A program made the translations under genes and the position numbers. A model generated the notes under the pieces. It made no database searches, was not told the DNA's origin, and saw only the letters and a program-made list of their open reading frames with translations. From contig JAFZLC010000009.1 in the NCBI GenBank assembly GCA_017551675.1, positions 1 to 64,000 on the forward strand: DNA of 64,000 nt. The letters are read 5' to 3'. Position 1 is the stretch's first letter; every line of letters begins with the position of its first letter. This stretch comes from Paludibacteraceae bacterium. GTDB taxonomy: Bacteria; Bacteroidota; Bacteroidia; Bacteroidales; Paludibacteraceae. This document shows positions 1 to 64,000 of this stretch, piece after piece.

Positions 1-410
1 CAGATCGGGACGACGGAAAAAGAAGTTTCCGCTGTGCACGCCACCCATGCTACAGCCTGTCACCAATGCTTTGTAGCCAAACGAATTGTTAAGTTGTACA
101 GCACGAGCAAAAAGTTCCTCGGTGATATACTTGAACCAACGCTCCTGTTGTTCGATTCGATAGCGAGGATTTCCATTCTCATCGCTCCAAGTCTCCAAGT
201 CGATACTATCTGGGGTGACCAACATCAGTTTCCCAGAGTTAATCCAAGGCTCCAACTCATTCACCATTCCAAAGCTCTCAAAATCATAGAATCGTCCATT
301 CTGAGGTGCAAAAGCAAAGGCCAACTTACCTCCTGGTCTTCCGTAGGTTTTGAACTCCATATCTCTCCCAAGATAATGGCTATATTCTTTATAGTAATTA
401 ATCTCCATTC
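1..410 (-). CDS. putative alpha/beta-hydrolase esterase, partial (runs off the left edge)
   Basis: Reading the minus strand from an ATG at 410 gives an open frame to the window edge with no stop (MEINYYKEYSHYLGRDMEF at the start). About 15 residues before the edge it has a GCSMGG motif, the G-x-S-x-G nucleophile elbow of serine esterases. The next residues, GVHSGNFFFRRPDL, fit the helix that follows such an elbow. The gene starts 13 bp after the stop of the ATP-grasp gene on the same strand, so the two are probably cotranscribed. Its substrate cannot be told from this fragment, and the catalytic Asp and His would lie outside the window. Confidence 0.7.
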
Positions 411-423
411 CTAAATAGTTAAG

Positions 424-1614
424 TTACTTTTGCTGGTGTACAAATTTAATAAACTCTAAAGTATTCTTCAAATCCGCCGCATAGGCCGTGTACATCTGAT
501 TTCCCATCTGAGGGACCATCATGTCTGGCATACGCTCGCACATGAGCATTTTGTCTCCATAACGTTCCATAATCTCCTCATGGGTATGCACATAATCATG
601 AATATCGCGACGAGAAGCAAAGACACAGTATTGATGGTTGTTGCTATCTGGTAGAAGGCGTTTATTGAATGTCACCATATCAGCCCAAATCTGATAGACG
701 TCAGTACTATGTGCCCAATTCATCATATCAGGTGTGTAACCACCTGCAGGACGCATATTGACCTCCAAACCCACGAAACCGCCTTTTTTACCAAGGCCTG
801 GTTTATCTGAAGACAATCTGAAAAATTCCAAATGCACGAAACGACTTTGCACTTCAAAAGCTTTTACGGCAGCACGGCCCAATCGTCGAAGTCCAGCAGG
901 CAGATCAGATGCCGTGTAATACATCAAATCCAACTGATATTTTACGATGTCAGCTACCGATGGTGGCCAAACTGTCATGCTTTCGAAAAGAGGATTCCCC
1001 TCATTGTCAACGATAGCATCGTAAGAGCAAATGTCGCCTGTCACGAACTCCTCCAAAACATAGGGGAAATCAGGTTTACGTTTGAAAAAATCCCTTAACT
1101 CATCTTCGTTTGTGATTTTAAACGTATCTGTCGCTCCCACTCCTATTTCCGGCTTCGCAAAGATAGGATATCCAGTAAGTTCAGCAAATTCCAAAGCATT
1201 TTTTATCGTCGTGACTTGTTGTATTCGAGCCACAGGCACTCCAGCCTTACGATAAAATTCCTTCATCTGATATTTGCTTTTGTAATTAGCAATTTTATCA
1301 GATTTTATGCCTGTATTGATATTAAAATCAGTACGAAGACGAGCATCCTGTTCTAGCCAGAACTCATTGTTGGATTCAATCCAATCGATTTTGCCATATT
1401 TGAACGAGAAGAAGGCAACAGCTTTAAACATCTGCTCATAATCCTGCATTGAATCCACCTTGTAATACTCAGTCAATGAACTCTTAAGATTATCATTCAA
1501 AGCATCATATGGACAATCACCTATGCCAAGGACATTCACCCCGTTTCTTTTTAACCGGTCACAAAAATTCCAATACGTGTATGGAAAGTTTGGAGATATG
1601 AAAATAAAGTTCAT
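424..1614 (-). CDS. ATP-grasp family carboxylate-amine ligase-like protein
   Basis: This protein of about 396 residues has the ATP-grasp layout. An N-terminal Rossmann-like region (MNFIFISPNFPYTYWNF) is followed by a central ATP-binding segment (GYPIFAKPEIGVGATDTFK, then VLEEFVTGDICSYD). A metal/ATP-binding end follows (GLEVNMRPAGGYTPDMMNW), where the E and N of VNMRP are the usual Mg ligands. Enzymes of this fold join a carboxylate to an amine or thiol through an acyl-phosphate. I chose the ATG at 1614 because homologous proteins begin at this beta-strand and the 13 extra upstream residues look unrelated. It lies at the end of the sulfur gene block, 140 bp after a cysteine-synthase-like gene, so a Cys-containing peptide is a possible product. 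That link is inference only. Confidence 0.75.
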   Translation of the reverse strand: MNFIFISPNFPYTYWNFCDRLKRNGVNVLGIGDCPYDALNDNLKSSLTEYYKVDSMQDYEQMFKAVAFFSFKYGKIDWIESNNEFWLEQDARLRTDFNINTGIKSDKIANYKSKYQMKEFYRKAGVPVARIQQVTTIKNALEFAELTGYPIFAKPEIGVGATDTFKITNEDELRDFFKRKPDFPYVLEEFVTGDICSYDAIVDNEGNPLFESMTVWPPSVADIVKYQLDLMYYTASDLPAGLRRLGRAAVKAFEVQSRFVHLEFFRLSSDKPGLGKKGGFVGLEVNMRPAGGYTPDMMNWAHSTDVYQIWADMVTFNKRLLPDSNNHQYCVFASRRDIHDYVHTHEEIMERYGDKMLMCERMPDMMVPQMGNQMYTAYAADLKNTLEFIKFVHQQK

Positions 1615-1753
1615 ATTTTTTGTTTTTAGACAGTCAGATACTAAACTCCGCAAAAAAGGTATGAGATTTGCGATTTGTTTGGATTCTCCTACACACGATA
1701 AAGAAAATGATTACCTACAAATTTAATTTTGCAGGCAATCCCATATCCTTTGT

Positions 1754-2737
1754 CTATTCCTCAAACAAATGCGTTGACAAGTATCTCAAGCCTGTATCAG
1801 GCAAGAGGACAACAATATTCTTTCCCTTGAACTCTTCACGCTGAGCCAGTTGAGTAGCAGCATAGAGAGCTGCGCCTGACGAGGCACCAACCAACACACC
1901 ATCCTTCTTCGCCAAGAGACGAGCTGCCTCGTAAGCTTGGTTGGTGTGAATCTCAAAATAGCCGTCATATACCTTACGGTCCAAGTTGGCAGGGATATAC
2001 TCCTCCTTGGTGTTCTCAAATGGATGGACACCCGTGATCTCCTCTTGGTCGGGACGTTCAGGTGATTGGAAGGAATCCTCTGTAGGCTGCACACCGAAGA
2101 TCTTCACGTTTGGATTCTTTGATTTCAAGAAATTTCCCACACCCGAAAGAGTACCTCCTGTACCAACACATGCTACGAAAGCATCCACATGACCATCAGT
2201 ATCATTCCAAATCTCAGGACCCGTAGTATGGAAGTGAACATTTGGATTAGCTGGGTTGCGAGTCTGGTCTGCAAACCAAAGATTTTTCTCTCCAGCCACA
2301 TGACGCTCCAATGCCTCCACACACTTGATGAAGTCTGGACCATACTTCTCGAAAGTCTCCACGATCTCAGGCACCTCTGAGAGTTTTACCGTCTTACCGC
2401 CCAAGGCGTGAATCACTTGGAAACGCTCTTTGGACACTTGGTCTTGGATATAAACACGGAAAGGGTACCCTTTTGCAGCTGCGATGGCTGCCAAGCCCAC
2501 ACCTGTGTTACCACTTGTCAGTTCGATGATGGTGTCACCCTTCTTTAGTTTTCCTTCTTTTTCAGCCGTCTCCACCATTGCAAGTGCGATACGGTCCTTA
2601 ACCGACTGGTTGGGATTGAAATACTCTAACTTAGCGATTAGATTAGCACCAAGATTCTTTGCTTTATTGTATCCGTTAAGTTGCAGCAGTGGGGTCTTAC
2701 CCACTAACTCTGCTATTGATTGATGAATGTTTGCCAT
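1754..2737 (-). CDS. cysteine synthase-like PLP enzyme (divergent CysK paralogue)
   Basis: A fold-type II PLP enzyme of 327 residues. The PLP lysine lies in [12 protein letters not shown], the substrate loop is LTSGNTGVGLA, and the phosphate-binding glycine loop is VGTGGTLSGVG. The C-terminus LLPDTGLRYLST is typical of CysK. It differs from the other three paralogues here by an insert around ERPDQEEITGVHPFENTKEEYIPANLD and by ELTSGNTG in place of EPTSGNTG. It may therefore use another acceptor or donor than O-acetylserine plus sulfide. The ATG at 2737 has a GGAGG ribosome-binding site about 8 bases upstream. An operator-like palindrome sits at its promoter. It is the first gene after the MetI terminator. 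Confidence 0.85.
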   Translation of the reverse strand: MANIHQSIAELVGKTPLLQLNGYNKAKNLGANLIAKLEYFNPNQSVKDRIALAMVETAEKEGKLKKGDTIIELTSGNTGVGLAAIAAAKGYPFRVYIQDQVSKERFQVIHALGGKTVKLSEVPEIVETFEKYGPDFIKCVEALERHVAGEKNLWFADQTRNPANPNVHFHTTGPEIWNDTDGHVDAFVACVGTGGTLSGVGNFLKSKNPNVKIFGVQPTEDSFQSPERPDQEEITGVHPFENTKEEYIPANLDRKVYDGYFEIHTNQAYEAARLLAKKDGVLVGASSGAALYAATQLAQREEFKGKNIVVLLPDTGLRYLSTHLFEE

Positions 2738-2767
2738 ATAATAACCTCCATTTTTTGTTTTACGATG

Positions 2768-2811
2768 CAAAGATAAAACAAATTTTTTATTTACATACTA
2801 TTTTGGTAGGT
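2768..2811 (-). promoter_or_regulatory. promoter with Rrf2-type operator, cysteine-synthase-like gene
   Basis: On the minus strand a TATCTTTG box (2768-2775) matches the Bacteroidota -7 element TAnnTTTG. An imperfect palindrome, ACCTACC-AAAAT-AGTATGT, lies at 2793-2811 where the -33 element would be. Two other sulfur genes in this window show the same palindrome at the same distance from their -7 boxes. A weaker copy (ACCTATT-ATTTT-AGTAGTT) lies 80 bp further upstream at 2873-2891. Binding there would block RNA polymerase. The Rrf2 protein encoded at 20474 is the obvious candidate repressor, by inference. The rest of the 364-bp gap (2771-3134) is AT-rich and shows no gene. Confidence 0.7.
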
Positions 2812-3048
2812 TATATTAATATTAATAGATTATATTTTTATACATTATACTGATTTTCATTTAATTACAATTACCTATTATTTTAGTAGTTTAAAAGATT
2901 TTTTAAGATAAAAAACAAAGAACACACTGCGATTTTCATGTATGAATATGAATCGGTCAACTTTTCTAAGCTGTTACACAGAGATAGTTTGAAAGAATAA
3001 AAAGTTGATTTTTTACAAAAAACATTTGGCAAATCAGTTCAAAAACCA

Positions 3049-3092
3049 AAAAGACATCGCCCCGTTATCCATCACGGAGCAATGTCTTTCAT
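3049..3092 (-). terminator. intrinsic terminator after metI
   Basis: On the minus strand AAAGACATTGCTCCGT pairs with a matching downstream arm ending in GCGATGTCTTT, followed directly by a T-rich run. It lies about 45 bp after the metI stop and closes the porin-metQNI transcription unit. Confidence 0.75.
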
Positions 3093-3134
3093 TACAATTA
3101 ACACTATGTGGTCTTTTATATGTTCATAATCATG

Positions 3135-3797
3135 TTATTTCTGAGCCTTTGCAGAAGCTTTTTCTCCAATTGTCTGGATAATCTGTACTAGTCCAATGAG
3201 CAAAAGCACCGTAATGATCATAACATCTGTTTGGTATCGATAGTATCCGAACCGAATAGCAAGGTCACCGACGCCACCGCCACCCACAATACCGGCCATA
3301 GCCGAATAGCCCACCAACGTGACAGCCAAGACGGTCAATCCTCGTATCATGCCACTAAATGCACCTGGCAATAGGACATTAGTGACAATCCTAAACCATG
3401 TGGCTCCCATGGCTACCGATGCCTCTATCACCCCTTTGTCCACACCATGCAAATTGCCCTCCACCAAACGTGCGTAGAAGGCGATGGCAACAATACCCAA
3501 TGGTACCGATGCAGCCTCTGGTCCTATGGAGGTGCCCACCACCAACTTTGTGAAAGGCAGCAACAACACCAACAAAATCACAAACGGGGTTGACATAATC
3601 ACATTCAGTATAAAACTGACCAATAGATTGATAAGTTTATTCTGACATATATTGCGGTCGCTCGTAAGATAAGACAACACGCCAAGCGGTACACCTAACA
3701 AAATCGCCAACGCAAGCGCGATTCCACACATCTCCAATGTTTCACCAAACGCTGGCAACAGGTTACTAACCAGTTCTGAATAATTAGTTTCGTTCAT
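3135..3797 (-). CDS. metI: MetI-type ABC transporter permease
   Basis: A 220-residue inner-membrane permease of the methionine uptake family, with five or so hydrophobic segments. It carries the permease EAA-type loop (EASVAMGATWFRIVTNVLLPGA) that docks on the ATPase. Its start overlaps the end of metN by 14 bases, so the two are translationally coupled. Together with MetN and MetQ it should form the importer for methionine or a related organic sulfur compound. The length is normal for MetI (about 217). The exact substrate is not visible in the sequence. The location inside a reductive sulfur cluster allows a thioether or sulfoxide other than methionine. Confidence 0.9.
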   Translation of the reverse strand: MNETNYSELVSNLLPAFGETLEMCGIALALAILLGVPLGVLSYLTSDRNICQNKLINLLVSFILNVIMSTPFVILLVLLLPFTKLVVGTSIGPEAASVPLGIVAIAFYARLVEGNLHGVDKGVIEASVAMGATWFRIVTNVLLPGAFSGMIRGLTVLAVTLVGYSAMAGIVGGGGVGDLAIRFGYYRYQTDVMIITVLLLIGLVQIIQTIGEKASAKAQK

Positions 3798-4800
3798 TTA
3801 TCACCTCCGTTCTATATGTGTTTTTTCTCAAATAATCTAAACTCTTTTCTATTTCATCTTGCTCTCCAATCAATTGAACAATCAGAATACCAAATGGTCT
3901 GTCATTGATGTACTCAATCTTACCATGCAAAATATTCACATCAACCGCATACTGTTTCACCACGTTGGATACGATGGCATCTTCTGCTTTCTCGCCGTTG
4001 TAAACTATTCTCACCAACGGTTTCGAATAATCGTGCGTCAAACGATCCGGAAGGTCGAGGTCGAAGGTGTGCGACAAGAGTGTCTTTGTAAACTCATGCT
4101 GTGGGTTCGTAAAGACGTCAAACACATCGCCTATTTCAACCACCTCTCCACGATTCATCACCACCACACGCTGGCATATCTTTTTGACCACATCTAATTC
4201 GTGAGTGATAAGCACAATGGTAATACCGAACTTGTGGTTTATCTCTTTCAAAAGTTGCAAGACATCATTGGTGGTCTCTGGATCCAAAGCCGACGTGGCT
4301 TCGTCGCAAAGCAGAATCTTGGGATTGTTGGCCACAGCGCGGGCAATTCCCACTCGCTGCTTCTGTCCACCACTTAATGTATTCGGATAGACATTCGCCC
4401 GTTCGCTCAAACCCACAAGCTTCAACAGTTCTGGCACTCGTTGTTTAATTTCTTCTTTGCTGCGCCCTGCTATCTCCATGGCGAAAGCCACATTCTGTGC
4501 CACCGTCTTGGTGCTGACAAGGTTGAATTGCTGAAAAATCATACCGATAGAGTGACGAGCCTTTGCCAGCTCTGCCCCCGACAAACTGCCAATGTCGTTA
4601 CCATCCACAATTGTCTGTCCGCCAGTAGGAAGCTGTAACTGATTGACCGTACGAAGAAGTGTGCTCTTACCCGCTCCACTGGTGCCCACAATTCCCAAAA
4701 TTTCTCCATCCTCAACTTCGAAAGAGACATTCTTGACAGCATGCACTATCTGCCCTTTTTTATTTGGAAACGAGACACTTACATTATCAAATTTTATCAT
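3784..4800 (-). CDS. metN: MetN-type ABC transporter ATPase with C-terminal NIL domain
   Basis: The ATP-binding subunit has a Walker A motif (GTSGAGKST, about residue 39), the ABC signature LSGGQKQRV and Walker B ILLCDEATSALD, followed by the switch His in LITHELD. The last ~75 residues form a NIL domain (RIVYNGEKAEDAIVSNVV onward). In E. coli MetN this domain binds methionine on the cytoplasmic side and shuts transport down. The length of 338 residues matches canonical MetN. It sits between metQ and metI, in the order metQ-metN-metI, which is the reverse of E. coli metNIQ. Confidence 0.92.
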   Translation of the reverse strand: MIKFDNVSVSFPNKKGQIVHAVKNVSFEVEDGEILGIVGTSGAGKSTLLRTVNQLQLPTGGQTIVDGNDIGSLSGAELAKARHSIGMIFQQFNLVSTKTVAQNVAFAMEIAGRSKEEIKQRVPELLKLVGLSERANVYPNTLSGGQKQRVGIARAVANNPKILLCDEATSALDPETTNDVLQLLKEINHKFGITIVLITHELDVVKKICQRVVVMNRGEVVEIGDVFDVFTNPQHEFTKTLLSHTFDLDLPDRLTHDYSKPLVRIVYNGEKAEDAIVSNVVKQYAVDVNILHGKIEYINDRPFGILIVQLIGEQDEIEKSLDYLRKNTYRTEVINERN

Positions 4801-4881
4801 CTCTACTTTCTTTTTTGTGTGTTAAATAAATAGATGCCCGACCCTATATCGATCGGACACCTATAGAAACAAGTTGGTCTA

Positions 4882-5757
4882 TTATCTGTTTTGGATATTC
4901 CACTTGTCCACATACCATTGCGGACGTTGGAATCTGTCGTATTCATGCGTTGGATCCTCAAAATAGTTTTTGAAATCCTCCGATTCGTATGCCTCTTGCA
5001 CATCTTTCACAAACTGAGCATTTGCATCTTTCGTGTTTACGACAAACCAAATGAGAAGTTCCGAAGGCAAAGCCTCGCCAACAATGGAAGAAGAGAGCTT
5101 CAATCCAGAAGATATGGCATAGTTGCCTGGGATTACAGCAAGTGTACTACCATCCAAAGAACGTGGCAACTGAGCTGCTTCCAATGGAACAATCTTGAGT
5201 CCGAATGGGTTCTCGTCGATATCATTTTCAGTAGCCGTTTTATCATCGACCGTGGATTTTATTGTAAGCAATCCAATCGAACGGAGGAAGCGCAATGCAC
5301 GCGCAAGATTAACCGCATCATTAGGCACAGAAACAATACCTCCAGGCTGAAGTTGCGCTTTCAGTTCGTCAACATTCTTCGCCTTATATTTGTCAGAATA
5401 TAATCCGAGAGCTGCTGTAGGCACTGAGAAGGTGGCTGTCAGGTCAACTCCCTTCGTGTCACAGAAATTTTGACGATAGAGGGTGTTCTGATAGATGTTA
5501 GCATCTATCTCGTTATTCGCCAAAGCAAGGTTAGGAGTCACCCAGTCGGTGAATTCCACCACTTTCACATTGTACCCCTTCTTCTCGAGTGCAGGTTGGA
5601 TCGCTGCCTTAAAAAGGTCTGAATACGGACCAGGTGAAAAACCTACAGAGATATCTTTTCTGTCAACACTGGCTTCCTTTGATGAATTACCGCAAGAGAA
5701 AAAGGAAACTGAAGATGCTATAAATAATGCTGCTATAAATAATTTATTCTTTCTCAT
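4882..5757 (-). CDS. metQ: MetQ-type substrate-binding lipoprotein
   Basis: A 291-residue periplasmic binding protein of the NlpA/MetQ family. The N-terminus MRKNKLFIAALFIASSVSFF leads to a lipobox ending FSCGN, so it is a lipid-anchored protein. Family landmarks include ISVGFSPGPYSDLF, EFTDWVTPNLALANNEIDAN and AVIPGNYAISSG. The C-terminus is slightly extended (DPTHEYDRFQRPQWYVDKW). It binds methionine or a similar organic sulfur compound and delivers it to MetNI. Only 56 bp separate it from the upstream porin gene, so an outer-membrane-to-cytoplasm uptake route seems encoded as one operon. Confidence 0.9.
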   Translation of the reverse strand: MRKNKLFIAALFIASSVSFFSCGNSSKEASVDRKDISVGFSPGPYSDLFKAAIQPALEKKGYNVKVVEFTDWVTPNLALANNEIDANIYQNTLYRQNFCDTKGVDLTATFSVPTAALGLYSDKYKAKNVDELKAQLQPGGIVSVPNDAVNLARALRFLRSIGLLTIKSTVDDKTATENDIDENPFGLKIVPLEAAQLPRSLDGSTLAVIPGNYAISSGLKLSSSIVGEALPSELLIWFVVNTKDANAQFVKDVQEAYESEDFKNYFEDPTHEYDRFQRPQWYVDKWNIQNR

Positions 5758-5813
5758 ATATTTCTAATGTATTAAATGTTAAACAATTAATTTACTATGT
5801 TTTTATAAAAGAT

Positions 5814-7151
5814 TTAGAAGAAAAATGTTGTGGCAAAGAGTCCTCTGATAGCCGACACATTATGTGTATCTTTCACCTTTCCATGGTCAGCATAATCTAT
5901 TGTACCATAACCTGCCAAATCGTAATCGAGTTCCGCTTGAATGGTCCATTGTTTATGAGAGAATTTCAACGATGGGGATACTCTGAAGATATGATCGATG
6001 TTTTGCCATCTACCAAAGAAGTCGCCGCCAGCCAAGATGTTATCATTAAATCCTAAATTCTTTGAATAACCAACAAACAGGCTTGGTGCCCATGTCTTGC
6101 CGTATGAGAGGTTGAGCCAATACGATGTGACTTTCGAAGTGGAATAGGTGCGTCTGCCCGTTTTCTCATCTATTGATTTCACAGCGTAACCTCCTTGCTG
6201 GAAATATTCGCTCAAGTTACTACCGTATAAACCGCCCGTCTTAAGTCCGAATTTTCCTTTTATCACCTGCAAGTAATAACTTAACGCGTATGAATTTACC
6301 TTTTCATCTGTCTTATACACGCTACCATCCTCATTAGCGATTTTAGTCGCAGGGCGCAGGCTCTTGAACTCACCAAGGATTCCTGCACTAACTGTAGGAG
6401 AAACATAACGCAACTGCAAATGAAACTCTGGTGCTGGGTTCTGACGAATATCACTATTCGATGACTCTTCGAACACCGACTTATGCTCAGTTTGATACAC
6501 TCCAGCCACTACCACATTAAGGCGATCTGTCGGTTTAAAGGTATAACGTATTTGGTCTCCTCTGTTGAACTGACGAAATGGTATGCCAATATGCAATCCT
6601 GCCACGTATGGGAAAGGAACATCAGAAAAGGGGTTCCAAGCCTTACCTAAGAGTAGCTCACCCTTCTGCCAATTAAACTTCGCCCAAGCCTGACGCAATC
6701 TGACATTTACAGTGTTTCCTCCTGAGAAATCAAATTCTACGTATGCCTTGGAACTTGCCTTTCCGAGTTTTGGACCGTCTAATGTAGCCGTCAATCGGGT
6801 AGCCTGTGTGGAGAAGTTTTGTCTCACCACCTCATTCAGGTCATCGCCATTGGCGTCATAAACATGGTCTGCAGGGAAGAAACCGAAAAGTCCATCGCAG
6901 GCTCCCACAAGTTCACGATTATCCACATAATACTCAGCTCTAAGGAAACCGCCTAATTTCACCTTTATCTCATCCCCGAATCGTATGGCTGGTATCAGAT
7001 CCTTCGCAGTTTCCGAAGAAATATCTTGTGTACTCACAGTTGACACTGTTGATGATTGTCCCTTAGCAACTGTATCTGCAGGAACCTGTTGTGCATTCAC
7101 TGTTAATGCGAACAGTGAGAATAATGCTATTAGTTGATTGTATATTTTCAT
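5814..7151 (-). CDS. outer-membrane porin-like beta-barrel protein
   Basis: A 445-residue protein with a signal peptide (MKIYNQLIALFSLFALTVNA-Q), a short Thr/Ser-rich linker, then alternating aromatic-hydrophobic strands to a terminal Phe (GLFATTFFF), as expected for a beta-barrel. The barrel start (GDEIKVKLGGFLRAEYYVDNR) resembles Bacteroidota DcaP-like or trimeric porins. The gene directly precedes metQ. I infer that it supplies the periplasmic binding protein with an organic sulfur substrate. Its 236-bp upstream gap has a GCCC-AAAA-GGGC hairpin at 7336-7347 and a GGGTGT/ACACCC hairpin near 7200-7224, but no clear TAnnTTTG promoter. Confidence 0.75.
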   Translation of the reverse strand: MKIYNQLIALFSLFALTVNAQQVPADTVAKGQSSTVSTVSTQDISSETAKDLIPAIRFGDEIKVKLGGFLRAEYYVDNRELVGACDGLFGFFPADHVYDANGDDLNEVVRQNFSTQATRLTATLDGPKLGKASSKAYVEFDFSGGNTVNVRLRQAWAKFNWQKGELLLGKAWNPFSDVPFPYVAGLHIGIPFRQFNRGDQIRYTFKPTDRLNVVVAGVYQTEHKSVFEESSNSDIRQNPAPEFHLQLRYVSPTVSAGILGEFKSLRPATKIANEDGSVYKTDEKVNSYALSYYLQVIKGKFGLKTGGLYGSNLSEYFQQGGYAVKSIDEKTGRRTYSTSKVTSYWLNLSYGKTWAPSLFVGYSKNLGFNDNILAGGDFFGRWQNIDHIFRVSPSLKFSHKQWTIQAELDYDLAGYGTIDYADHGKVKDTHNVSAIRGLFATTFFF

Positions 7152-7387
7152 CTTATTGTATTCTGTTAATTATGTAAATTTTTGAAAAAATATCCCCCTG
7201 GGGTGTATCATCTTAACACACCCTCATCTGCCTTATGGCTACTATATGAGTTATCGAACGGATTATACTTTAAATAAAAACACCTACTCTCACCTATTGC
7301 CAATAAAATGCTAGATGTAAGCTTGTTAGACTTACGCCCAAAAGGGCTGTTGATGAGATTTTTATTATTGCTAACTCTGCAATGTCT

Positions 7388-8218
7388 CTACTTCTGTTTT
7401 TCGTAACTCCAAATACCCAACGACCGGCGATAGGAAGGGATGTATCTGAGAGGAACAGCCTTCAAGCTAATACGTTTCCGAATTCTTTTATACTCATCCG
7501 AGTAGTAATAATATTCGTCTTTCAATTTGAAGGAGTTACTCCATTGCTCAATCTCTCTCGGATTGTCACATCCCCAACGGAAAGTGGCTTTGGTACTTTT
7601 TACGGAATCATGAAGATGAGTTCGCTTGCTTAGATACTTGTTCATACGCTCCATATAGATCTCCGCATGATCAAAGTTATCATCAATGTTCTTAAAGATC
7701 CTTTTCACCTCTTCTTCCGTCAGATACATGGCAACGCCCTCCAAGATAAAGAGGAAATGACCGTTCGGATGCTCCGCCTTGATGGTTTTAATCCATCCGT
7801 CAGTCGTAATGTTGCCCGTAAGATACTTGTTGTCTGACGACTCCGGCAAGAATTGTCTCCTGAGGTTGATGACATCCAAGAAGTCCAATTCATATACCTG
7901 ATAATTCTTTTTAAGAGAGATGCGTTCAACACGAGGATCTAATCCACAAGCGATCAAAACCACTACCGCATCATCATACTTCGCCACAAAATTTCGTACC
8001 GCATCGTCAAAATATTTAGTTCTAAATGATATACACAATTGACATCGTACATCTGCAAAAAATTTACTAAAATCATAATCCACCATTGAAAGGATTTCTT
8101 CCGATGTTCTGTCTGTGATGATCGGATTCTTTTCTTTGGATTCCTTTGCTCTCATATAGAGAGGGATCAAGAGTGTTTCTGAAACATTCTCTTGGAATTC
8201 TGGTTTAATTTTTCTCAT
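7388..8218 (-). CDS. class I SAM-dependent methyltransferase (LCMT/PPM1-TcmP family)
   Basis: A 276-residue protein with the hallmarks of the leucine carboxyl methyltransferase-like family. These are an N-terminal SFRTKYFDD element, the SAM-binding strand VVVLIACGLDPR (about residue 87), the acidic motif YELDFLDVI, and FILEGVAMYLTEEEV after the core. Members usually methylate small-molecule oxygen or carboxylate groups. In this operon (CBS-like, CGL-like, methyltransferase; 32-bp gap) it could generate S-adenosylhomocysteine, hence homocysteine, as feed for the two upstream enzymes. It could also methylate a sulfur metabolite. Both are inference. No substrate can be read from the sequence. 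Confidence 0.8.
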   Translation of the reverse strand: MRKIKPEFQENVSETLLIPLYMRAKESKEKNPIITDRTSEEILSMVDYDFSKFFADVRCQLCISFRTKYFDDAVRNFVAKYDDAVVVLIACGLDPRVERISLKKNYQVYELDFLDVINLRRQFLPESSDNKYLTGNITTDGWIKTIKAEHPNGHFLFILEGVAMYLTEEEVKRIFKNIDDNFDHAEIYMERMNKYLSKRTHLHDSVKSTKATFRWGCDNPREIEQWSNSFKLKDEYYYYSDEYKRIRKRISLKAVPLRYIPSYRRSLGIWSYEKQK

Positions 8219-8250
8219 AATTTTATCATTTATGCAGATTAAAAATTATC

Positions 8251-9408
8251 TTATTCTAACGCTTTTCGAAAATCTTCAATCAAATCTTCTGTGTTCTCTA
8301 TACCTGCCGAAATTCGAATCAGCGTGTCAGAAATACCGTTTCTCTCACGCACCTCTTTCGGAACGGAGGCATGTGTCATGATGGCTGGTATCTCTGCCAG
8401 ACTCTCTACTCCGCCTAAGCTCTCAGCAGTTGAGAAAAGTTTTAATTTCGACAGGAAGTTTTCTGCATCTGCAAGGGTTCCCTCCAACTCAAAGGAGAGG
8501 ACTCCACCAAAGCCTGATGTTTGCGCGACAGCCACGTCGTGGTGTGGATGCGTCTTCAATCCTGGATAAAGTACTCGTCTGACCTTCGGTGAACGTTGTA
8601 GGAACTCAGCCAATGCCAATGCATTCTTCTGGTGTTGTTCCATGCGCACGGCAAGAGTCTTGGCTCCACGCAAGGTCAGATAGCTGTCGAAGGGTGAAAG
8701 AACTGCGCCAACCGCATTCTGGTTATAGGCTATCTTCTTATAAAACTCCTCATTATTCAAAACAATGGAGCCACCCAATGTATCACTATGTCCACCAATA
8801 TATTTCGTTGTGCTATAAACAACGACATCTGCTCCCAACTCCAACGGCTTCTGGAAATAAGGTGACAGGAATGTATTGTCCACCACCAATATGAGTCCAT
8901 GCTTCTTAGCAATTTGTGCAATCGCTCGTATATCAGCAATCTTCAATAAAGGATTAGTCGGAGACTCGATCCATATCAACTTAGATTCAGGCTTTATCGC
9001 CTGCTCAATGTTCTCGGGAACAGTCGCATCTACGTATGAAACTGTTATATTAAAATTTACAAATACATTACTCAACAAACGTCTCGTACCTCCATATAGA
9101 TCATCAAAACCAATCACATGATCACCTGCCTTCAGCAACGAGATAATCAATGTAGAGGCAGCTGCCAGACCCGACGAGAATGCCAATCCATAGTTAGCTC
9201 CATCCAGCGCAGCAAGCTTCTCTTCTAATGCTTTACGTGTAGGGTTAAGACTGCGGGTGTATTCATACCCTGCTGTGGGACTACCGGCCTTCCGCCTTGC
9301 AAAAGTGGTAGCCAAATGTATAGGAACAGCGACATCGCCACTTGCTCCTTCTCTGAAATCGGGCTCCTCGCCATTGTGGATAGCCCTTGTTGAAAATCCG
9401 TACGCCAT
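8251..9408 (-). CDS. cystathionine gamma-lyase / gamma-synthase family PLP enzyme
   Basis: A Cys/Met-metabolism PLP enzyme of 385 residues. The PLP lysine lies in VVYSTTKYIGGHSD (about residue 198). Upstream are YEYTRSLNPTR, FSSGLAA and the PLP-stacking Tyr in DDLYGGT. Sequence alone does not separate lyase from synthase. The adjacent gene 68 bp upstream is cystathionine beta-synthase-like, so a gamma-lyase (MccB type) that finishes reverse transsulfuration from homocysteine to cysteine is the most coherent role. The start ATG at 9408 fits the family N-terminus (MAYGFSTRAIHNGEEPD). Confidence 0.85.
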   Translation of the reverse strand: MAYGFSTRAIHNGEEPDFREGASGDVAVPIHLATTFARRKAGSPTAGYEYTRSLNPTRKALEEKLAALDGANYGLAFSSGLAAASTLIISLLKAGDHVIGFDDLYGGTRRLLSNVFVNFNITVSYVDATVPENIEQAIKPESKLIWIESPTNPLLKIADIRAIAQIAKKHGLILVVDNTFLSPYFQKPLELGADVVVYSTTKYIGGHSDTLGGSIVLNNEEFYKKIAYNQNAVGAVLSPFDSYLTLRGAKTLAVRMEQHQKNALALAEFLQRSPKVRRVLYPGLKTHPHHDVAVAQTSGFGGVLSFELEGTLADAENFLSKLKLFSTAESLGGVESLAEIPAIMTHASVPKEVRERNGISDTLIRISAGIENTEDLIEDFRKALE

Positions 9409-9412
9409 AAGA

Positions 9413-9476
9413 GTTAAGAATTAAGAATTATGAGTTAAGAATTATGAATTAAGAGTTAAGAGTTAAGAATTATGAA
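9413..9476. repeat. AT-rich short tandem repeat between CGL and CBS genes
   Basis: The gap is made almost entirely of variants of AGTTAAGAATTA and TTAAGAATTATGA in direct array. A related stretch lies at about 14364-14400, between the NifX-like and NifH genes. No coding or hairpin signal was seen. It looks like a simple spacer repeat. Confidence 0.7.
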
Positions 9477-10454
9477 TTAGAGATTGAGGGTTAGGTTTTT
9501 CTCCTTTAGCCATTCGTCGTTGAACATCTTGGAGAGGTATTTGTTACCGCTGTCGCACGCTAAGGTGACCACACGTTTTGGGGTGGTCTGCTCCTGGCAG
9601 TAACGAAGAGCAGCACTTAAGAGTGTACCTGTAGAGGAACCTGCCAGAATGCCTTCTTCCCTCAGTAAAAGGCGAGCGGCGGTGAAGCTCTCCTCATCAG
9701 TCACTTCGTAGGCTTTCTTCACCAAATCGAAATCGGCCAATTTAGGGATATAATCCTCTCCGATTCCTTCTACGAACCATGAACCTGCATCATTGCGAAG
9801 CTTCTTCAGATTGATATAATCAGCAAGAACAGAGCCCTTAGGATCGGCAAGGATGAACTCGGTCTGCGGACTTACCTTCTTGAAGAATCGAGTCAGACCA
9901 GTCAGTGTTCCTGCAGAGCCAACGCCCACAACGACGGCATCTACTTTATGCTCTAATTGTTCCCAGATTTCAGGACCCGTGGTCAATGCATGGGTCTCAG
10001 GGTTATCTGGATTCTCAAACTGATTGATGTAGTAGCCTCCCCTCTCGTTAGCAATTCGAGCAGCTAAATCTTGATAATACGCTGGATGTCCTTTCCCGAC
10101 ATCGCTTCGTGTAATGACCGTCTCCACACCCAACGCACGAAGATGATTAATCTTCTCAGTACTCATCTTGTCAGGAATCACCAATAAGAGCTTGTATCCT
10201 TTCATTCTACTTGCCAACGCAAGACCTAACCCTGTGTTTCCAGCCGTAGCCTCCACAATGAGTTGTCCGGGACGGATTGTTCCTCGTCTCTCCGCTTGTT
10301 CAATCATATTCAAGCCAGTACGATCCTTTATGCTACCGCCAGGATTCTGATTCTCCAATTTCAAGAAAAGAGAACTCTTACCTGTGTTCAGTCTTGAGAG
10401 TTGAACGATGGGCGTATTGCCAATCAAGTCTAATACATTATTGTAAATTGCCAT
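9477..10454 (-). CDS. cystathionine beta-synthase-like PLP enzyme (catalytic domain only)
   Basis: A 325-residue fold-type II PLP enzyme that reads closer to cystathionine beta-synthase than to CysK. It has GGSIKDRTGLNMIEQAE with the PLP lysine, EATAGNTGLGLALA, and a GEDYIPKLADFDLV segment. It also has EEGILAGSSTGTLL and the ending CDSGNKYLSKMFNDEWL, which is characteristic of CBS/MccA. It lacks the C-terminal CBS regulatory repeats found in eukaryotic enzymes. It would condense homocysteine with serine or O-acetylserine to cystathionine, which the downstream CGL-like enzyme splits to cysteine. It follows a Cys-rich small ORF that may attenuate it. Confidence 0.82.
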   Translation of the reverse strand: MAIYNNVLDLIGNTPIVQLSRLNTGKSSLFLKLENQNPGGSIKDRTGLNMIEQAERRGTIRPGQLIVEATAGNTGLGLALASRMKGYKLLLVIPDKMSTEKINHLRALGVETVITRSDVGKGHPAYYQDLAARIANERGGYYINQFENPDNPETHALTTGPEIWEQLEHKVDAVVVGVGSAGTLTGLTRFFKKVSPQTEFILADPKGSVLADYINLKKLRNDAGSWFVEGIGEDYIPKLADFDLVKKAYEVTDEESFTAARLLLREEGILAGSSTGTLLSAALRYCQEQTTPKRVVTLACDSGNKYLSKMFNDEWLKEKNLTLNL

Positions 10455-10609
10455 GTCTGATATTGTTTTGCCGATTATAAAATATTGAAGATATAAACAC
10501 TTATAAACAAAGCATTTGCGTAGCTATTTTAATGCTATACGATAACTAAATGCTTGATTTAAAATCCGGGGTAAGATTAGTAATTGAATTGTGGGGCCAG
10601 CTACCCTCA

Positions 10610-10801
10610 TTAACACACTGGCATACTACATCGGCAACAACATTCGCACATAGAACATTGTCTATTCTTCATGTAAGGTTTTACGTAAAATAGGAACGTA
10701 AAATGTATTGGTAAATTTTCGGCAATGCGTCCACGACCAGCAACAAAGAACTTCTTCGCTGCTGTAACCATATCATATTTTATGTTATTTAGTCGTGTCA
10801 T
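10610..10801 (-). CDS. Cys-rich small ORF, candidate cysteine-sensing leader peptide
   Basis: A 63-codon frame ends with CSMCECCCRCSMPVC, seven cysteines and two methionines in 15 residues. It stops 156 bp before the cystathionine beta-synthase-like gene on the same strand. An internal ATG at 10672 would give a 20-residue peptide holding the whole cluster, the usual size of an attenuator leader; ATG at 10771 is another option. Known amino-acid leaders, including Cys-rich leaders before sulfur genes in mycobacteria, sense charged tRNA by ribosome stalling. Downstream, AGCATTT (about 10538-10552) and AAATGCT (near 10509-10517) can pair. Which start is used, and whether it is translated, is unknown. 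Confidence 0.5.
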   Translation of the reverse strand: MTRLNNIKYDMVTAAKKFFVAGRGRIAENLPIHFTFLFYVKPYMKNRQCSMCECCCRCSMPVC

Positions 10802-10845
10802 TAACTTGCCTTTTTATTATAATGATAATATTTTCTTTGTGTAAG

Positions 10846-10875
10846 GGATGTTGCCTGCTGATTCAGACAACATCC
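10846..10875 (-). terminator. hairpin after nifK-like gene, possible terminator or processing site
   Basis: GGATGTTG pairs exactly with CAACATCC across a 14-base loop, 8 bp after the NifK-like stop. The minus-strand sequence after it is not a strong T-run. It may mark the 3' end by processing or protect the message rather than terminate fully. Confidence 0.45.
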
Positions 10876-10882
10876 GCTTTTA

Positions 10883-12232
10883 TTATTTCCCTCCTACGGA
10901 TGCACTGTAAATTCGCTCTAAGAACTGCAGTGCTCCTTTATATCCGATATGGGATCGGTTGACGATAAGCGTCTCTGACGATGGTGTTGCAATCTCGAAG
11001 AACAATGCACCCTTCTTGTTGGCAAGGGTAAGTTCCCATGATGTACCGAGAATCAACGGTTTACCTGCTGTAAACGTAACTCCCTCTATCAGTTTCTCCA
11101 CCTCGTATCCATCTTCTTCAAAGACGACATCGATGCTTACGCCTTCCGAGATATTATTTTTGAAATAGTCTGAAATAGCTGGGCGGAACTTTTCCGGTGT
11201 CTTGTCCGTGATGATTACCTTCTTAGGGATCAAACCGATCTGATCGGCCAAGAACTTTGAATAAGCCAATGCATAAGAGGCATCTGCCGTCACCACAAAC
11301 TCGCTTGGCATACCGTACCAATATTCTGCGAAGAACTCAGAGAAGTGTTCAAGATAGTAGTAGTAAATGCTCGATTCCTGTTTGATAAATTCTTCGGACT
11401 GTTTCTTATCGATTCCAGCATATTCAACAACTTGGCGAATGAACTTAGTCGTAGCCTCTTCGCCTACTGGAATTTCTGGGATATGCAAGAATGGCTGATC
11501 ATATTTCTTTTGAAGATGCTCTGCGTTTTTGACACCCACCCAAGGGGAAACCACCAAGTTGAACTGTGCCTGAGGAATACGTTTCCAAGCCTCAACACCA
11601 GGGTTTTCAGGACCGAACAATACGTTCACCTCTAATCCTGCGCCACGCAAAATGCGCGCAAGTTCCTGATAATCTCCACGCCAGTTTTGATTGTAGTAAG
11701 GCACTTCAAACCAAAGGTTTACAAGTCCTTTCTTCTTTTCACCGTCGTAATCGCCTACAAACTGATCGATGATAGCATCCACCACCACTTCATGTCCGTA
11801 AAGGTTGTTGCCTTTAAAACCAGCCGTATTAGCATAGACCACAGGGTAACCAGCTTTCTGATAACGTCCTACCAAGTCTGGCACATTATCACCGATCAAC
11901 TCACCCGTACATCCTGTCAATACCACGAAGAGATCACCATCGTAAATTTTCAGTGTTGATTTGATAAGATTGTCGAGAGTTTTGATACCACCAAAGACCA
12001 CATCATTCTCCGTAGCATTGGAGCTTGGCATGTTACCACCACCAGCGGAGATACTTCCTTGAAAACCATTTTCAAAGGTCAACATGGCGGTCGTCTTCAA
12101 CTGACAGCCAGGACTACAATTGGCGATTGGCACTGCACCCTTGATGGCTACTACGGTATTGGTTGCACCTACCGCACAAGCATATCTAACATCGGATATT
12201 ACCGAAGGTTTTTTCTTTTGTATTTCGCTCAT
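10883..12232 (-). CDS. nitrogenase-like reductase, beta (NifK/NifN/MarK-like) subunit
   Basis: A 449-residue protein of the nitrogenase component 1 superfamily. It has C19 in RYACAVGA, C39 and C43 in ANCSPGCQ, and C108 in VLTGCTGELIGDN, a set able to bind one half of a P-cluster-like centre. Later landmarks are VVYANTAGFKGNNLYGHE and the C-terminal IVNRSHIGYKGALQF, which matches the end of NifK/NifN proteins. It is shorter at the N-terminus than NifK (about 520). It follows the NifD-like gene by 78 bp. With no NifEN scaffold in the operon it should be a catalytic subunit, as in MarDK of methylthio-alkane reductase. Which subfamily it belongs to needs a phylogeny. Confidence 0.85.
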   Translation of the reverse strand: MSEIQKKKPSVISDVRYACAVGATNTVVAIKGAVPIANCSPGCQLKTTAMLTFENGFQGSISAGGGNMPSSNATENDVVFGGIKTLDNLIKSTLKIYDGDLFVVLTGCTGELIGDNVPDLVGRYQKAGYPVVYANTAGFKGNNLYGHEVVVDAIIDQFVGDYDGEKKKGLVNLWFEVPYYNQNWRGDYQELARILRGAGLEVNVLFGPENPGVEAWKRIPQAQFNLVVSPWVGVKNAEHLQKKYDQPFLHIPEIPVGEEATTKFIRQVVEYAGIDKKQSEEFIKQESSIYYYYLEHFSEFFAEYWYGMPSEFVVTADASYALAYSKFLADQIGLIPKKVIITDKTPEKFRPAISDYFKNNISEGVSIDVVFEEDGYEVEKLIEGVTFTAGKPLILGTSWELTLANKKGALFFEIATPSSETLIVNRSHIGYKGALQFLERIYSASVGGK

Positions 12233-12310
12233 TTACTTGAATCTTTTGATATTTCGAAAAATGAAGAGGCACAATATTTAGACACTCATGCCTCTTCTGT
12301 TAAATAAAAC

Positions 12311-13873
12311 TTAGGCATCTAGCTTCTTTTCAATATCTTCAAACACACTCTTATCGTTGGTGAGTTTGAATGGATCGTCTTGGTTGAACCACCAGTCATT
12401 GTAAGGCAAACGAACGTGACGTTGTAGCGTCTTGTTGAACTTCGTACGTGCCAATACACCTTTCAGGATTTCGCCCACACGCAAGATTCCATCGTATCCT
12501 ACTGGAATATGCTCATCACCCAATGCAAAGGTTGGTACGCCGAGGTGACCAGCCACAGAGGCAAGTCCTGGGTGACGAATGATCAAAAAGTCTGTCTTTA
12601 TGCGTTTCAAGAGCTGAGGCAACTGGAAGGCACGCGTCTTGCTGACTGTATAATGAGGAATGTCTCCGTACGTCTCAACCAGCTCCTTCAAGGTGTCTTG
12701 GTTTTTACCTGCACCATCATAAATAGGGTCATGGTGGAAAACCAACGCAGCTTCGTTCTTGATACCCAACTCAGCCAATACACTGATCAAGCCATGAGCA
12801 TAAGCTGAACCGGTAAGCACCATTCCATATTTTCCTTTGAAATATTCGCGATACTCCGCCAATTTAGGAGCAATACGTTTATGCTCGCTTTCAATGAACG
12901 CTTCTGCCTCTTTCTCTTTGCCGACCACCTTAGCGATAGCGCGCAACCAAGCATCTGTTCCTTTGATACCATAAGGCTGCGGAGCGTCGATTTGTGGAAC
13001 ACCGAACTGATCTTCCAACGCTGCTCCCATGTAACCACCAAGTGTTTCACAGAAGGTGGTGGTAGCCACGGCTTCGGAAGCCTGACGAATCTCCTCAAAT
13101 GAGGCACAGTCCAACAAGTAATTCACACGCAAACCAAGTGGTTTCAGCAAGTCGGAGAACCAATCTGTTCCCCAAAGAGCGATGATATTAATTAAATCTT
13201 TCTGTTTCTTTTTAGGATGTCTTTCAACAATCTGTCTCAAGACACCGTGGAAAGCCACATCGAAACCAGTACTCCAGTGTTTACTTCGGAAACCTTCGCA
13301 GTGCAATGGGATGATAGGCACACCCACCTCTGGTTCCATCTCTTCTGCTACACTATCGATGTCCTCTCCTGTGATAGCTGTGGCACAAGCCATGGCGATG
13401 AAGATAGCCTTCGGATTGTAACGCTCCTTGGCGATGCGGATAGCCTGACGAAGTTTGGCACTACCACCGAACACCATGTCTTTCTCTTGGAGGTTGGTAC
13501 TCATGTTAAGTGTGTTCTGCTGAGGCTTGCCACGACGTTCCAATCCCTTGTGCATGGAGAGGTTGAACTTTGCACATTCACTACTACATCCGATAGGCGC
13601 ATGGTCAATCAAGACACAATCGGTAAGGTTACCTATCTGACATTGTACGATGGCGTTGGAGCACATGGTCTCTTGGTTCAAGGGGCTCTGTAATTCACAA
13701 AGACGACAACCTTGACCGGCTCCTTTACAGCCTCCATGTTTCTTTATGCTTCGCTCGTCGTAAGCAGACTGTTCAATCAGCTGCTTTGCCGAACCATCCC
13801 AACCGATAATCGTACCGAGTCGCAACTCACGATTCTCGACGGTGGTCATGTTTAAATTGATTCTATTCGCCAT
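12311..13873 (-). CDS. nitrogenase-like reductase, alpha (NifD/MarD-like) subunit
   Basis: A 520-residue component 1 alpha-type subunit. C71, C96 (HAPIGCSSE) and C163 (AMACATAITGEDI) have almost the spacing of the NifD P-cluster ligands C62, C88 and C154. HCEGFRSKHW (191-200) parallels the NifD CEGFRG segment. C275, in FCETLGGYMGAALEDQFG, aligns with the FeMo-cofactor-ligating cysteine. The segment holding NifD His442 differs (GVPTFALGDEHIPVGYDG, 445-462), so the distal ligand is uncertain. An extra C-x6-C-x2-C (C49, C56, C59) lies near the N-terminus. It should bind a NifB-derived Fe-S cofactor and reduce a substrate with electrons from the NifH protein. Its position among sulfur genes suggests a sulfur-containing substrate. 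Confidence 0.87.
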   Translation of the reverse strand: MANRINLNMTTVENRELRLGTIIGWDGSAKQLIEQSAYDERSIKKHGGCKGAGQGCRLCELQSPLNQETMCSNAIVQCQIGNLTDCVLIDHAPIGCSSECAKFNLSMHKGLERRGKPQQNTLNMSTNLQEKDMVFGGSAKLRQAIRIAKERYNPKAIFIAMACATAITGEDIDSVAEEMEPEVGVPIIPLHCEGFRSKHWSTGFDVAFHGVLRQIVERHPKKKQKDLINIIALWGTDWFSDLLKPLGLRVNYLLDCASFEEIRQASEAVATTTFCETLGGYMGAALEDQFGVPQIDAPQPYGIKGTDAWLRAIAKVVGKEKEAEAFIESEHKRIAPKLAEYREYFKGKYGMVLTGSAYAHGLISVLAELGIKNEAALVFHHDPIYDGAGKNQDTLKELVETYGDIPHYTVSKTRAFQLPQLLKRIKTDFLIIRHPGLASVAGHLGVPTFALGDEHIPVGYDGILRVGEILKGVLARTKFNKTLQRHVRLPYNDWWFNQDDPFKLTNDKSVFEDIEKKLDA

Positions 13874-13882
13874 ATAATAAAT

Positions 13883-14359
13883 TTACTCTTCTTGATTTTT
13901 AAACTTCAACTTTCTTTCATCGATCTTGTAGTAGTAAGAGACTATCTTTGACAAGGCTTCTTTGATAGGTAATTCTATGTCAAAAACTGAAATGGCTTTT
14001 CTCTCGAACTGTTTCAGAATGTTGCGACCTATCTTCTTACAGACCACACTTCGACAATCAGAAAGCAACTCTACCGATTCCGATTTCTCTCCGCCGCTAC
14101 AGCCATTTCGGCTGCCACAGCCCGAGTTACATCCAGTATTGCAGCCACTACCCTCAGCCGATCCGCAACCACTACCACATCCAGCCTCAACATTTCTAAC
14201 ATAAGTATATTGTTGCTCCTGTGATACCGGTACGGCTCTGGTCTCAATCTTGTGGAAATCAAGTCCCTCAACTGAATAAATCTCAAACTGCTGAGCAGCC
14301 CCATAATGCAGGTCGATATTCAATCCATCCGATGTAGCAACTGCAATCTTGTAACCCAT
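13883..14359 (-). CDS. NifX/NafY-family cofactor-binding protein with Cys-Gly-rich insert
   Basis: A 158-residue protein with the dinitrogenase iron-cofactor (NifX/NifB C-terminal) fold. The start is KIAVATSDGLNIDLHYGAAQQFEIY. The central VELLSDCRSVVCKKIGRNILKQFE and the end ELPIKEALSKIV are also typical. Family members carry or store cofactor on the way from NifB to the reductase. Here the loop between the halves (residues 61-87) is expanded to a run such as CGSGCGSAEGSGCNTGC, with six cysteines, plus C102 and C107. This could bind an extra Fe-S cluster or metal. It starts 46 bp after the NifH stop and ends 9 bp before the NifD-like ATG. Confidence 0.75.
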   Translation of the reverse strand: MGYKIAVATSDGLNIDLHYGAAQQFEIYSVEGLDFHKIETRAVPVSQEQQYTYVRNVEAGCGSGCGSAEGSGCNTGCNSGCGSRNGCSGGEKSESVELLSDCRSVVCKKIGRNILKQFERKAISVFDIELPIKEALSKIVSYYYKIDERKLKFKNQEE

Positions 14360-14405
14360 ACCTTAAACCAATTTTAACTCTTAATTTTGAACACTTAATT
14401 CTTAA

Positions 14406-15269
<864 letters not shown>

Positions 15270-15299
15270 TTATGCCACGAAAATGTGGCGGGTGAATAA

Positions 15300-15668
15300 T
15301 TAAAATAAGTTTTGAATCTCGTTATAAGTATAAATTTTATTTAACGCCTCAATCAAGTCGCCTGGCAATGCCATTGCCACGATTCCTTTTTGAGTTAGCA
15401 GTGCATTGGCACCTGCCCCGATACGTGATGCTGTGACGTATTGACAATCCGAAAAGAGCTCCACTCTCTTCTCCATGTCGTCTCGGGAATGACCACCGTT
15501 CTGACAAACTGGAGGTGTTGTACGCTTCTCAACATAGATCCACTCTCCATCGAAGAACTGGTAGATGTAAAAATCCGTAGCTCTACCGAAATGAGTATCG
15601 ATCGTGTATCCTCCATCTGTAGAGGCAGCCGCTACCCGGAAAGCATTATATTTCTGTTTATCATCCAT
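15300..15668 (-). CDS. NifX-like cofactor-binding protein (split-off NifB C-terminal domain)
   Basis: About 122 residues of the NifX/NifB C-terminal fold. Landmarks are AFRVAAASTDGGYTIDTHFGRATDFYIY, then KRVELFSDCQYVTASRIGAGANALLTQKGI and a closing LIEALNKIYTY. In diazotrophic bacteria this domain is fused to the end of NifB. Here it is a separate gene that overlaps the NifB stop by eight bases (ATGGATGA), strong translational coupling. I chose ATG 15668 over 15692 for that reason. It probably receives the NifB product cluster and hands it on. A CxxxxH-type element (PPVCQNGGH) is present at its centre. Confidence 0.78.
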   Translation of the reverse strand: MDDKQKYNAFRVAAASTDGGYTIDTHFGRATDFYIYQFFDGEWIYVEKRTTPPVCQNGGHSRDDMEKRVELFSDCQYVTASRIGAGANALLTQKGIVAMALPGDLIEALNKIYTYNEIQNLF

Positions 15669-16533
15669 GTGAAAAAGTATCTGATAAGACAAAATCGTCT
15701 GAATAAACCTCTTTGGAGAACTCGCTTACGCCAGGCACTCCCACCGCATCTGCACGACAGCGATTGCAATGACGGAAGACATCGATATACTTCTCTGCAC
15801 TCTTTCTTGCCTCTTCAATCTGGAAGCAGAAAGGAGCTTTCTCATCCTTGAGTTCATACGTCGGAATCAGCGGGATGATGTTGTAGATGGAGGCACCCAA
15901 TGATGAAACCGTCTTTGCTATTTGCTCAATGTGACTACCATTGATTCTTGGCACCAACACGGTGTTCACCTTTACTGTGATACCACTCTCGGCAATCTTG
16001 CGAATACCATTCAATTGGTTTTCGATCAATATTTTGGCACCTTCCAATGCATCGTATTTCTTACCATGATAGATAATAAACTTGTTCAGTTTAGCCTCAA
16101 TCTCTGGGTCGATGGCATTGACGGTCACCGTCAACGAATCAATCTTCGCCTCGATTACTTTGTCTGCCTTCTCATCGAGTAGCAATCCGTTGGTACTCAT
16201 ACACTTGAGCAGTTGTGGAAACTCTTTATCTACAAGACGGAACGTCTCCAAAGCCGTATCGGTCGCCAACGTGTCACCCGGACCTGCGATGCCAGCCACT
16301 TTGATGTCTGGACAAATCTTCAACGCTTTTTTCAGGATGGCTACACTTTCCTCTGGCGTGATCACCTTTGCCGTCACACCCGGACGATGCTCCGTATCGT
16401 TCAGTACACGACTGCAAAAGCGGCAACCAAGGTTGCATGCAGGGCTGACCGGCAGGTGTATTCTTCCGAGATTACCAGGCTTATTGGCAAAGCACGGATG
16501 GTTATTTCGTAATTTCTCTTGATTTTCAGTCAT
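15661..16533 (-). CDS. nifB: NifB-type radical SAM cofactor-biosynthesis enzyme
   Basis: A 290-residue stand-alone NifB radical SAM domain, like archaeal NifB and shorter than the ~460-residue fused form. HPCF is at 12-15. The SAM cluster motif C-x3-C-x2-C is C33, C37 and C40 (ACNLGCRFCSR). AGIAGPGDTLA is at 80-90, and HCNRCRADAVG (about 255-265) is near the C-terminus. These cysteines bind the RS cluster and the K1/K2 precursor clusters that NifB fuses into the 8Fe-9S-C core. Its presence indicates that the reductase uses a NifB-derived cofactor, unlike the NifB-independent DPOR and COR enzymes. It follows a cysteine synthase gene by 88 bp with a hairpin in between. Confidence 0.92.
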   Translation of the reverse strand: MTENQEKLRNNHPCFANKPGNLGRIHLPVSPACNLGCRFCSRVLNDTEHRPGVTAKVITPEESVAILKKALKICPDIKVAGIAGPGDTLATDTALETFRLVDKEFPQLLKCMSTNGLLLDEKADKVIEAKIDSLTVTVNAIDPEIEAKLNKFIIYHGKKYDALEGAKILIENQLNGIRKIAESGITVKVNTVLVPRINGSHIEQIAKTVSSLGASIYNIIPLIPTYELKDEKAPFCFQIEEARKSAEKYIDVFRHCNRCRADAVGVPGVSEFSKEVYSDDFVLSDTFSHG

Positions 16534-16566
16534 AAAAAATTTTTTTTTGAAAATGTATCCCCCTTC

Positions 16567-16588
16567 CCGAAGGCTTTTTCGCCTTCGG
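16567..16588 (-). other. hairpin between cysteine synthase and nifB
   Basis: CCGAAGGC pairs with GCCTTCGG over a 6-base loop in the 88-bp gap. No T-run follows at once on the minus strand, so read-through into nifB is likely. It could set the ratio of cysteine synthase to nitrogenase-like message by partial termination or processing. Confidence 0.5.
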
Positions 16589-16621
16589 TCATCACGGAAG
16601 ATATGTCCAAATATTAATTAA

Positions 16622-17560
16622 TTAATTGTTTGAGAACAAAGCAGTTGACAAGTATCTGTCACCTGAATCAGGCAGAAGCACCACAATATTCTTTCCTTTG
16701 TTCTCTGGACGATTAGCCAATATTGAAGCAGCCTTTAATGCCGCACCAGAAGAGATACCGACCAATATACCTTCGCTTACAGCAAAGTTTCTTCCCTCAG
16801 TAAAGGCATCTTCATTCTCAATAGCGATCACCTCGTCGTAGATTTTTGTATTCAATGTATCAGGCACGAAACCAGCACCAATACCTTGGATCTTATGAGG
16901 TCCAGCCGTACCCTTTGACAATACCGGTGAAGTAGCAGGCTCTACAGCCACAATCTTCACATTAGGATTTTTAGACTTCAGATACTCACCAACACCTGTC
17001 AATGTACCACCAGTTCCAACACCAGCTACGAAGATGTCCACCTTCCCATCCGTCTGATCCCAGATTTCAGGACCTGTCGTCTCACGGTGAACCTTAGGGT
17101 TAGCAGGGTTAACGAACTGTCCTAAGATAACAGAACCTTTGATCTCCTTGTTGAGTTCATCTGCCTTTGCGATGGCACCCTTCATACCCTTTGCACCCTC
17201 AGTCAATATAATCTCTGCACCGTAAGCTTTCAAAAGATTTCTACGCTCTACACTCATGGTGTCAGGCAATGTCAAAATAGCCTTGTATCCTTTCGCTGCA
17301 GCTACAGCAGCCAAACCGATACCTGTATTACCAGATGTTGGCTCAATGATTGTTGCACCAGGTTTCAAGATACCCTTCTGCTCTGCATCCTCAATCATTG
17401 CAAGCGCAATACGATCTTTAACTGACCCTGCAGGATTAAGATATTCCAACTTTGCTAAAATTGTTGCATTTGCAACACCTGCTTTTTTTGAATAATTGTT
17501 GAGTTTTAAAAGTGGTGTATTACCAATTAACTCTAATGAACTTTCAATAATCTTTGCCAT
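16622..17560 (-). CDS. cysK: cysteine synthase (O-acetylserine sulfhydrylase)
   Basis: A 312-residue canonical cysteine synthase. The PLP lysine is in [14 protein letters not shown], the substrate loop is [12 protein letters not shown], the phosphate cup is [15 protein letters not shown], and it ends [15 protein letters not shown]. It forms cysteine from O-acetylserine and sulfide. It heads the minus-strand unit that continues into nifB and the nitrogenase-like genes, with the operator-bearing promoter upstream. The start ATG at 17560 has an AGGAGG site 8-9 bases upstream. It is highly similar to the CysK encoded at 19454 on the other side of the divergent promoter, likely an old duplication. 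Confidence 0.93.
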
Positions 17561-17592
17561 AATTATTTCCTCCTATATTTTATTTAACGATG

Positions 17593-17637
17593 CAAATATA
17601 AAACACATTTTTTTATTAACCTACTAAATTGGTATGT
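17593..17637 (-). promoter_or_regulatory. promoter with Rrf2-type operator for cysK and the nitrogenase-like operon
   Basis: Minus-strand TATATTTG (17593-17600) is a TAnnTTTG -7 box, 33 bp before the cysK ATG. The palindrome at 17619-17637, read on the plus strand as ACCTACT-AAATT-GGTATGT, covers the expected -33 position. Its distance from the -7 box matches the other two operators in this window. A second weaker copy (ACATTCT-ATTTA-GGTATGT) lies 76 bp upstream at 17695-17713, mirroring the pair at 2793/2873. The rest of the 543-bp divergent gap is very AT-rich; I see no gene in it. Confidence 0.72.
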
Positions 17638-18002
17638 TTTTTATAGATTTTTTTTATAGAATTTTATATGTATCTAATTATTAATATTTTAAAAACATTC
17701 TATTTAGGTATGTTATTAGGGGGTTATTATAAAAAAACAACCCATATTTTAATCAATTTATAACTATACCTTATTAAATAAAAGGGATTTTTTGTATAAA
17801 AAATGGCACGAATATCGTTTTTCACATCATTTCTACGACAAAAAGCACAAAAACAACCCTTATAAATCACCCAATAAAAGGTATTTTTATCCCAAAAGGA
17901 GAAAATCCAAACCAACAGATTCTATAATAGTCGATTTTGCAGTATTTTTAAAGCACTGATTATCAATATTATAAAAATAAATTCGACAATTTTATTTAAA
18001 TT

Positions 18003-18047
18003 ACCCACCAATTCAGTAGGTTTATATATTTATTGTTTGTATATTTG
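18003..18047 (+). promoter_or_regulatory. promoter with Rrf2-type operator for O-acetylhomoserine sulfhydrylase
   Basis: ACCCACC-AATTC-AGTAGGT at 18003-18021 is the third copy of the palindrome, followed at the same spacing by a TATATTTG -7 box (18040-18047). The start codon lies 56 bp further on, preceded by AAAGGAGG. The shared geometry at three promoters makes one regulator the simple explanation. Confidence 0.72.
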
Positions 18048-18103
18048 CATCATCGAAATGAAACAAAGGAAATAAAAATAACAATAAAAAAAAGGAGGTC
18101 GAT

Positions 18104-19396
18104 ATGTCAAACAAGAATTACAAATTTGAAACTTTACAAGTACACGTCGGACAAGAACAACCAGACAGTGCAACAGATGCAAGAGCAGTACCTATCTACG
18201 CCACTACATCTTATGTGTTTAAAGATGCAAATCAAGCATCAGGTAGATTTGGATTGACAGAGGGAGGAAACATCTACACTCGATTAATGAATCCAACATC
18301 TGACATCTTCGAAAAACGAATTGCAGCATTGGAAGGTGGTGTTGCAGCGTTGGCAACAGCCAGTGGATCTTCAGCCATTACGTATGCAATTCAAAATATT
18401 GCAACAACAGGAGACCACATCGTTTCTGCTTCGAATCTTTATGGTGGAACATTCAACTTACTCTCTCACACATTAAAGGAGCAAGGATTAACGACAACAT
18501 TTGTTGATCCGACAAATCCAGAGAACTTCGAAAAAGCAATAAAGGAAAACACAAAATTGCTTTATGCAGAGACTTTAGGAAACCCTAATTCAGAGGTAAT
18601 CGACTTAGCAGCCATTGCTAACATCGCGCACAAACATGGCATTCCATTCATCGTAGATAGCACATTTGCAACACCATACCTACTTCGTCCGATCGAATAC
18701 GGTGTTGACATCGTTGTTCACTCTGCTACGAAGTTCATCGGTGGTCATGGTAGTGTAATGGGTGGCGTCATCGTCGACGCAGGAAAATTCGACTGGGCTC
18801 AGAACGACAAGTTCCCAGGATTGTCTCAACCTAATCCATCTTACCATGGTGTTGTGTTTACCCAAGCAGTGGGCAACCTAGCATACATCATCAAAGCACG
18901 TACAACACTCATGAGGGATCAGGGAGCCGCTATTTCTCCATTCAACTCATTCTTGTTGATACAAGGATTGGAAACTCTATCTTTGAGAGTGGAACGTCAC
19001 GTTGAAAACGCCTTGAAAGTAGTGGATTTCTTAAAGAATCACCCTCAAGTAGCAAAAGTAAACCATCCATCCTTAGAGCAAGGAAGAGCAAAAGAATTAT
19101 ACAACAAATATTTCCCTAAAGGAGCTGGTTCTATCTTTACATTCGAAGTAAAAGGCACTGCAGAAGATGCCAAGAAGTTCACAGAAAGTCTTGAACTCTT
19201 CTCCTTACTTGCCAATGTAGCCGATGTTAAGTCGTTGGTAATTCATCCAGCCAGCACAACTCACTCTCAATTGTCTGAAGAAGAGTTGTTGAGTGTTGGA
19301 ATCAAGCCAACCACAGTCCGTTTGTCCATTGGAACGGAGCATATCGACGATATCATCGCAGATTTGCAACACGGTTTTGATAGTATAAAACACTAA
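18104..19396 (+). CDS. O-acetylhomoserine sulfhydrylase
   Basis: A 430-residue member of the Cys/Met PLP family, in the longer O-acetylhomoserine/O-acetylserine sulfhydrylase branch. The N-terminus is [16 protein letters not shown], followed by [20 protein letters not shown] and LATASGSSA. The PLP lysine lies in [12 protein letters not shown], and the C-terminal half has the branch-specific PNPSYHG and [10 protein letters not shown]. It makes homocysteine from O-acetylhomoserine and sulfide, or methionine directly when methanethiol is the thiol. That second reaction would fit a neighbouring reductase that frees methanethiol from thioethers. It is transcribed divergently from the nitrogenase-like operon, from a promoter with the same operator. 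Confidence 0.92.
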
Positions 19397-19453
19397 AAAA
19401 ATTGTGTTATAAAAGAAAAAAATTATAAATTACGGCACAAAAAATCGATTTTT

Positions 19454-20386
19454 ATGTCTAGAATTTATAAAACGGCCGATATGTTGATTGGGCACACTCC
19501 TCTTCTTGAGTTGACTCACATAGAAGATGAGTTCAATCTAAATGCAAGGGTGATTGCCAAAGTGGAATTTTTCAACCCAGGCGGAAGTGTCAAGGATCGT
19601 ATCGCCAAAGCAATGCTCGACGATGCGGAATATTCCGGCAAGCTAAAAAAGGGAACTACCATCATCGAACCCACATCAGGAAACACCGGTATTGGACTAG
19701 CCAGTGTTGCCTCTGCAAGAGGATATAAGGTCATCATCGTTATGCCTGAGACCATGAGCGTAGAAAGACGCCAACTCATGAAAGCCTATGGTGCCGAGCT
19801 AGTACTGACAGAGGGTGTAAAGGGTATGAAAGGAGCCATTGCCAAAGCTAACGAGCTTAAGGAAGAGATTCCTGATAGTTTCATTCCTGGTCAATTTGTC
19901 AATCCTGCCAATCCAAGGACTCACTTTGAGACCACCGGTCCTGAAATATATGAAGACACAGATGGCGAAGTAGACATCTTCGTTGCAGGCGTTGGAACAG
20001 GAGGTACCATCTCCGGGGTAGGCAAATACCTTAAAAGCAAGAACCCGAATGTGAAAATTGTTGCCGTAGAACCAGCTACATCCGCGGTGTTATCCACTGG
20101 TATTAGTGGTCCGCACAAGATACAAGGAATCGGTGCAGGTTTTGTACCAGACACATTGGATACAAAGATATACGATGAGATTATCACTGTTAAAAACGAA
20201 GATGCTTTTGAAATAGGCAGACTCATCGGGAAAAAGGAAGGTATCCTTGTGGGCATCTCCTCTGGAGCAGCCACATGGGCGGCGATAGAGTTAGCTAAAA
20301 GAGAAGAGAACACTGGTAAAAACATTGTGGTGCTCTTGCCTGACACAGGCGACCGATACATGAGTACCCCTCTTTTCACCGAGTAA
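19454..20386 (+). CDS. cysK: cysteine synthase (O-acetylserine sulfhydrylase), second copy
   Basis: A 310-residue canonical cysteine synthase with [14 protein letters not shown] (PLP lysine), [30 protein letters not shown] and the end [15 protein letters not shown]. It is closely similar to the copy at 16622 through most of its length. It lies 57 bp after the sulfhydrylase stop on the same strand, so both probably share the operator-controlled promoter at 18003. Having two CysK genes on opposite sides of one divergent promoter suggests that each operon carries its own sulfide-fixing enzyme. Confidence 0.93.
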
Positions 20387-20416
20387 AATGACTAGCAATT
20401 ATTTCAATTCACAACT

Positions 20417-20452
20417 CACCCCAAGGGACTGCGCAAAAAGTCCCTTGGGGTG
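20417..20452 (+). terminator. long perfect hairpin between cysK and the Rrf2 gene
   Basis: CACCCCAAGGGACT and its exact complement form a 14-bp stem around an 8-base loop, 30 bp after the cysK stop and 21 bp before the Rrf2 gene. No T-run follows, so it may be a processing or stability element, or a partial terminator that keeps repressor levels low. Confidence 0.6.
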
Positions 20453-20473
20453 TATCTATAAAACGACACTACC

Positions 20474-20899
20474 ATGATGATATCAACACGTGGAAGATAT
20501 GCACTAAGGGTCTTCATTGACCTTGCAGACCAATATCTTACCTTTAAAAATATCAGATTAAAAGACATCTCGGAAAGGCAAAACATCTCTCTCAAATATT
20601 TGGAGAATATCATGTCTCTCCTTGTGAAAAACAAACTTGTGGAAGGAACGCATGGGAAAGGTGGCGGATACAAACTGACTCGCAAACCAGAAGAATACAC
20701 TGTAGGCGAGATTCTACGTCTGACGGAAGTGTCAATGGCACCTGTCAGCTGTTTGGACTGCGAAGGTCCTAAGTGTCCTCAGATGGAAACCTGTCGCACA
20801 TTACCCATGTGGAGGAACCTCGAAAAAATCATCACAGACTATCTCGACAGTATCACAATAGCCGACCTGCAAAATTCAGAAGAAGGTATGTGGATTTAA
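20474..20899 (+). CDS. Rrf2-family transcriptional regulator (IscR/CymR-like)
   Basis: A 141-residue winged-helix regulator. The N-terminal DNA-binding part has STRGRYALRVFIDLA, the helix-turn-helix around LKDISERQNISLKYLENIM, and the wing GTHGKGGGYKLTRKPEEY. After it come C93, C96, C101 and C107 (SCLDCEGPKCPQMETC), an arrangement able to bind an Fe-S cluster as in IscR, although CymR instead senses cysteine through the CysK protein. Adjacent to cysK and close to three matching palindromes, it is the likely controller of this sulfur regulon. No palindrome is visible at its own start. ATG 20474 and ATG 20477 are equally good starts. Confidence 0.88.
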   Translation: MMISTRGRYALRVFIDLADQYLTFKNIRLKDISERQNISLKYLENIMSLLVKNKLVEGTHGKGGGYKLTRKPEEYTVGEILRLTEVSMAPVSCLDCEGPKCPQMETCRTLPMWRNLEKIITDYLDSITIADLQNSEEGMWI

Positions 20900-20942
20900 A
20901 CAATGCTTTTCCAAAACGTTTCCCTACATACGTTATAAGCAC

Positions 20943-20975
20943 AAAAAAGGCCATCTCACACGAGACGGCCTTTTT
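20943..20975. terminator. bidirectional intrinsic terminator
   Basis: AAAAAAGGCCaTCTC pairs with GAGAcGGCCTTTTT around ACAC. It has a T-run on each strand and lies between the convergent Rrf2 gene and the BspA-like lipoprotein gene. Confidence 0.88.
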
Positions 20976-20992
20976 CATAGAAGTATGATGTA

Positions 20993-22168
20993 TTACTCAG
21001 TAACCTTCAACTTAAATGCAATCTTGTTTCCTTGACCATCTGTAGCAGAAATCTCTGTTTCTCCCTTAGACTTTAAAGAAACTTTTACTTGAACATAGTA
21101 CAATCCGTTTTCTTCTTGAGGAACAATAGAATCAGGAAGTTTTGCCACTGTAACATCTGAGCTCTCCCATACTAATTGCTCTAATAATGAAGATTCAATG
21201 AAAGATAATTTCTCATTCTTCTCAGAATCAAATATACGGAATGTAAATGAACTCTCATCAACACTAATTGAAGTTGACTCTCCATTCTTTAAATTTTCAT
21301 CAAATGATGAAGATTGGAATACTGCATTTTCAAATATATTCATAACCAAATCAATTGATTTGTTATTTGAATTACCTTTCTTTGCATTCCATACACCATT
21401 ATATTGGTCAATAGTAAGGAACAATTTCAATGTGTTTTCTTGTACACCACAAAGAATAGTTTCCAACAATGTATTTTTTCTAATATCTAATGTATCAATC
21501 TTATTCTTTGAACAATACAAATAAGTCAAATTAGTATTCTTTGTTACATCCAAAGTTTCCAATTTGTTATTATTACACTTCAAGCTAGTCAACGCTGTTT
21601 GTTTTGACAAATCTATTGATGTCAAATCGTTCTCGCTACAATCTAATTCTTTCAAACCAGTAAAGAATTCGATACCATCAAGAGAAGATACACCTTTAGC
21701 ACTAATATCCATAGATTCAGCTGCAGCAGCCTCTGCACGAGAGATTCCATCATCACCATCTGTATTGATACTCTTATCAGCTACAAGAGCAGCAAGCAAT
21801 TTAGCATCTGCGAAATCGATATTACCACGAGCTGTTACCTTACAAGAGTCTTTCAATCCGTTAGCTGATTTTACATAGATGTAAGTAGTACCCGTAGCCA
21901 ATGTCTTTACTTCTCCATTATCAACAGTAGCAATCTTTGTGTCACCACTTGACCAAGTAAGTTTCTTGTTCTTTGCATTCTTTGGAGTAACCGTTGCTTC
22001 CAACGTAAAATTCTCACCCACAAAAACATCCTTCTCATGAATGTTTAACTCCACCTTTGTTACTAATACTTCTGGCTCATCTTCTTCCTCTTTATGGCAT
22101 GAGACCAAAATCATAGGCAATGCCAACACTGCTGCGGCAGCCATTCCTAACAATCTTTTTTTGTTCAT
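20993..22168 (-). CDS. surface lipoprotein with Ig-like and leucine-rich repeats
   Basis: A 391-residue lipoprotein. The signal ends in a lipobox VSCHKEEE whose acidic tail resembles Bacteroidota surface-export signals. A BIG2-type Ig domain follows (VELNIHEKDVFVGENFTLEA, residues ~35-115). Then come BspA/TpLRR-like repeats of about 21 residues (LKELDCSENDLTSIDLS, LTSLKCNNNKLETLDVT, LTYLYCSKNKIDTLDI). The C-terminal region is another beta-rich domain. A DGDDGISRAEA segment resembles a calcium or dockerin-like loop. The role is probably cell-surface adhesion, and the partner is unknown. A TATCTTTG -7 box lies on the minus strand at 22243-22250. Confidence 0.8.
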   Translation of the reverse strand: MNKKRLLGMAAAAVLALPMILVSCHKEEEDEPEVLVTKVELNIHEKDVFVGENFTLEATVTPKNAKNKKLTWSSGDTKIATVDNGEVKTLATGTTYIYVKSANGLKDSCKVTARGNIDFADAKLLAALVADKSINTDGDDGISRAEAAAAESMDISAKGVSSLDGIEFFTGLKELDCSENDLTSIDLSKQTALTSLKCNNNKLETLDVTKNTNLTYLYCSKNKIDTLDIRKNTLLETILCGVQENTLKLFLTIDQYNGVWNAKKGNSNNKSIDLVMNIFENAVFQSSSFDENLKNGESTSISVDESSFTFRIFDSEKNEKLSFIESSLLEQLVWESSDVTVAKLPDSIVPQEENGLYYVQVKVSLKSKGETEISATDGQGNKIAFKLKVTE

Positions 22169-22444
22169 TTTTTATATAGATTAAATTTAATAATTTCAAA
22201 CACAAAATGTATTGCAATAATTATGCCATTTAGCATAATTCGCAAAGATAACGTCTTTTAAATAAAATCCTCACAAATATTTGAAAAATTTATTTTATTA
22301 TAATTTTTGACATAAAAATTGCACGAAATAAAATGAGACAGCTATTTCTTTTAGATTTTGACACGTTAGAAAAGATGTTTTTAGATTCATAACACAACGT
22401 TTAATTAAAACAAAAAACAATGTTGACAAATAAAAATTAGCAAA

Positions 22445-22490
22445 AATGAAGGATAGAATTTTTATCTATCCTTCATTCTATCTATATTTG
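22445..22490 (+). promoter_or_regulatory. 13-bp perfect palindrome over a promoter; near-leaderless start
   Basis: AATGAAGGATAGA and its exact complement (22465-22477) flank a 7-base loop. They end 5 bp before a TATATTTG -7 box (22483-22490), so the palindrome covers the -33 region and may be an operator. The acyltransferase ATG begins only 4 bp after the -7 box, so its transcript would be leaderless or nearly so. The rest of the 326-bp gap 22169-22494 is AT-rich with no gene seen. Confidence 0.5.
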
Positions 22491-22494
22491 CAAT

Positions 22495-23556
22495 ATGAAA
22501 TCAAGAATCACAATCGTCGAACTACTTCGCATTATTTTCTGTTTTTTTGTCGTATTACATCACGATTCAACATTTAAACTTCACATGCCATTAGGCTGTA
22601 TTGGGGTTGATTTCTTTTTCATGTTAATGGGATATTTCGCCTTTAAAACCATTAGGACGAAAGAATCTGTGAGTACGGACCCCATGAAATTCTCCGTTCA
22701 ATACACTCTATCAAAATTACTACGCGTTGCACCATTTGCAATAACTGGAACCATTTTATCTACACTTGTCACAGTAAAACACATAGGGAACAATTGGCTA
22801 AATGTAATATCCTACGACATACTTGAGGTGTTGCAACTACAATTACCACTGATAAATACATACAACAAAGATTTGATGTTTATCTACGGAGATGCACCTT
22901 TATGGTTTCTATCAGCCACACTGTTTGCACTCCCAATAATTTTGTATCTTGCCATCCGTTACCGTGATGCATTTTCTCATTACATAATGTGGGTGCTTCC
23001 TCTCCTATTTTTAGCTCTATTCATTCAAAAATGCCAATCAATATTCCCATGGAATACAAGCATTTTCCATATACCCTCTGGAATCTTACGAGCTCTTTCT
23101 TCATTAATGATAGGATGTACGCTATACTATACAACTGGACACATTAGGAAGATATATCAAAAAAGTCATCATCAAAAACTGATTCATGTTTCCCTCATCC
23201 TCCTATTTGTTGTTTCCCTCTCTTACATCACATTAACAAGTTATGGCGAGATTGATTGTTACTTTGTAATTTTTATTGGATCCCTTTATCTGCTATTAGC
23301 CATAAGTTTATCGGAAACAGGCATATTTTCACATCGTTCCAATGGAATCATTGTCAAATTAGCAAAACTGACAATGCCAATATATTGTTTGCATTGGCCT
23401 CTCATCAAAGCATATAGTGCTATAAAAGCAAGTGACAACCTTATTAACCAAATCTTATTAGTCATTATCTTCTGCATCATGATTTCGCTTGCTTTCTACT
23501 TTCATCATAGATACCTTCTATCACAAAAAAAGAAAGTTGAGTCGAATTTAAATTAG
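22495..23556 (+). CDS. acyltransferase 3 family membrane protein
   Basis: A 353-residue integral membrane protein with about ten hydrophobic segments. It opens with ITIVELLRIIFCFFVVLHHDS, the family's first transmembrane helix, whose His-His pair corresponds to the conserved His of acyltransferase 3 proteins. GCIGVDFFFMLMGYF is the second signature segment and MPIYCLHWPLI a late one. Members O-acetylate surface polysaccharides, peptidoglycan or lipids using acyl donors from the cytoplasm. No sugar or lipid genes are adjacent, so the substrate is unknown. The end (HHRYLLSQKKKVESNLN) is a cytoplasmic basic tail. Confidence 0.82.
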   Translation: MKSRITIVELLRIIFCFFVVLHHDSTFKLHMPLGCIGVDFFFMLMGYFAFKTIRTKESVSTDPMKFSVQYTLSKLLRVAPFAITGTILSTLVTVKHIGNNWLNVISYDILEVLQLQLPLINTYNKDLMFIYGDAPLWFLSATLFALPIILYLAIRYRDAFSHYIMWVLPLLFLALFIQKCQSIFPWNTSIFHIPSGILRALSSLMIGCTLYYTTGHIRKIYQKSHHQKLIHVSLILLFVVSLSYITLTSYGEIDCYFVIFIGSLYLLLAISLSETGIFSHRSNGIIVKLAKLTMPIYCLHWPLIKAYSAIKASDNLINQILLVIIFCIMISLAFYFHHRYLLSQKKKVESNLN

Positions 23557-23613
23557 TTGTTTTCCATAGATTCAGACATCTAACGGCACATTTTTTGTAA
23601 TTTCACATATAAA

Positions 23614-23634
23614 GGTGAGTGCTATTCATTCACC
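23614..23634. repeat. intergenic short palindrome, GGTGAG-N9-TTCACC family
   Basis: A 21-bp element with GGTGA and TCACC ends. Copies of the same layout occur at 58925-58945 and, inverted, at 63645-63664, with a half-decayed one at 36316-36334. It lies before a likely promoter (TAATTTTG near 23672) for the outer-membrane protein gene. Confidence 0.5.
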
Positions 23635-23728
23635 AAATAAGATTTTTTCGAAAGAAAAAGATTAATTTTGTAGGTAATTTTAGGGTATTACATAAATGCC
23701 CCGTTTTTTATTTGTTAAATTCAAAAAG

Positions 23729-24370
23729 ATGAAAAAACTTTTTTTATGCTTAATTGCATGCTTTTTTGCGGGAACAACGTGTTTTGCCATTCGTGAGAGT
23801 GATTTATCCAAATCGGAGGTGGCTGTTAGTTATGGATTTTTCCCTTATTCTGACTTTAAAGAGACACCTAACGACCAGATATGGGAAAATTTCGTTCATG
23901 GCAATTTTGACGAATCTAAAGAGATGAAGGGTACAACAACGGGATCTTTCAACATCATGTTCAACCATCGTTTCAATCACACTTGGGGATTGGGAATTGA
24001 TTTCAGCTATGCTGGCGAGAAGTCGCAATGGGAAGAACATAATCTAAGGGTAGCCGATAAAAACGTGTTTTATCTTACTATCATGCCTAGATTAAAAGCC
24101 AACTGGGTGCACCATAAATACTTCGTCATCTATTCCAGTTTCGCAGCAGGTGCTATGTGGAAACGTACAAAAGGAGAGACTCACTACGAGAATTTGGAGG
24201 ATGCAGCTGATTTTATTGGCAGAGTGAAGACAAGAATCGCCAATGAGGCTATCTTCAGCTTTCAGGTTTCACCACTCGGTGTTGAGGTAGGAAACCATAT
24301 CGGTGCCTTTGCAGAGGTTGGTTTTGGTCAGATGGGTATCGTACAAGCTGGATTAAGGTTTAGATGGTAA
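23729..24370 (+). CDS. predicted outer-membrane beta-barrel protein
   Basis: About 213 residues with a clear signal peptide (MKKLFLCLIACFFAGTTCFA) followed by alternating beta-strand patterns (VAVSYGFFPYSDF, WGLGIDFSYAGEKSQW, KYFVIYSSFAAGAMW) and a terminal RFRW. The closing aromatic residue fits outer-membrane insertion. ATG 23729 is chosen because it begins the signal peptide. The further ATG at 23696 adds a basic stretch with no function. It precedes the sodium symporter gene by 11 bp and could share its transcript. I do not recognise a specific family. Confidence 0.72.
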   Translation: MKKLFLCLIACFFAGTTCFAIRESDLSKSEVAVSYGFFPYSDFKETPNDQIWENFVHGNFDESKEMKGTTTGSFNIMFNHRFNHTWGLGIDFSYAGEKSQWEEHNLRVADKNVFYLTIMPRLKANWVHHKYFVIYSSFAAGAMWKRTKGETHYENLEDAADFIGRVKTRIANEAIFSFQVSPLGVEVGNHIGAFAEVGFGQMGIVQAGLRFRW

Positions 24371-24381
24371 TTCATTAAAAT

Positions 24382-26016
24382 ATGGCACAGAAGAGACAAG
24401 CATGGAATTCTCGCATAGGATTAATTCTCGCAATGGCTGGAGGAGCCGTCGGGTTAGGTAACTTTCTACGATTTCCCATCCAAGCAATCCAGAATGGGGG
24501 TGGTGCCTTCATCATTCCTTACTTGGTCTCCTTCGTCCTTCTCGGTCTGCCCCTCACGATGATTGAGTGGTCGACAGGCAAACTGGGTGGTCTCTTCGGA
24601 CATCACTCGCCTCCGATGATTATGCAGAAACTGGGACGTCGTGTACACTGGCGTTACATCGGTTCCATCGGATTATTTTCTAGTATCATCATCGCTTCCT
24701 ACTACTGTTTTATCGAAAGTTGGATCTTCTCTTATATGCTCCATAGCCTCTTCGGCACTTTCGACGGAATGACCGAACTTCAGATCTCCGACTTCTTCGA
24801 CCGTTATCTGAACCTCTCCATTTCCGTCTCCGGAATCCCTTGTGATACTTTCCTTTCGTTTGTCTTCTGTTTGGCACTCAACATCTACATTCTCAGCAAG
24901 GGAATTGCAGGTGGAATAGAGCGTGTGGCAAAGATCTGTATGCCCCTACTCTTCATATTTGGTATCTTCCTTGTTATCAAAGCATTCACACTGAAGGCGG
25001 GTGAAGATGGTGCCATCTTCGACGGAACCTTGGGACTCAATTTCCTATGGACTCCTCAATTCGACTCATTGGCCAATCCTAATGTGTGGTTGGCGGCTGC
25101 CGGTCAGGTCTTTTTCACCCTCTCACTGGGTATGGGCGCCATACAAACTTACGCATCCTATTTAAAGAAAGAACAAGACATTGCCCTCAGTTCTCTCACC
25201 TCTGCTTTCACCAATGAATTTACAGAAGTGATACTGGGTAGTTCCATCATAATTCCCATTTCCATCGGGTATTTTGGCATTGACAAAGTGATTGAACTAA
25301 CCCAATCAGGTGGCTTCGGATTGGGATTCCGAACCATGCCTTACCTCTTCGAGCAGTGGGGTACCGTCTTCTCCACTCTAGCTGGCGTCGCTTTCTTCGG
25401 ATTGCTTTTCTTTGCTGGCATCACCTCAACGCTATCGATTATCCAACCGACAGTGGCCCACTTGTCAAAGAGCTTCGATTGGAGTCAGAAGAAATCCTCC
25501 TACATAACCGGAAGCTTCGTCTTCTTCTTAGCATTGCCTTGCATCCTCTTCTTCGACAAGGGTGTCTTCGACGAGTATGACTACTGGGGTGGCACCATGG
25601 CGCTCTTCCTCTTTGCCATGTTCGAAGCCATCGCCTTCTCATGGATATTGGGAGTGGACAAGGGGTGGAAACTCATCACGGGATATGCCAATATCACAGT
25701 ACCCCGCTTCTTTAAATTCGTGTTGAAATACATCACTCCAACTATGCTGATTCTGATATTCATCTCCGCCCTCGTCAAACCAATGAACGACGATTGGAGT
25801 CTTATCAGCATTCATGGATGGGAACTAGACAATAACGCTATCATCGCCAAACTCATGCACAAGGGAATGGATGTCAATGATTCTAACATCATCTATATCG
25901 ATGGTGCTCGAATCTATCTGCTCCTTTTGCTGATTACCATCTGGCTAACCATCTACATCAACATCAGAGTGAGAAAGAAAAGAGTACAGAAACATAATGA
26001 ATCAATGATGTCATGA
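24382..26016 (+). CDS. SNF-family sodium-dependent amino acid transporter
   Basis: A 544-residue neurotransmitter:sodium symporter homologue with 12 predicted membrane helices. TM1 reads RIGLILAMAGGAVGLGNFLRFP, where AVGLGN and the unwound glycines bind sodium and substrate. GGGAFIIPYLV (TM2) and FFTLSLGMGAIQTYASY (TM6) are also typical of the LeuT fold. It imports an amino acid with Na+. In this gene's context (46-residue membrane partner next door, sulfur block upstream) methionine or alanine uptake as in MetPS is possible but unproven. Its stop overlaps the next start (ATGA). Confidence 0.92.
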   Translation: MAQKRQAWNSRIGLILAMAGGAVGLGNFLRFPIQAIQNGGGAFIIPYLVSFVLLGLPLTMIEWSTGKLGGLFGHHSPPMIMQKLGRRVHWRYIGSIGLFSSIIIASYYCFIESWIFSYMLHSLFGTFDGMTELQISDFFDRYLNLSISVSGIPCDTFLSFVFCLALNIYILSKGIAGGIERVAKICMPLLFIFGIFLVIKAFTLKAGEDGAIFDGTLGLNFLWTPQFDSLANPNVWLAAAGQVFFTLSLGMGAIQTYASYLKKEQDIALSSLTSAFTNEFTEVILGSSIIIPISIGYFGIDKVIELTQSGGFGLGFRTMPYLFEQWGTVFSTLAGVAFFGLLFFAGITSTLSIIQPTVAHLSKSFDWSQKKSSYITGSFVFFLALPCILFFDKGVFDEYDYWGGTMALFLFAMFEAIAFSWILGVDKGWKLITGYANITVPRFFKFVLKYITPTMLILIFISALVKPMNDDWSLISIHGWELDNNAIIAKLMHKGMDVNDSNIIYIDGARIYLLLLLITIWLTIYINIRVRKKRVQKHNESMMS

Positions 26017-26153
26017 ATACACTTCCATTTATCATAATGACCGTTGTTCAAGGTGCTATCCTTGGTATCACGATATACCTCTATTGGAAAGTTTTTACTT
26101 TTGAAAACAAAAACAACGAGAAGGAAGAATCCTTTTCGGACGACGAATTTTAA
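26013..26153 (+). CDS. 46-residue single-span membrane protein, likely symporter subunit
   Basis: The frame MNTLPFIIMTVVQGAILGIT... starts within the symporter stop codon (overlap ATGA). It codes for one hydrophobic helix (residues 4-27) followed by an acidic, charged tail ending SFSDDEF. In Corynebacterium the SNF transporter MetP needs a small single-span subunit, MetS, encoded next to it. Here the size, topology and 4-base overlap are alike. The sequence shows coupling; the subunit role is inferred. Confidence 0.72.
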   Translation: MNTLPFIIMTVVQGAILGITIYLYWKVFTFENKNNEKEESFSDDEF

Positions 26154-26163
26154 CCCCTGCATT

Positions 26164-27102
26164 ATGAACAGACTCGGACTGACCCTTCTCTTAGGACTTC
26201 TCTCCTTCTCTCTCTTCGGCCAATCCTACAAATCGGCTGAGACCACCGCTTACATTCAAAAATACCACAAGACAGCCATCCGCGAGATGTATAAATACAA
26301 GATTCCTGCAAGCATCACCCTCGCACAAGGCATACTGGAATCTGCCAGCGGTCGAAGCGACCTCGCCATCAAGGCAAACAATCATTTCGGCATCAAATGC
26401 TCTGGCAACTACAATGGCAAAACATACCATAAGAATGACGACAAACGACACGAGTGCTTTCGTGTCTACTCACATGCCGACGAATCGTTCAGAGACCACT
26501 CCATCTTCCTCACCAAAGATCGTTACGCGGCTCTCTTCAAACTAAAAACCACCGATTATAAAGGTTGGGCGAAAGGCCTCAAAAACGCAGGCTACGCCAC
26601 CAATCCCAAATACCCTAGTCTGCTTATCGAAATCATCGAGCAAAACCAATTATACGAGTACGATAAGAATCCTGATAAATACTTGACGGAGAAAGAGGCG
26701 GAAAGCTACTCCATCAACGGGAATGAGACTCCCTCCACTAAAAACGATTCTAACCAAAACAGCGCACCAGAGGTTAAACGTGGCAAGATCAATGGTGTGA
26801 AATGTGTTCAGATAAAGGCGGGCGACACCTTCTACAAACTCTCGAAAGAACTGGGAATGAGCGTAGAAGAGCTGCAAGCCATCAACGACTTCCCTGCCAA
26901 TTATAACCTAAAGGTCGGTGAGTACATCTTCATCCAACCTAAACAGAAAAAGAACAAATCAGTTTCTCACCACGTCGTACGTCAGGGAGACACTTGGCTA
27001 TCCATCTCACAGCAGTATGGCATTCAGAAAGATAAATTGAAAAAGATGAATAAGGCTAAAGGGGAATCCATTCAGGTGGGTAAAAAGGTTCGTTTACATT
27101 AA
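26164..27102 (+). CDS. glucosaminidase with C-terminal LysM repeats
   Basis: About 312 residues. It has a signal peptide (MNRLGLTLLLGLLSFSLFGQ), then a mannosyl-glycoprotein endo-beta-N-acetylglucosaminidase domain. That domain has ASITLAQGILESASGRSDLA with the catalytic Glu, NNHFGIKCSG, FRVYSHADESFRDHSIFL and LKNAGYATNPKYP. Two LysM modules follow (VQIKAGDTFYKLSKELGMSV and HHVVRQGDTWLSISQQYGI), which bind peptidoglycan. It hydrolyses the glycan backbone during growth or division. ATG 26164 is preferred because it opens the signal peptide, 10 bp after the small membrane protein. Confidence 0.9.
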   Translation: MNRLGLTLLLGLLSFSLFGQSYKSAETTAYIQKYHKTAIREMYKYKIPASITLAQGILESASGRSDLAIKANNHFGIKCSGNYNGKTYHKNDDKRHECFRVYSHADESFRDHSIFLTKDRYAALFKLKTTDYKGWAKGLKNAGYATNPKYPSLLIEIIEQNQLYEYDKNPDKYLTEKEAESYSINGNETPSTKNDSNQNSAPEVKRGKINGVKCVQIKAGDTFYKLSKELGMSVEELQAINDFPANYNLKVGEYIFIQPKQKKNKSVSHHVVRQGDTWLSISQQYGIQKDKLKKMNKAKGESIQVGKKVRLH

Positions 27103-27117
27103 GGTCTGCTTAACTGA

Positions 27118-30100
27118 TTAGGCCTCTTCATTGAGGTACCATAGGTAGGTCTCCGTCTCATACCCCATCTTCTGCAACAGAGAGGCATATTCATCCACCT
27201 GTCTTTGGTGTTTTTTCAACTTCTTACCAGTTTTAAAATCGATGATAATCATCTTGTTACCTTGACGAATCACGCGGTCGGGGCGACTGATCTTCACCCG
27301 CTTTGTCTTCTCATCACGAGACAAAATGGAACATTCGTTATAAATCTTCAATCCAGGTTGGAACCACTCCCTATGTTCTTTTATCTTCTCCTTGGCATAC
27401 TCTACCAATGACAACCGTTCCTGTTCGGAGGATATCAATCCTTCAAACAAAAGGCGACGAGAGGCATTCGGAATATCCTCCTCCGAAATGATGTTCGAAA
27501 AGAGATAGTGCAATAGAAGTCCCTTCTGTATCGCATCGTTTGTATAAGTAGAAGGGTCCATCACCCCATTGATATAAGCATTAGCCTTGTTGGAATTTCT
27601 AAAACGGGTTCTCCGTTGGAAGGATTCAAACGTGCCTTTTAGAGAGGCTGCCTTATCCTTGAATGGATTATCGGAATGTTTCTCTTTCCTTCCATCTTTT
27701 TCCGAAGAAAGTACGCTTCCATCGACAAAACGTCTTACAACAAATGGTGCTTCCACCAGTTCTCCATCCTCATTCTCCAACGATTCAGACTCCTCCACCG
27801 CCACCAAACGGTTTTGCAAAGCAGCAGCCAACAAGGAGGAGGTGTGTTTCATCTTATCATCATTCTCCTCAAAACATAAGACATACAGATTGCTCACCGC
27901 ACGCGTGAAGGCAACGTACATCACATTGATACTATCCACCAACATCTGAATCTTCTCCCGTTCATAATCAGCAGAGAAAAAGGAGAACTTCATATTATCT
28001 GAAAAATCAACAGGGACAACCGGCAACTCATTGTATGGCGGTTCCAATCCCTCCGTGCCACACCACAACAGGCTACCATCTCTACCCTTTCTCGTGTCCC
28101 AGATGTCCTGATCACAATACGGAATGATAACCGTATGAAACTCCAATCCCTTCGACTTGTGAATGGTCATAATCTGAATACCATTGGCATTATCGCTCAA
28201 CGGAATCTTCTTTCTATTCAGATAAGAATCCCAATATTCCAGGAACATGGCCACATCGGGCGACCGACGAGTAACGAAATCATTCAGCTCATCCATAAAT
28301 TTGGAGAGGAAGGAGGTCTGATTATCCAAATGGTTCAGTTGCAGTTTTCTGCACAACTCCTCCACCATCTCATAGATAGGAAGATTCTTCACACTCTCTA
28401 TGATTTCCATTAAAGCTTTGAATTCAGTAGTGGACTGAAAATCCAAATCGGAGAACTTAACCTTCTCCTCCGGACATTCCTTATAGAGGATATCTAAGTA
28501 GACGGAATAGAGATCCATCGTCGAAACCATATCCTGCGGATCGACAGTGATACGCATGGCATTGATAAGCATATTCAAGGCAGAAGATGAACTCAACAAG
28601 AAGGCTTCATCCGAAATAAGATCATAACATAAGCCCCTTTCATCGACTTCTTTTCGATGTCGGTCTCTATATGCAGTAAAATAATCTGCCACTTCGGCTA
28701 TGTTATTGGAGGTACGTGTCAAGATGGTAATATCACTCGCACGCACACCCTTTTCTTGCAACTCCGTCACACGTTTCAGCAGAAGTGCTGGCATAGCATA
28801 TTTGCCCATTCCATCGACTTTTTCATTCAAATACTCCACCGAAACAAAGCCCTTTCCTTTGTTGGATGCCTTCGGACAATTCTGCTTTGCACCCGCATAC
28901 ACCCCCTTCAACATAGAGAAAAGAGAATGGGTTGATTCAACATTAGGCATCACAGGGAGCAAGATGGGTGAGACACCACCCTCTTCCGAAGGCGCAAAAA
29001 TAGAATTGTTAAAGTTGATCACATTCTCCATGCTTCGCCAGTTGTCTTCCGCCTTCAAGATGTATGGTTTCACACCAGGGAAAGCACCATCGAGACTCTC
29101 GATAATACTCCAATCACCATTTCGGAAACGATAGATGGATTGTTTTGCATCACCCACAATCAGATTCATGGCATTCTTGTCGATGCACTCCTTGATGAGC
29201 GGCATGAAGTTGCGCCACTGGGTCTGACTCGTATCTTGAAACTCATCAATCATGATATGTTCCAAGACCGTACCGATTTTCTCGTAGATAAATGGAGTGT
29301 CACTATCATCGATCATCGATTTCAGCAGATTAGGCGTATCACCCAACATAAACTGACCACGCGTCTGATTGACCGTACGAATCTGTTTGGAGACATCACA
29401 CAAGAGACCCAATTTGTTGAAATGTTGAATGATTAGGTCGCAAGTATTGATGTGTAAGATATTTTCAGCACGAATTTTCTCGATGGAAAGGAGCAAAGGC
29501 GTCAGTTGAGAGGCTCCCAGTTGAATTATCTCATTGCGACGAGCATGCGTCTTGGTGGCCCACAAATCTGAGTTTTCCACCACATTCGAAGCTGTTTTTG
29601 ACTCTTCCAACGACTTAAACTCGCCTCTTCTTTGAGAATTGATATAAGAATACGCACCCGACTTTCCTCTACTCAAATCATCAACAGAAAATCCGTTTTC
29701 ATCGAGTATTTTATCAAACTTATCCGCCAATGAGAGGATCTCTCCCATCTTCTTTTTCTTTATAGAATAGAGTTTGTTTTTGTATTCCGTCAGAAACGTG
29801 CGATCCGACAATTTCTCCTCGAGTGTCTTCTCATAATCTTTGTAAATCTCCTTAAAGATATTTTTTGAAAAGGAGGTGATATCCTGAACCACGTTCCATC
29901 TCTTAGAGTCGGCCGATTTTTCGCTTGAATACTCATTCATCCACGAGCGAAGGTTGGCATTGGTTTTAAACTCCTCCACCATCAAGTCGATGGCCTCGTC
30001 TAAGGAGTCATCCGCCTCAATGATAATGTTCAGATAGGCGCCCAATCCCAATTCATGAGCCAGATTACGAAGGATGATTTGGAAGAAGCTATCGATGGTG

Positions 30101-30450
30101 CTCACTTGGAAGTGACTATAATCATGCAGGATATTGAAAAGCGCGCGATCTGCCTTTCGACGCACATCGTTGTCGGTCAGGTCGGTACCATATTCCTCTT
30201 TCAACTCTTTTCGCAAGGTAGCCAAGAGCATTGGGTCCTGATTATTGATGATCGAGAAGAGGTCGCCCATGATACGAGTCTGCATCTCGGTGGTTGCCTT
30301 ATTGGTGAAAGTAACAGCCAATATCTTATTGTAGCAATACGGATCGTTCACCAGAAGTTTGAGAAACTCCAGAGAGAGGCGATACGTCTTACCCGAACCA
30401 GCAGAAGCGCGATACAATTTCAGACTTTTGTCTTCCTGTGCGTGTGTCAT
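27118..30450 (-). CDS. UvrD/RecB-like helicase-nuclease (AddA-type)
   Basis: An 1110-residue ATP-dependent helicase. Motif I is RASAGSGKTYRLSLEFLKLL (residues ~14-33). Further landmarks are LAVTFTNKATTEM, IDEFQDTSQTQWRNFMPLI (motif II), VGDAKQSIYRFRNGD (motif III), IMTIHKSKGLEFHTVIIP and VMYVAFTRAVSNLYVL (motifs V/VI). The C-terminus has a PD-(D/E)xK nuclease core (RPDRVIRQGNKM... IIDFKTGKKL). These belong to the AddA/RecB class that processes double-strand ends. The usual AddB-like partner is not adjacent; a convergent LysM gene lies 15 bp away instead. Its promoter region (TACTTTTG on the minus strand near 30475) is shared divergently with the next gene. Confidence 0.9.
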   Translation of the reverse strand: MTHAQEDKSLKLYRASAGSGKTYRLSLEFLKLLVNDPYCYNKILAVTFTNKATTEMQTRIMGDLFSIINNQDPMLLATLRKELKEEYGTDLTDNDVRRKADRALFNILHDYSHFQVSTIDSFFQIILRNLAHELGLGAYLNIIIEADDSLDEAIDLMVEEFKTNANLRSWMNEYSSEKSADSKRWNVVQDITSFSKNIFKEIYKDYEKTLEEKLSDRTFLTEYKNKLYSIKKKKMGEILSLADKFDKILDENGFSVDDLSRGKSGAYSYINSQRRGEFKSLEESKTASNVVENSDLWATKTHARRNEIIQLGASQLTPLLLSIEKIRAENILHINTCDLIIQHFNKLGLLCDVSKQIRTVNQTRGQFMLGDTPNLLKSMIDDSDTPFIYEKIGTVLEHIMIDEFQDTSQTQWRNFMPLIKECIDKNAMNLIVGDAKQSIYRFRNGDWSIIESLDGAFPGVKPYILKAEDNWRSMENVINFNNSIFAPSEEGGVSPILLPVMPNVESTHSLFSMLKGVYAGAKQNCPKASNKGKGFVSVEYLNEKVDGMGKYAMPALLLKRVTELQEKGVRASDITILTRTSNNIAEVADYFTAYRDRHRKEVDERGLCYDLISDEAFLLSSSSALNMLINAMRITVDPQDMVSTMDLYSVYLDILYKECPEEKVKFSDLDFQSTTEFKALMEIIESVKNLPIYEMVEELCRKLQLNHLDNQTSFLSKFMDELNDFVTRRSPDVAMFLEYWDSYLNRKKIPLSDNANGIQIMTIHKSKGLEFHTVIIPYCDQDIWDTRKGRDGSLLWCGTEGLEPPYNELPVVPVDFSDNMKFSFFSADYEREKIQMLVDSINVMYVAFTRAVSNLYVLCFEENDDKMKHTSSLLAAALQNRLVAVEESESLENEDGELVEAPFVVRRFVDGSVLSSEKDGRKEKHSDNPFKDKAASLKGTFESFQRRTRFRNSNKANAYINGVMDPSTYTNDAIQKGLLLHYLFSNIISEEDIPNASRRLLFEGLISSEQERLSLVEYAKEKIKEHREWFQPGLKIYNECSILSRDEKTKRVKISRPDRVIRQGNKMIIIDFKTGKKLKKHQRQVDEYASLLQKMGYETETYLWYLNEEA

Positions 30451-30520
30451 GAATATAATCCTTAAATCGATTCAAAAGTAAAACTTTTAATTGTATATTT
30501 GTTCAATAAAAACGTCAAAT

Positions 30521-31006
30521 ATGGAAAACAAGGAAAAAAGAATTGCGAAAGCAGTGGAATTGTTCAAGAGTGGGTACAACTGTTCACAATCGGTGGTGGG
30601 AGCCTTTGCAGATGAGTTTGGACTAACCGAGGAGCAAGCACTGAAGGTATCCGCATCATTTGGTGGCGGAATCGGACGTATGAGGGAGACTTGCGGGGCC
30701 GCCTGTGGAATGTTTCTGTTAGCAGGATTAAAATATGGCACGACCGACCCTAAGGATGCAGCAGGCAAAGGAGAAAACTATCGAATTGTGCAGGAATTGG
30801 CAGAACGATTCAAAGCAGAAAATGGATTCTTGAAATGCCGTGATCTGTTGGGATTAGACAAGGACAAGAAAGAGAGTCCGCAACCAGCAGAGCGAACCGC
30901 AGCCTACTATAGCAAACGTCCATGTGTGCAGATTGTGGAGACAGCTGCCAAGATATGGGCGGAATACTCAGAAAACAATAGCGAAAAACCTTCATCAAAC
31001 GAGTAA
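30521..31006 (+). CDS. C_GCAxxG_C_C family protein
   Basis: A 161-residue cytoplasmic protein with the family signature: YNCSQSVVGAFADEFGL, then SFGGGIGRMRETCGAACGMFLLAGL, KCRDLLG and CVQIVETAA. The spaced cysteines suggest binding of a metal or Fe-S cluster with a redox role, but the family's biochemistry is not settled. ATG 30521 follows a TATATTTG -7 box at about 30495. The gene is divergent from the helicase-nuclease and convergent with the YARHG gene. Confidence 0.85.
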   Translation: MENKEKRIAKAVELFKSGYNCSQSVVGAFADEFGLTEEQALKVSASFGGGIGRMRETCGAACGMFLLAGLKYGTTDPKDAAGKGENYRIVQELAERFKAENGFLKCRDLLGLDKDKKESPQPAERTAAYYSKRPCVQIVETAAKIWAEYSENNSEKPSSNE

Positions 31007-31025
31007 GAGACATAAGGGAAGGACG

Positions 31026-32204
31026 TTATCTCTCTTCTTTTTTCTCCTTATATGTGCCATTGATATATTCCAGTTCCCGCTCTGTAAAATCCGACATGTC
31101 AGGTACATAAGTGGAATCCGGAATATACCACCATAGTTTTCCGAAAATTTTTTTCATCTCTTTGGTCTTGAAAACGTAGCCACGATGAGCATACGGCATA
31201 TTTCGCAGGATACGAGGTTGTCCGCTCAATTTTCCCCATGAAGGCCTAAATCCAAGAGTTCGATCGTAGGAATAGCCACAAGGATAATCTTCCGTATCAT
31301 ACTCATCGACATATCTTAGAACCACTGAATATATATCAAGTCTCGATTTGGGACTATACTCGTACATTGTCCATTGAGCAACGGCATCCCGCATAGAAAT
31401 CTCCCTGTTTCCAGAATATCTAGGTGATTTCCTTTGTTTCCCGACTCCTTTTGTAAATATTGGAGACACGTTTTGTAAGTCTTCACAATTCACATAAAAA
31501 TGCTTAGCCGTGTTTGGACATTCAACTCGGAGTGTGAATTTGCCAATCTTTCCTCCTTTCCAATGTGAAGCGGGGGATAGGGCATACTCAAGATTCCAAA
31601 GATTAAAAGAATGACAAAGATCATAAGAATAGGTGTGATGTACTTTGTTTTCTCCCTTGACAAATTTTGCAGGGAATACATATAGATATTCCCAAATAAC
31701 CTTTCCGTCGTAAATCAAATGACCGTATTGAACCTTTAACAACTCTTGTTTGTAGTTTTTGGGTAACCCAGGGACAGAGGTGGTTACAGGCTGTGATTGT
31801 CCATTCACTTCTACCGTAAAATCATGGATATATGGACTGCCGTCAAATATATTATCTAAAAAGCGGTTTGTAGAGGGGAAATAAGCCACAAAAGCCACTA
31901 ACATATCTGTCGCCTCTCCATGATTATAGAACGTATAATCAACATCGACATAGGCTTTGGTATTATAGAACGTGCCTTCATTCTCGCCATAGGGTTTGGC
32001 CACATTAGTTTCATCAGTTAATCGAATGGTCAATATTTCTTCCTTAACCTCAATATTAATATCTTTGGAATCAACTGGTTCTAATGAAGATCCTCTTGCC
32101 AAAACGCCATAATCATTTCCATAAGTCACAATTGACGCAAGTAATGATATAATTGTAAATAAATAGCTTTTAGGCATAATATCAAATAATAGCTTTTTCC
32201 CCAT
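31026..32204 (-). CDS. exported protein with C-terminal YARHG domain
   Basis: A 392-residue protein. After a probable N-terminal signal (MPKSYLFTIISLLASIVTYG, from an ATG at 32177), it has a beta-rich middle with VDYTFYNHGEATDMLVAFVAYFP, as in DUF4424-like domains. It ends in a YARHG domain (NMPYAHRGYVFKTKEM, then WYIPDSTYVPDMSDF and ERELEYI), which is thought to bind at the cell envelope. It probably shares a transcript with the lipoprotein gene 25 bp upstream. No function is known for this combination. Confidence 0.72.
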   Translation of the reverse strand: MGKKLLFDIMPKSYLFTIISLLASIVTYGNDYGVLARGSSLEPVDSKDINIEVKEEILTIRLTDETNVAKPYGENEGTFYNTKAYVDVDYTFYNHGEATDMLVAFVAYFPSTNRFLDNIFDGSPYIHDFTVEVNGQSQPVTTSVPGLPKNYKQELLKVQYGHLIYDGKVIWEYLYVFPAKFVKGENKVHHTYSYDLCHSFNLWNLEYALSPASHWKGGKIGKFTLRVECPNTAKHFYVNCEDLQNVSPIFTKGVGKQRKSPRYSGNREISMRDAVAQWTMYEYSPKSRLDIYSVVLRYVDEYDTEDYPCGYSYDRTLGFRPSWGKLSGQPRILRNMPYAHRGYVFKTKEMKKIFGKLWWYIPDSTYVPDMSDFTERELEYINGTYKEKKEER

Positions 32205-32229
32205 TGTTTTTTGATTCCATGATTTTAAA

Positions 32230-32745
32230 TCACTTAGTTTCTTTCTTCAGAAAAAACACATTTGTATAATCAAACGATGCCATTTTGTGGTCTGACGTCA
32301 AAATCATTGTTGTGTCATTTATCTCTCTAATTAAATATCTTGCAGGTGTTGTTCTAGATTCTTTCGCAGAAAATATACCATTATGCGTGAAAATTTCATT
32401 AACAGAATCATCAACTTCCTTAAATTCGTCTTCCAATCTCTCTCTTGAACTAATTTTCGAATGCGTCATTATAAGAGAATTGCCTTTTATCTTATATGAT
32501 CCTTCGAGAAGAATCTTTCCATAGAAACATATACATTTATATGAGCCAGAAGCATCAAACTCGTATTTTTCAAGCAAAATTCCCTCTTTAGTACCTTCAA
32601 TAACAGCTTCACCTATTTCAGTCCCTCTATTCTCACATACATAGTCTGTAGTCTCCCATTTTCCAACCATACAACTATTAGATTTAGAGCAGCCAAAGAG
32701 TCCTAAAGTACAGACTGCGAAAAGTGATATAACCAAAGTTCTCAT
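32230..32745 (-). CDS. small lipoprotein, lipocalin-like
   Basis: A 171-residue lipoprotein with MRTLVISLFAVCTLGLFGCSK as signal and lipobox. The rest is mostly beta-strand with a GKWETTDY motif after the start and KYEFDASGSYKC and YKIKGNSLIMTHSK in the middle, in the manner of lipocalin-like domains of Bacteroidota lipoproteins. Two extra cysteines (C25, C36) lie near the start. It sits upstream of the YARHG gene on the same strand. Confidence 0.68.
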   Translation of the reverse strand: MRTLVISLFAVCTLGLFGCSKSNSCMVGKWETTDYVCENRGTEIGEAVIEGTKEGILLEKYEFDASGSYKCICFYGKILLEGSYKIKGNSLIMTHSKISSRERLEDEFKEVDDSVNEIFTHNGIFSAKESRTTPARYLIREINDTTMILTSDHKMASFDYTNVFFLKKETK

Positions 32746-32916
32746 TTTTTTACTTTTTATAATTTCTTAAAAAATCCCATTTGTTTTACTATCACATAAC
32801 ATCCAATGGCACGTGAATATATTTTCATGATGTCATCATCGATATTATGTATTTGCAAATATATATTTTATCTATCAATATTGGGAATTTCATCATGAGT
32901 CGCTTCGCGAGAAATC

Positions 32917-32988
32917 TTACAAATCTGTTCAAATCTTACAAATCTCTCTTATAGAAACTCATATTTGTTAGATTTGTGAAGATTTGTG
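32917..32988. repeat. repeats of ACAAATCT with inverted copies, between lipoprotein and PIN genes
   Basis: CTTACAAATCT occurs twice, 19 bp apart, and AGATTTGTGAAGATTTGTG follows after about 25 bp, so both arms can pair as one long hairpin. It lies after the PIN gene stop and may terminate or stabilise its transcript. The surrounding gap 32746-33030 holds no gene that I can see. Confidence 0.5.
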
Positions 32989-33030
32989 TCTTACATACCA
33001 AAACGCAACGAAGTAGTATGTCCACCTCTA

Positions 33031-33456
33031 TTATTTTCTTCGATATGGGATCAAATTCAATCCCTGCTTTGTATAAAACTGGAATTTACGATCGCAAGAA
33101 ATCAAGGGCATACGATTGCAGATGGCATGAGCGATGATGATGTGATCGCTTGGATCTCGATGGTCTTCTGCTGTATTGATGGAAAGGTTAGCGTATGTTT
33201 GCATCTGTTCCTCTTTTAATGGTAGAATTGTAAAATAATATACATTTTTAATCGTGTGTATTATATCTGAAATTGATTTGCATGATTTAAACGATACACC
33301 TTTGCATCTATAGGCAATAATTAGTTCTTTAATGCTTTCTATACTGATGCAGAATTCATTGTCATAATCTTCGAAGATAGATTGTATGTCAGGTCCAAGT
33401 AAATCAGGGTCGTTTGCTAAAAATAGAAAAGTACAAGTATCAACCAGGTATCTCAT
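33031..33456 (-). CDS. PIN-domain ribonuclease toxin (VapC-like)
   Basis: About 141 residues of PIN fold: MRYLVDTCTFLFLAND with the first catalytic Asp, SIESIKELIIAY with the Glu, and the late acid cluster HRDPSDHIIIAHAICNRMPLISCDRKF. These acids bind Mg for RNA cleavage. ATG 33456 begins the first strand and overlaps the end of the small upstream gene by 17 bases, the usual coupling of toxin to antitoxin. The longer start at 33480 adds eight residues with no homology. The target RNA is unknown. Confidence 0.85.
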   Translation of the reverse strand: MRYLVDTCTFLFLANDPDLLGPDIQSIFEDYDNEFCISIESIKELIIAYRCKGVSFKSCKSISDIIHTIKNVYYFTILPLKEEQMQTYANLSINTAEDHRDPSDHIIIAHAICNRMPLISCDRKFQFYTKQGLNLIPYRRK

Positions 33457-33613
33457 TTGTTTTACTTTGTTTGAGTTCATTTAATAAAGTTACCCATTTG
33501 GGATAGGTGAATGTGATTTCACCTTTATGCTTTAATATAGCTTCCCATGTCTTGCTGACCTTTTTCTCATTTTTCTTTTCAATAGCTTTTTTTTCATTGT
33601 TAATTGATTCCAT
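33440..33613 (-). CDS. 57-residue putative antitoxin of the PIN module
   Basis: Reading from ATG 33613 gives MESINNEKKAIEKKNEKKVS... to a TGA that overlaps the PIN start. It is highly charged with a Lys/Glu-rich first half and a short second half containing FTYPKWVTLLNELKQSK. Small unstructured proteins coded just ahead of a PIN toxin usually bind and neutralise it. No DNA-binding domain is evident. A promoter -7 box (TATCTTTG, 33653-33660) lies about 40 bp upstream. Confidence 0.6.
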   Translation of the reverse strand: MESINNEKKAIEKKNEKKVSKTWEAILKHKGEITFTYPKWVTLLNELKQSKTNEIPG

Positions 33614-33652
33614 AATTTAAATCATTTAGTTAAACAAATAAATTCTTCGGGA

Positions 33653-33660
33653 CAAAGATA
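33653..33660 (-). promoter_or_regulatory. -7 promoter box of the PIN toxin-antitoxin module
   Basis: Minus-strand TATCTTTG matches TAnnTTTG and lies 40 bp before the antitoxin ATG. The upstream stretch 33661-33867 is AT-rich; a 61-residue frame in it looks spurious. Confidence 0.55.
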
Positions 33661-33867
33661 ATGAAATTTTCTTTACATCATTGGCAGTTAGTAAGGAATC
33701 CTTACATACTGATCTTTCTGTATGTTTCAATTTTGATTGTTTGGAACATTGTATTTTAATTTTCATTTTTTTCAAGGCATATATTACAAAAGTAGGGAAT
33801 ATTTTCAACAAGAAGGAAAAAACATGCTGATTTATAACAATGCAATATGTCTATTGTTTAATCCCGA

Positions 33868-34686
33868 CTAACACCAAACCTTGTTTAAGTCGTTATTTGT
33901 GGATAAGTGATCATTGTATTCCCTGATTGAAGAAAGTTTAATTTCTATATTTGAACATATTTTTCTCAATTGTGCAATAACAAATGATGCTGTTTGTGGG
34001 GGAATAAATGGAGAAATGATGATTTCTTTTATGAGATTCTCTGGCTGAATATCAATCTTTATTCCACTCTTTTTTGAAACCATACATAGCATCCTTATTT
34101 CCTGCTCTTGGTCATAATGAATAGATTTGTTAAATAGGAGTTGCTCATGAGTAGATAATTTATCATTCTTTCCATAATTCATGTCTGCAATGATTATGTC
34201 GCATGGTAATTTTATACTATCTGCTAAATCCCTTATTGTTGTCTTTATCCTACAGACTATATCATTACTCGAATATGTTTTCCACATAAGCATAGTTTCC
34301 CCTATTGACCCATCAGTTCTCTTGTCTAATGTCCAGCATTTCACACAGAGAGATAATAATATATCCATCTCTTTATCTCTCTCTTTCATCTGTATTTTAT
34401 CCTTATGGGAAAGGCAAGGTCTGAATTGTGGATTGTATGGATATTTTCTACAACCATATTTTTCGTCCAAATCAGAAAATTGTTTAATGCTAGGGATAAA
34501 CAGTTTCTTGTTGTAAAATAAATCTATCAGTCTAGACAAATCAATATATCTGTATAATGGAGTATCTTCAAGTAATGAAATATTATACTCTTTCAGATAA
34601 ATGGAAAAATCGTCAATTTTCTTTATTTTCTTCAATTTTGATTCATCTAGACCTATATCATTTATACTAATAGTCATCTGTTTCAT
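33868..34686 (-). CDS. DUF2971 family protein
   Basis: A 272-residue protein with the DUF2971 pattern: TPLYRYIDLSRLIDLFYNKKLFIPSIKQFSD at the start, SLCVKCWTLDKRTDGSIGETMLMWKTYSS in the middle, and KSIHYDQEQEIRMLCM towards the end. The domain is common in phage-defence and mobile regions, and its activity is not known. It stands alone on the minus strand between the PIN module and the paralogue pair. The trinucleotide W-T/W-K spacing and acidic QEQEIR element are conserved features of the family. Confidence 0.75.
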   Translation of the reverse strand: MKQMTISINDIGLDESKLKKIKKIDDFSIYLKEYNISLLEDTPLYRYIDLSRLIDLFYNKKLFIPSIKQFSDLDEKYGCRKYPYNPQFRPCLSHKDKIQMKERDKEMDILLSLCVKCWTLDKRTDGSIGETMLMWKTYSSNDIVCRIKTTIRDLADSIKLPCDIIIADMNYGKNDKLSTHEQLLFNKSIHYDQEQEIRMLCMVSKKSGIKIDIQPENLIKEIIISPFIPPQTASFVIAQLRKICSNIEIKLSSIREYNDHLSTNNDLNKVWC

Positions 34687-34749
34687 TTGTATGTATTTTA
34701 TAGTAAATTATAATTGGTCTAATCTGTTCTTTCATTCATAACTCGATAA

Positions 34750-35217
34750 TTAATGTGTGAGGATGTCATTAAACAACTCTTCCATAAAATCAACAGTATC
34801 TTCATCGTCAGAAATTTGTGCAATGCGTTCTACATCATGATAAACAGAAAGAATAAAAGTCTTATCTTTAATCTCAATCATAGAATCTCTTATAATCTGG
34901 ATGGAGCGCTCTGGAGAAAAACTCATTGAAAGACGAATAGATTTCTCCATTTCTTCTTTCGACAACCCAAGTTTTGAAATCCACTGATTTAAAATCTCAT
35001 TTGCTTCATCGCTATAAGCACTTATAGGGGTTGCTCCCTGGGTAAATGCCAATATATTGATTATCGCATATTTCTGATTCTTAGACAAATCATTCGAAGG
35101 AGAGGTAATCGTAGATGGACGATTGTTGAATTTTTCTTCTTGTTTGTTTGCCTTGTAGTGCATGAACGCACTAAAAAGGAGGAACACGATTCCAAGGATA
35201 GTTAGAACTACTGCCAT
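34750..35217 (-). CDS. membrane-anchored paralogue of the 35245 gene, unknown function
   Basis: A 155-residue protein with one N-terminal transmembrane helix (VVLTILGIVFLLFSAFMHY). A mostly helical cytoplasmic domain follows with SKNQKYAIINILAFTQGATPISAYSDEAN, ending in an acidic DDEDTVDFMEELFNDI. The QKYAIINILA segment matches QKFAIVSMLASLAAAP in the protein coded just upstream (27-bp gap), so the two are paralogues, one soluble and one membrane-bound. A TerB-like helical fold is possible, but I cannot confirm it. Confidence 0.65.
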   Translation of the reverse strand: MAVVLTILGIVFLLFSAFMHYKANKQEEKFNNRPSTITSPSNDLSKNQKYAIINILAFTQGATPISAYSDEANEILNQWISKLGLSKEEMEKSIRLSMSFSPERSIQIIRDSMIEIKDKTFILSVYHDVERIAQISDDEDTVDFMEELFNDILTH

Positions 35218-35244
35218 AACTCATAATTTTTAAAGGTTATCAAT

Positions 35245-35721
35245 TTAATTCATTTTGCTGCAGATTGCCTCCACTCTTTTTGTGACGCAATCAATCTCTT
35301 CAGGCTTATACCCCAACTGCTGCCACCAATCAAAGAAGACAGAACATGCTTTCTCGTTTTGATTGACCGAGATGATCCCAAAGCCGCAATAAACGAGCCA
35401 CTCCAGCACATTAGTATCTGTAATAGTTTTTAAAGTTGAGATTACAGTTTGAGCGTCAGGGGTTGAACTTGTCTGCGCATAGTTTAGCATCATTTCCTTT
35501 GTTATACCCATCATTGCAACATCTGCGAACATCATCTTTTGCGCCATTGTTGTTCTTTCTTCACTTGCAGGAGCTGCAGCTAATGAGGCTAGCATAGAAA
35601 CTATTGCAAACTTCTGTGTTTGACTGAGATTTGCAAACATGTCTAATTGTAATTTTGTCTCATGTTGTTGGGGTTGTTTTGTTGTCTTTTTGTGAGATGA
35701 GAAAAAATTTAAGAATCCCAT
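35245..35721 (-). CDS. soluble helical protein of unknown function, paralogue of the 34750 gene
   Basis: A 158-residue protein with a short N-terminal hydrophobic stretch (MGFLNFFSSH), a charged linker, then LSQTQKFAIVSMLASLAAAPASEE and several more predicted helices (LEWLVYCGFGIISVNQNEKA, FFDWWQQLGYKPEEIDCVT). It is the first gene after the left copy of the repeated structured RNA, whose terminator ends only about 50 bp from its start, and precedes its paralogue by 27 bp. I do not recognise the family beyond this pair. Confidence 0.6.
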   Translation of the reverse strand: MGFLNFFSSHKKTTKQPQQHETKLQLDMFANLSQTQKFAIVSMLASLAAAPASEERTTMAQKMMFADVAMMGITKEMMLNYAQTSSTPDAQTVISTLKTITDTNVLEWLVYCGFGIISVNQNEKACSVFFDWWQQLGYKPEEIDCVTKRVEAICSKMN

Positions 35722-35770
35722 ATTGTTTATTATTTACTTCTATCCGCCGATTCCCCCAAACGGCTGTCAC

Positions 35771-36063
35771 AAAAAAAGAAAAACGTGGGAATCTTGTTAC
35801 TCGCTCCCACGAACCAAGGCTCTCGCATTGCCTATCATCTGTAAGATTGAGCAACGCGAAGCCCACGCTTGGTTATGAATGACACAGCCCCCCGATGTAT
35901 ATAAACATACATCAAAGGCTCTGCAAATCAATGCACACCAACGTAAGCGTCCACCGTTGCATTCTCTTTGACAGATGATTCAAAACTTGCGAGATTTTGG
36001 CTCGTCAAAGGAAAACGTCAGTAAACGTCTTTCTATATATGTCTGCACCCATATATAATGGAT
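35771..36063 (-). ncRNA. structured repeated RNA with terminator, left copy
   Basis: The minus strand from about 36063 (7 nt after the -7 box) to the T-run at 35783-35771 repeats, with changes, the segment at 51386-51673. Conserved blocks include GTCAAAGAGAACGCAACGG, GCTTACGTTGGT, CATTGATTTGCAGA and GCGTGGGCTTCGCGTTGCTC. It ends with CGTGGGA...TCCCACG (35784-35811) plus a T-run, a strong intrinsic terminator. A variable stem (GATGTATG with TACATC here) keeps pairing but changes sequence in the other copy, as expected of RNA. No coding frame is shared. I cannot name the RNA family. Confidence 0.75.
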
Positions 36064-36069
36064 ACGTCA

Positions 36070-36097
36070 CAAAGATAAGTAATATTTTCAACAACAA
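36070..36097 (-). promoter_or_regulatory. promoter of the left repeated RNA
   Basis: TATCTTTG (36070-36077, minus strand) with an upstream TTGTTGTTG (36089-36097) fits the TTG / TAnnTTTG promoter. The same arrangement precedes the right RNA copy and, without the RNA, the DUF1016 gene at about 53666. Confidence 0.7.
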
Positions 36098-36188
36098 GAA
36101 AGTGCGTGCAATTTTTACATAAAAAAGACACATTTTCAGGAGGCAAATACATGATTATAAATATCTATAAAACAACAACATACATTCA

Positions 36189-36277
36189 AAACTTTAAATT
36201 TTTACCACCCTAAACTTTAGATTTTCACCATGTCAAACTTTAGATTTTTACCACTCCAAACTTTAGAAATAACCCTT
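36189..36277. repeat. 23-bp tandem repeats, 3.5 copies
   Basis: Units starting at 36189, 36212, 36235 and 36258 share AAACTTTAGATTTTTACCAC with few changes and an exact 23-bp period. The array lies between the RNA promoter and a decayed T9SS gene fragment. The regular period suggests a protein-binding array (iteron-like) or the relic of a mobile element. No gene is present from 36098 to 36346. Confidence 0.7.
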
Positions 36278-36315
36278 AGCAAGAAAGATTGGGCAACTTT
36301 CCTTGATGCCCTATA

Positions 36316-36334
36316 GGTGGGTTCTATAAATTCA
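36316..36334. repeat. half-decayed copy of the GGTGAG-type intergenic palindrome
   Basis: GGTGGGTTCTATAAATTCAT has the same core as the full copies at 58925 and 63645 but lacks a complete right arm. Confidence 0.4.
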
Positions 36335-36346
36335 TTTCAAGGGATC

Positions 36347-36600
36347 TCAAACAATAACCTTCCAACACTTCTCTCCAACCCTAACAATATAAACTCCTGA
36401 AACAGGAAGCGGGATGACCACACTCTCTGAAACTGCCGTCTGCTTGGCTACTAGAGTGCCTATCGTGGAATAGACCTCCACCTCACTTCCTTTCACTACC
36501 TGCTGCAAGACAATCGCTCCATTAGATACATATAACTGAATACCCGACTCTGACAAAGGAGTCTCTACGGCGACAGACTCGCAAAATCGACACCACTTCC
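36347..36600 (-). pseudogene. remnant of a T9SS-exported protein (sorting domain only)
   Basis: The encoded end (PLSESGIQLYVSNGAIVLQQ ... GVYIVRVGEKCWKV) is the same sorting domain as in the CotH protein at 55805, with about four in five bases alike over some 240 bp. Only this domain remains. The frame upstream runs into a hairpin terminator, and no signal peptide or catalytic part exists. This shows that a large exported protein gene, related to the CotH gene, was lost here by deletion or was never complete. Confidence 0.75.
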
Positions 36601-36621
36601 GTATCGAATGAGAGATATAAA

Positions 36622-36660
36622 GAATGGGAGATTTCGTAAGGAAGTCTCCCATTCTCTTTT
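36622..36660 (+). terminator. strong hairpin with T-run, orphan terminator
   Basis: GAATGGGAGA pairs with TCTCCCATTC across a 13-base loop and is followed by TCTTTT. No plus-strand gene precedes it directly, so it may have belonged to the deleted gene. Confidence 0.55.
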
Positions 36661-36803
36661 AGAAGTGGCTACAAGAGTTATAAATACAAGTTTGAAAATT
36701 AAAAATTTTCCCTGTCTGTTATTGGGAATGTATGAATACAATCAATATATTTGCTTTTATCTATTATTCTAATGTATTTGCTTATTTTTTAACTATTATA
36801 ATC

Positions 36804-37922
36804 ATGAATATAAAAAGATTTTCAGGAACGATTTTGTTATGTTCAAGTTTCTTTATGCTTCATGCACAAGATCTTGAAGAGAATAACATTTTCGATGCGA
36901 ACGTGACGATTAAGGGTTACACGTTGATGGAGAATGGAGGGATTGTGAATAAATCTCTCTCTATTTATACGGGTTATACAGGTGATACACCTGATACGGA
37001 ACAGCACATCCAACTGTCTGGAAATGAGACGAGTTATGGAACTATCATACCTGCGATAGCCTCTTTATCGAAATATGGCACGTTGATGCCTTTGAATTTT
37101 CATTCCAATGATTTCAATTTCATAGGCGGTTCAGTTCGCTTTGATAGTACGTTAAGCGTGATGGGCGAATGTTCCCTGCATGATAAGTTGACCATATTCC
37201 CTATAAAAGGTGCGCCGTATCATGTACGGGTTTCGGCGGAAGATATGACTCCAACCATATATTTCGGCGGAAGAGATATGCAGTCCATTGCTGGAAAATT
37301 CAAAGCCTCTTCGTTCTCTTTCATGGGAGGTCCTGTAAAATTCGACTCAATAGTAAATGTACGGGGATCTCTTAGGGTGTATAATGAACTATTTATAAAT
37401 CCGAATAACGAAGTTCCATTAGGTATAAGTATCATGTCAGGGGATAATTATACCCCGACAATTATGTTCCAAGGCCCAAGAAACAATATCGAAAGGGGAA
37501 GTATCAAGGCTACTACGCTTTTCATCGATGGAAAGGTGGGCATAGGGACCAATGAGGTCGACGAAAATGTGCAGATGCAGGTTTCGGGCAAAATCTTGTG
37601 CAAGGGTGACATCGAGGTGGCCAGCATCGACGCGAGTGATATTAAGACCAATGATATCACCGTAAAGATGAATGATGTGGCCGACTACGTTTTTGAGGAG
37701 AACTATGATTTGAAGGACTTGTCGGAGGTGGAGGCATATGTCAATGAGAACAAGCATTTGCCAGGTATTCCTTCGGCTGAGGAGATAGAGAAGAATGGCA
37801 TCAGTCTCTCTAAGATGACGAACCTATTGTTAGAGAAGATTGAGGAGTTGACTTTGCATATGATTCAACTGGAAAAAGAAAATAAGGCGTTGAAGGAAGA
37901 GGTGCAAAATTTGAAGAAATAA
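36804..37922 (+). CDS. exported fibre-like protein with C-terminal coiled coil
   Basis: About 372 residues from ATG 36804, with a signal peptide (MNIKRFSGTILLCSSFFMLHAQ). Two or three beta-rich repeats follow (NFIGGSVRFDSTLSVMGECS; SFSFMGGPVKFDSIVNVRGS). A tail has LYVNENKHLPGIPSAEEI-like sequence and a coiled coil (LLEKIEELTLHMIQLEKENK). This tail resembles those of Bacteroidota tail-fibre-like surface proteins. It is 18 bp before the C25 protease gene, so the two are likely coexpressed. The N-terminal extension of the longest frame is not needed. Function is unknown, with a structural role at the cell surface the best guess. Confidence 0.65.
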   Translation: MNIKRFSGTILLCSSFFMLHAQDLEENNIFDANVTIKGYTLMENGGIVNKSLSIYTGYTGDTPDTEQHIQLSGNETSYGTIIPAIASLSKYGTLMPLNFHSNDFNFIGGSVRFDSTLSVMGECSLHDKLTIFPIKGAPYHVRVSAEDMTPTIYFGGRDMQSIAGKFKASSFSFMGGPVKFDSIVNVRGSLRVYNELFINPNNEVPLGISIMSGDNYTPTIMFQGPRNNIERGSIKATTLFIDGKVGIGTNEVDENVQMQVSGKILCKGDIEVASIDASDIKTNDITVKMNDVADYVFEENYDLKDLSEVEAYVNENKHLPGIPSAEEIEKNGISLSKMTNLLLEKIEELTLHMIQLEKENKALKEEVQNLKK

Positions 37923-37940
37923 CCATAGCATTATTATATC

Positions 37941-40034
37941 ATGAAACAATTAGTCCTTTTATTGTTACTTTCTTTGTCTGTGGCCGTAAACGCCTCTGTG
38001 GGCGATTCGGGCATGAACGGACAGGTGAGTAATCCAAGCGATTACGGGCTACCTATGGTTCATCCTGCACCTATGGTTGATAGCTCAAGCGTAAGAGGCG
38101 CAAATGGTTATCTGATTGTAACCACAGATAAATACAGCACGGCTGTCGCAAAACTTATCCGGTGGAAAACGATTCAGGGTTTTAATTGCATCGTTTTGAC
38201 AAAACCATCGTGGACAGATTGTGATGAGGTCCTTTCTGAGATAAAAAAGATGTACGATGAGGTTGCACCTAAGTATTTGCTGATTTTCGGAGATAACGAA
38301 GATGTACCAGCTGCTCATTACGCATGTGAACATGCCAAGGAATATTTTGGTGTCCCCTATTTTTTGTCCGATGTGCCATACACGACGTTGAGTTCGCCTC
38401 TGCGCATACTCCGTCCTGACATGATTCATGGAAGAATATCCGTCTCGAATGAGTACGAGGCTGGTGTGGTGGTTGATAAAATCATCAGTTACGAAAGGTA
38501 TCCTGTGGAGGATGAGGCGTTTTACAACACATCCACACATTATACGGTTCCGGAGGATGTGGTGGATGAAAACGGTGATGGCATACAAAATGACTATTTC
38601 CTACTTAATTCGGAGCTTATCCGTAATTACATGATGGGTTGGGGCAAAACGGTAAATCGAGAGTATATATATGGCAGAACTCTTCCTACGCAATACATGG
38701 ATTATTGCTTTCAACAGGGCTATCTGGTATCGGAAGATCTCCAGGATCCCAGTGTATGGCAAGCTACCAATGCGTCGCTGTCTGAAGAGATAAACAAAGG
38801 CCGTTTTTATCTCCTATATTCCGGACATGGCGGCACGGATGGCTGGCATGGTTTTACGGTCACTGACGTCTCCGGTTTGGCAAATGGAAACAAACTGCCT
38901 GTCGTGTATAGTGAGACCTGTTTGTCAGGTTCATTCGGCGAGCCTTGTTGTTTCGCCGAATCCATGTTGAGGAAGGAAGACGGAGGTAGTGTGGGTGTCG
39001 TGGCTGCGTCGATGACCGCTCATTTTTTGTGGAATGAGGCATTGAACATCGGTATGTTTAATACAATCTACCCGGATCCTGGCATTAGAGCTAATATCGG
39101 GCAATATGACTATCCTCAGTGGTTCTTGGACACAAGGAAAATGGATAACGGGGAACCTTGCTACGAAATGGGTGAGGTGTTGCAGAAGGGTAAGTTTAAG
39201 ATGGTGGAGATGCTGGGAGACACGGCTATAATCGATTCTATAATGATTTATATGTATCATTATTTCGGAGACCCAAGCATGGAGATCTATACTGAAACGC
39301 CAGCTTGTTTCGACCCTTCCATTGTCAAAAATGGTTCTACCGTCACGGTGAACACAAATGGAGTCGATGGTTGTAAGATTGTGTTGAGCAGTTTGTCGGG
39401 CGACCAGATTCTTGTGGCGGAGAACGCTGATTCCGTCGACTTTACGGATGTGACATTCCCTTATACCGTGTACATCTCTAAGCATAATTACAAACCATAC
39501 GTGATGCATTCGATGAATTATATGCAAGATGAAAACGTCAAATATAACAGGGATATTCTTGCGGATAGTATAGTCGTGGGCAGTGGCGTGACTTCCCACT
39601 ACGAAAGTGGAGATGTGGTTGTGAACGGTGGCAAACTGACCCTCGTGGCAAAGAATTCCATCCAACTGCGACCTGGATTCAAGACGAATGGTGGTAAACT
39701 GTTGGTACATAAGGGAACGGATTATAACTGTCCATTCAGTTATGATGATCCGATTAGTATATTCAATGGCTCGCAAATGGTTCAGGAACCAGGCGATTCT
39801 ACCTTGACGAAATCTGTCAATCTAGTATCTGCGGATGGCACCATTTATGTGGAGGGTAACGCATTGGTTCTTCAATTCACAAAACCTACTGAGGTCGAGG
39901 TGTATGACATGTTAGGAAGAGTGGTTTACACTAACCCTAACCTTCGTCAGGGACGCGTGAAGCTGAACCGTGGTGTTTACTCTGTGAAGTATGGTGATTC
40001 CGTGAAAAAGATTATGATAACGGAAGAGAAATAG
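37941..40034 (+). CDS. C25 (gingipain-family) cysteine protease with T9SS sorting domain
   Basis: A 697-residue secreted protease. It has a signal peptide (MKQLVLLLLLSLSVAVNA) and a propeptide-like start. The caspase-like C25 core opens with YLIVTTDKYSTAVAKLIRWK and YLLIFGDNEDVPA. The catalytic His is in YSGHGGTDGW (about 296) and the catalytic Cys in SETCLSGSFG (about 326). Beta domains follow, then a T9SS type A sorting signal (VEVYDMLGRVVY ... GVYSVKYGDSVKK). It is related to gingipains of Porphyromonas but shorter, without an evident haemagglutinin region. Substrate specificity (Arg, Lys or other) is not readable. A terminator follows at 40057. Confidence 0.88.
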   Translation: MKQLVLLLLLSLSVAVNASVGDSGMNGQVSNPSDYGLPMVHPAPMVDSSSVRGANGYLIVTTDKYSTAVAKLIRWKTIQGFNCIVLTKPSWTDCDEVLSEIKKMYDEVAPKYLLIFGDNEDVPAAHYACEHAKEYFGVPYFLSDVPYTTLSSPLRILRPDMIHGRISVSNEYEAGVVVDKIISYERYPVEDEAFYNTSTHYTVPEDVVDENGDGIQNDYFLLNSELIRNYMMGWGKTVNREYIYGRTLPTQYMDYCFQQGYLVSEDLQDPSVWQATNASLSEEINKGRFYLLYSGHGGTDGWHGFTVTDVSGLANGNKLPVVYSETCLSGSFGEPCCFAESMLRKEDGGSVGVVAASMTAHFLWNEALNIGMFNTIYPDPGIRANIGQYDYPQWFLDTRKMDNGEPCYEMGEVLQKGKFKMVEMLGDTAIIDSIMIYMYHYFGDPSMEIYTETPACFDPSIVKNGSTVTVNTNGVDGCKIVLSSLSGDQILVAENADSVDFTDVTFPYTVYISKHNYKPYVMHSMNYMQDENVKYNRDILADSIVVGSGVTSHYESGDVVVNGGKLTLVAKNSIQLRPGFKTNGGKLLVHKGTDYNCPFSYDDPISIFNGSQMVQEPGDSTLTKSVNLVSADGTIYVEGNALVLQFTKPTEVEVYDMLGRVVYTNPNLRQGRVKLNRGVYSVKYGDSVKKIMITEEK

Positions 40035-40056
40035 GTTTCTCTCTTCTATGGGTAAT

Positions 40057-40089
40057 AGCACCGTTGGAGCAATCCTTCGGTGCTTTTTT
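40057..40089 (+). terminator. intrinsic terminator after the C25 protease gene
   Basis: AGCACCG pairs with CGGTGCT (with an inner GGA/TCC), followed by TTTTTT. It lies 23 bp after the stop and in front of the convergent DUF1848 gene. Confidence 0.88.
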
Positions 40090-40097
40090 ATGGGTAA

Positions 40098-41153
40098 CTA
40101 TTCTATGATGCTCTCCGACTCCCCACTATGTCTCTTTCTATTTTTCTCCACCACCTCTTTCGATGTGTTGGCATAACAATAGATGCAGAAGTGGCTGCAA
40201 GTGTTATACATACCGATATCCTTGCTCATCATGCAACCGCAAGCTAGGCGTTGACCCTTATCCTTCATTTTTTCGGGAGACAAAGCCGGACGACTAAAAT
40301 CGGGTCCGAAGAGGCTATCCTGCTCAGGCAATTTGCCGTAGCTGAGGTAATAGAGCAGTTCCTTATCGTCGGACCATAATCGTTTCATCAATTCGCCATC
40401 GACACAGCGGTTATGTTCGATACCATATTGATCGAGGTCGATTTTCTCGCCACAAGTAGCCAGTTGCAGGTCCCAGCCCTCTTCATGCCAACGGTTGCGG
40501 CATTTAGCAAGTCCGTCGGCAATCTCATGCATCTGAGAGAGTGAGAACTCAGCCTGTTCGATGGTCTCTTTCGAGAAGTGAGACGAATCCTTCACGAGGT
40601 TGGTTTGCACCTTGCGGTAGCCAAGTATATCGATATAGCTGAAGACCAGTTTGTCGGTCAATCCTTTCAGTCGGTTGCCGAGGTTCCACACCTTCACAAG
40701 TAGGTCGCGGGGAGATAGCTCAGGGGTAACGATAAGCGGGTCGAAGCGCCAGATAACACGTTCCTTACCGATCAGTTCCGACAGTTGGCGGAAGGTCTCC
40801 ACCCGTTGATCCACGCTAGGCACATTCGGTTCGAAGCCCTCACGATCGTAGTCGTTGAAGGTGAATTGGAAGTAGTAATGAATGCCCCGTTCATCCAGTT
40901 CATGCAGTAATGGTAGCAGCGGACGAGGGTTTTTCGTCCAGAAGACCACCACCTTACAGTTTTGGAAGGAGATGTACATTGGTTTCTGGTTGAACGGATT
41001 GTACCACACGCAGTAACCCGCCCGCAATCGGTTGATGAACCATTGCGCATAGAACGCCGGCACGTCCGTCGACCGACTAGCGGAGATGATGACGGGGGCG
41101 GAGGCCTCAACGATTTCACCAGATTGTATTTTTATGGGAAGTTTTTCGGGCAT
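40098..41153 (-). CDS. DUF1848 family protein, radical SAM-like
   Basis: A 351-residue protein of DUF1848. The N-terminus has ISASRSTDVPAFYAQWFINRL and YNPFNQKPMYISFQNCKVVVFWTKNP, the middle GKERVIWRFDPLIVTP. The C-terminus has CGCMMSKDIGMYNTCSHFCIYC, with C-x3-C-x2-C ending in a radical SAM-type cluster site. The order (barrel first, cluster last) is that of a permuted radical SAM fold. The biochemical role is unknown; members often occur in anaerobes. Its -7 box TATCTTTG is at 41199-41206, with a TTG at -33 inside the 49-bp repeat. Confidence 0.8.
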   Translation of the reverse strand: MPEKLPIKIQSGEIVEASAPVIISASRSTDVPAFYAQWFINRLRAGYCVWYNPFNQKPMYISFQNCKVVVFWTKNPRPLLPLLHELDERGIHYYFQFTFNDYDREGFEPNVPSVDQRVETFRQLSELIGKERVIWRFDPLIVTPELSPRDLLVKVWNLGNRLKGLTDKLVFSYIDILGYRKVQTNLVKDSSHFSKETIEQAEFSLSQMHEIADGLAKCRNRWHEEGWDLQLATCGEKIDLDQYGIEHNRCVDGELMKRLWSDDKELLYYLSYGKLPEQDSLFGPDFSRPALSPEKMKDKGQRLACGCMMSKDIGMYNTCSHFCIYCYANTSKEVVEKNRKRHSGESESIIE

Positions 41154-41220
41154 GATGCGGGTGATGATTAATGATGAGATTAAGTGTCATCTATATGCAA
41201 AGATACTATTTATATGGCAG

Positions 41221-41269
41221 AAAGTTCAACTAAGCGATTAAAACTATTTCGAGTTTGGGGAGAGAATAA
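41221..41269. repeat. 49-bp direct repeat, left copy
   Basis: 47 of 49 bases match 42984-43032. The two copies, in the same orientation, flank the AlbA-type ATPase gene and its promoter. A shared TTATGAGAAATTCA follows each copy at 41277 and 43086. Confidence 0.85.
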
Positions 41270-41311
41270 AATGAAATTATGAGAAATTCAGATTGGGCTG
41301 CAAAGTCATAG

Positions 41312-42853
41312 TTATTCTACAATCTCCCAATGTCCGCCTTTGTCACCACCAACACGTCGAATGACATTATTCTTCCTTAACTTTTTGGTGTTCCAATAGA
41401 CACCATCCTCTGTAATATCACATGCAACGGCCAGTTCCTTATTGGTGATTTGGGGGTTCTTCTTCATTAGCCTAATTATTTTCTCCGTAGTTTTCTCCGT
41501 AGTTTTCTCCGTAGTTGTTTTACCCGTTTTCGTAATTGTCTCCTTGGTTATAAGGCTATTCTTTTCGTTAATATCAGGAGCAAGTTTTTTGTCACAACCA
41601 ACATGTATAGGGATATGAATAAGGAACGTCAGACGATCTTCCGTAGTCTCAAAGGTGGCACGAGGAGAACCATTGGCTGTCAGTTTCTCTTGAATAGTGG
41701 GAACTCCAGTTGAACGGCCTTCCGTCAAATCCAGTTCTTTTAAGAAGTCACCTAAACGGCGGTTGCGATAACGTCGGCTCTTCAAACTGTCGCCTTTTTC
41801 AATAGCTGACATGGGAATGCTACGGTCTGGCCCTGGACAGTTGAGAATAGTAATTCCATCAGGCTCAATGGTTATTTCCACTGGTTCGTGTTGCTGATAG
41901 TCTCTATGATACATCGAGTTGACGACAGCTTCTTCTATTGCGTCATACGGATAGTTCCAGAACCGGTTAGCTTCTTGTTGTCCAGACACTTTCTGTACTG
42001 TTTCGTAAAGGACATTTGTTTCCAAATAATCCATTGTCTGCTTAACAATCTGTGGAACACTTCCTTTGAATGTTTTTTCTGTGAAGTTATGAGGATTCTT
42101 CACTTTCCCTTCGGGAAACGTCACAATATCAATCTGTGTATAAGGGAAGAACTTCTCGGGATGCTCACAGAACATCATTGCCGCCACGTTCTTGATTGTG
42201 CGATTTTCTGTTGAACCAGTCATCAGTTCCATTTGCTCCAGTGTTTCCACCAAGGGTTGTGTAAAAAGTGACGCTTCCAGTTTGCTTCCAATAGTAGCCA
42301 GATAGTCACGTAGCAACACCATCGAGATGTCGCTCATGGCAATGCTCGGGTTAGAACGTTCATCGAAAGGCACACGATTGGTCATATCCCTCAATTCGTC
42401 AAGCACTTCTCCTTTGGCGATGATGCTGCTTGAACCGCTGCGAATGAAATACCGCATTTGTTTCACTTTGGCCGTCACATCCTGAGGTATGGCATAAGGT
42501 CGGTTCACACCAGACGGTGCCCATATCACCAATACCTGTTGACCGTCCACCACCTCTACAGAAGTTCGTGGCAAATAATACGGGTCAAACATATTGTTGA
42601 ACCCCACCATCTGCTTCAGTATCCCATCCACCACCTCAATATTGATACCTATGACAGGTCTTTTAGCGATACCATATTCGTTCTCTTCAACACCCACAAG
42701 CACATAACCGCCCCCGAGGTTGTCAAAGTCATTGGCAAAAGCGCAAATGCTGTGGTAGATGTCCGCAGGATTCCACCCTTTCTTAAACTCAATCCTGTTC
42801 CCCTCGACCTTCCGCTTATTCAGCAGATCTTCTATGTTAATTGGTAATGCCAT
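41312..42853 (-). CDS. AlbA_2-type ATPase/transcriptional regulator (Schlafen AAA_4 family)
   Basis: A 513-residue protein. The AlbA_2/DivIVA-like N-terminal domain has RKVEGNRIEFKKGWNPADI and GGYVLVGVEENEYGI. A middle YPYDAIEEAVVNSMYHRDYQ is the HATPase-like segment (GHKL) of this family, with TILNCPGPDRSIPMS. The C-terminal winged helix (NPQITNKELAVACDITEDGVYWNTKKLR) is preceded by TTEKTTEKTTEKI, coded by 12-bp repeats. These proteins are widespread in defence islands and their function is debated. Its promoter (TATATTTG) is at 42898-42905. It lies between two 49-bp direct repeats, suggesting independent insertion. Confidence 0.82.
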   Translation of the reverse strand: MALPINIEDLLNKRKVEGNRIEFKKGWNPADIYHSICAFANDFDNLGGGYVLVGVEENEYGIAKRPVIGINIEVVDGILKQMVGFNNMFDPYYLPRTSVEVVDGQQVLVIWAPSGVNRPYAIPQDVTAKVKQMRYFIRSGSSSIIAKGEVLDELRDMTNRVPFDERSNPSIAMSDISMVLLRDYLATIGSKLEASLFTQPLVETLEQMELMTGSTENRTIKNVAAMMFCEHPEKFFPYTQIDIVTFPEGKVKNPHNFTEKTFKGSVPQIVKQTMDYLETNVLYETVQKVSGQQEANRFWNYPYDAIEEAVVNSMYHRDYQQHEPVEITIEPDGITILNCPGPDRSIPMSAIEKGDSLKSRRYRNRRLGDFLKELDLTEGRSTGVPTIQEKLTANGSPRATFETTEDRLTFLIHIPIHVGCDKKLAPDINEKNSLITKETITKTGKTTTEKTTEKTTEKIIRLMKKNPQITNKELAVACDITEDGVYWNTKKLRKNNVIRRVGGDKGGHWEIVE

Positions 42854-42983
42854 ACTCTAAGATTGATTATATATTATTTTTTTGATAAATTTTTCAATGC
42901 AAATATATTGATTTATAGTGAAAGAGAAGGTTCCCCTCCAAAATTTGTGCTTACACATTATGTAAAGTAATTGTTTTCATAAA

Positions 42984-43032
42984 AAAGTTCTACTAAGCGA
43001 TAAAAACTATTTCGAGTTTGGGGAGAGAATAA
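42984..43032. repeat. 49-bp direct repeat, right copy
   Basis: Partner of 41221-41269. The gap 42854-43156 otherwise holds the AlbA gene promoter and the short region before HigA. A frame from 43079 extends the HigA N-terminus but is not needed. Confidence 0.85.
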
Positions 43033-43156
43033 TTTGCTTTAATGGGGGGAAAGTAGTAATTTTACAAACGGAAAGTGTATGTGGAGTTATGAGAAATTCA
43101 AATATGGGTTACCTGTGAATTTTTCGAAAAACTTGAAAATGATATCGAAATCAATT

Positions 43157-43471
43157 ATGGAAACAAGTAATAACACAGAAATCATTCCATTCTCAGCAGT
43201 TCATCCTACGGAAATCATTAAAGATGAGATAAAAGCAAGAGGAATATCACAAAAGGAGCTAGCTATCAGAATGGGAATGAAGTCCTTTAATCTGAACAAG
43301 CTACTCAAGGGGGAGAACATCACTCCTGCTATTGCTGCTAAATTAGAGTTGGCGTTAGATATTCCTTCTGATTTCTGGTTAAACCTACAGTCTCAATATG
43401 AGATAGATTCTAAGAATGTGGCTTTAAGAAATGAGTTTGAAACAGATGCTAGTATAGATAGGATTATTTGA
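43157..43471 (+). CDS. higA: HigA-like XRE antitoxin, orphan
   Basis: About 104 residues of the HigA branch of XRE regulators: FSAVHPTEIIKDEIKARGI, then the helix-turn-helix SQKELAIRMGMKSFNLNKLL and NITPAIAAKLELALDIPSDFWLNLQSQYEID. ATG 43157 is preferred because it starts the antitoxin domain; ATG 43079 would add 26 residues. No complete HigB toxin is found on either side. The element TTATGAGAAATTCA upstream, shared with the other 49-bp repeat, may be a piece of one. A terminator follows. Confidence 0.75.
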   Translation: METSNNTEIIPFSAVHPTEIIKDEIKARGISQKELAIRMGMKSFNLNKLLKGENITPAIAAKLELALDIPSDFWLNLQSQYEIDSKNVALRNEFETDASIDRII

Positions 43472-43515
43472 AACTTAAAGTTCTATTCTGTTTGCTATAG
43501 CCCCCATAAAACGAC

Positions 43516-43563
43516 GTGGGGATATCAATTGACTGTAGACATCTGTATCCCCAGCGCTTTTTA
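43516..43563. terminator. hairpin terminator between higA and the RT gene
   Basis: GTGGGGATA pairs with TATCCCCA over a 21-base loop, followed by GCGCTTTTTAT on the plus strand. It separates the convergent higA and reverse transcriptase genes. The minus-strand side (GTCGTTTTATG) is less T-rich. Confidence 0.6.
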
Positions 43564-43647
43564 TGCCTGCTAAAAAGGTTTATTTTCTTTAGCAATTGGT
43601 TCTAAAAATAAGCGGTATTATATATGAAGAGATGTACAACTTAGCCT

Positions 43648-46600
43648 TTATCCTTCCAGAAAATCTTGTACACAATCAAACATATCTGCATCTAACCGCA
43701 TATCATCTCGATAGTGTATAATAAAGTTAATCTTCGTTTTAAACAAGGTATTGTTTACCGAGTAGAGATAGTCGTTCAGTGCAATCAGTTCTTTGATTAA
43801 CCAGTCATGCTTCCGCATCATCCAGCTACAGAGTATAGTACAATTTTTTTCCGAACAGTCATCAGAACCTGTGATTCTAATCCGAAGGCAATCCTCCTGC
43901 TTTTCGTTTTTCAATTTACATCCTTTGCATCTCTTTGCTTTTTTTGCTACCGTCAATTGTTTCACATTTAAGTATAGCTCTATATTTATTTCTTCAGTAA
44001 TTGGCTTGTCACCCATTCCTGCTTTTTCATCGGTGGTATAATCTGTTTTTAGTACTATTTTATCCGTCACCAAATGTGATATCCAATGAAACTTTGATGT
44101 GGCTGACAAATTTCTCAAATTTTGTCTCAACAAATGATAGTTTACTCTATCATTTGCCACATCAAGTAAGTCTGCCAATCTGATGAGAATCATCAAGTAT
44201 TTCAAACTTATTGTGTCATCTTGAGCCCTTGACTTGAGCCCATAAACATCCATTACATCATATCCATGGCTCTCTGATACTTTAGCTACAAAAGACAACA
44301 AGGTCGGCTCTAAATAGTTTAATAAAGAATTGGATCGTTCACGAATAAACTTGGCACTATCCTTGGCATGGTTATCTCTAACCAAAGCCTCGAAATATCC
44401 ATACACCTCATTGAACACCTTGATTAAGAAATTGCCAGCATCTTTATAACGAGAGTCCTTTTTACCAGTATAGTCTATCTCATCAAATTTTCCGACCTCT
44501 TTTTCCATTTGGAGCATTAAGTCCGCAATCAAAGTCATATTCTTTCCACTTTCAGAACTTAACCTACCCAAATCCGGATGAATGACCATGCTGATGTCGT
44601 GCAAATAGCACGCTAGAAAAAGAATATAATAATCTACATTCTTTAATGCAAAATAGTCAATTCTATTCGTTAATTCCAATGATTTTGTGATAAGTGTAAC
44701 AGCGTGCTCTTCATTATGCAGCGTGTAGGAGTTTAGAAATTTAGAACCATTGTACCACAATCCTTTCGTAAGTCGATGAGTCACAATCAACGAATCCACC
44801 CATTCTGGATTACGAACATTCCTGATGAATAGATTCAGTACTTCAAGCACTCCAATATCAATCCCCATTTGGTTGGAAATGTCTTTTTCATTTATATGCT
44901 CTACAAACTCTTCAAATTGCTCCAAATCAAAGTTTTTATTCCTCAAATAGGCTAATATTCTAAGTTCTATGTACTTAAATCGTCTGGCATTCTTTTTTGA
45001 TAAAGACAATGAATCCGAAGGAATGACATCTATGATTTCTGAAAAAAACACATTCAATATCTTACGCTGATATTCAGCAGAGGCTTTCATCACAAATTGT
45101 GTAAAATGCGCCTCTGCAAAACCTTGATTCCGCATTTTGCCTATGCAGTCCTTAGTATCTTTGTCCTCCGATTTTTCAATAGACAGAAATTCCCGCAACT
45201 TGCCTAATTGCTTGTCTGTCTCCATACATTTTAGGCTCTTAAAGTTCTCTCTGGCCCATCTTATTAGAGATACATAAGAATCCTGGGACATCGATTTAAT
45301 TATACAAGATGTCTCCACATCCTTAGCATAGAACAGAGAATCCTGTATTCCTTGTACATTTACATTACAATTATGTAGTAACTGTTTTTCAAACTCAATT
45401 ATCTTCTGCTTGAAATCTTCAGCCTCTTTCTTTCTAAGATTTTGGATAATAAGACGATATTCTGTCTTAAAAATATCCTCTTCATACTGCTCGAAGAATT
45501 TTTCAGGATCATTAGCTTTCTCTAAGAAACGTTCACAGAAATCGTCCATATTTGGATTACCTTCTTCTCTGATTTTCAATAGTCGATTGCGATAAAGGAA
45601 GTATTTCTTAACCCTTCGCAAGAGTTTAAGTTTTGAAGCGAGCACCTCACCGTTCTTTTCTTCTTTCGCTGCGTCATTCTGTTTATCGACAAGTTTGCCA
45701 ATCTCACGAGAAATAACTTTGTCTAGAGCTTCCAATTTAACTAGAGACACATGATCGTCTATTTCATCTAAATTATACGACAGATCCGAGTTCATGTATG
45801 TTTCTCTAGTTATATTTGCTATTGGTCCATATTGGTTATCTGCATCATCTATATGAGTAAAGGTACTTTTACCTTTTTCGTGGAATTTAATCGTATAATC
45901 TAATTTAGATTGAAAAGCAAGGCTGTCTTCATTGACAAAATTAGGGAGTGTATTATTGGCCTTTTTTGCTTTCTTGCATTTCTCTTTTAAGCTATCATTA
46001 AGTGCATCGATTCTATTCTTAAACTTGTCCTCATCCAGTTTAGACTGGATATATATGACAGAGTCATCAACATAGAAATATGCATCTCCTTTAAAGGTAT
46101 TATCCTGCATCAAAAGACGTTTAATCTCTATCATGCAAAGGTTGCCAAAGAAGTAAGATTGAGGCAACCCCTGTGGTATTCCATAATTCATGTATTGATT
46201 CGTGCCAGATAAGTCAGTTCCTTCTGGATAATAATACTCTTTCCAAGGCTTAATGTTTTTGGAGGACATGTTGAAATACAACAATTTGACCACAGCACAG
46301 CAAAGTCCATTCTTATCGGTGTCGTATGTTTTCGATAGTTTACTGATGATGTAGTCATACATCATTTTAGGAGAAATAGACGGAAAAAAATTTTTGATAT
46401 CCAAACTTACTTCAGTCTTGTAGTTATGGTTCTTTTGGTATGTCCTACAATGTTCAATAATCTCATCGGTATACTCTTTGTATTTTGTCTGCCACTTGTG
46501 AAATAAATACTGAACATTCGTACAAGGAATATTTCCATAGAAATTGTGGGGCAGCAATTTAGACAAGTCTGATAGTTTTCTAACCCCTTTATCTAAGTCG

Positions 46601-46998
46601 TCATCAAACATTAAACAGTTCAAGATACTTACCATACAAATCAAATCTATCAGTCTTGCCGTGTGTATCGGGCGAAAGCCCAATTTATCATTTTCGTATT
46701 TCTTGATTTTGAAATATACTGTTATATCAAACAAGTTTTCCTTGTCTGACATTACCCATTCCAACCGTTGGTGGCAACATTTTATAACCTTAGAAATCAA
46801 GTCTATATTATGCTTATCAGCGAGTGCATAATATAATTCGAGGTCATTGACTGCAATTGTTTCCTCCACATTGCCTTCATTATGGAGACATACAGGTTCC
46901 GCTGTGTCCAACAAACCTTTGTCGAACACATACGATTCCATGCAGAATATCGAATTGAAGATATTCCGTTCGTCTAATATCTTATCAAACAATTTCAT
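43648..46998 (-). CDS. reverse transcriptase fused to an HD-type domain
   Basis: An 1116-residue protein. Its first third is a reverse transcriptase: VSLDIKNFFPSISPKMM (about 197-213), GIPQGLPQSYFFGNLCMIEI (273-292) and YFYVDDSVIYI with the YVDD catalytic pair (309-312). A long helical middle follows. The last third contains an HD domain of the HD-CE type: HNEEHAVTLI (~758), ACYLHDISMVIHP (~800) and MILIRLADLLDVANDRV (~940). RTs of this long, helix-rich sort occur in antiphage systems (Abi/DRT/UG groups), and HD domains there act as nucleases or phosphohydrolases. The start overlaps the partner gene by 14 bases. I cannot assign a named group. Confidence 0.82.
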   Translation of the reverse strand: MKLFDKILDERNIFNSIFCMESYVFDKGLLDTAEPVCLHNEGNVEETIAVNDLELYYALADKHNIDLISKVIKCCHQRLEWVMSDKENLFDITVYFKIKKYENDKLGFRPIHTARLIDLICMVSILNCLMFDDDLDKGVRKLSDLSKLLPHNFYGNIPCTNVQYLFHKWQTKYKEYTDEIIEHCRTYQKNHNYKTEVSLDIKNFFPSISPKMMYDYIISKLSKTYDTDKNGLCCAVVKLLYFNMSSKNIKPWKEYYYPEGTDLSGTNQYMNYGIPQGLPQSYFFGNLCMIEIKRLLMQDNTFKGDAYFYVDDSVIYIQSKLDEDKFKNRIDALNDSLKEKCKKAKKANNTLPNFVNEDSLAFQSKLDYTIKFHEKGKSTFTHIDDADNQYGPIANITRETYMNSDLSYNLDEIDDHVSLVKLEALDKVISREIGKLVDKQNDAAKEEKNGEVLASKLKLLRRVKKYFLYRNRLLKIREEGNPNMDDFCERFLEKANDPEKFFEQYEEDIFKTEYRLIIQNLRKKEAEDFKQKIIEFEKQLLHNCNVNVQGIQDSLFYAKDVETSCIIKSMSQDSYVSLIRWARENFKSLKCMETDKQLGKLREFLSIEKSEDKDTKDCIGKMRNQGFAEAHFTQFVMKASAEYQRKILNVFFSEIIDVIPSDSLSLSKKNARRFKYIELRILAYLRNKNFDLEQFEEFVEHINEKDISNQMGIDIGVLEVLNLFIRNVRNPEWVDSLIVTHRLTKGLWYNGSKFLNSYTLHNEEHAVTLITKSLELTNRIDYFALKNVDYYILFLACYLHDISMVIHPDLGRLSSESGKNMTLIADLMLQMEKEVGKFDEIDYTGKKDSRYKDAGNFLIKVFNEVYGYFEALVRDNHAKDSAKFIRERSNSLLNYLEPTLLSFVAKVSESHGYDVMDVYGLKSRAQDDTISLKYLMILIRLADLLDVANDRVNYHLLRQNLRNLSATSKFHWISHLVTDKIVLKTDYTTDEKAGMGDKPITEEINIELYLNVKQLTVAKKAKRCKGCKLKNEKQEDCLRIRITGSDDCSEKNCTILCSWMMRKHDWLIKELIALNDYLYSVNNTLFKTKINFIIHYRDDMRLDADMFDCVQDFLEG

Positions 46999-47692
46999 TT
47001 TCTGTGATTTTCTTAGTTTGTTTATTTAACATATCAAAAACAGAATCTATAAGCCTCACCATATCAGAGGGTTCTTTCCTACTGCAAGCCTTTAACAAAG
47101 TATCCTTGACTTTTACAATGATAATATAATCGCTCTTCGCTTTTGCTAAACGATTAAAGTTTTCCCAAAGCAAACGAGCTTTAACAAATGGTTCCTCGCA
47201 AGTAAGTTCTACATCTAAAATGTCATGAAATAATACATGAATGTTTTTTTCTGGCCATAGTTTACCAGATAGCAAATTAATGTCAACAAGTACGTTATTA
47301 AAAAAGCGAATAGAATTAACAAGAAAATCTATATAGTTAGTTCTGCATTTCCTCATGTAATTCCACGAATAGTCAAACTGTGGATTTTGAGAAACAAAAA
47401 ATAAGTAACCCGACAATTGTTCGTCGCCATCCACTTTTGTTTCAATAGCATTTCTTAACAGTTCGTTATCTTTATAGTTTTCTGTTTCGTATGATTCTGC
47501 CAAATAAGACAGCATTTGAACCACAATTAACTTCGATTGGTACTCACGCAGATATTTGTCGCCAGTCTCAAGCTTTTCATTGTCCTCTGTCGGCGCTGTT
47601 AGTATGTCATTACGCAGCATGTCAAAGGAATAACTCATCTTTTCTATATCAGTCTTTTTATTATTCTCATCCATAATATAGAAATACTTCAT
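46985..47692 (-). CDS. partner protein of the RT-HD gene, unknown
   Basis: A 235-residue, helix-rich, soluble protein (SYSFDMLRNDILTAPTEDNE, QSKLIVVQMLSYLAESYETE, WNYMRKCRTNYIDFLVNSI). Its last 14 bases overlap the RT-HD start, so the two are made together. An ATG at 47674 is a possible alternative start. No recognised domain is visible. Pairing of an RT with a small accessory protein is common in RT-based defence. Its promoter region has an imperfect CACCTTC/GAAGGTG stem near 47726. Confidence 0.6.
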   Translation of the reverse strand: MKYFYIMDENNKKTDIEKMSYSFDMLRNDILTAPTEDNEKLETGDKYLREYQSKLIVVQMLSYLAESYETENYKDNELLRNAIETKVDGDEQLSGYLFFVSQNPQFDYSWNYMRKCRTNYIDFLVNSIRFFNNVLVDINLLSGKLWPEKNIHVLFHDILDVELTCEEPFVKARLLWENFNRLAKAKSDYIIIVKVKDTLLKACSRKEPSDMVRLIDSVFDMLNKQTKKITENEIV

Positions 47693-47798
47693 TTATTAAA
47701 TCAGTTACTGTTAATTCTCACCTTCCCCTAAGGAAGAGAAGGTGGAAACGGACGGAAAATGTAAACCACCCCCCTTCCTACATTCTTTTTTCTTATTA

Positions 47799-48065
47799 TT
47801 AATCAGAGTGTCTAGGCTCATAGTATTCATAATCACTATCATAATCATTATATTTTGAATCACTACACATCTTTAAATTAATGATAACATATACTATTAA
47901 GCCACCTACTAAAAAAATTTTAAAAAGGCTATTAATGCAGCCATCATTACTAGTATCTCTCTGAACGCCAGTCTCTTTAGCCTTTTTGGACTCATTGTCC
48001 AAATGGTTAAAAAGCAAGAGCAATCCACCAAAGCAAATGATTCCTATTATATACACATATATCAT
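47799..48065 (-). CDS. small two-helix membrane protein
   Basis: An 88-residue protein with two hydrophobic segments (YVYIIGIICFGGLLLLFNHL and LFKIFLVGGLIVYVIINL) separated by a charged loop, and an acidic, Tyr-rich tail (YNDYDSDYEYYEPRHSD). It follows the HxsA precursor gene by 88 bp on the same strand. The role is unknown; it could hold the modified peptide or its exporter in the membrane, but nothing in the sequence shows that. Confidence 0.6.
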   Translation of the reverse strand: MIYVYIIGIICFGGLLLLFNHLDNESKKAKETGVQRDTSNDGCINSLFKIFLVGGLIVYVIINLKMCSDSKYNDYDSDYEYYEPRHSD

Positions 48066-48153
48066 ACTTTATTATATTAATTATTATTTAGATGAAGTGG
48101 AAGGTTGTCTCATATGATGACAACAACCTTCCCAAAAGCAACTCTATCACTTA

Positions 48154-48405
48154 TTAGTAACTACTAGAATAGTGCGAAGAGTGAGAACGATGTGAGCTGT
48201 GTGATTGGTGAGATCTATGTGAATAATGAGCATTCACATCATTTCCCGTATTCACAGGCTGCTCCAAAATCAATAACTGCTCTTGGTCAGAAACTGATAC
48301 TTCGCTGTTGTTTGTAACCTTTGCAATTACATCCTTGCTTAGATTAGAAGCATACGAAGCCCCTGTGAGAAGAGCAGAAATCAACAGAAATAACACTTTC
48401 TTCAT
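48154..48405 (-). CDS. hxsA: His-Xaa-Ser repeat precursor (HxsA-like), exported
   Basis: An 83-residue precursor. The first ~20 residues (MKKVLFLLISALLTGASYAS) form a signal peptide. The middle is an ordinary acidic leader (LSKDVIAKVTNNSEVSVSDQ). The end is a His-Xaa-Ser array, SHRSHQSHSSHRSHSSHYSS, in which nearly every third residue is His or Ser. In Hxs systems the two radical SAM enzymes HxsB and HxsC act on this array. A GGAGG site precedes the start. It lies 41 bp after hxsC in the same operon. Export of the peptide means it is modified either before secretion or with periplasmic fate. Confidence 0.85.
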   Translation of the reverse strand: MKKVLFLLISALLTGASYASNLSKDVIAKVTNNSEVSVSDQEQLLILEQPVNTGNDVNAHYSHRSHQSHSSHRSHSSHYSSSY

Positions 48406-48446
48406 TGAACCTCCTTTTTAATGTTAAACAATAAATGAACTATCAC

Positions 48447-49592
48447 TTAAACACAGGGTGAACCTGTGATATCTTCTGTTTGTGGATTAATGTATATACT
48501 ATGATGCTCTTGGTTTGAAGCAAATAGTCCTCCACATTTTTCACGAAGTTTACATGCTTCGCATTCTGGCAGATATGTGTCTTTCCAATCTGAAATAGAG
48601 CAGATGGCAAAACGCCTGATTTCAGAAGGCAATACACATAACTGAGCGTTGTATATTTGCGTGCAAATGCCCCGATTTGCCAGTGAAAGAACAGCTTGTT
48701 TTAATTCATCGTTATAATCGTGTGGGTCTATCCACAATTCCTCATAGTTTGTATTTGCATTGCCTGTTGTTTCCATTTGCATAAAGGCAACTTGACTTAC
48801 AAATGGGAAATTATGATAGATGAAATCTGATAATTGTGGCAACCGTTTATAGGTTAGTTTGTGCATTACGATTCGTAGCCCAATACGTTGATGGAACAAT
48901 GCTAAATTATACAGACCTTGAACGGTTTTATAGAAGGTATTAGCCCCCACAATGTGATTGTGTTCATCTGCTATGTCCGAGAATATTGGTACATCAATTT
49001 GTAAATCATGATGCCCACATTGTGCAAGTTTTAGGGCGTATGATTTATCCGCAAATTTCACTCCATTGGTCAACAAACTTATTCCCGCCTTAGGTTGAAA
49101 CTTTTGAATCTGCCGTATTAACTCAAATAGTTTATCTCCTAACAAGGTGGGTTCTCCCCCTGTTATTCCAATCTCTTTTGTATGTTTGTCAATCAGTGAA
49201 ATAAGTTTCAGATTGAAAGCTGTTTTGTCTTTTTCTGTGGGTACTGGTGGTTGTGGACACATAATGCAATGGTGATTACATCGTCCTGTGGCAAATATAG
49301 CATTATGCGATGATTTGATCTCATAGACGAAAACTATTTCACCTTTCTCGTTTATCAAAACCACATCACCCTCGTTAAACTCATCAAGTCTTTTCACATT
49401 ACTTACACATGGTCTTCTCTCACTAACAGAATTACTATTGGTTATGAGTGCAGAATATCCCCATGGCACATGTGTTGCATCTTTTTTTACGAGAATGGCA
49501 TCTTTGCGGTTAAGAATATTCTTACCATTTAGTGTGATTCGTCCAAGAATGTCAGTTTTAATATTGATTGGAGTTCCATTTATCTGTTTCAT
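48447..49592 (-). CDS. hxsC: His-Xaa-Ser system radical SAM maturase HxsC
   Basis: A 381-residue radical SAM enzyme. The cluster motif C-x3-C-x2-C lies in GRCNHHCIMCPQPPVP (about 108-123), and GITGGEPTLLG follows as the SAM-binding loop. The C-terminal SPASM-like cysteines are in ECEACKLREKCGG. N-terminal TPINIKTDILGRITLNGKNI is the start typical of HxsC. It would work with HxsB to install thioether, carbon-carbon or epimerised links in HxsA. The product chemistry is not known from sequence. Confidence 0.85.
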   Translation of the reverse strand: MKQINGTPINIKTDILGRITLNGKNILNRKDAILVKKDATHVPWGYSALITNSNSVSERRPCVSNVKRLDEFNEGDVVLINEKGEIVFVYEIKSSHNAIFATGRCNHHCIMCPQPPVPTEKDKTAFNLKLISLIDKHTKEIGITGGEPTLLGDKLFELIRQIQKFQPKAGISLLTNGVKFADKSYALKLAQCGHHDLQIDVPIFSDIADEHNHIVGANTFYKTVQGLYNLALFHQRIGLRIVMHKLTYKRLPQLSDFIYHNFPFVSQVAFMQMETTGNANTNYEELWIDPHDYNDELKQAVLSLANRGICTQIYNAQLCVLPSEIRRFAICSISDWKDTYLPECEACKLREKCGGLFASNQEHHSIYINPQTEDITGSPCV

Positions 49593-49599
49593 ATTGTTA

Positions 49600-51021
49600 T
49601 CAGTTTATCCAAGACCAAAATATTCTGTTTATCTCGGGGTCATGTTTATTCAACAATTCAAATAGGTGGTGAATGATTGCAGTATTTTTCTTGCACATGT
49701 CACTCGTTGGTCTATGACCTATTACATCTCCCTGTTCAGAGTAGTTGCGTACAGGATCTGCTCCGCAATAAGGTTGAAACACACATTCCGAACACATTGG
49801 CAAACACTCTGTACATGCATTTTCAATGACATAATGCAGTTTCTCGCCATTGAACATTGATTGATAGTCATCCTCATTAACATTACCCAACCTAAAATAG
49901 TAGTCTTTGAATCTTGCAAGCATACGTCCTTCATCAGCTACATAAACGTTACCGTCCCAATCATATATTGCTCCAGCTATGCCTACACCTGCGGGAGACT
50001 GCAAGTCTACAAATCCTGTGGCAAATGGTGTAAGAATTCGTCTTAAAAGCAGAGCCGCATAACCTTCTATGAAGAAAATACCTTTCTTGTTTAATTCTAT
50101 GATATAGTCCAGTCCCTCTTTAAAACTTTCTATGAAATCTTCAACAGGGTATGCTATCTTGTCTTTGTACTGTTTTGCAAAACCGTATGGGTTCAGTGAG
50201 CGGAGAAAAATGTTGTTAAAGCCCATTCGAACATATTCGTCTATTATATCTTTAAAATGCCCGATGCTATATTTCGAGGTGGTCATTAGAGCAGATACAC
50301 TATCGCTCCCGTAAATCTCACGAATCATCTTGATGTTTTCCTCGAACTTTTCATGTGTTTGATTGTTGCCTTGTAATGGACGGTTTATATTGTGCAGTTC
50401 CTTGGGGCCATCAAGAGAGGTTGAGATGTCACATTTGTGCTTTTTTAGATATTTTACCATGTTAGGAGTCAACAATGTTATGTTGGTGCAGATTACAAAC
50501 CCAAGGTCTTTCTTCTTAAATAGATTTTGCCATTCTGCTTCCTCTATGATATATTTTACCATATCGAAATATGTTGAAGGGTCACCTCCTTGGAATTCAA
50601 CTTTAATGCAAGGAGAAGGGGACTGGAAGATGGTCTTCACCACATTCTTTGCTGTTTGTTTCGTCATGTCAGCTTCATGGTCGTCCATGTTCTTTCGTGC
50701 CACTTGACAATATATACAACTGGAATTGCATCGTAAGGTTGGGACAACCATGTGAAGACTAGTAAAATCGCGGAGGATGCTTTTCTTCGTCCTGAACTTT
50801 GTGGCAAGCATGTTTACGACATCCTTTACATTGTCTACAGTGGCAATTTGTTTTGATGCTATATCTTTGAACACTTTAGACTTTGTGTCAAGTTCATTGT
50901 TAACAAATTTTTCAAAATCTTCATCACACAGAAAGATATATTCACCAACATCATTAGTCAGCAAATACTCTGATTCGTTGAATCGACTGAAACGAAAGGG
51001 TAAGATCTGATATTTGTTCAT
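49600..51021 (-). CDS. hxsB: His-Xaa-Ser system radical SAM maturase HxsB
   Basis: A 473-residue radical SAM enzyme. It starts with the peptide-binding-like LPFRFSRFNESEYLLTNDVG that marks HxsB. The cluster site is TLRCNSSCIYCQVARKN (about 96-112), with EFQGGDPSTYFDMVKY after it. The C-terminal SPASM region (CTECLPMCSECVFQPYCG, then CKKN) carries the auxiliary Fe-S ligands. It overlaps the HxsD gene by four bases (ATGA) and HxsC follows 7 bp later. It likely recognises the precursor and modifies its His or Ser. Confidence 0.86.
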   Translation of the reverse strand: MNKYQILPFRFSRFNESEYLLTNDVGEYIFLCDEDFEKFVNNELDTKSKVFKDIASKQIATVDNVKDVVNMLATKFRTKKSILRDFTSLHMVVPTLRCNSSCIYCQVARKNMDDHEADMTKQTAKNVVKTIFQSPSPCIKVEFQGGDPSTYFDMVKYIIEEAEWQNLFKKKDLGFVICTNITLLTPNMVKYLKKHKCDISTSLDGPKELHNINRPLQGNNQTHEKFEENIKMIREIYGSDSVSALMTTSKYSIGHFKDIIDEYVRMGFNNIFLRSLNPYGFAKQYKDKIAYPVEDFIESFKEGLDYIIELNKKGIFFIEGYAALLLRRILTPFATGFVDLQSPAGVGIAGAIYDWDGNVYVADEGRMLARFKDYYFRLGNVNEDDYQSMFNGEKLHYVIENACTECLPMCSECVFQPYCGADPVRNYSEQGDVIGHRPTSDMCKKNTAIIHHLFELLNKHDPEINRIFWSWIN

Positions 51022-51341
51022 TTTGACACTGGTTTAAATGCTTCTTCAACTATTAAGTCACGAATGTGACCAAATTGTTGATTCGTATTGTAACGTATTT
51101 GTTGATCAATGAGTTCATTGCAGAATTGTTTGACAATCTCTTCAGAAACGACATTATTGTTTTTGGACTCGAACACAATAATCACAGTCCCTTCTTCCAT
51201 ATGTTGATGTATATAGAATCGTTCTGTAAACTTGTAGCATGCAGCAGTTATAGATTCTTTTGCGTATAAAGCAAGATCTACATTCACCTGAAATTTATTA
51301 CATTCAAGACATGTGACGGGAAATTCAATTTTTCGTTGCAT
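51018..51341 (-). CDS. hxsD: His-Xaa-Ser system protein HxsD
   Basis: A 107-residue protein with the HxsD pattern: an N-terminal KIEFPVTCLECNKFQVN and VDLALYAKESITAACYKFTERFYIHQ, where the Ala-Cys-Tyr-Lys stretch is conserved. It then has VIIVFESKNNN and VSEEIVKQFCNELIDQQIRYN. HxsD is of unknown chemistry and is always coded next to HxsB and HxsC. It is the first gene of the operon. The right copy of the repeated RNA lies just upstream, its terminator ending about 45 bp before the start. Confidence 0.83.
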   Translation of the reverse strand: MQRKIEFPVTCLECNKFQVNVDLALYAKESITAACYKFTERFYIHQHMEEGTVIIVFESKNNNVVSEEIVKQFCNELIDQQIRYNTNQQFGHIRDLIVEEAFKPVSK

Positions 51342-51385
51342 ATAATTTCAATTCGTCTTGACTCCCCTAAAAGACTGTTATATAT

Positions 51386-51673
51386 AAAAAAAGAAAAACG
51401 TGGGAATCTTGTTACTCGCTCCCACGATTCGAGGCCTTCGCATTGCCCTTGCTGTAAGATTGAGCAACGCGAAGCCCACGCTTAGATATGAATGACACAG
51501 ATTTTACTTGATGCGTATAACACCAAAGAAAGTTCTGCAAATCAATGCATACCAACGTAAGCGTTCACCGTTGCGTTCTCTTTGACAGCAAATTCAAAAG
51601 TTGCGAAGTTTCGAATCGTCAAAGGAAAACGTCAGTAAACGTTTTTCTATATATGTCCGCACCCGTAGTGGGT
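51386..51673 (-). ncRNA. structured repeated RNA with terminator, right copy
   Basis: Second copy of the RNA at 35771-36063, same strand and same promoter layout. It ends in CGTGGGA...TCCCACG (51399-51426) and a T-run. A stem read as CTTCGCGTTGC with GCAATGCGAAG is conserved. A middle stem is TTGGTG...CATCAA here and GATGTATG...TACATC in the left copy, a compensated change. There is no coding frame in common. The segment 51674-51809 holds only its promoter and AT-rich sequence. Confidence 0.75.
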
Positions 51674-51679
51674 ACGTCA

Positions 51680-51707
51680 CAAAGGTAAAGTATATTTTTC
51701 AATAACA
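51680..51707 (-). promoter_or_regulatory. promoter of the right repeated RNA
   Basis: TACCTTTG (51680-51687) with TTG elements at 51700-51707 (minus strand), matching the left copy's promoter. Confidence 0.68.
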
Positions 51708-51809
51708 AGAAATTGCAAATGATTTTTTCACAAACATGCACTCTGTTGAAAAATTAGTGTCTGATGAGGAGAAACAATGCAAGACTCTATCATTTTTGAG
51801 AAAGCTCAC

Positions 51810-52280
51810 TTACTTGTCGATTGTCCCTTCTTGTTTTTTCAATTCCTCCCAAATTTGATTCATCGTAACGTCCGAATGTGTCTGATTGAGTATGGTCAAA
51901 ATCATTCCTGACCATCGCTGAAACAGATAACATGGATCAGTTATCCCCCGCTTCTCCATCTCGGCTTTGAATGGCTCACTATAGATTGATTTAATGGTTA
52001 AATGATTACCGAGTCCCATATATTTAGATATCCACCCCTCCGGAGCCTCATGATCGAAAAGCGTAAACTTACAATACTTCAAAATGGGTACGACCTCCAA
52101 AAGATGATCATACTCTATATTTCTAATGTAATTGGTGTAGTATATCTGACCATTCGCATCAATAATGCATACACCTCCTCCATCTCCGCATGCACCTCCT
52201 TTCGCACACGAAAATGCCACAATATCAAGGTTACAATACTTTTTGTAATTTGCTTCTTCAATTTTAATAATCTGTAACAT
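51810..52280 (-). CDS. protein of unknown function with a Gly-Cys-rich segment
   Basis: A 156-residue soluble protein. Near the start it has VAFSCAKGGACGDGGGVCII, with three cysteines and a glycine run, suited to a metal or Fe-S site or a cyclising motif. Later come FTLFDHEAPEGWISKYMGLG and DPCYLFQRWSGMILTILNQT. I do not recognise it. It lies on the same strand 137 bp upstream of the repeated RNA and the Hxs operon, so it may belong to the same module or be independent. Its 5' end at 52280 is 88 bp from the DUF1016 gene. Confidence 0.55.
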   Translation of the reverse strand: MLQIIKIEEANYKKYCNLDIVAFSCAKGGACGDGGGVCIIDANGQIYYTNYIRNIEYDHLLEVVPILKYCKFTLFDHEAPEGWISKYMGLGNHLTIKSIYSEPFKAEMEKRGITDPCYLFQRWSGMILTILNQTHSDVTMNQIWEELKKQEGTIDK

Positions 52281-52367
52281 AGTGTTTTTATAATAAGTAT
52301 ATTAATTTCTAACAATTGACATCCGCAACAGACTTGATATATGAATCCATATTGTAAGTCATACCAT

Positions 52368-53585
52368 TCAATCATTTTTATCGTCTTTATTCATCAAACG
52401 TTTTGTTTCCTGCAACTCCCTTTGCAAGAGGCGTACACGTTCAGCCAATTGCTCTTGGCTTGGCAAGGCATCCTTGATTCTGATGTTGTTATACGTTGCC
52501 ACACCCATTGGAGTGTTGATGCCTTTGAACGACCATTGAACGTCTGCGCGATTCATATTCGAACAGACCAAAAGACCTATAGTCGGATTATCATCTGGTT
52601 GTTTAAGAACTTCGTCTACAGCGTTTACATAGTAGTTTAATTTGCCAGCAAATTCTGGCTCAAACGTTCTTGCCTTTAGTTCGCACACTATGTAGCAACG
52701 CAGACGAATATGATAGAAAAGCAAATCGATTTTTCTTGTCCTACCTCCAACAATTATTTCTTTCTGTTTGCCGAGAAATGCAAAACCGTTGCCCATTTCA
52801 AGCAACAGTGCCGTAATGTTGTCGTGAAGGGCTTTCTCCAATTCGCTTTCATCGTAAGTTTCGTGATCCACTGTTGCAAAGCCAAAATCATAATTTTCCT
52901 TCACCACATACTGCGCTATTTGTGCCAATTGAGGTGTTAGGTGCTGCGGGAAATTATTGGGAACTGTTCCTTGCTTTTTGTAAATACCATCTTTCATTAC
53001 GCGCGTCAATATTTCGCGGCTAATTCCTTCTCTAATGGTGTAACCAACATAAAACAAGGCCTCTTCGATTGTTTCCGAATGCTGGACAATACGAATATGG
53101 TGCCCCCATGGCACGCAAGCAAACGGCAGGGGGAATTCTGAAACATGCTGTTTCAGTTTTTCTTCATCTGCTATCTGCTTGATTTTCTTGTCATAACTGT
53201 CATCAGGCAACATTACTGAAACAAGTTGTTTCAGTTTTTCTAAATCCTCAGCATAGAACTGATACCACTGTTTCATATACCACAAATTGCGCACCGAAAA
53301 GTTTGTGCTGTCAGGAAACTCACGATTCAAATCCATGCTTACCTGCTCAACCACTCCAGCCCCCCATCGCTCCTCGGCCTTCTTTTGAACCAAGTCACAA
53401 CCAAGTTGCCAGTTGAATAAGAGTTTTTCCGCATTCACCTTGACAGCTGCTTTCACTTGTGCAGAACGATAGCGATGTTTAATATCAGCTATCCAATCCA
53501 CATAGTCCGCATCAATGTGTATATCATGAGACTTCACAATATAGGGTTCAGCCTGTGGCTGTACGTCTTTGTTTTTTTGCTTCAT
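52368..53585 (-). CDS. DUF1016 (YhcG family) nuclease
   Basis: A 405-residue protein with the N-terminal DUF1016 domain (SAQVKAAVKVNAEKLLFNWQLG, FPDSTNFSVRNLWYMKQWYQFY, LPFACVPWGHHIRIVQHSE). A C-terminal restriction-endonuclease-like domain has GGRTRKIDLLFYHIRLRCYIVCELKARTFEPEFAGKLNYYV with the D and E-x-K nuclease ligands. Such proteins occur near restriction-modification systems and in defence islands. It carries its own promoter (TAACTTTG, 53666-53673) with the same layout as the repeated RNA promoters. No methylase partner is seen. Confidence 0.85.
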   Translation of the reverse strand: MKQKNKDVQPQAEPYIVKSHDIHIDADYVDWIADIKHRYRSAQVKAAVKVNAEKLLFNWQLGCDLVQKKAEERWGAGVVEQVSMDLNREFPDSTNFSVRNLWYMKQWYQFYAEDLEKLKQLVSVMLPDDSYDKKIKQIADEEKLKQHVSEFPLPFACVPWGHHIRIVQHSETIEEALFYVGYTIREGISREILTRVMKDGIYKKQGTVPNNFPQHLTPQLAQIAQYVVKENYDFGFATVDHETYDESELEKALHDNITALLLEMGNGFAFLGKQKEIIVGGRTRKIDLLFYHIRLRCYIVCELKARTFEPEFAGKLNYYVNAVDEVLKQPDDNPTIGLLVCSNMNRADVQWSFKGINTPMGVATYNNIRIKDALPSQEQLAERVRLLQRELQETKRLMNKDDKND

Positions 53586-53665
53586 TGTTTGATTTCTTCA
53601 GGCATGTGTATATTAATTTCTTTTTTCATATTCTGTTCTCTTGTATATCCATAATGGACACTTCA

Positions 53666-53697
53666 CAAAGTTAGGGAATGTTTTTCAACAACAAGAA
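53666..53697 (-). promoter_or_regulatory. promoter of the DUF1016 gene
   Basis: Minus-strand TAACTTTG with an upstream TTGTTGTTGAAAAA, shared with the two repeated RNA promoters. Confidence 0.6.
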
Positions 53698-53798
53698 AAT
53701 ACAGTGTGATTTTTTCGTAAACAGAGACGCACAGCCATACATATCCATACAGCCGTGCGTCTTTCTTTACCACAGATATCACCTACGTGACTCTGTTT

Positions 53799-55622
53799 TT
53801 ATTTCTTTACAATCTGTTTTGTGTATGTTTCGTTTTCTGTGACAACACGTACAAGATAGATGCCCTTGCTGAGACTCTCCAGATTGATACTATAGTTGGA
53901 TCTGCCTGAAACATCTTCGGTCTTACGTATCGCACCCATCATATCAATCACCTCTATTGTCACCTTCTTTACAGATTTTTCTCCAAAATAGATGTTCAGA
54001 TAATCTTGCACTGGATTCGGACTGATAACACATCCAAATGTACTGGCAACTAGTTCTGGAGAAGAGACATCATTGACAGGGTTAATCTTAGCATTAAGAT
54101 AACCTAACGCACCCACCAAACCGGCGTTGTAGTCGATTCCTCCTTCTGTTGTTGAATAGGCTGTGCTCTCATCGGAATATTCACCATCTTTCAATGAACC
54201 TCCTACCATATAACCGAACTGAACAAACTTATAGTTTTTATCTAGATTCGGCATCTTATATTGTTCTTTATCCAAATCTTTGATATCTGTTCGGAAAAAG
54301 TTTCTGTGATGCGGTTTCAATGGGAATTTGTCTCCAAATCCTACAATGTAAGATTGATTCTTTCCATTTTTTCCCATGATATATTCAACATTGTACAACG
54401 TATATGGATTAATCTCCTCCACACCCATCAGTTTATCATACAACGCATAAATGAATGCTTGATTGGCTGGATAACGGAGAGCACCCCACTGATTACCCTT
54501 TACATTCAACAAATATCCTGATCTTGGTTTATACATACTATTCACATAGAATCCTAATATATCAAGTGCTTTCTGTCCATATGATGATTCATCTCCTAAG
54601 GATGCAACAGCATAAACGGCTAAGTCTTCACGATGGTCGTAACAAACTGTATAGTTATAATTATACTCTTTTTCATTGTCCATCCATGCACAATTCTCCT
54701 CTGCCTTCCTTAGGTATTCTGGATCATGCGTGGTTTTATAAAGCTCCACATACATAAAGACCATATCGTGTACATAGCGATCTCCCACATTATAAAATGC
54801 AGCTGTCGTTGTTCCTTTGGTTGTACCTTCGACAAACTCACATGCCACCTTTGCCTTCTCCAAGCAAGCCTTAGCGTAATCTTCATCGTATCGCGCATAT
54901 ACACGTGCCATCACAGCAAGAGCAGCACTGGCTTGAGATGCCATAGCTGTTGCCTTACCCGTCGCCTTTAAAATGGTACGCGTACCATCTGCTTCTCCTC
55001 CATTGTTCTTTGGAAGTGCCGACTTAACCGTAGATGTACACCAAATCTTATGATCAAGATTTCCATCTCCCTTCTGATAATAGAAAGTACGATTATCACG
55101 CACAGCCTTCAATATGAAGTCTGTCGCATATTTCACCTCATTAAGGATATCTGGAATTCCATCCGGCTCTCCTTTTCTACCCTCCCATGTATAGTCATCG
55201 GTATCAATGTAACCGTGATAATCAAACGAATAATAATCTGGATATCCTTCTGGGAACGCAGAATATCCTAACAACAGCATATATGCAGAATAATAGAACG
55301 TCTGACCAAAGAGAACAAAGTCACCACAATCAAACCATCCTCCCGTCAAGTCATAATCTCCATCATAATCTTTCAAATAGGATTTACCTTTCACAAACTT
55401 ACTACGGTCGAAACCGATGTCATTGTTCACATTGTTGGCCTCGTGTGTCTCCACTAGCCAATTTACTCCATTACCCATTCGCTGAGCACCATAAAAACGT
55501 GTGGTCATCCACAAAGCCTTTTGATATTGCTCATTATCAAATGACAACTCAAATTGCGCCCACACACTACTGCACATAATACTGCACAGGAAACCTAATA
55601 CTAAATGCTTGAATCTTACCAT
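53799..55622 (-). CDS. glycoside hydrolase family 9 (endoglucanase-type), T9SS-exported
   Basis: About 607 residues with a signal peptide (MVRFKHLVLGFLCSIMCSSVWA). The GH9 core has DYDLTGGWFDCGDFVLFG (catalytic Asp pair, about 90-105). Further landmarks are EPDGIPDILNEVKYATDFIL, YIMGKNGKNQSYIVGFGDKFP and EGGIDYNAGLVGALGYL with the catalytic Glu (about 494). A T9SS sorting domain closes it (VIDMMGAIRKTEDVS ... GIYLVRVVTENETYTK). It hydrolyses beta-1,4-glucans such as cellulose, mixed-linkage glucan or cello-oligosaccharides outside the cell. No carbohydrate-binding module or Ig linker is evident. ATG 55622 starts the signal peptide. Confidence 0.92.
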   Translation of the reverse strand: MVRFKHLVLGFLCSIMCSSVWAQFELSFDNEQYQKALWMTTRFYGAQRMGNGVNWLVETHEANNVNNDIGFDRSKFVKGKSYLKDYDGDYDLTGGWFDCGDFVLFGQTFYYSAYMLLLGYSAFPEGYPDYYSFDYHGYIDTDDYTWEGRKGEPDGIPDILNEVKYATDFILKAVRDNRTFYYQKGDGNLDHKIWCTSTVKSALPKNNGGEADGTRTILKATGKATAMASQASAALAVMARVYARYDEDYAKACLEKAKVACEFVEGTTKGTTTAAFYNVGDRYVHDMVFMYVELYKTTHDPEYLRKAEENCAWMDNEKEYNYNYTVCYDHREDLAVYAVASLGDESSYGQKALDILGFYVNSMYKPRSGYLLNVKGNQWGALRYPANQAFIYALYDKLMGVEEINPYTLYNVEYIMGKNGKNQSYIVGFGDKFPLKPHHRNFFRTDIKDLDKEQYKMPNLDKNYKFVQFGYMVGGSLKDGEYSDESTAYSTTEGGIDYNAGLVGALGYLNAKINPVNDVSSPELVASTFGCVISPNPVQDYLNIYFGEKSVKKVTIEVIDMMGAIRKTEDVSGRSNYSINLESLSKGIYLVRVVTENETYTKQIVKK

Positions 55623-55689
55623 TTTTAAAGCGTGTTTATCATGAATATACGTAATTTTTTTTTTAAACATTTATACTCTCATTGACATA

Positions 55690-55731
55690 AAGTCCTATAA
55701 GGGACTTCTTTAAAATTGTCGCACAAATATA
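55690..55731 (-). promoter_or_regulatory. GH9 gene promoter with 5'-UTR hairpin
   Basis: TATATTTG -7 box at 55724-55731 (minus strand). The transcript would begin near 55717 and soon form an AAGTCC/GGACTT hairpin (55690-55707), which could protect the message. The rest of the 134-bp gap has no gene. Confidence 0.6.
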
Positions 55732-55804
55732 TAACTAATTATCATATCTTGTATTTTTTTGAACAAAATTTCCCAATCTATCTCCTCCTCTTGAAGAGAC
55801 TACA

Positions 55805-58795
55805 TCACTCTACCACCTTCCAACACTTCTCTCCGACCCTAACAATATAGACCCCGGCATGTGCAACTGGGATAACCACCCTCTCCGATTCTGCTGTCCG
55901 CTTGGCTACAAGTGTGCCGATCGTGGAATAAACCTCTACCTGACTACCCTTTTCTACATGCTCCAAGACTATCGTTCCGTTATGAACATACAACTGAATT
56001 CCTGATTCTGCCAAAGGGCTCTCTTCGGAGACAGTCTCGCATATTATGCTACCATTCGGATTAAGTGGAGTGGATGTGAGATACTCCTTTCCTTCGGTAT
56101 CTACACATTTCTCGAAGATGGTAAAATCGGAATGACCGTCTGATACTCGTCCGTATGAGTCATCCGTGGCGTGTGACTCGTAGGCTATCGAGCTTAAAAG
56201 AATCACACTGTCTCTGTAAGGGACTGCCAATGTGACGTTCTCTGAGGCTGTTACCCCAAGTTTGAAATTCAGATGCAACGGTCCCTCCTCTGGTTGCTTG
56301 TCTGCCCAAAGGAGTGTGTAGCCATGGGCTGGCACCACCGTCTCTTCAAACCCTTTTGGTATGGTACACTTCACTGCCTTTGTTACGTTCTCGACAATCA
56401 TTCCTGCTAAATCAACATCTTTGTCACTGCCATTGTATACCTCAATCCAATCTGGAAAATCCTCCTTTCCATCGGTAATTATTGTATTAGAGGCACAAAC
56501 CTCATTTAGGTGAAGATCTGTCGGAAGTATATAGTCTGGGTCGTATTCAAAATATATCGACACTTTCAACTCCTTTGCCTGTGCGTGGGTAGTCAACGTG
56601 CTACCGAGGTACTTGTTATTGTTGTCGGTCCTAACAATCGTGTCATTGACAGCCCATCGTTGTATCTTATATCCTGCAGGGACAATCGGTTCCACCTTCA
56701 GGCGCTCTCCTGCATATCTCCATGTGTTGTATTTTAAAGAACTGACCTTTCTTTTATTCAAAAGGAAAGAAAAATCTGGTGTCTCTTCATTAGGGAACAC
56801 GGGTCTTATCTTTACGATGACAGTGTCATCTCCCAAGCCAAACCGTTCCTTCAACTGATCGATAACATACGCCTTACGTTCCTTGGCAAAGGTACGCATC
56901 TGCTCAACTGTCTCATCAAAGGCAGCTGGGTTGCCTGGAGCATCCAAGAAGCCTGAGTTCTTAATCGTCGCACACATATCAAGTCTCGTCAAGTCCCAGA
57001 TAGAGTCCAACTTCGTGTCGATTCGCTCATCCGTAAACTCTGTTTCAATTCGATCCAAATACTGATCTAGAAACTGCCAGCGGAAGTCCTCATTCATAAG
57101 ACAAGATCTGAGCAACACCCACATCGACTCAACACCCTTCTCCTCCGTGGCAAACTTGATCATGTCCTTATCCACCGAGGTCGCTTTGGAGAGACCGAAA
57201 TCCGTATCATACAGGATCCAACGGAACTTGCCTCCATCATGTTTCCGCCATAGTTTGATGTTGTTGGAGACCCAATCGGTATTACCAACGTATTGCTCCA
57301 AAATCTGATAATCGATGTATTCATCAATATCCATCATCGTCGACAATCGATCATAAAAATCATCGTTTAAATAACTCTTGCTGACATAGTCAATCATCAC
57401 ATTATAGGCCTCTTTCGTGCCCGCCTCGCAGGAATAGCCCACACCCAAGAAATCAATCTCATCCTCGTCAAGTCCATAGTTATGATAGACGTAATCCTCG
57501 TTGGTTCGTTCCGTCAGTATCATCATGCCATAGAAAATACCATTCAGATAGAAGGCCACCGGTTGCGCCATCTGTCTGTCGAGGTTCATCCTGTCGCCAA
57601 GACTCTGGATGAACATATCTCGCCAACGAGGTTGAACATACGAATAGCCATTACCGCCATTGCGCAAGGCAAGACTCTTATATTTCTTGTAATCACGTGC
57701 AGGGAAGAAATTATCGTACTGCATCTTAGACTTTCCAGAACGCTTATTCGCCTTGATCTTCAAACTTTTCGCCACATGTATTCTTGTACAGCCACCATAG
57801 ACGCCAATCTCAACCTCCTGATTATCCACCACATTCCCGTCTAGAATATATTCAAAATTAACCGAGCGCATCCATTCCCGATTGTAGTTGGCAGGAAAAT
57901 CGTAGCAACCAGCAACGATTCCATTGGTACCCTCAACATACAATCCAAGACTATCGCCAAAGATATCCTCGTTGTTACCAGAGAGAGAGACAACAGGAAG
58001 ACGATTGCCCACACCTTTGCAAGCCTCGTAAAACTTATCGGGGAGGATAAAGCTACCCGTAAGAATCTCACTGAACAGCATACCCTTCCTATAAGCTCTT
58101 GCACGCACGACAGTAGTCTGCTCAATCGAGATGGCACCCTCATATCTTGTTCCGTTCACAGGGGTAGGCACATCGCCATTTAAAGTATAATAGATTTGTG
58201 CATCTTCAATTTCGCAATCCAGTTCGACGGTTAAGGCACTCTCATACAGACCCGGTTTGTTGGTTTTGAAGGTAGGTGAAGACACTCGGTTGGCGATGAC
58301 GGTGGTCAAGCCATCGTTCGCTTCACCAGGCGTAGGAATCATGAATCCATCCTCACAATAGGCGATATGCGGATATTGTTTGGGGTAAGACAATGCGATG
58401 CTTTTTTCATCTTTTGAGAATACGATCATTCCTTCGTCCGTAGTTAGTTTTTGGGGTACGCTACCAGCATAATTATGATGAATGCGCATTGCCGTGCTAC
58501 TGCTCGACTCCTCCTTGCCAAAAAACAGTAAAGAATAGCCGTTAGGGATAACGTGAGAAGAATCCAGCACAAGACTCCAATCCGTTTTGCCCTCCTTTAT
58601 ATTGGTCACAGTCCAGCCTTTCAAATCAACAGCTACTCCGTCGTTATAGAATTCAACATACCCATCATAGTTGTATTTATCACTGACAATTGTAGCGACG
58701 TTGCTTGTCATGATCTCTGTGATGTGAATTTCAGCCTTTCCCTTTGAAACGCACAACAGCAATAGCAATAGTTGAAATAGTACAATCTTTCTCAT
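55805..58795 (-). CDS. CotH-family protein with lamin-tail domains and T9SS sorting domain
   Basis: About 996 residues. After the signal (MRKIVLFQLLLLLLCVSKGKAE) comes a lamin tail domain (IHITEIMTSNVATIVSDKYN). A chitobiase-like FN3/CHB_HEX domain follows (AQIYYTLNGDVPTPVNGTRY). Next is a CotH kinase-like core with PVVSLSGNNEDIFGDSLGLY, RSVNFEYILDG and WRDMFIQSLGDRMNL, then ILYDTDFGLSKATSVD. A second lamin tail domain (LNEVCASNTIITDGKEDFP) precedes the T9SS sorting end (GVYIVRVGEKCWKVVE). CotH proteins phosphorylate proteins in Bacillus spores, and many are attached to carbohydrate-degrading systems. It follows the GH9 gene on the same strand and may be coexported. The substrate is unknown. 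Confidence 0.83.
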   Translation of the reverse strand: MRKIVLFQLLLLLLCVSKGKAEIHITEIMTSNVATIVSDKYNYDGYVEFYNDGVAVDLKGWTVTNIKEGKTDWSLVLDSSHVIPNGYSLLFFGKEESSSSTAMRIHHNYAGSVPQKLTTDEGMIVFSKDEKSIALSYPKQYPHIAYCEDGFMIPTPGEANDGLTTVIANRVSSPTFKTNKPGLYESALTVELDCEIEDAQIYYTLNGDVPTPVNGTRYEGAISIEQTTVVRARAYRKGMLFSEILTGSFILPDKFYEACKGVGNRLPVVSLSGNNEDIFGDSLGLYVEGTNGIVAGCYDFPANYNREWMRSVNFEYILDGNVVDNQEVEIGVYGGCTRIHVAKSLKIKANKRSGKSKMQYDNFFPARDYKKYKSLALRNGGNGYSYVQPRWRDMFIQSLGDRMNLDRQMAQPVAFYLNGIFYGMMILTERTNEDYVYHNYGLDEDEIDFLGVGYSCEAGTKEAYNVMIDYVSKSYLNDDFYDRLSTMMDIDEYIDYQILEQYVGNTDWVSNNIKLWRKHDGGKFRWILYDTDFGLSKATSVDKDMIKFATEEKGVESMWVLLRSCLMNEDFRWQFLDQYLDRIETEFTDERIDTKLDSIWDLTRLDMCATIKNSGFLDAPGNPAAFDETVEQMRTFAKERKAYVIDQLKERFGLGDDTVIVKIRPVFPNEETPDFSFLLNKRKVSSLKYNTWRYAGERLKVEPIVPAGYKIQRWAVNDTIVRTDNNNKYLGSTLTTHAQAKELKVSIYFEYDPDYILPTDLHLNEVCASNTIITDGKEDFPDWIEVYNGSDKDVDLAGMIVENVTKAVKCTIPKGFEETVVPAHGYTLLWADKQPEEGPLHLNFKLGVTASENVTLAVPYRDSVILLSSIAYESHATDDSYGRVSDGHSDFTIFEKCVDTEGKEYLTSTPLNPNGSIICETVSEESPLAESGIQLYVHNGTIVLEHVEKGSQVEVYSTIGTLVAKRTAESERVVIPVAHAGVYIVRVGEKCWKVVE

Positions 58796-58924
58796 GTTGT
58801 CCAACATTAACTAAATATTTGCAAAACTACAATTTTATCATCATCTATCGATAATTTTTTTGAAGTCTCTATTAATGATTTTGTCAGGCTGAATTAAATT
58901 GTTATTTTTGAACATTAATTATTA

Positions 58925-58990
58925 GGTGAGTTCTGTAAATTCACCGTATAAACAAAAATCAGCATGAATTGTGGGTTAATATAGAACCCA
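58925..58990. repeat. two intergenic palindromes upstream of the DUF3791-DUF3990 module
   Basis: GGTGAG-N9-TTCACC at 58925-58945 is followed by TGGGTT-N7-AACCCA at 58972-58990. The first matches elements at 23614 and 63645. They may be operators or transcript-end hairpins. Confidence 0.5.
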
Positions 58991-59003
58991 TCTATAGAAG
59001 ACT

Positions 59004-59228
59004 ATGTCAAGAGAAGATCATAATACAGTTGGATATGTAGTGGCTCTTATCAGTGAGTTTGCGGCTAAATTTCAGATTCAGCCACGTCAAGCGTATGCTT
59101 ATTTAAAGCGTTTTAAAGGCTTGGATTACCTGTATAAGCACTACAATGTAGTTCACACTTTCTCTTTTGAAGATTCTGTAGAGGCTTTAGTTGAGGTTTG
59201 TAAAAACAATGGAGGAAAATTGCAATGA
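59004..59228 (+). CDS. DUF3791 domain protein, first copy
   Basis: A 74-residue protein with TVGYVVALISEFAAKFQIQPRQAYAYLKRFKGLDYLYKHY, a compact three-helix DUF3791 pattern. Its stop overlaps the next start (ATGA). Small DUF3791 genes commonly flank DUF3990 genes in Bacteroidota and Firmicutes and are thought to be the antitoxin side of the pair. No activity has been shown that I know of. Confidence 0.75.
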   Translation: MSREDHNTVGYVVALISEFAAKFQIQPRQAYAYLKRFKGLDYLYKHYNVVHTFSFEDSVEALVEVCKNNGGKLQ

Positions 59229-59704
59229 TTCTATACCATGGTTCAAATATGAGGGTTACAAATCCAGATATAAATCTTTCAAAACCATTTAAAGATTTTG
59301 GACAAGGATTTTATTTATCTGCAGATAGACAGCAAGCATACGAACTTGCTCGAACAAAAGTAGATCAAACTAAGACAGGAGAAGTTATCATAAATGAGTT
59401 TTCTTTTGATGAGAATGTTTTAACATCAGGAGAATTACGGGTGTTGATATTTGATGATTACAGTGAAGAGTGGGCTAATTTTGTTCTTATCAATCGAGAT
59501 GAAAAAATTCCACAACCCTCTCATAATTATGATATTGTATACGGACCAATTGCCGATGATGGTGTCAACTATCAGTTGAGACGTTATCGCGGTGGTGTGA
59601 TAACACTGCAAAAGATGATTGAGGAATTAAAATATGCGAAAGGAATAACTTTTCAATATTTCTTTGGAACAAAACAAGCACTTTCAAAATTAGAAGCAAT
59701 ATGA
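59225..59704 (+). CDS. DUF3990 protein, probable ADP-ribosyltransferase-like toxin
   Basis: A 159-residue protein with MILYHGSNMRVTNPDINLS, KDFGQGFYLSADRQQAYELAR and the late GVITLQKMIEELKYAKGITFQYFFGT. The LYHGS start and FGQGFYLS/Y-x-L-x pattern is the NAD-binding layout of the DUF3990/RolB-like ADP-ribosyltransferase family. It sits between two DUF3791 genes with stop-start overlaps on both sides. A toxic effect on the host cell is plausible, with the flanking genes as antitoxins. Confidence 0.75.
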   Translation: MILYHGSNMRVTNPDINLSKPFKDFGQGFYLSADRQQAYELARTKVDQTKTGEVIINEFSFDENVLTSGELRVLIFDDYSEEWANFVLINRDEKIPQPSHNYDIVYGPIADDGVNYQLRRYRGGVITLQKMIEELKYAKGITFQYFFGTKQALSKLEAI

Positions 59705-59934
59705 CCAGATTGACGAAGGAACAAATAGAACTAATGAAGGAAGAACTTACTGTGGAGTTAGCCGATTGGCTAATGGAGAACTATGGATATACCCCAACGG
59801 AAGCATTAGACATTCTTTATACATCTGAGACGTTTGAACGTTTACAAGAGACATCTACCGGTTTATATTTCCAAAGTGTCGGATACGTCTCCTCGTTTCT
59901 GAAAAACGAAGTGGAGAATGCCGTCTTTCGTTAA
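59701..59934 (+). CDS. DUF3791 domain protein, second copy
   Basis: A 77-residue protein: EQIELMKEELTVELADWLME, NYGYTPTEALDILYTSETFER, LQETSTGLYFQSVGYVSSFLK. It has the DUF3791 pattern but differs from the first copy. It starts inside the DUF3990 stop (ATGA), so the three genes form one tight operon. The two DUF3791 copies suggest one binds the toxin and one has another role. Confidence 0.68.
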   Translation: MTRLTKEQIELMKEELTVELADWLMENYGYTPTEALDILYTSETFERLQETSTGLYFQSVGYVSSFLKNEVENAVFR

Positions 59935-59956
59935 ATCATTCATTCAAAAAACAAAA

Positions 59957-59987
59957 GTTGGGACCATACACGAAGTACAATCCCAAC
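59957..59987 (-). terminator. terminator of the RND operon
   Basis: GTTGGGA pairs with TCCCAAC over a 17-base loop. On the minus strand a T-rich run (TTTTGTTTTTT) follows. It lies 46 bp after the PII-like stop and separates the convergent DUF3791 gene. Confidence 0.78.
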
Positions 59988-60033
59988 CTGAAAAAAGTAG
60001 TGGCCTTCACAAGCCATTGCTATATTATCAACT

Positions 60034-60327
60034 TCATACAGTCTGCTCTATGTTCCATACAAAAGCACGGACTCCCACCTCCTCGTTTCGCAAATCAAGC
60101 TTATGGATCACTTTCAAGAGATCCTCTACCTGATTATCCTCTACAACTGTCATCACAGCAGAATTCATCTCCGGCCATGTATGTGTACCTCTGTGAGGCT
60201 GACCTCCATTGGTGCCTCTTCCTTGTACCTGTTCAAAAAAGGTAAAGCCACTGATACCTAATTTGTCCAACATATACTCAACACGCTCTGTATTGGCTTG
60301 GTTGAATACAATCATTACTGATTTCAT
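60034..60327 (-). CDS. PII-like protein linked to the RND transporter
   Basis: A 97-residue protein of the PII fold: MKSVMIVFNQANTERVEYML, LGISGFTFFEQVQGRGTNGG (long loop where PII has its T-loop), SAVMTVVEDNQVEDLLKVIHKLD and VRAFVWNIEQTV. PII proteins sense small molecules (ATP, 2-oxoglutarate). PII-like proteins coded after RND pumps are found in Bacteroidota, with an unknown ligand. It starts 12 bp after the RND stop, so it belongs to the operon. A GTNGGQPHRGTH loop has a His-rich end able to bind metal. Confidence 0.78.
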   Translation of the reverse strand: MKSVMIVFNQANTERVEYMLDKLGISGFTFFEQVQGRGTNGGQPHRGTHTWPEMNSAVMTVVEDNQVEDLLKVIHKLDLRNEEVGVRAFVWNIEQTV

Positions 60328-60339
60328 ATCTGTTACCTT

Positions 60340-63300
60340 TTATTTTTTATCTAATCTGTTATTATTATTCTCCGAAAGAGATCTACTTTTATCCTCATCC
60401 TCGGTATTAATATCCATAAAGATATATTGTGAACGGATCTCGGCCTCCTTGTCTCGTTCGCCATGTCTAGACATAACGCCATACAAGACTGGAACTACCA
60501 CCAACGTAACCACCGTAGAGACTAACAATCCACCTATCACAACAATACCCATTGGTACCCACATTTCAGATCCATCGGAAGTGGACAACGCCATAGGCAT
60601 CATACCTAAGATTGTCGTCATTGCGGTCATCAATACCGGACGAAGACGTGACTGACCTGACAAGGCAATTGCCTCATTCAACTCATAACCTCTGTCTCGC
60701 ATCAAGTTGATGTAATCCACCAACACAATACCATTCTTCACCACAATACCGACCAACATGATACAACCCAAAGCTCCAATCATATCCAATGATTTACCTG
60801 TGATGAACAATGCCCAAATCACACCCGAGAAGGCGAATGGAACCGCCATCATAATGATAAATGGTTTTGCATACGATTCAAACTGAGAAGCCATCACCAC
60901 ATATACCAAGATGACAATAATCAAAAGCAATAATCCCATATCTCTGAACGACTCCTGTTGGTCTTCGTAGTTACCTCCCAAGACAACTGTAACGCCATGA
61001 GGTTTCTCTATCTGTGGCAACACACCATCTATGGCAACAGCCAACTCACCCAATGAGGTGTTGTATGGAGTCACCTCCACTTTCAAGTAACGTTGACGAC
61101 TCTTACGTTCGATTTCTGGTGGACCCCAATATTCTTCAACAATGGCAATCTCACTCAACTTAATCAATCCTGTCGATGTAGGGATTGTCAAATCTTCAAT
61201 GGCATCGATAGAGTTTCTGTTTTCCTCTTTCAAACGTACCAAGATATCATACTCATCTCCATCCTCCTTCAAGTATCCGCAAGCCATACCATTAACACGG
61301 TTGCGCACGTATGAAGCAATAATAGCAGAAGAGAGTCCATGACGTGCAGCTTTTGCCTTATCTACCGTCACCTTCAATTCTGGACGGTCATCATCACGGC
61401 TGATATCAACGTTACGCGCAATATCACGAGTAGCAGGGTCATTCTCCAACAAATGTTTCACCTCAGCGGCATACGCACTCGTTGCATCGAAATCATATCC
61501 ATAGATCTCTACATCCACTGTACTCTGTCCACCCATACCACCACCGGATGAGATAGCCACCTTATAATCGGCCACTTCCGGATAGGAGGCAATCTCCTTA
61601 CGAAGCACCTCGGCAATTTCTGTGATGGAACGTTCACGCGTATATTTCTTACCTGCATTAAAACGCATCTGGATGGTGTTGTTTCTCGTAGAAGAGAACA
61701 ATGCTGAGATACCTGCAGCATCATTCGAACCACAGGTGGTAGAGATTCTCTGTGTCTCAGGAACAATCTCGAAGAATCGTTTCTCCAACATACGAGCGAA
61801 CTTAGCCGTCTCCTCTACTCGTGTACCCTGCAGCAACTCTACATCAACAGTCAAACGTCCATTATCTGGCACCGCCATAAAGTCGGTTCCAATATGTCCT
61901 GTTAAAGCAGGAACCAAGGAAAGCGCGAAGAATCCTATAACCATCAATATGGTGTAGAATTTATGATTCAAACACCAACGAAGGACATTTGCATAAGCAG
62001 CATCCAGTTTGTCCAACATCTTAACAACAGTGTTCTTATAAGAGAGTTTTCTCGTATCCTCTTTTTCCTTGACGATGTTACCATGTGCATCCAATTTCAC
62101 CGTCTTCGCCTTCAACAATTTAGAGCAAAGCATAGGAACCAATGAGATAGCCACTGCTGTTGATGTACAACATACGATGGTAACAATCCAACCCAACTCC
62201 TTAAACATCACTCCCGCGATACCGGTCAACATAGTCAATGGAACGAATACCGCAGCGATAACCAAAGTGGTTGCAATAACGGAAACCCACACCTCATTCG
62301 TACCATAGATGGCAGCTTCACGCGGACTAGATCCTCGTTCTATATGGGTGGAGATATTCTCCAAGACCACAATGGCATCATCCACCACCATACCTACTGC
62401 AATAGAAAGAGAACATAGTGAGATGATGTTCAACGAACTGTCCACAAACAACAAGTAAAGGAATGCCACCAACAAAGAGATCGGAATTGTCAATCCAATG
62501 ATGATACTTGCACGCCATTTACCTAAGAAGAACAATACAACCAATACAACGAATCCGACTGCATAGAGCACAGACTCTTCCAATGAATTGATGGCGTTGG
62601 TAATTTCAGTAGATGAGTCATAAATCTCTTTAAACTGCACATCGGCAGGAAGTGATTTTTGAATCTTCTCCAACTCCTTGTGAATATCTTTACAGATCTG
62701 CACGGTATTACCACCCGTCTGTTTAGAGATAATCAAACGAACAGCCTCTTCTCCATTGAATTTCTCATCCAATGTTAAGTCTTTCAGCGTATCACGCACT
62801 GTAGCGATATCACGCACAAAGATTTGCTTACCATCAGGAGTGGTTGTGACAACGAGGTTGGCCAATTCCGAACTTTCCATGTACTCACTACGTACTTGCA
62901 AAGCATATTGTTCCTTCTTCATCTTCACATTACCAGAAGAGAGGTTCAAGTTATTGTTTGCAATGGCATTACCGACAGTTTCCAGAGTAATGCTGTAGGC
63001 ATCCAGCTGCTTCTGATCGATATCCACGTAGATATAACGATCTGGCTCACCAGACATACTCACATTACCCACACCGTCCACACGGCTCAACTGAGGGATC
63101 ACCTCATCGTTCATAATCTTCTCCAAACCAGGATAACTCTCTTTTGCCTGAACAGCAAACTGGATGATTGGCATGGAAGAACTGTTAAACTTAATGATAT
63201 AAGGGTTTGAAGCTCCAGAAGGCAAGTTATCCTTTGCCATGTCGACGTACGATCGGATATCGTTCATCACTTCATCCAAACTACCACCCCATTCAAACTC

Positions 63301-63579
63301 AAGAGCTACCAAGGATAGATTATCTTTTGACGTAGAAGTCAACTCATCCAATCCATCCACAGAGTTCAATGCATTCTCCAAATACTTGGTGATATTGGTC
63401 TCCACCTCACTCGCATTGGCACCAGGATAGGCACACATAACTGCTACGAAAGGAGGATCAATCTCAGGATATTGGTCGATAGGCAATTTGATATATGCAA
63501 ATATACCCATCAACATAACGGCCACGAATATCAAAATAGAGGTGACCGGTTTGTTTATCGCGGTTTTATAGATACTCAT
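60340..63579 (-). CDS. RND efflux transporter, inner-membrane pump (AcrB/HAE1 family)
   Basis: A 1079-residue RND transporter of the hydrophobe/amphiphile (HAE1) type. TM1 begins FIKTAINKPVTSILIFVA-like in the form YKTAINKPVTSILIFVAVML. Porter domain landmarks include QYPEIDPPFVAVMCAYPGANASEVE. TM4 has the proton-relay pair in SIAVGMVVDDAIVVLENIS, and near the end are GIVVKNGIVLVDYINLMRDRGY and RLRPVLMTAMTTILGMMP. It exports drugs, bile acids or other amphiphiles with a membrane fusion protein and TolC-like channel. It follows the fusion protein gene by 81 bp and precedes the PII-like gene. Confidence 0.93.
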   Translation of the reverse strand: MSIYKTAINKPVTSILIFVAVMLMGIFAYIKLPIDQYPEIDPPFVAVMCAYPGANASEVETNITKYLENALNSVDGLDELTSTSKDNLSLVALEFEWGGSLDEVMNDIRSYVDMAKDNLPSGASNPYIIKFNSSSMPIIQFAVQAKESYPGLEKIMNDEVIPQLSRVDGVGNVSMSGEPDRYIYVDIDQKQLDAYSITLETVGNAIANNNLNLSSGNVKMKKEQYALQVRSEYMESSELANLVVTTTPDGKQIFVRDIATVRDTLKDLTLDEKFNGEEAVRLIISKQTGGNTVQICKDIHKELEKIQKSLPADVQFKEIYDSSTEITNAINSLEESVLYAVGFVVLVVLFFLGKWRASIIIGLTIPISLLVAFLYLLFVDSSLNIISLCSLSIAVGMVVDDAIVVLENISTHIERGSSPREAAIYGTNEVWVSVIATTLVIAAVFVPLTMLTGIAGVMFKELGWIVTIVCCTSTAVAISLVPMLCSKLLKAKTVKLDAHGNIVKEKEDTRKLSYKNTVVKMLDKLDAAYANVLRWCLNHKFYTILMVIGFFALSLVPALTGHIGTDFMAVPDNGRLTVDVELLQGTRVEETAKFARMLEKRFFEIVPETQRISTTCGSNDAAGISALFSSTRNNTIQMRFNAGKKYTRERSITEIAEVLRKEIASYPEVADYKVAISSGGGMGGQSTVDVEIYGYDFDATSAYAAEVKHLLENDPATRDIARNVDISRDDDRPELKVTVDKAKAARHGLSSAIIASYVRNRVNGMACGYLKEDGDEYDILVRLKEENRNSIDAIEDLTIPTSTGLIKLSEIAIVEEYWGPPEIERKSRQRYLKVEVTPYNTSLGELAVAIDGVLPQIEKPHGVTVVLGGNYEDQQESFRDMGLLLLIIVILVYVVMASQFESYAKPFIIMMAVPFAFSGVIWALFITGKSLDMIGALGCIMLVGIVVKNGIVLVDYINLMRDRGYELNEAIALSGQSRLRPVLMTAMTTILGMMPMALSTSDGSEMWVPMGIVVIGGLLVSTVVTLVVVPVLYGVMSRHGERDKEAEIRSQYIFMDINTEDEDKSRSLSENNNNRLDKK

Positions 63580-63594
63580 TTTTTCTTATTTAAA

Positions 63595-63664
63595 GGTGGG
63601 GTCTATAAAATAGATCCACAATTCATATTATCTTGTTTTAAAATGGTGAATTTATGGAACTCAC
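63595..63664. repeat. two inverted elements between the fusion protein and RND genes
   Basis: GTGG(g)GTCTAT aaa ATAGA(t)CCAC at 63595-63618 forms a hairpin. GGTGAATTTATGGAACTCAC at 63645-63664, overlapping the fusion protein stop, is an inverted copy of the GGTGAG-type palindrome. Confidence 0.5.
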
Positions 63665-64000
63665 TTTTTCTGGTCAATTACGTTTTTCTCAGCAGGTGCG
63701 GATACAACTTTTCCCGTATCTGGCTCATCTGTTAGAACAACTGACGAATTTATATTTGATTTAGCTGCAGCCTCCTCTTCATAAGTAGAGGTCAACACCT
63801 GAACCTTCGTACCATCGATCAAACCATTCTGACCTTGAATAACCACCTCTTTGCCTTCACAAACATCTTCAGCAAACACCTCGATGTATTTGTTGAAACG
63901 TTGACCGATTTCAACAGAGACGCGTTTTGCATATCCCTTCTCGTTTAAGAACAAATAACGATCGTTAGATCCTGACAATTTCATAACTGATTGATAAGGA
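63661..64000 (-). CDS. RND membrane fusion protein, C-terminal part (runs off the right edge)
   Basis: The open frame on the minus strand enters from the window edge and ends at 63661. It gives PYQSVMKLSGSNDRYLFLNE, then KRVSVEIGQRFNKYIEVFAED and KEVVIQGQNGLIDGTKVQVL, the barrel and membrane-proximal parts of an AcrA/HlyD-like fusion protein. The last ~35 residues (TYEEEAAAKSNINSSVVLTD ...) are a loose tail. It couples the RND pump downstream to an outer-membrane channel. The start and hairpin lie outside the window. Confidence 0.88.
   Translation of the reverse strand, partial: PYQSVMKLSGSNDRYLFLNEKGYAKRVSVEIGQRFNKYIEVFAEDVCEGKEVVIQGQNGLIDGTKVQVLTSTYEEEAAAKSNINSSVVLTDEPDTGKVVSAPAEKNVIDQKK

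Follow-up and report, generated by a model that had tools for sequence, protein, structure and literature searches.

A UG24 reverse transcriptase-HD gene pair lacking the DnaG-like primase gene that accompanies its relatives

The window analysed in this study is a stretch of 64,000 nucleotides from a Paludibacteraceae bacterium (contig JAFZLC010000009.1, one of 58 contigs that make up a genome of 3.3 Mb), and its minus strand carries a small partner gene followed by a gene for a reverse transcriptase (RT) with a C-terminal HD domain. The RT-HD protein belongs to the rare, already catalogued UG24 class and is not a new RT type. In relatives, the same two genes are preceded by a gene for a DnaG-like primase (CHC2/Toprim), and the window copy is the only one among 13 testable loci (12 others and the window) without it. 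Judging from the sequences, these genes most likely represent an RT-primase-HD anti-phage system, with the window copy as its derived or decaying primase-less form. We regard as probable the joint reading that UG24 is a DRT encoded by a cassette of primase, partner, and RT-HD genes extending from open reading frame to open reading frame, that its defence mechanism would be RNA-primed or RNA-templated, and that the window copy is a derived one without the primase.

The RT-HD gene (43648..46998, minus strand) is an open reading frame of 1116 amino acids with zero internal stops. RT motifs span residues about 150-400 and include SLDIKNFFPSI (residues 198-208), GIPQGLPQSYFFGN (residues 273-286), and YVDD (residues 309-312), and RVT_1 was matched above the cut-off in a genome-wide search (34.3 bits). 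HD-CE (PF24391) was found by Pfam at residues 757-984 (E 4e-26), and the 1116-residue RT-HD fusion with YVDD described by the sequence-only reading is thus borne out. The catalytic residues D200 and D311/D312 (YVDD) of the RT are invariant in all aligned relatives. H765, H800/D801, H877, H911, and D943 of the HD domain are invariant in 11 aligned relatives, and stay so when relatives of 37-40% identity are included in the alignment. The extreme C-terminal part (residues 1024-1057) has 4-5 conserved cysteines, which likely form a metal site. A sequence search of solved structures with the RT protein gave nothing convincing, and the AF2 model has a pLDDT of 45, which is too low for class placement.

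The PADLOC model RT_UG24 (PDLC03762, class DRT) covers residues 2-1115 of the 1116 with profile positions 3-1035 of 1036 at 1212 bits; the runner-up model was RT_UG17 (DRT10) with 38 bits. Relatives of 59% and 37% identity scored 1261 and 1216 bits with RT_UG24, respectively. Since this model matches the whole protein, the HD part included, the earlier view that no named RT type has this HD architecture had to be abandoned: an existing UG class has the same domain order. A group II ancestry, considered in the same reading, received no match to a maturase or intron RNA. The group II maturase, DGR, and retron families gave no good match, with no group II maturase or retron family reaching its cut-off in Pfam or NCBIfam. 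An Rfam search found no intron RNA. As background, group II intron RTs have a maturase domain and an intron RNA, and Class 1 DRTs (AbiK-like) have a C-terminal alphaRep domain and perform untemplated synthesis. In an RT tree composed of UG24, DRT1, DRT2, UG5, UG6, retron, and group II sequences, the UG24 clade is firm but its deeper position has a support of only 62/84, and UG24 is placed apart from DRT2, weakly. The class was found in the window and one other genome among 393 genomes of the order, and in 2 of 16 genomes of the genus; searches of plasmid and phage records for relatives of the RT came back empty. UG24 is named only in a classification table in the accessible literature, in which we found no experiment on its mechanism or on phage resistance, and action of the class against phages is a presumption.

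A genome scan yielded 11 relatives of the RT-HD protein with 59-89% identity, and the nearest organisms carrying the gene are Bacteroidales-type bacteria; more distant relatives came from viral contigs (L048, 37% identity, and L051). The two-gene unit proposed previously does recur in other genomes, but the ancestral unit has a third gene. In 12 of the 12 other testable loci (L036, L038-L046, L048, and L051, for which DNA upstream of the partner gene is present), the gene order is DnaG-like primase, partner, and RT-HD, with short gaps or overlaps between the genes. L037, whose sequence is cut inside the partner gene, was left out of this count. The primase is about 350 amino acids long, and its domains are CHC2 (zinc ribbon), DNAG_N (core), and Toprim; in Pfam, Zn_ribbon_DnaG and Toprim_2 are above the cut-off and DNAG_N is at or slightly under it, and DNA primases in PDB are matched by it. 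The zinc ligands C34/H37/C55/C58 and the acidic residues E260, D302, and D304 of Toprim are invariant. In the L048 primase (L048:4544-5290), the CHC2 zinc ribbon is absent, being either lost or never present.

Since the L036 primase scores 371 bits with the PADLOC family RTasDnaG-like (PDLC03800) and other matches of this type in 395 genomes reach at most 183 bits, the association of UG24 with a primase is to be regarded as already catalogued. Those other matches lie in open frames of 584-950 amino acids, all of the size of housekeeping DnaG, and were rejected as further members of the primase family. The L036 primase also scores 106 bits with the N-terminal part of RT_UG29. The DnaG-like accessory gene is a regularity seen among the relatives; the class itself is defined by the RT, and this gene forms no part of the definition.

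The partner gene was called as an open reading frame of 235 amino acids (46985..47692, minus strand). The 14-base overlap between this gene and the start of the RT-HD gene, pointed out in the sequence-only reading, is confirmed by coordinates and sequence: ATGAAATTGTTTGA (46985..46998, minus strand) is common to the end of the partner gene and the beginning of the RT-HD gene, an overlap through which the two may be translationally coupled. Because homology to the relatives begins there, the true start of the partner is probably M7, an ATG at 47675. The fold prediction gives a helical N-terminal half and an alpha/beta C-terminal part, and the AF2 model (pLDDT 75) has no meaningful fold match in PDB (best E 0.034, probability 0.30, TM 0.17). 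No family was found for the partner in Pfam, NCBIfam, or PADLOC, and the partner search found no homologue in viral contigs. Unlike the primase, the partner is uncatalogued in these libraries.

At the site that corresponds to the primase gene in relatives (47676..48153, minus strand), the window has an unrelated open reading frame of 88 amino acids (47799-48065) and non-coding DNA. No primase homologue was found in the window and no cognate primase elsewhere in the same genome, where the sole primase-like match is 23% identical and lies in a 667-amino-acid frame, the size of housekeeping DnaG. When the window is compared with L036, its nearest relative (89.7% at the DNA level), homology begins exactly at the partner start codon at 47675 and ends 4 nt beyond the RT stop. 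Upstream of the partner gene in the window come the 88-amino-acid frame and then genes of a His-Xaa-Ser peptide system. This is a seemingly complete RiPP system (48154-51341, minus strand) with HxsD (51018-51341), HxsB (49600-51021), and HxsC (48447-49592) on the minus strand, all above NCBIfam cut-offs, and a precursor-like small protein (48154-48405, minus strand) that ends in HSHRSHQSHSSHRSHSSHYSSSY.

The window junction was searched for in genus mates, plasmids, and other genomes, and no second instance was found; because it is seen in no other genome, misassembly could account for the apparent absence of the primase. We also considered and rejected a REP-like element at the junction, as the hairpin there is unique in the genome. 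On the branch leading to the window RT gene, 123 synonymous and 73 nonsynonymous changes were counted over 651 and 2697 sites, and omega is about 0.14 as compared with about 0.09 on the sister branch of L036, a difference that is not significant (Fisher p 0.17). The window RT gene is intact and has been under purifying selection over most of its branch, which does not give the date of the primase loss. We infer from these sequence comparisons that the form in the window is derived, having lost its primase, and that it either uses the host DnaG, is primed by a protein, or is in an early stage of decay.

Among close pairs of relatives, the homologous DNA is bounded by a point no more than 10 nt from the primase start and another within 2-8 nt of the RT stop, with the exception of L040-L041, in which homology extends some 100 nt into the preceding gene. 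No conserved flanking ncRNA was found beside the UG24 operon by comparison of the relatives' flanks and by Rfam search, since homology among the relatives spans only the region between the start codon of the primase and the stop codon of the RT. Several pairs, L041/L046 and L036/L038 among them, have near-identical or close cassettes in unrelated flanks with breakpoints at start and stop codons, and therefore the cassette moves as bare open reading frames without conserved ends or promoter. Inside the RT gene, the strongest structure after codon-shuffle correction (204 windows) is a possible RNA hairpin at codons 6-19, seen in 9 of 12 sequences tested. The inverted repeat, CGGAATATC...GATATTCTG (46941..46966, minus strand, RT codons 11-20), is conserved in most relatives, with L044, L048, and L051 as exceptions. 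Synonymous change is reduced at RT codons 11-50 (permutation p 0.0025, one of nine tests), and synonymous-constraint scans of the primase and partner genes were negative. An RNA element within the RT gene is a weak lead, and the hairpin may serve for translational control.

The description of the surroundings as a defence-type island holds for four of its genes, PIN (33031-33480), DUF1016/YhcG nuclease (52368-53585, minus strand; PADLOC candidate family PDC-S02), HigA-like antitoxin (43079-43471), and AlbA_2/Schlafen (41312-42853), but not for the suspected DUF2971 gene (33868-34686), which has no Pfam match and falls in PADLOC candidate family PDC-S31. Defence-type neighbours occur in several UG24 loci: YhcG/DUF1016-type nucleases accompany UG24 in three loci, namely the window and, directly upstream of the cassette, L036 and L039, and DUF4143-type ATPases, recognized by inspection of sequences, are near the cassette in two other loci. 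A DUF1848 protein (40098-41153, minus strand), which scores 133 bits with PADLOC RTasDUF1848 and lies 2.5 kb from the RT, was rejected as a third component because it is absent near other UG24 loci. A second RT of the same genome (G000 contig C58, L001:1132-3609) has its best match, at residues 102-433, to models of retron type XI/XII, and the remainder of its frame of more than 800 amino acids has no explanation. In L051/L084, the UG24 cassette stands amid four tyrosine-integrase-like genes, which suggests that it is carried there by a mobile element, and the L048 cassette adjoins a transposase-like gene.

Three other explanations have been weighed against the joint reading. It is possible, though less likely than not, that the window holds a remnant without function, in which recombination or insertion replaced the primase gene and the promoter, leaving two genes that are decaying and so far unbroken. 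The sole absence of the primase among 13 testable loci, the break exactly at the gene junction, and the slightly higher omega of the RT branch relative to its sister, which is not significant, point in this direction. Against it stand two intact open reading frames with every catalytic residue present, and an excess of synonymous changes that shows strong constraint over most of the branch.

It is unlikely, in our estimate, that UG24 is a Class 2-type DRT copying its own structured ncRNA in the manner of DRT2, DRT9, and DRT10, with the RNA encoded within the genes or provided in trans. The second-best PADLOC model is indeed that of UG17 (DRT10), and the reduced synonymous change at codons 11-50 and the hairpin shared by most relatives count in its favour; against this, the flanks are unconserved with homology ending near the primase start and the RT stop, the Rfam search was empty, and the tree separates UG24, weakly, from DRT2. 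A role in a mobile element instead of defence, as a group II intron, DGR, or retron RT or in element replication with the primase, is more improbable still. Mobile elements often carry DnaG-like primases, and the integrases around L051 and the transposase-like gene beside L048 agree with such a role, but no good match to group II, DGR, or retron families was obtained. The HD effector-like fusion, the YhcG/DUF1016 nucleases in three loci, the DUF4143-type ATPases in two others, and the mobility of a cassette that has no conserved ends are more in keeping with defence islands.

Under the preferred reading of an RT-primase-HD defence system, a mechanism can be proposed from the domain functions. 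DRTs of the RT type synthesize non-genomic DNA, and proteins with Toprim/CHC2 domains act as RNA primases. The HD family comprises metal-dependent phosphohydrolases or nucleases. During infection, the DnaG-type primase would put short RNAs on single-stranded DNA, and the RT would take these RNAs as primers or template for the synthesis of non-genomic DNA. The partner would serve as a scaffold or sensor, and the HD-CE phosphohydrolase/nuclease domain would be the effector or regulator that halts phage growth. The outcome would be abortive infection, in which the cell is probably lost along with the phage. The defence function, the RNA-primer coupling, and the effector role of HD are thus proposals, and the primer coupling is put forward by analogy. 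Pairing of an RT with a primase recurs in DRT7 as a fusion and in UG29 as a built-in DnaG-like part. We entertain only tentatively, as a rather doubtful version, that RNA from a dedicated DnaG-type primase is extended or copied by the RT with HD as output and an undescribed helical partner, and that the window copy is a natural primase-independent version of this system, which would then reveal the step served by the primase.

DRT synthesis modes described so far are RNA-templated, untemplated, and protein-templated, and an RT whose primers come from its own DnaG-type primase, if true, would be a further mode. What this analysis adds to the catalogued class is the arrangement of three genes, one of them for an undescribed partner, together with the lack of a flanking ncRNA and a natural primase-less copy. 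This arrangement, in which a DnaG-type primase is dedicated to the system and the partner is uncatalogued, defines a concrete minimal system, and the window copy is a natural deletion bearing on the need of the RT for RNA primers.

In comparison with known systems, the RT-HD protein shows no difference from RT_UG24 (PDLC03762), and the window copy differs in having no DnaG-like accessory gene. RTasDnaG-like (PDLC03800) and RT_UG29 are matched by the primase of relatives and have no counterpart in the window, and in UG29 the DnaG-like part is inside the RT protein, whereas in UG24 it is a separate gene. Conserved ncRNA is located beside the RT in DRT2, DRT9, and DRT10 (PMC12632851; PMC13174585). 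DRT10/UG17 resembles UG24 in its second-best RT-domain score and in combining an RT with an accessory protein (PMC12632851), but it depends on a SLATT protein and on an ncRNA encoded upstream, and UG24 loci were found to have neither. For UG10, no match to the window RT-HD protein was found up to E 1 in PADLOC, and no primase-polymerase domain was found in it by Pfam. DRT7/UG10, an RT-primase-polymerase fusion (PMC13213688), is like UG24 in pairing an RT with a primase-type enzyme; its fused primase is of another family, whereas UG24 has a separate DnaG/Toprim primase and an HD domain.
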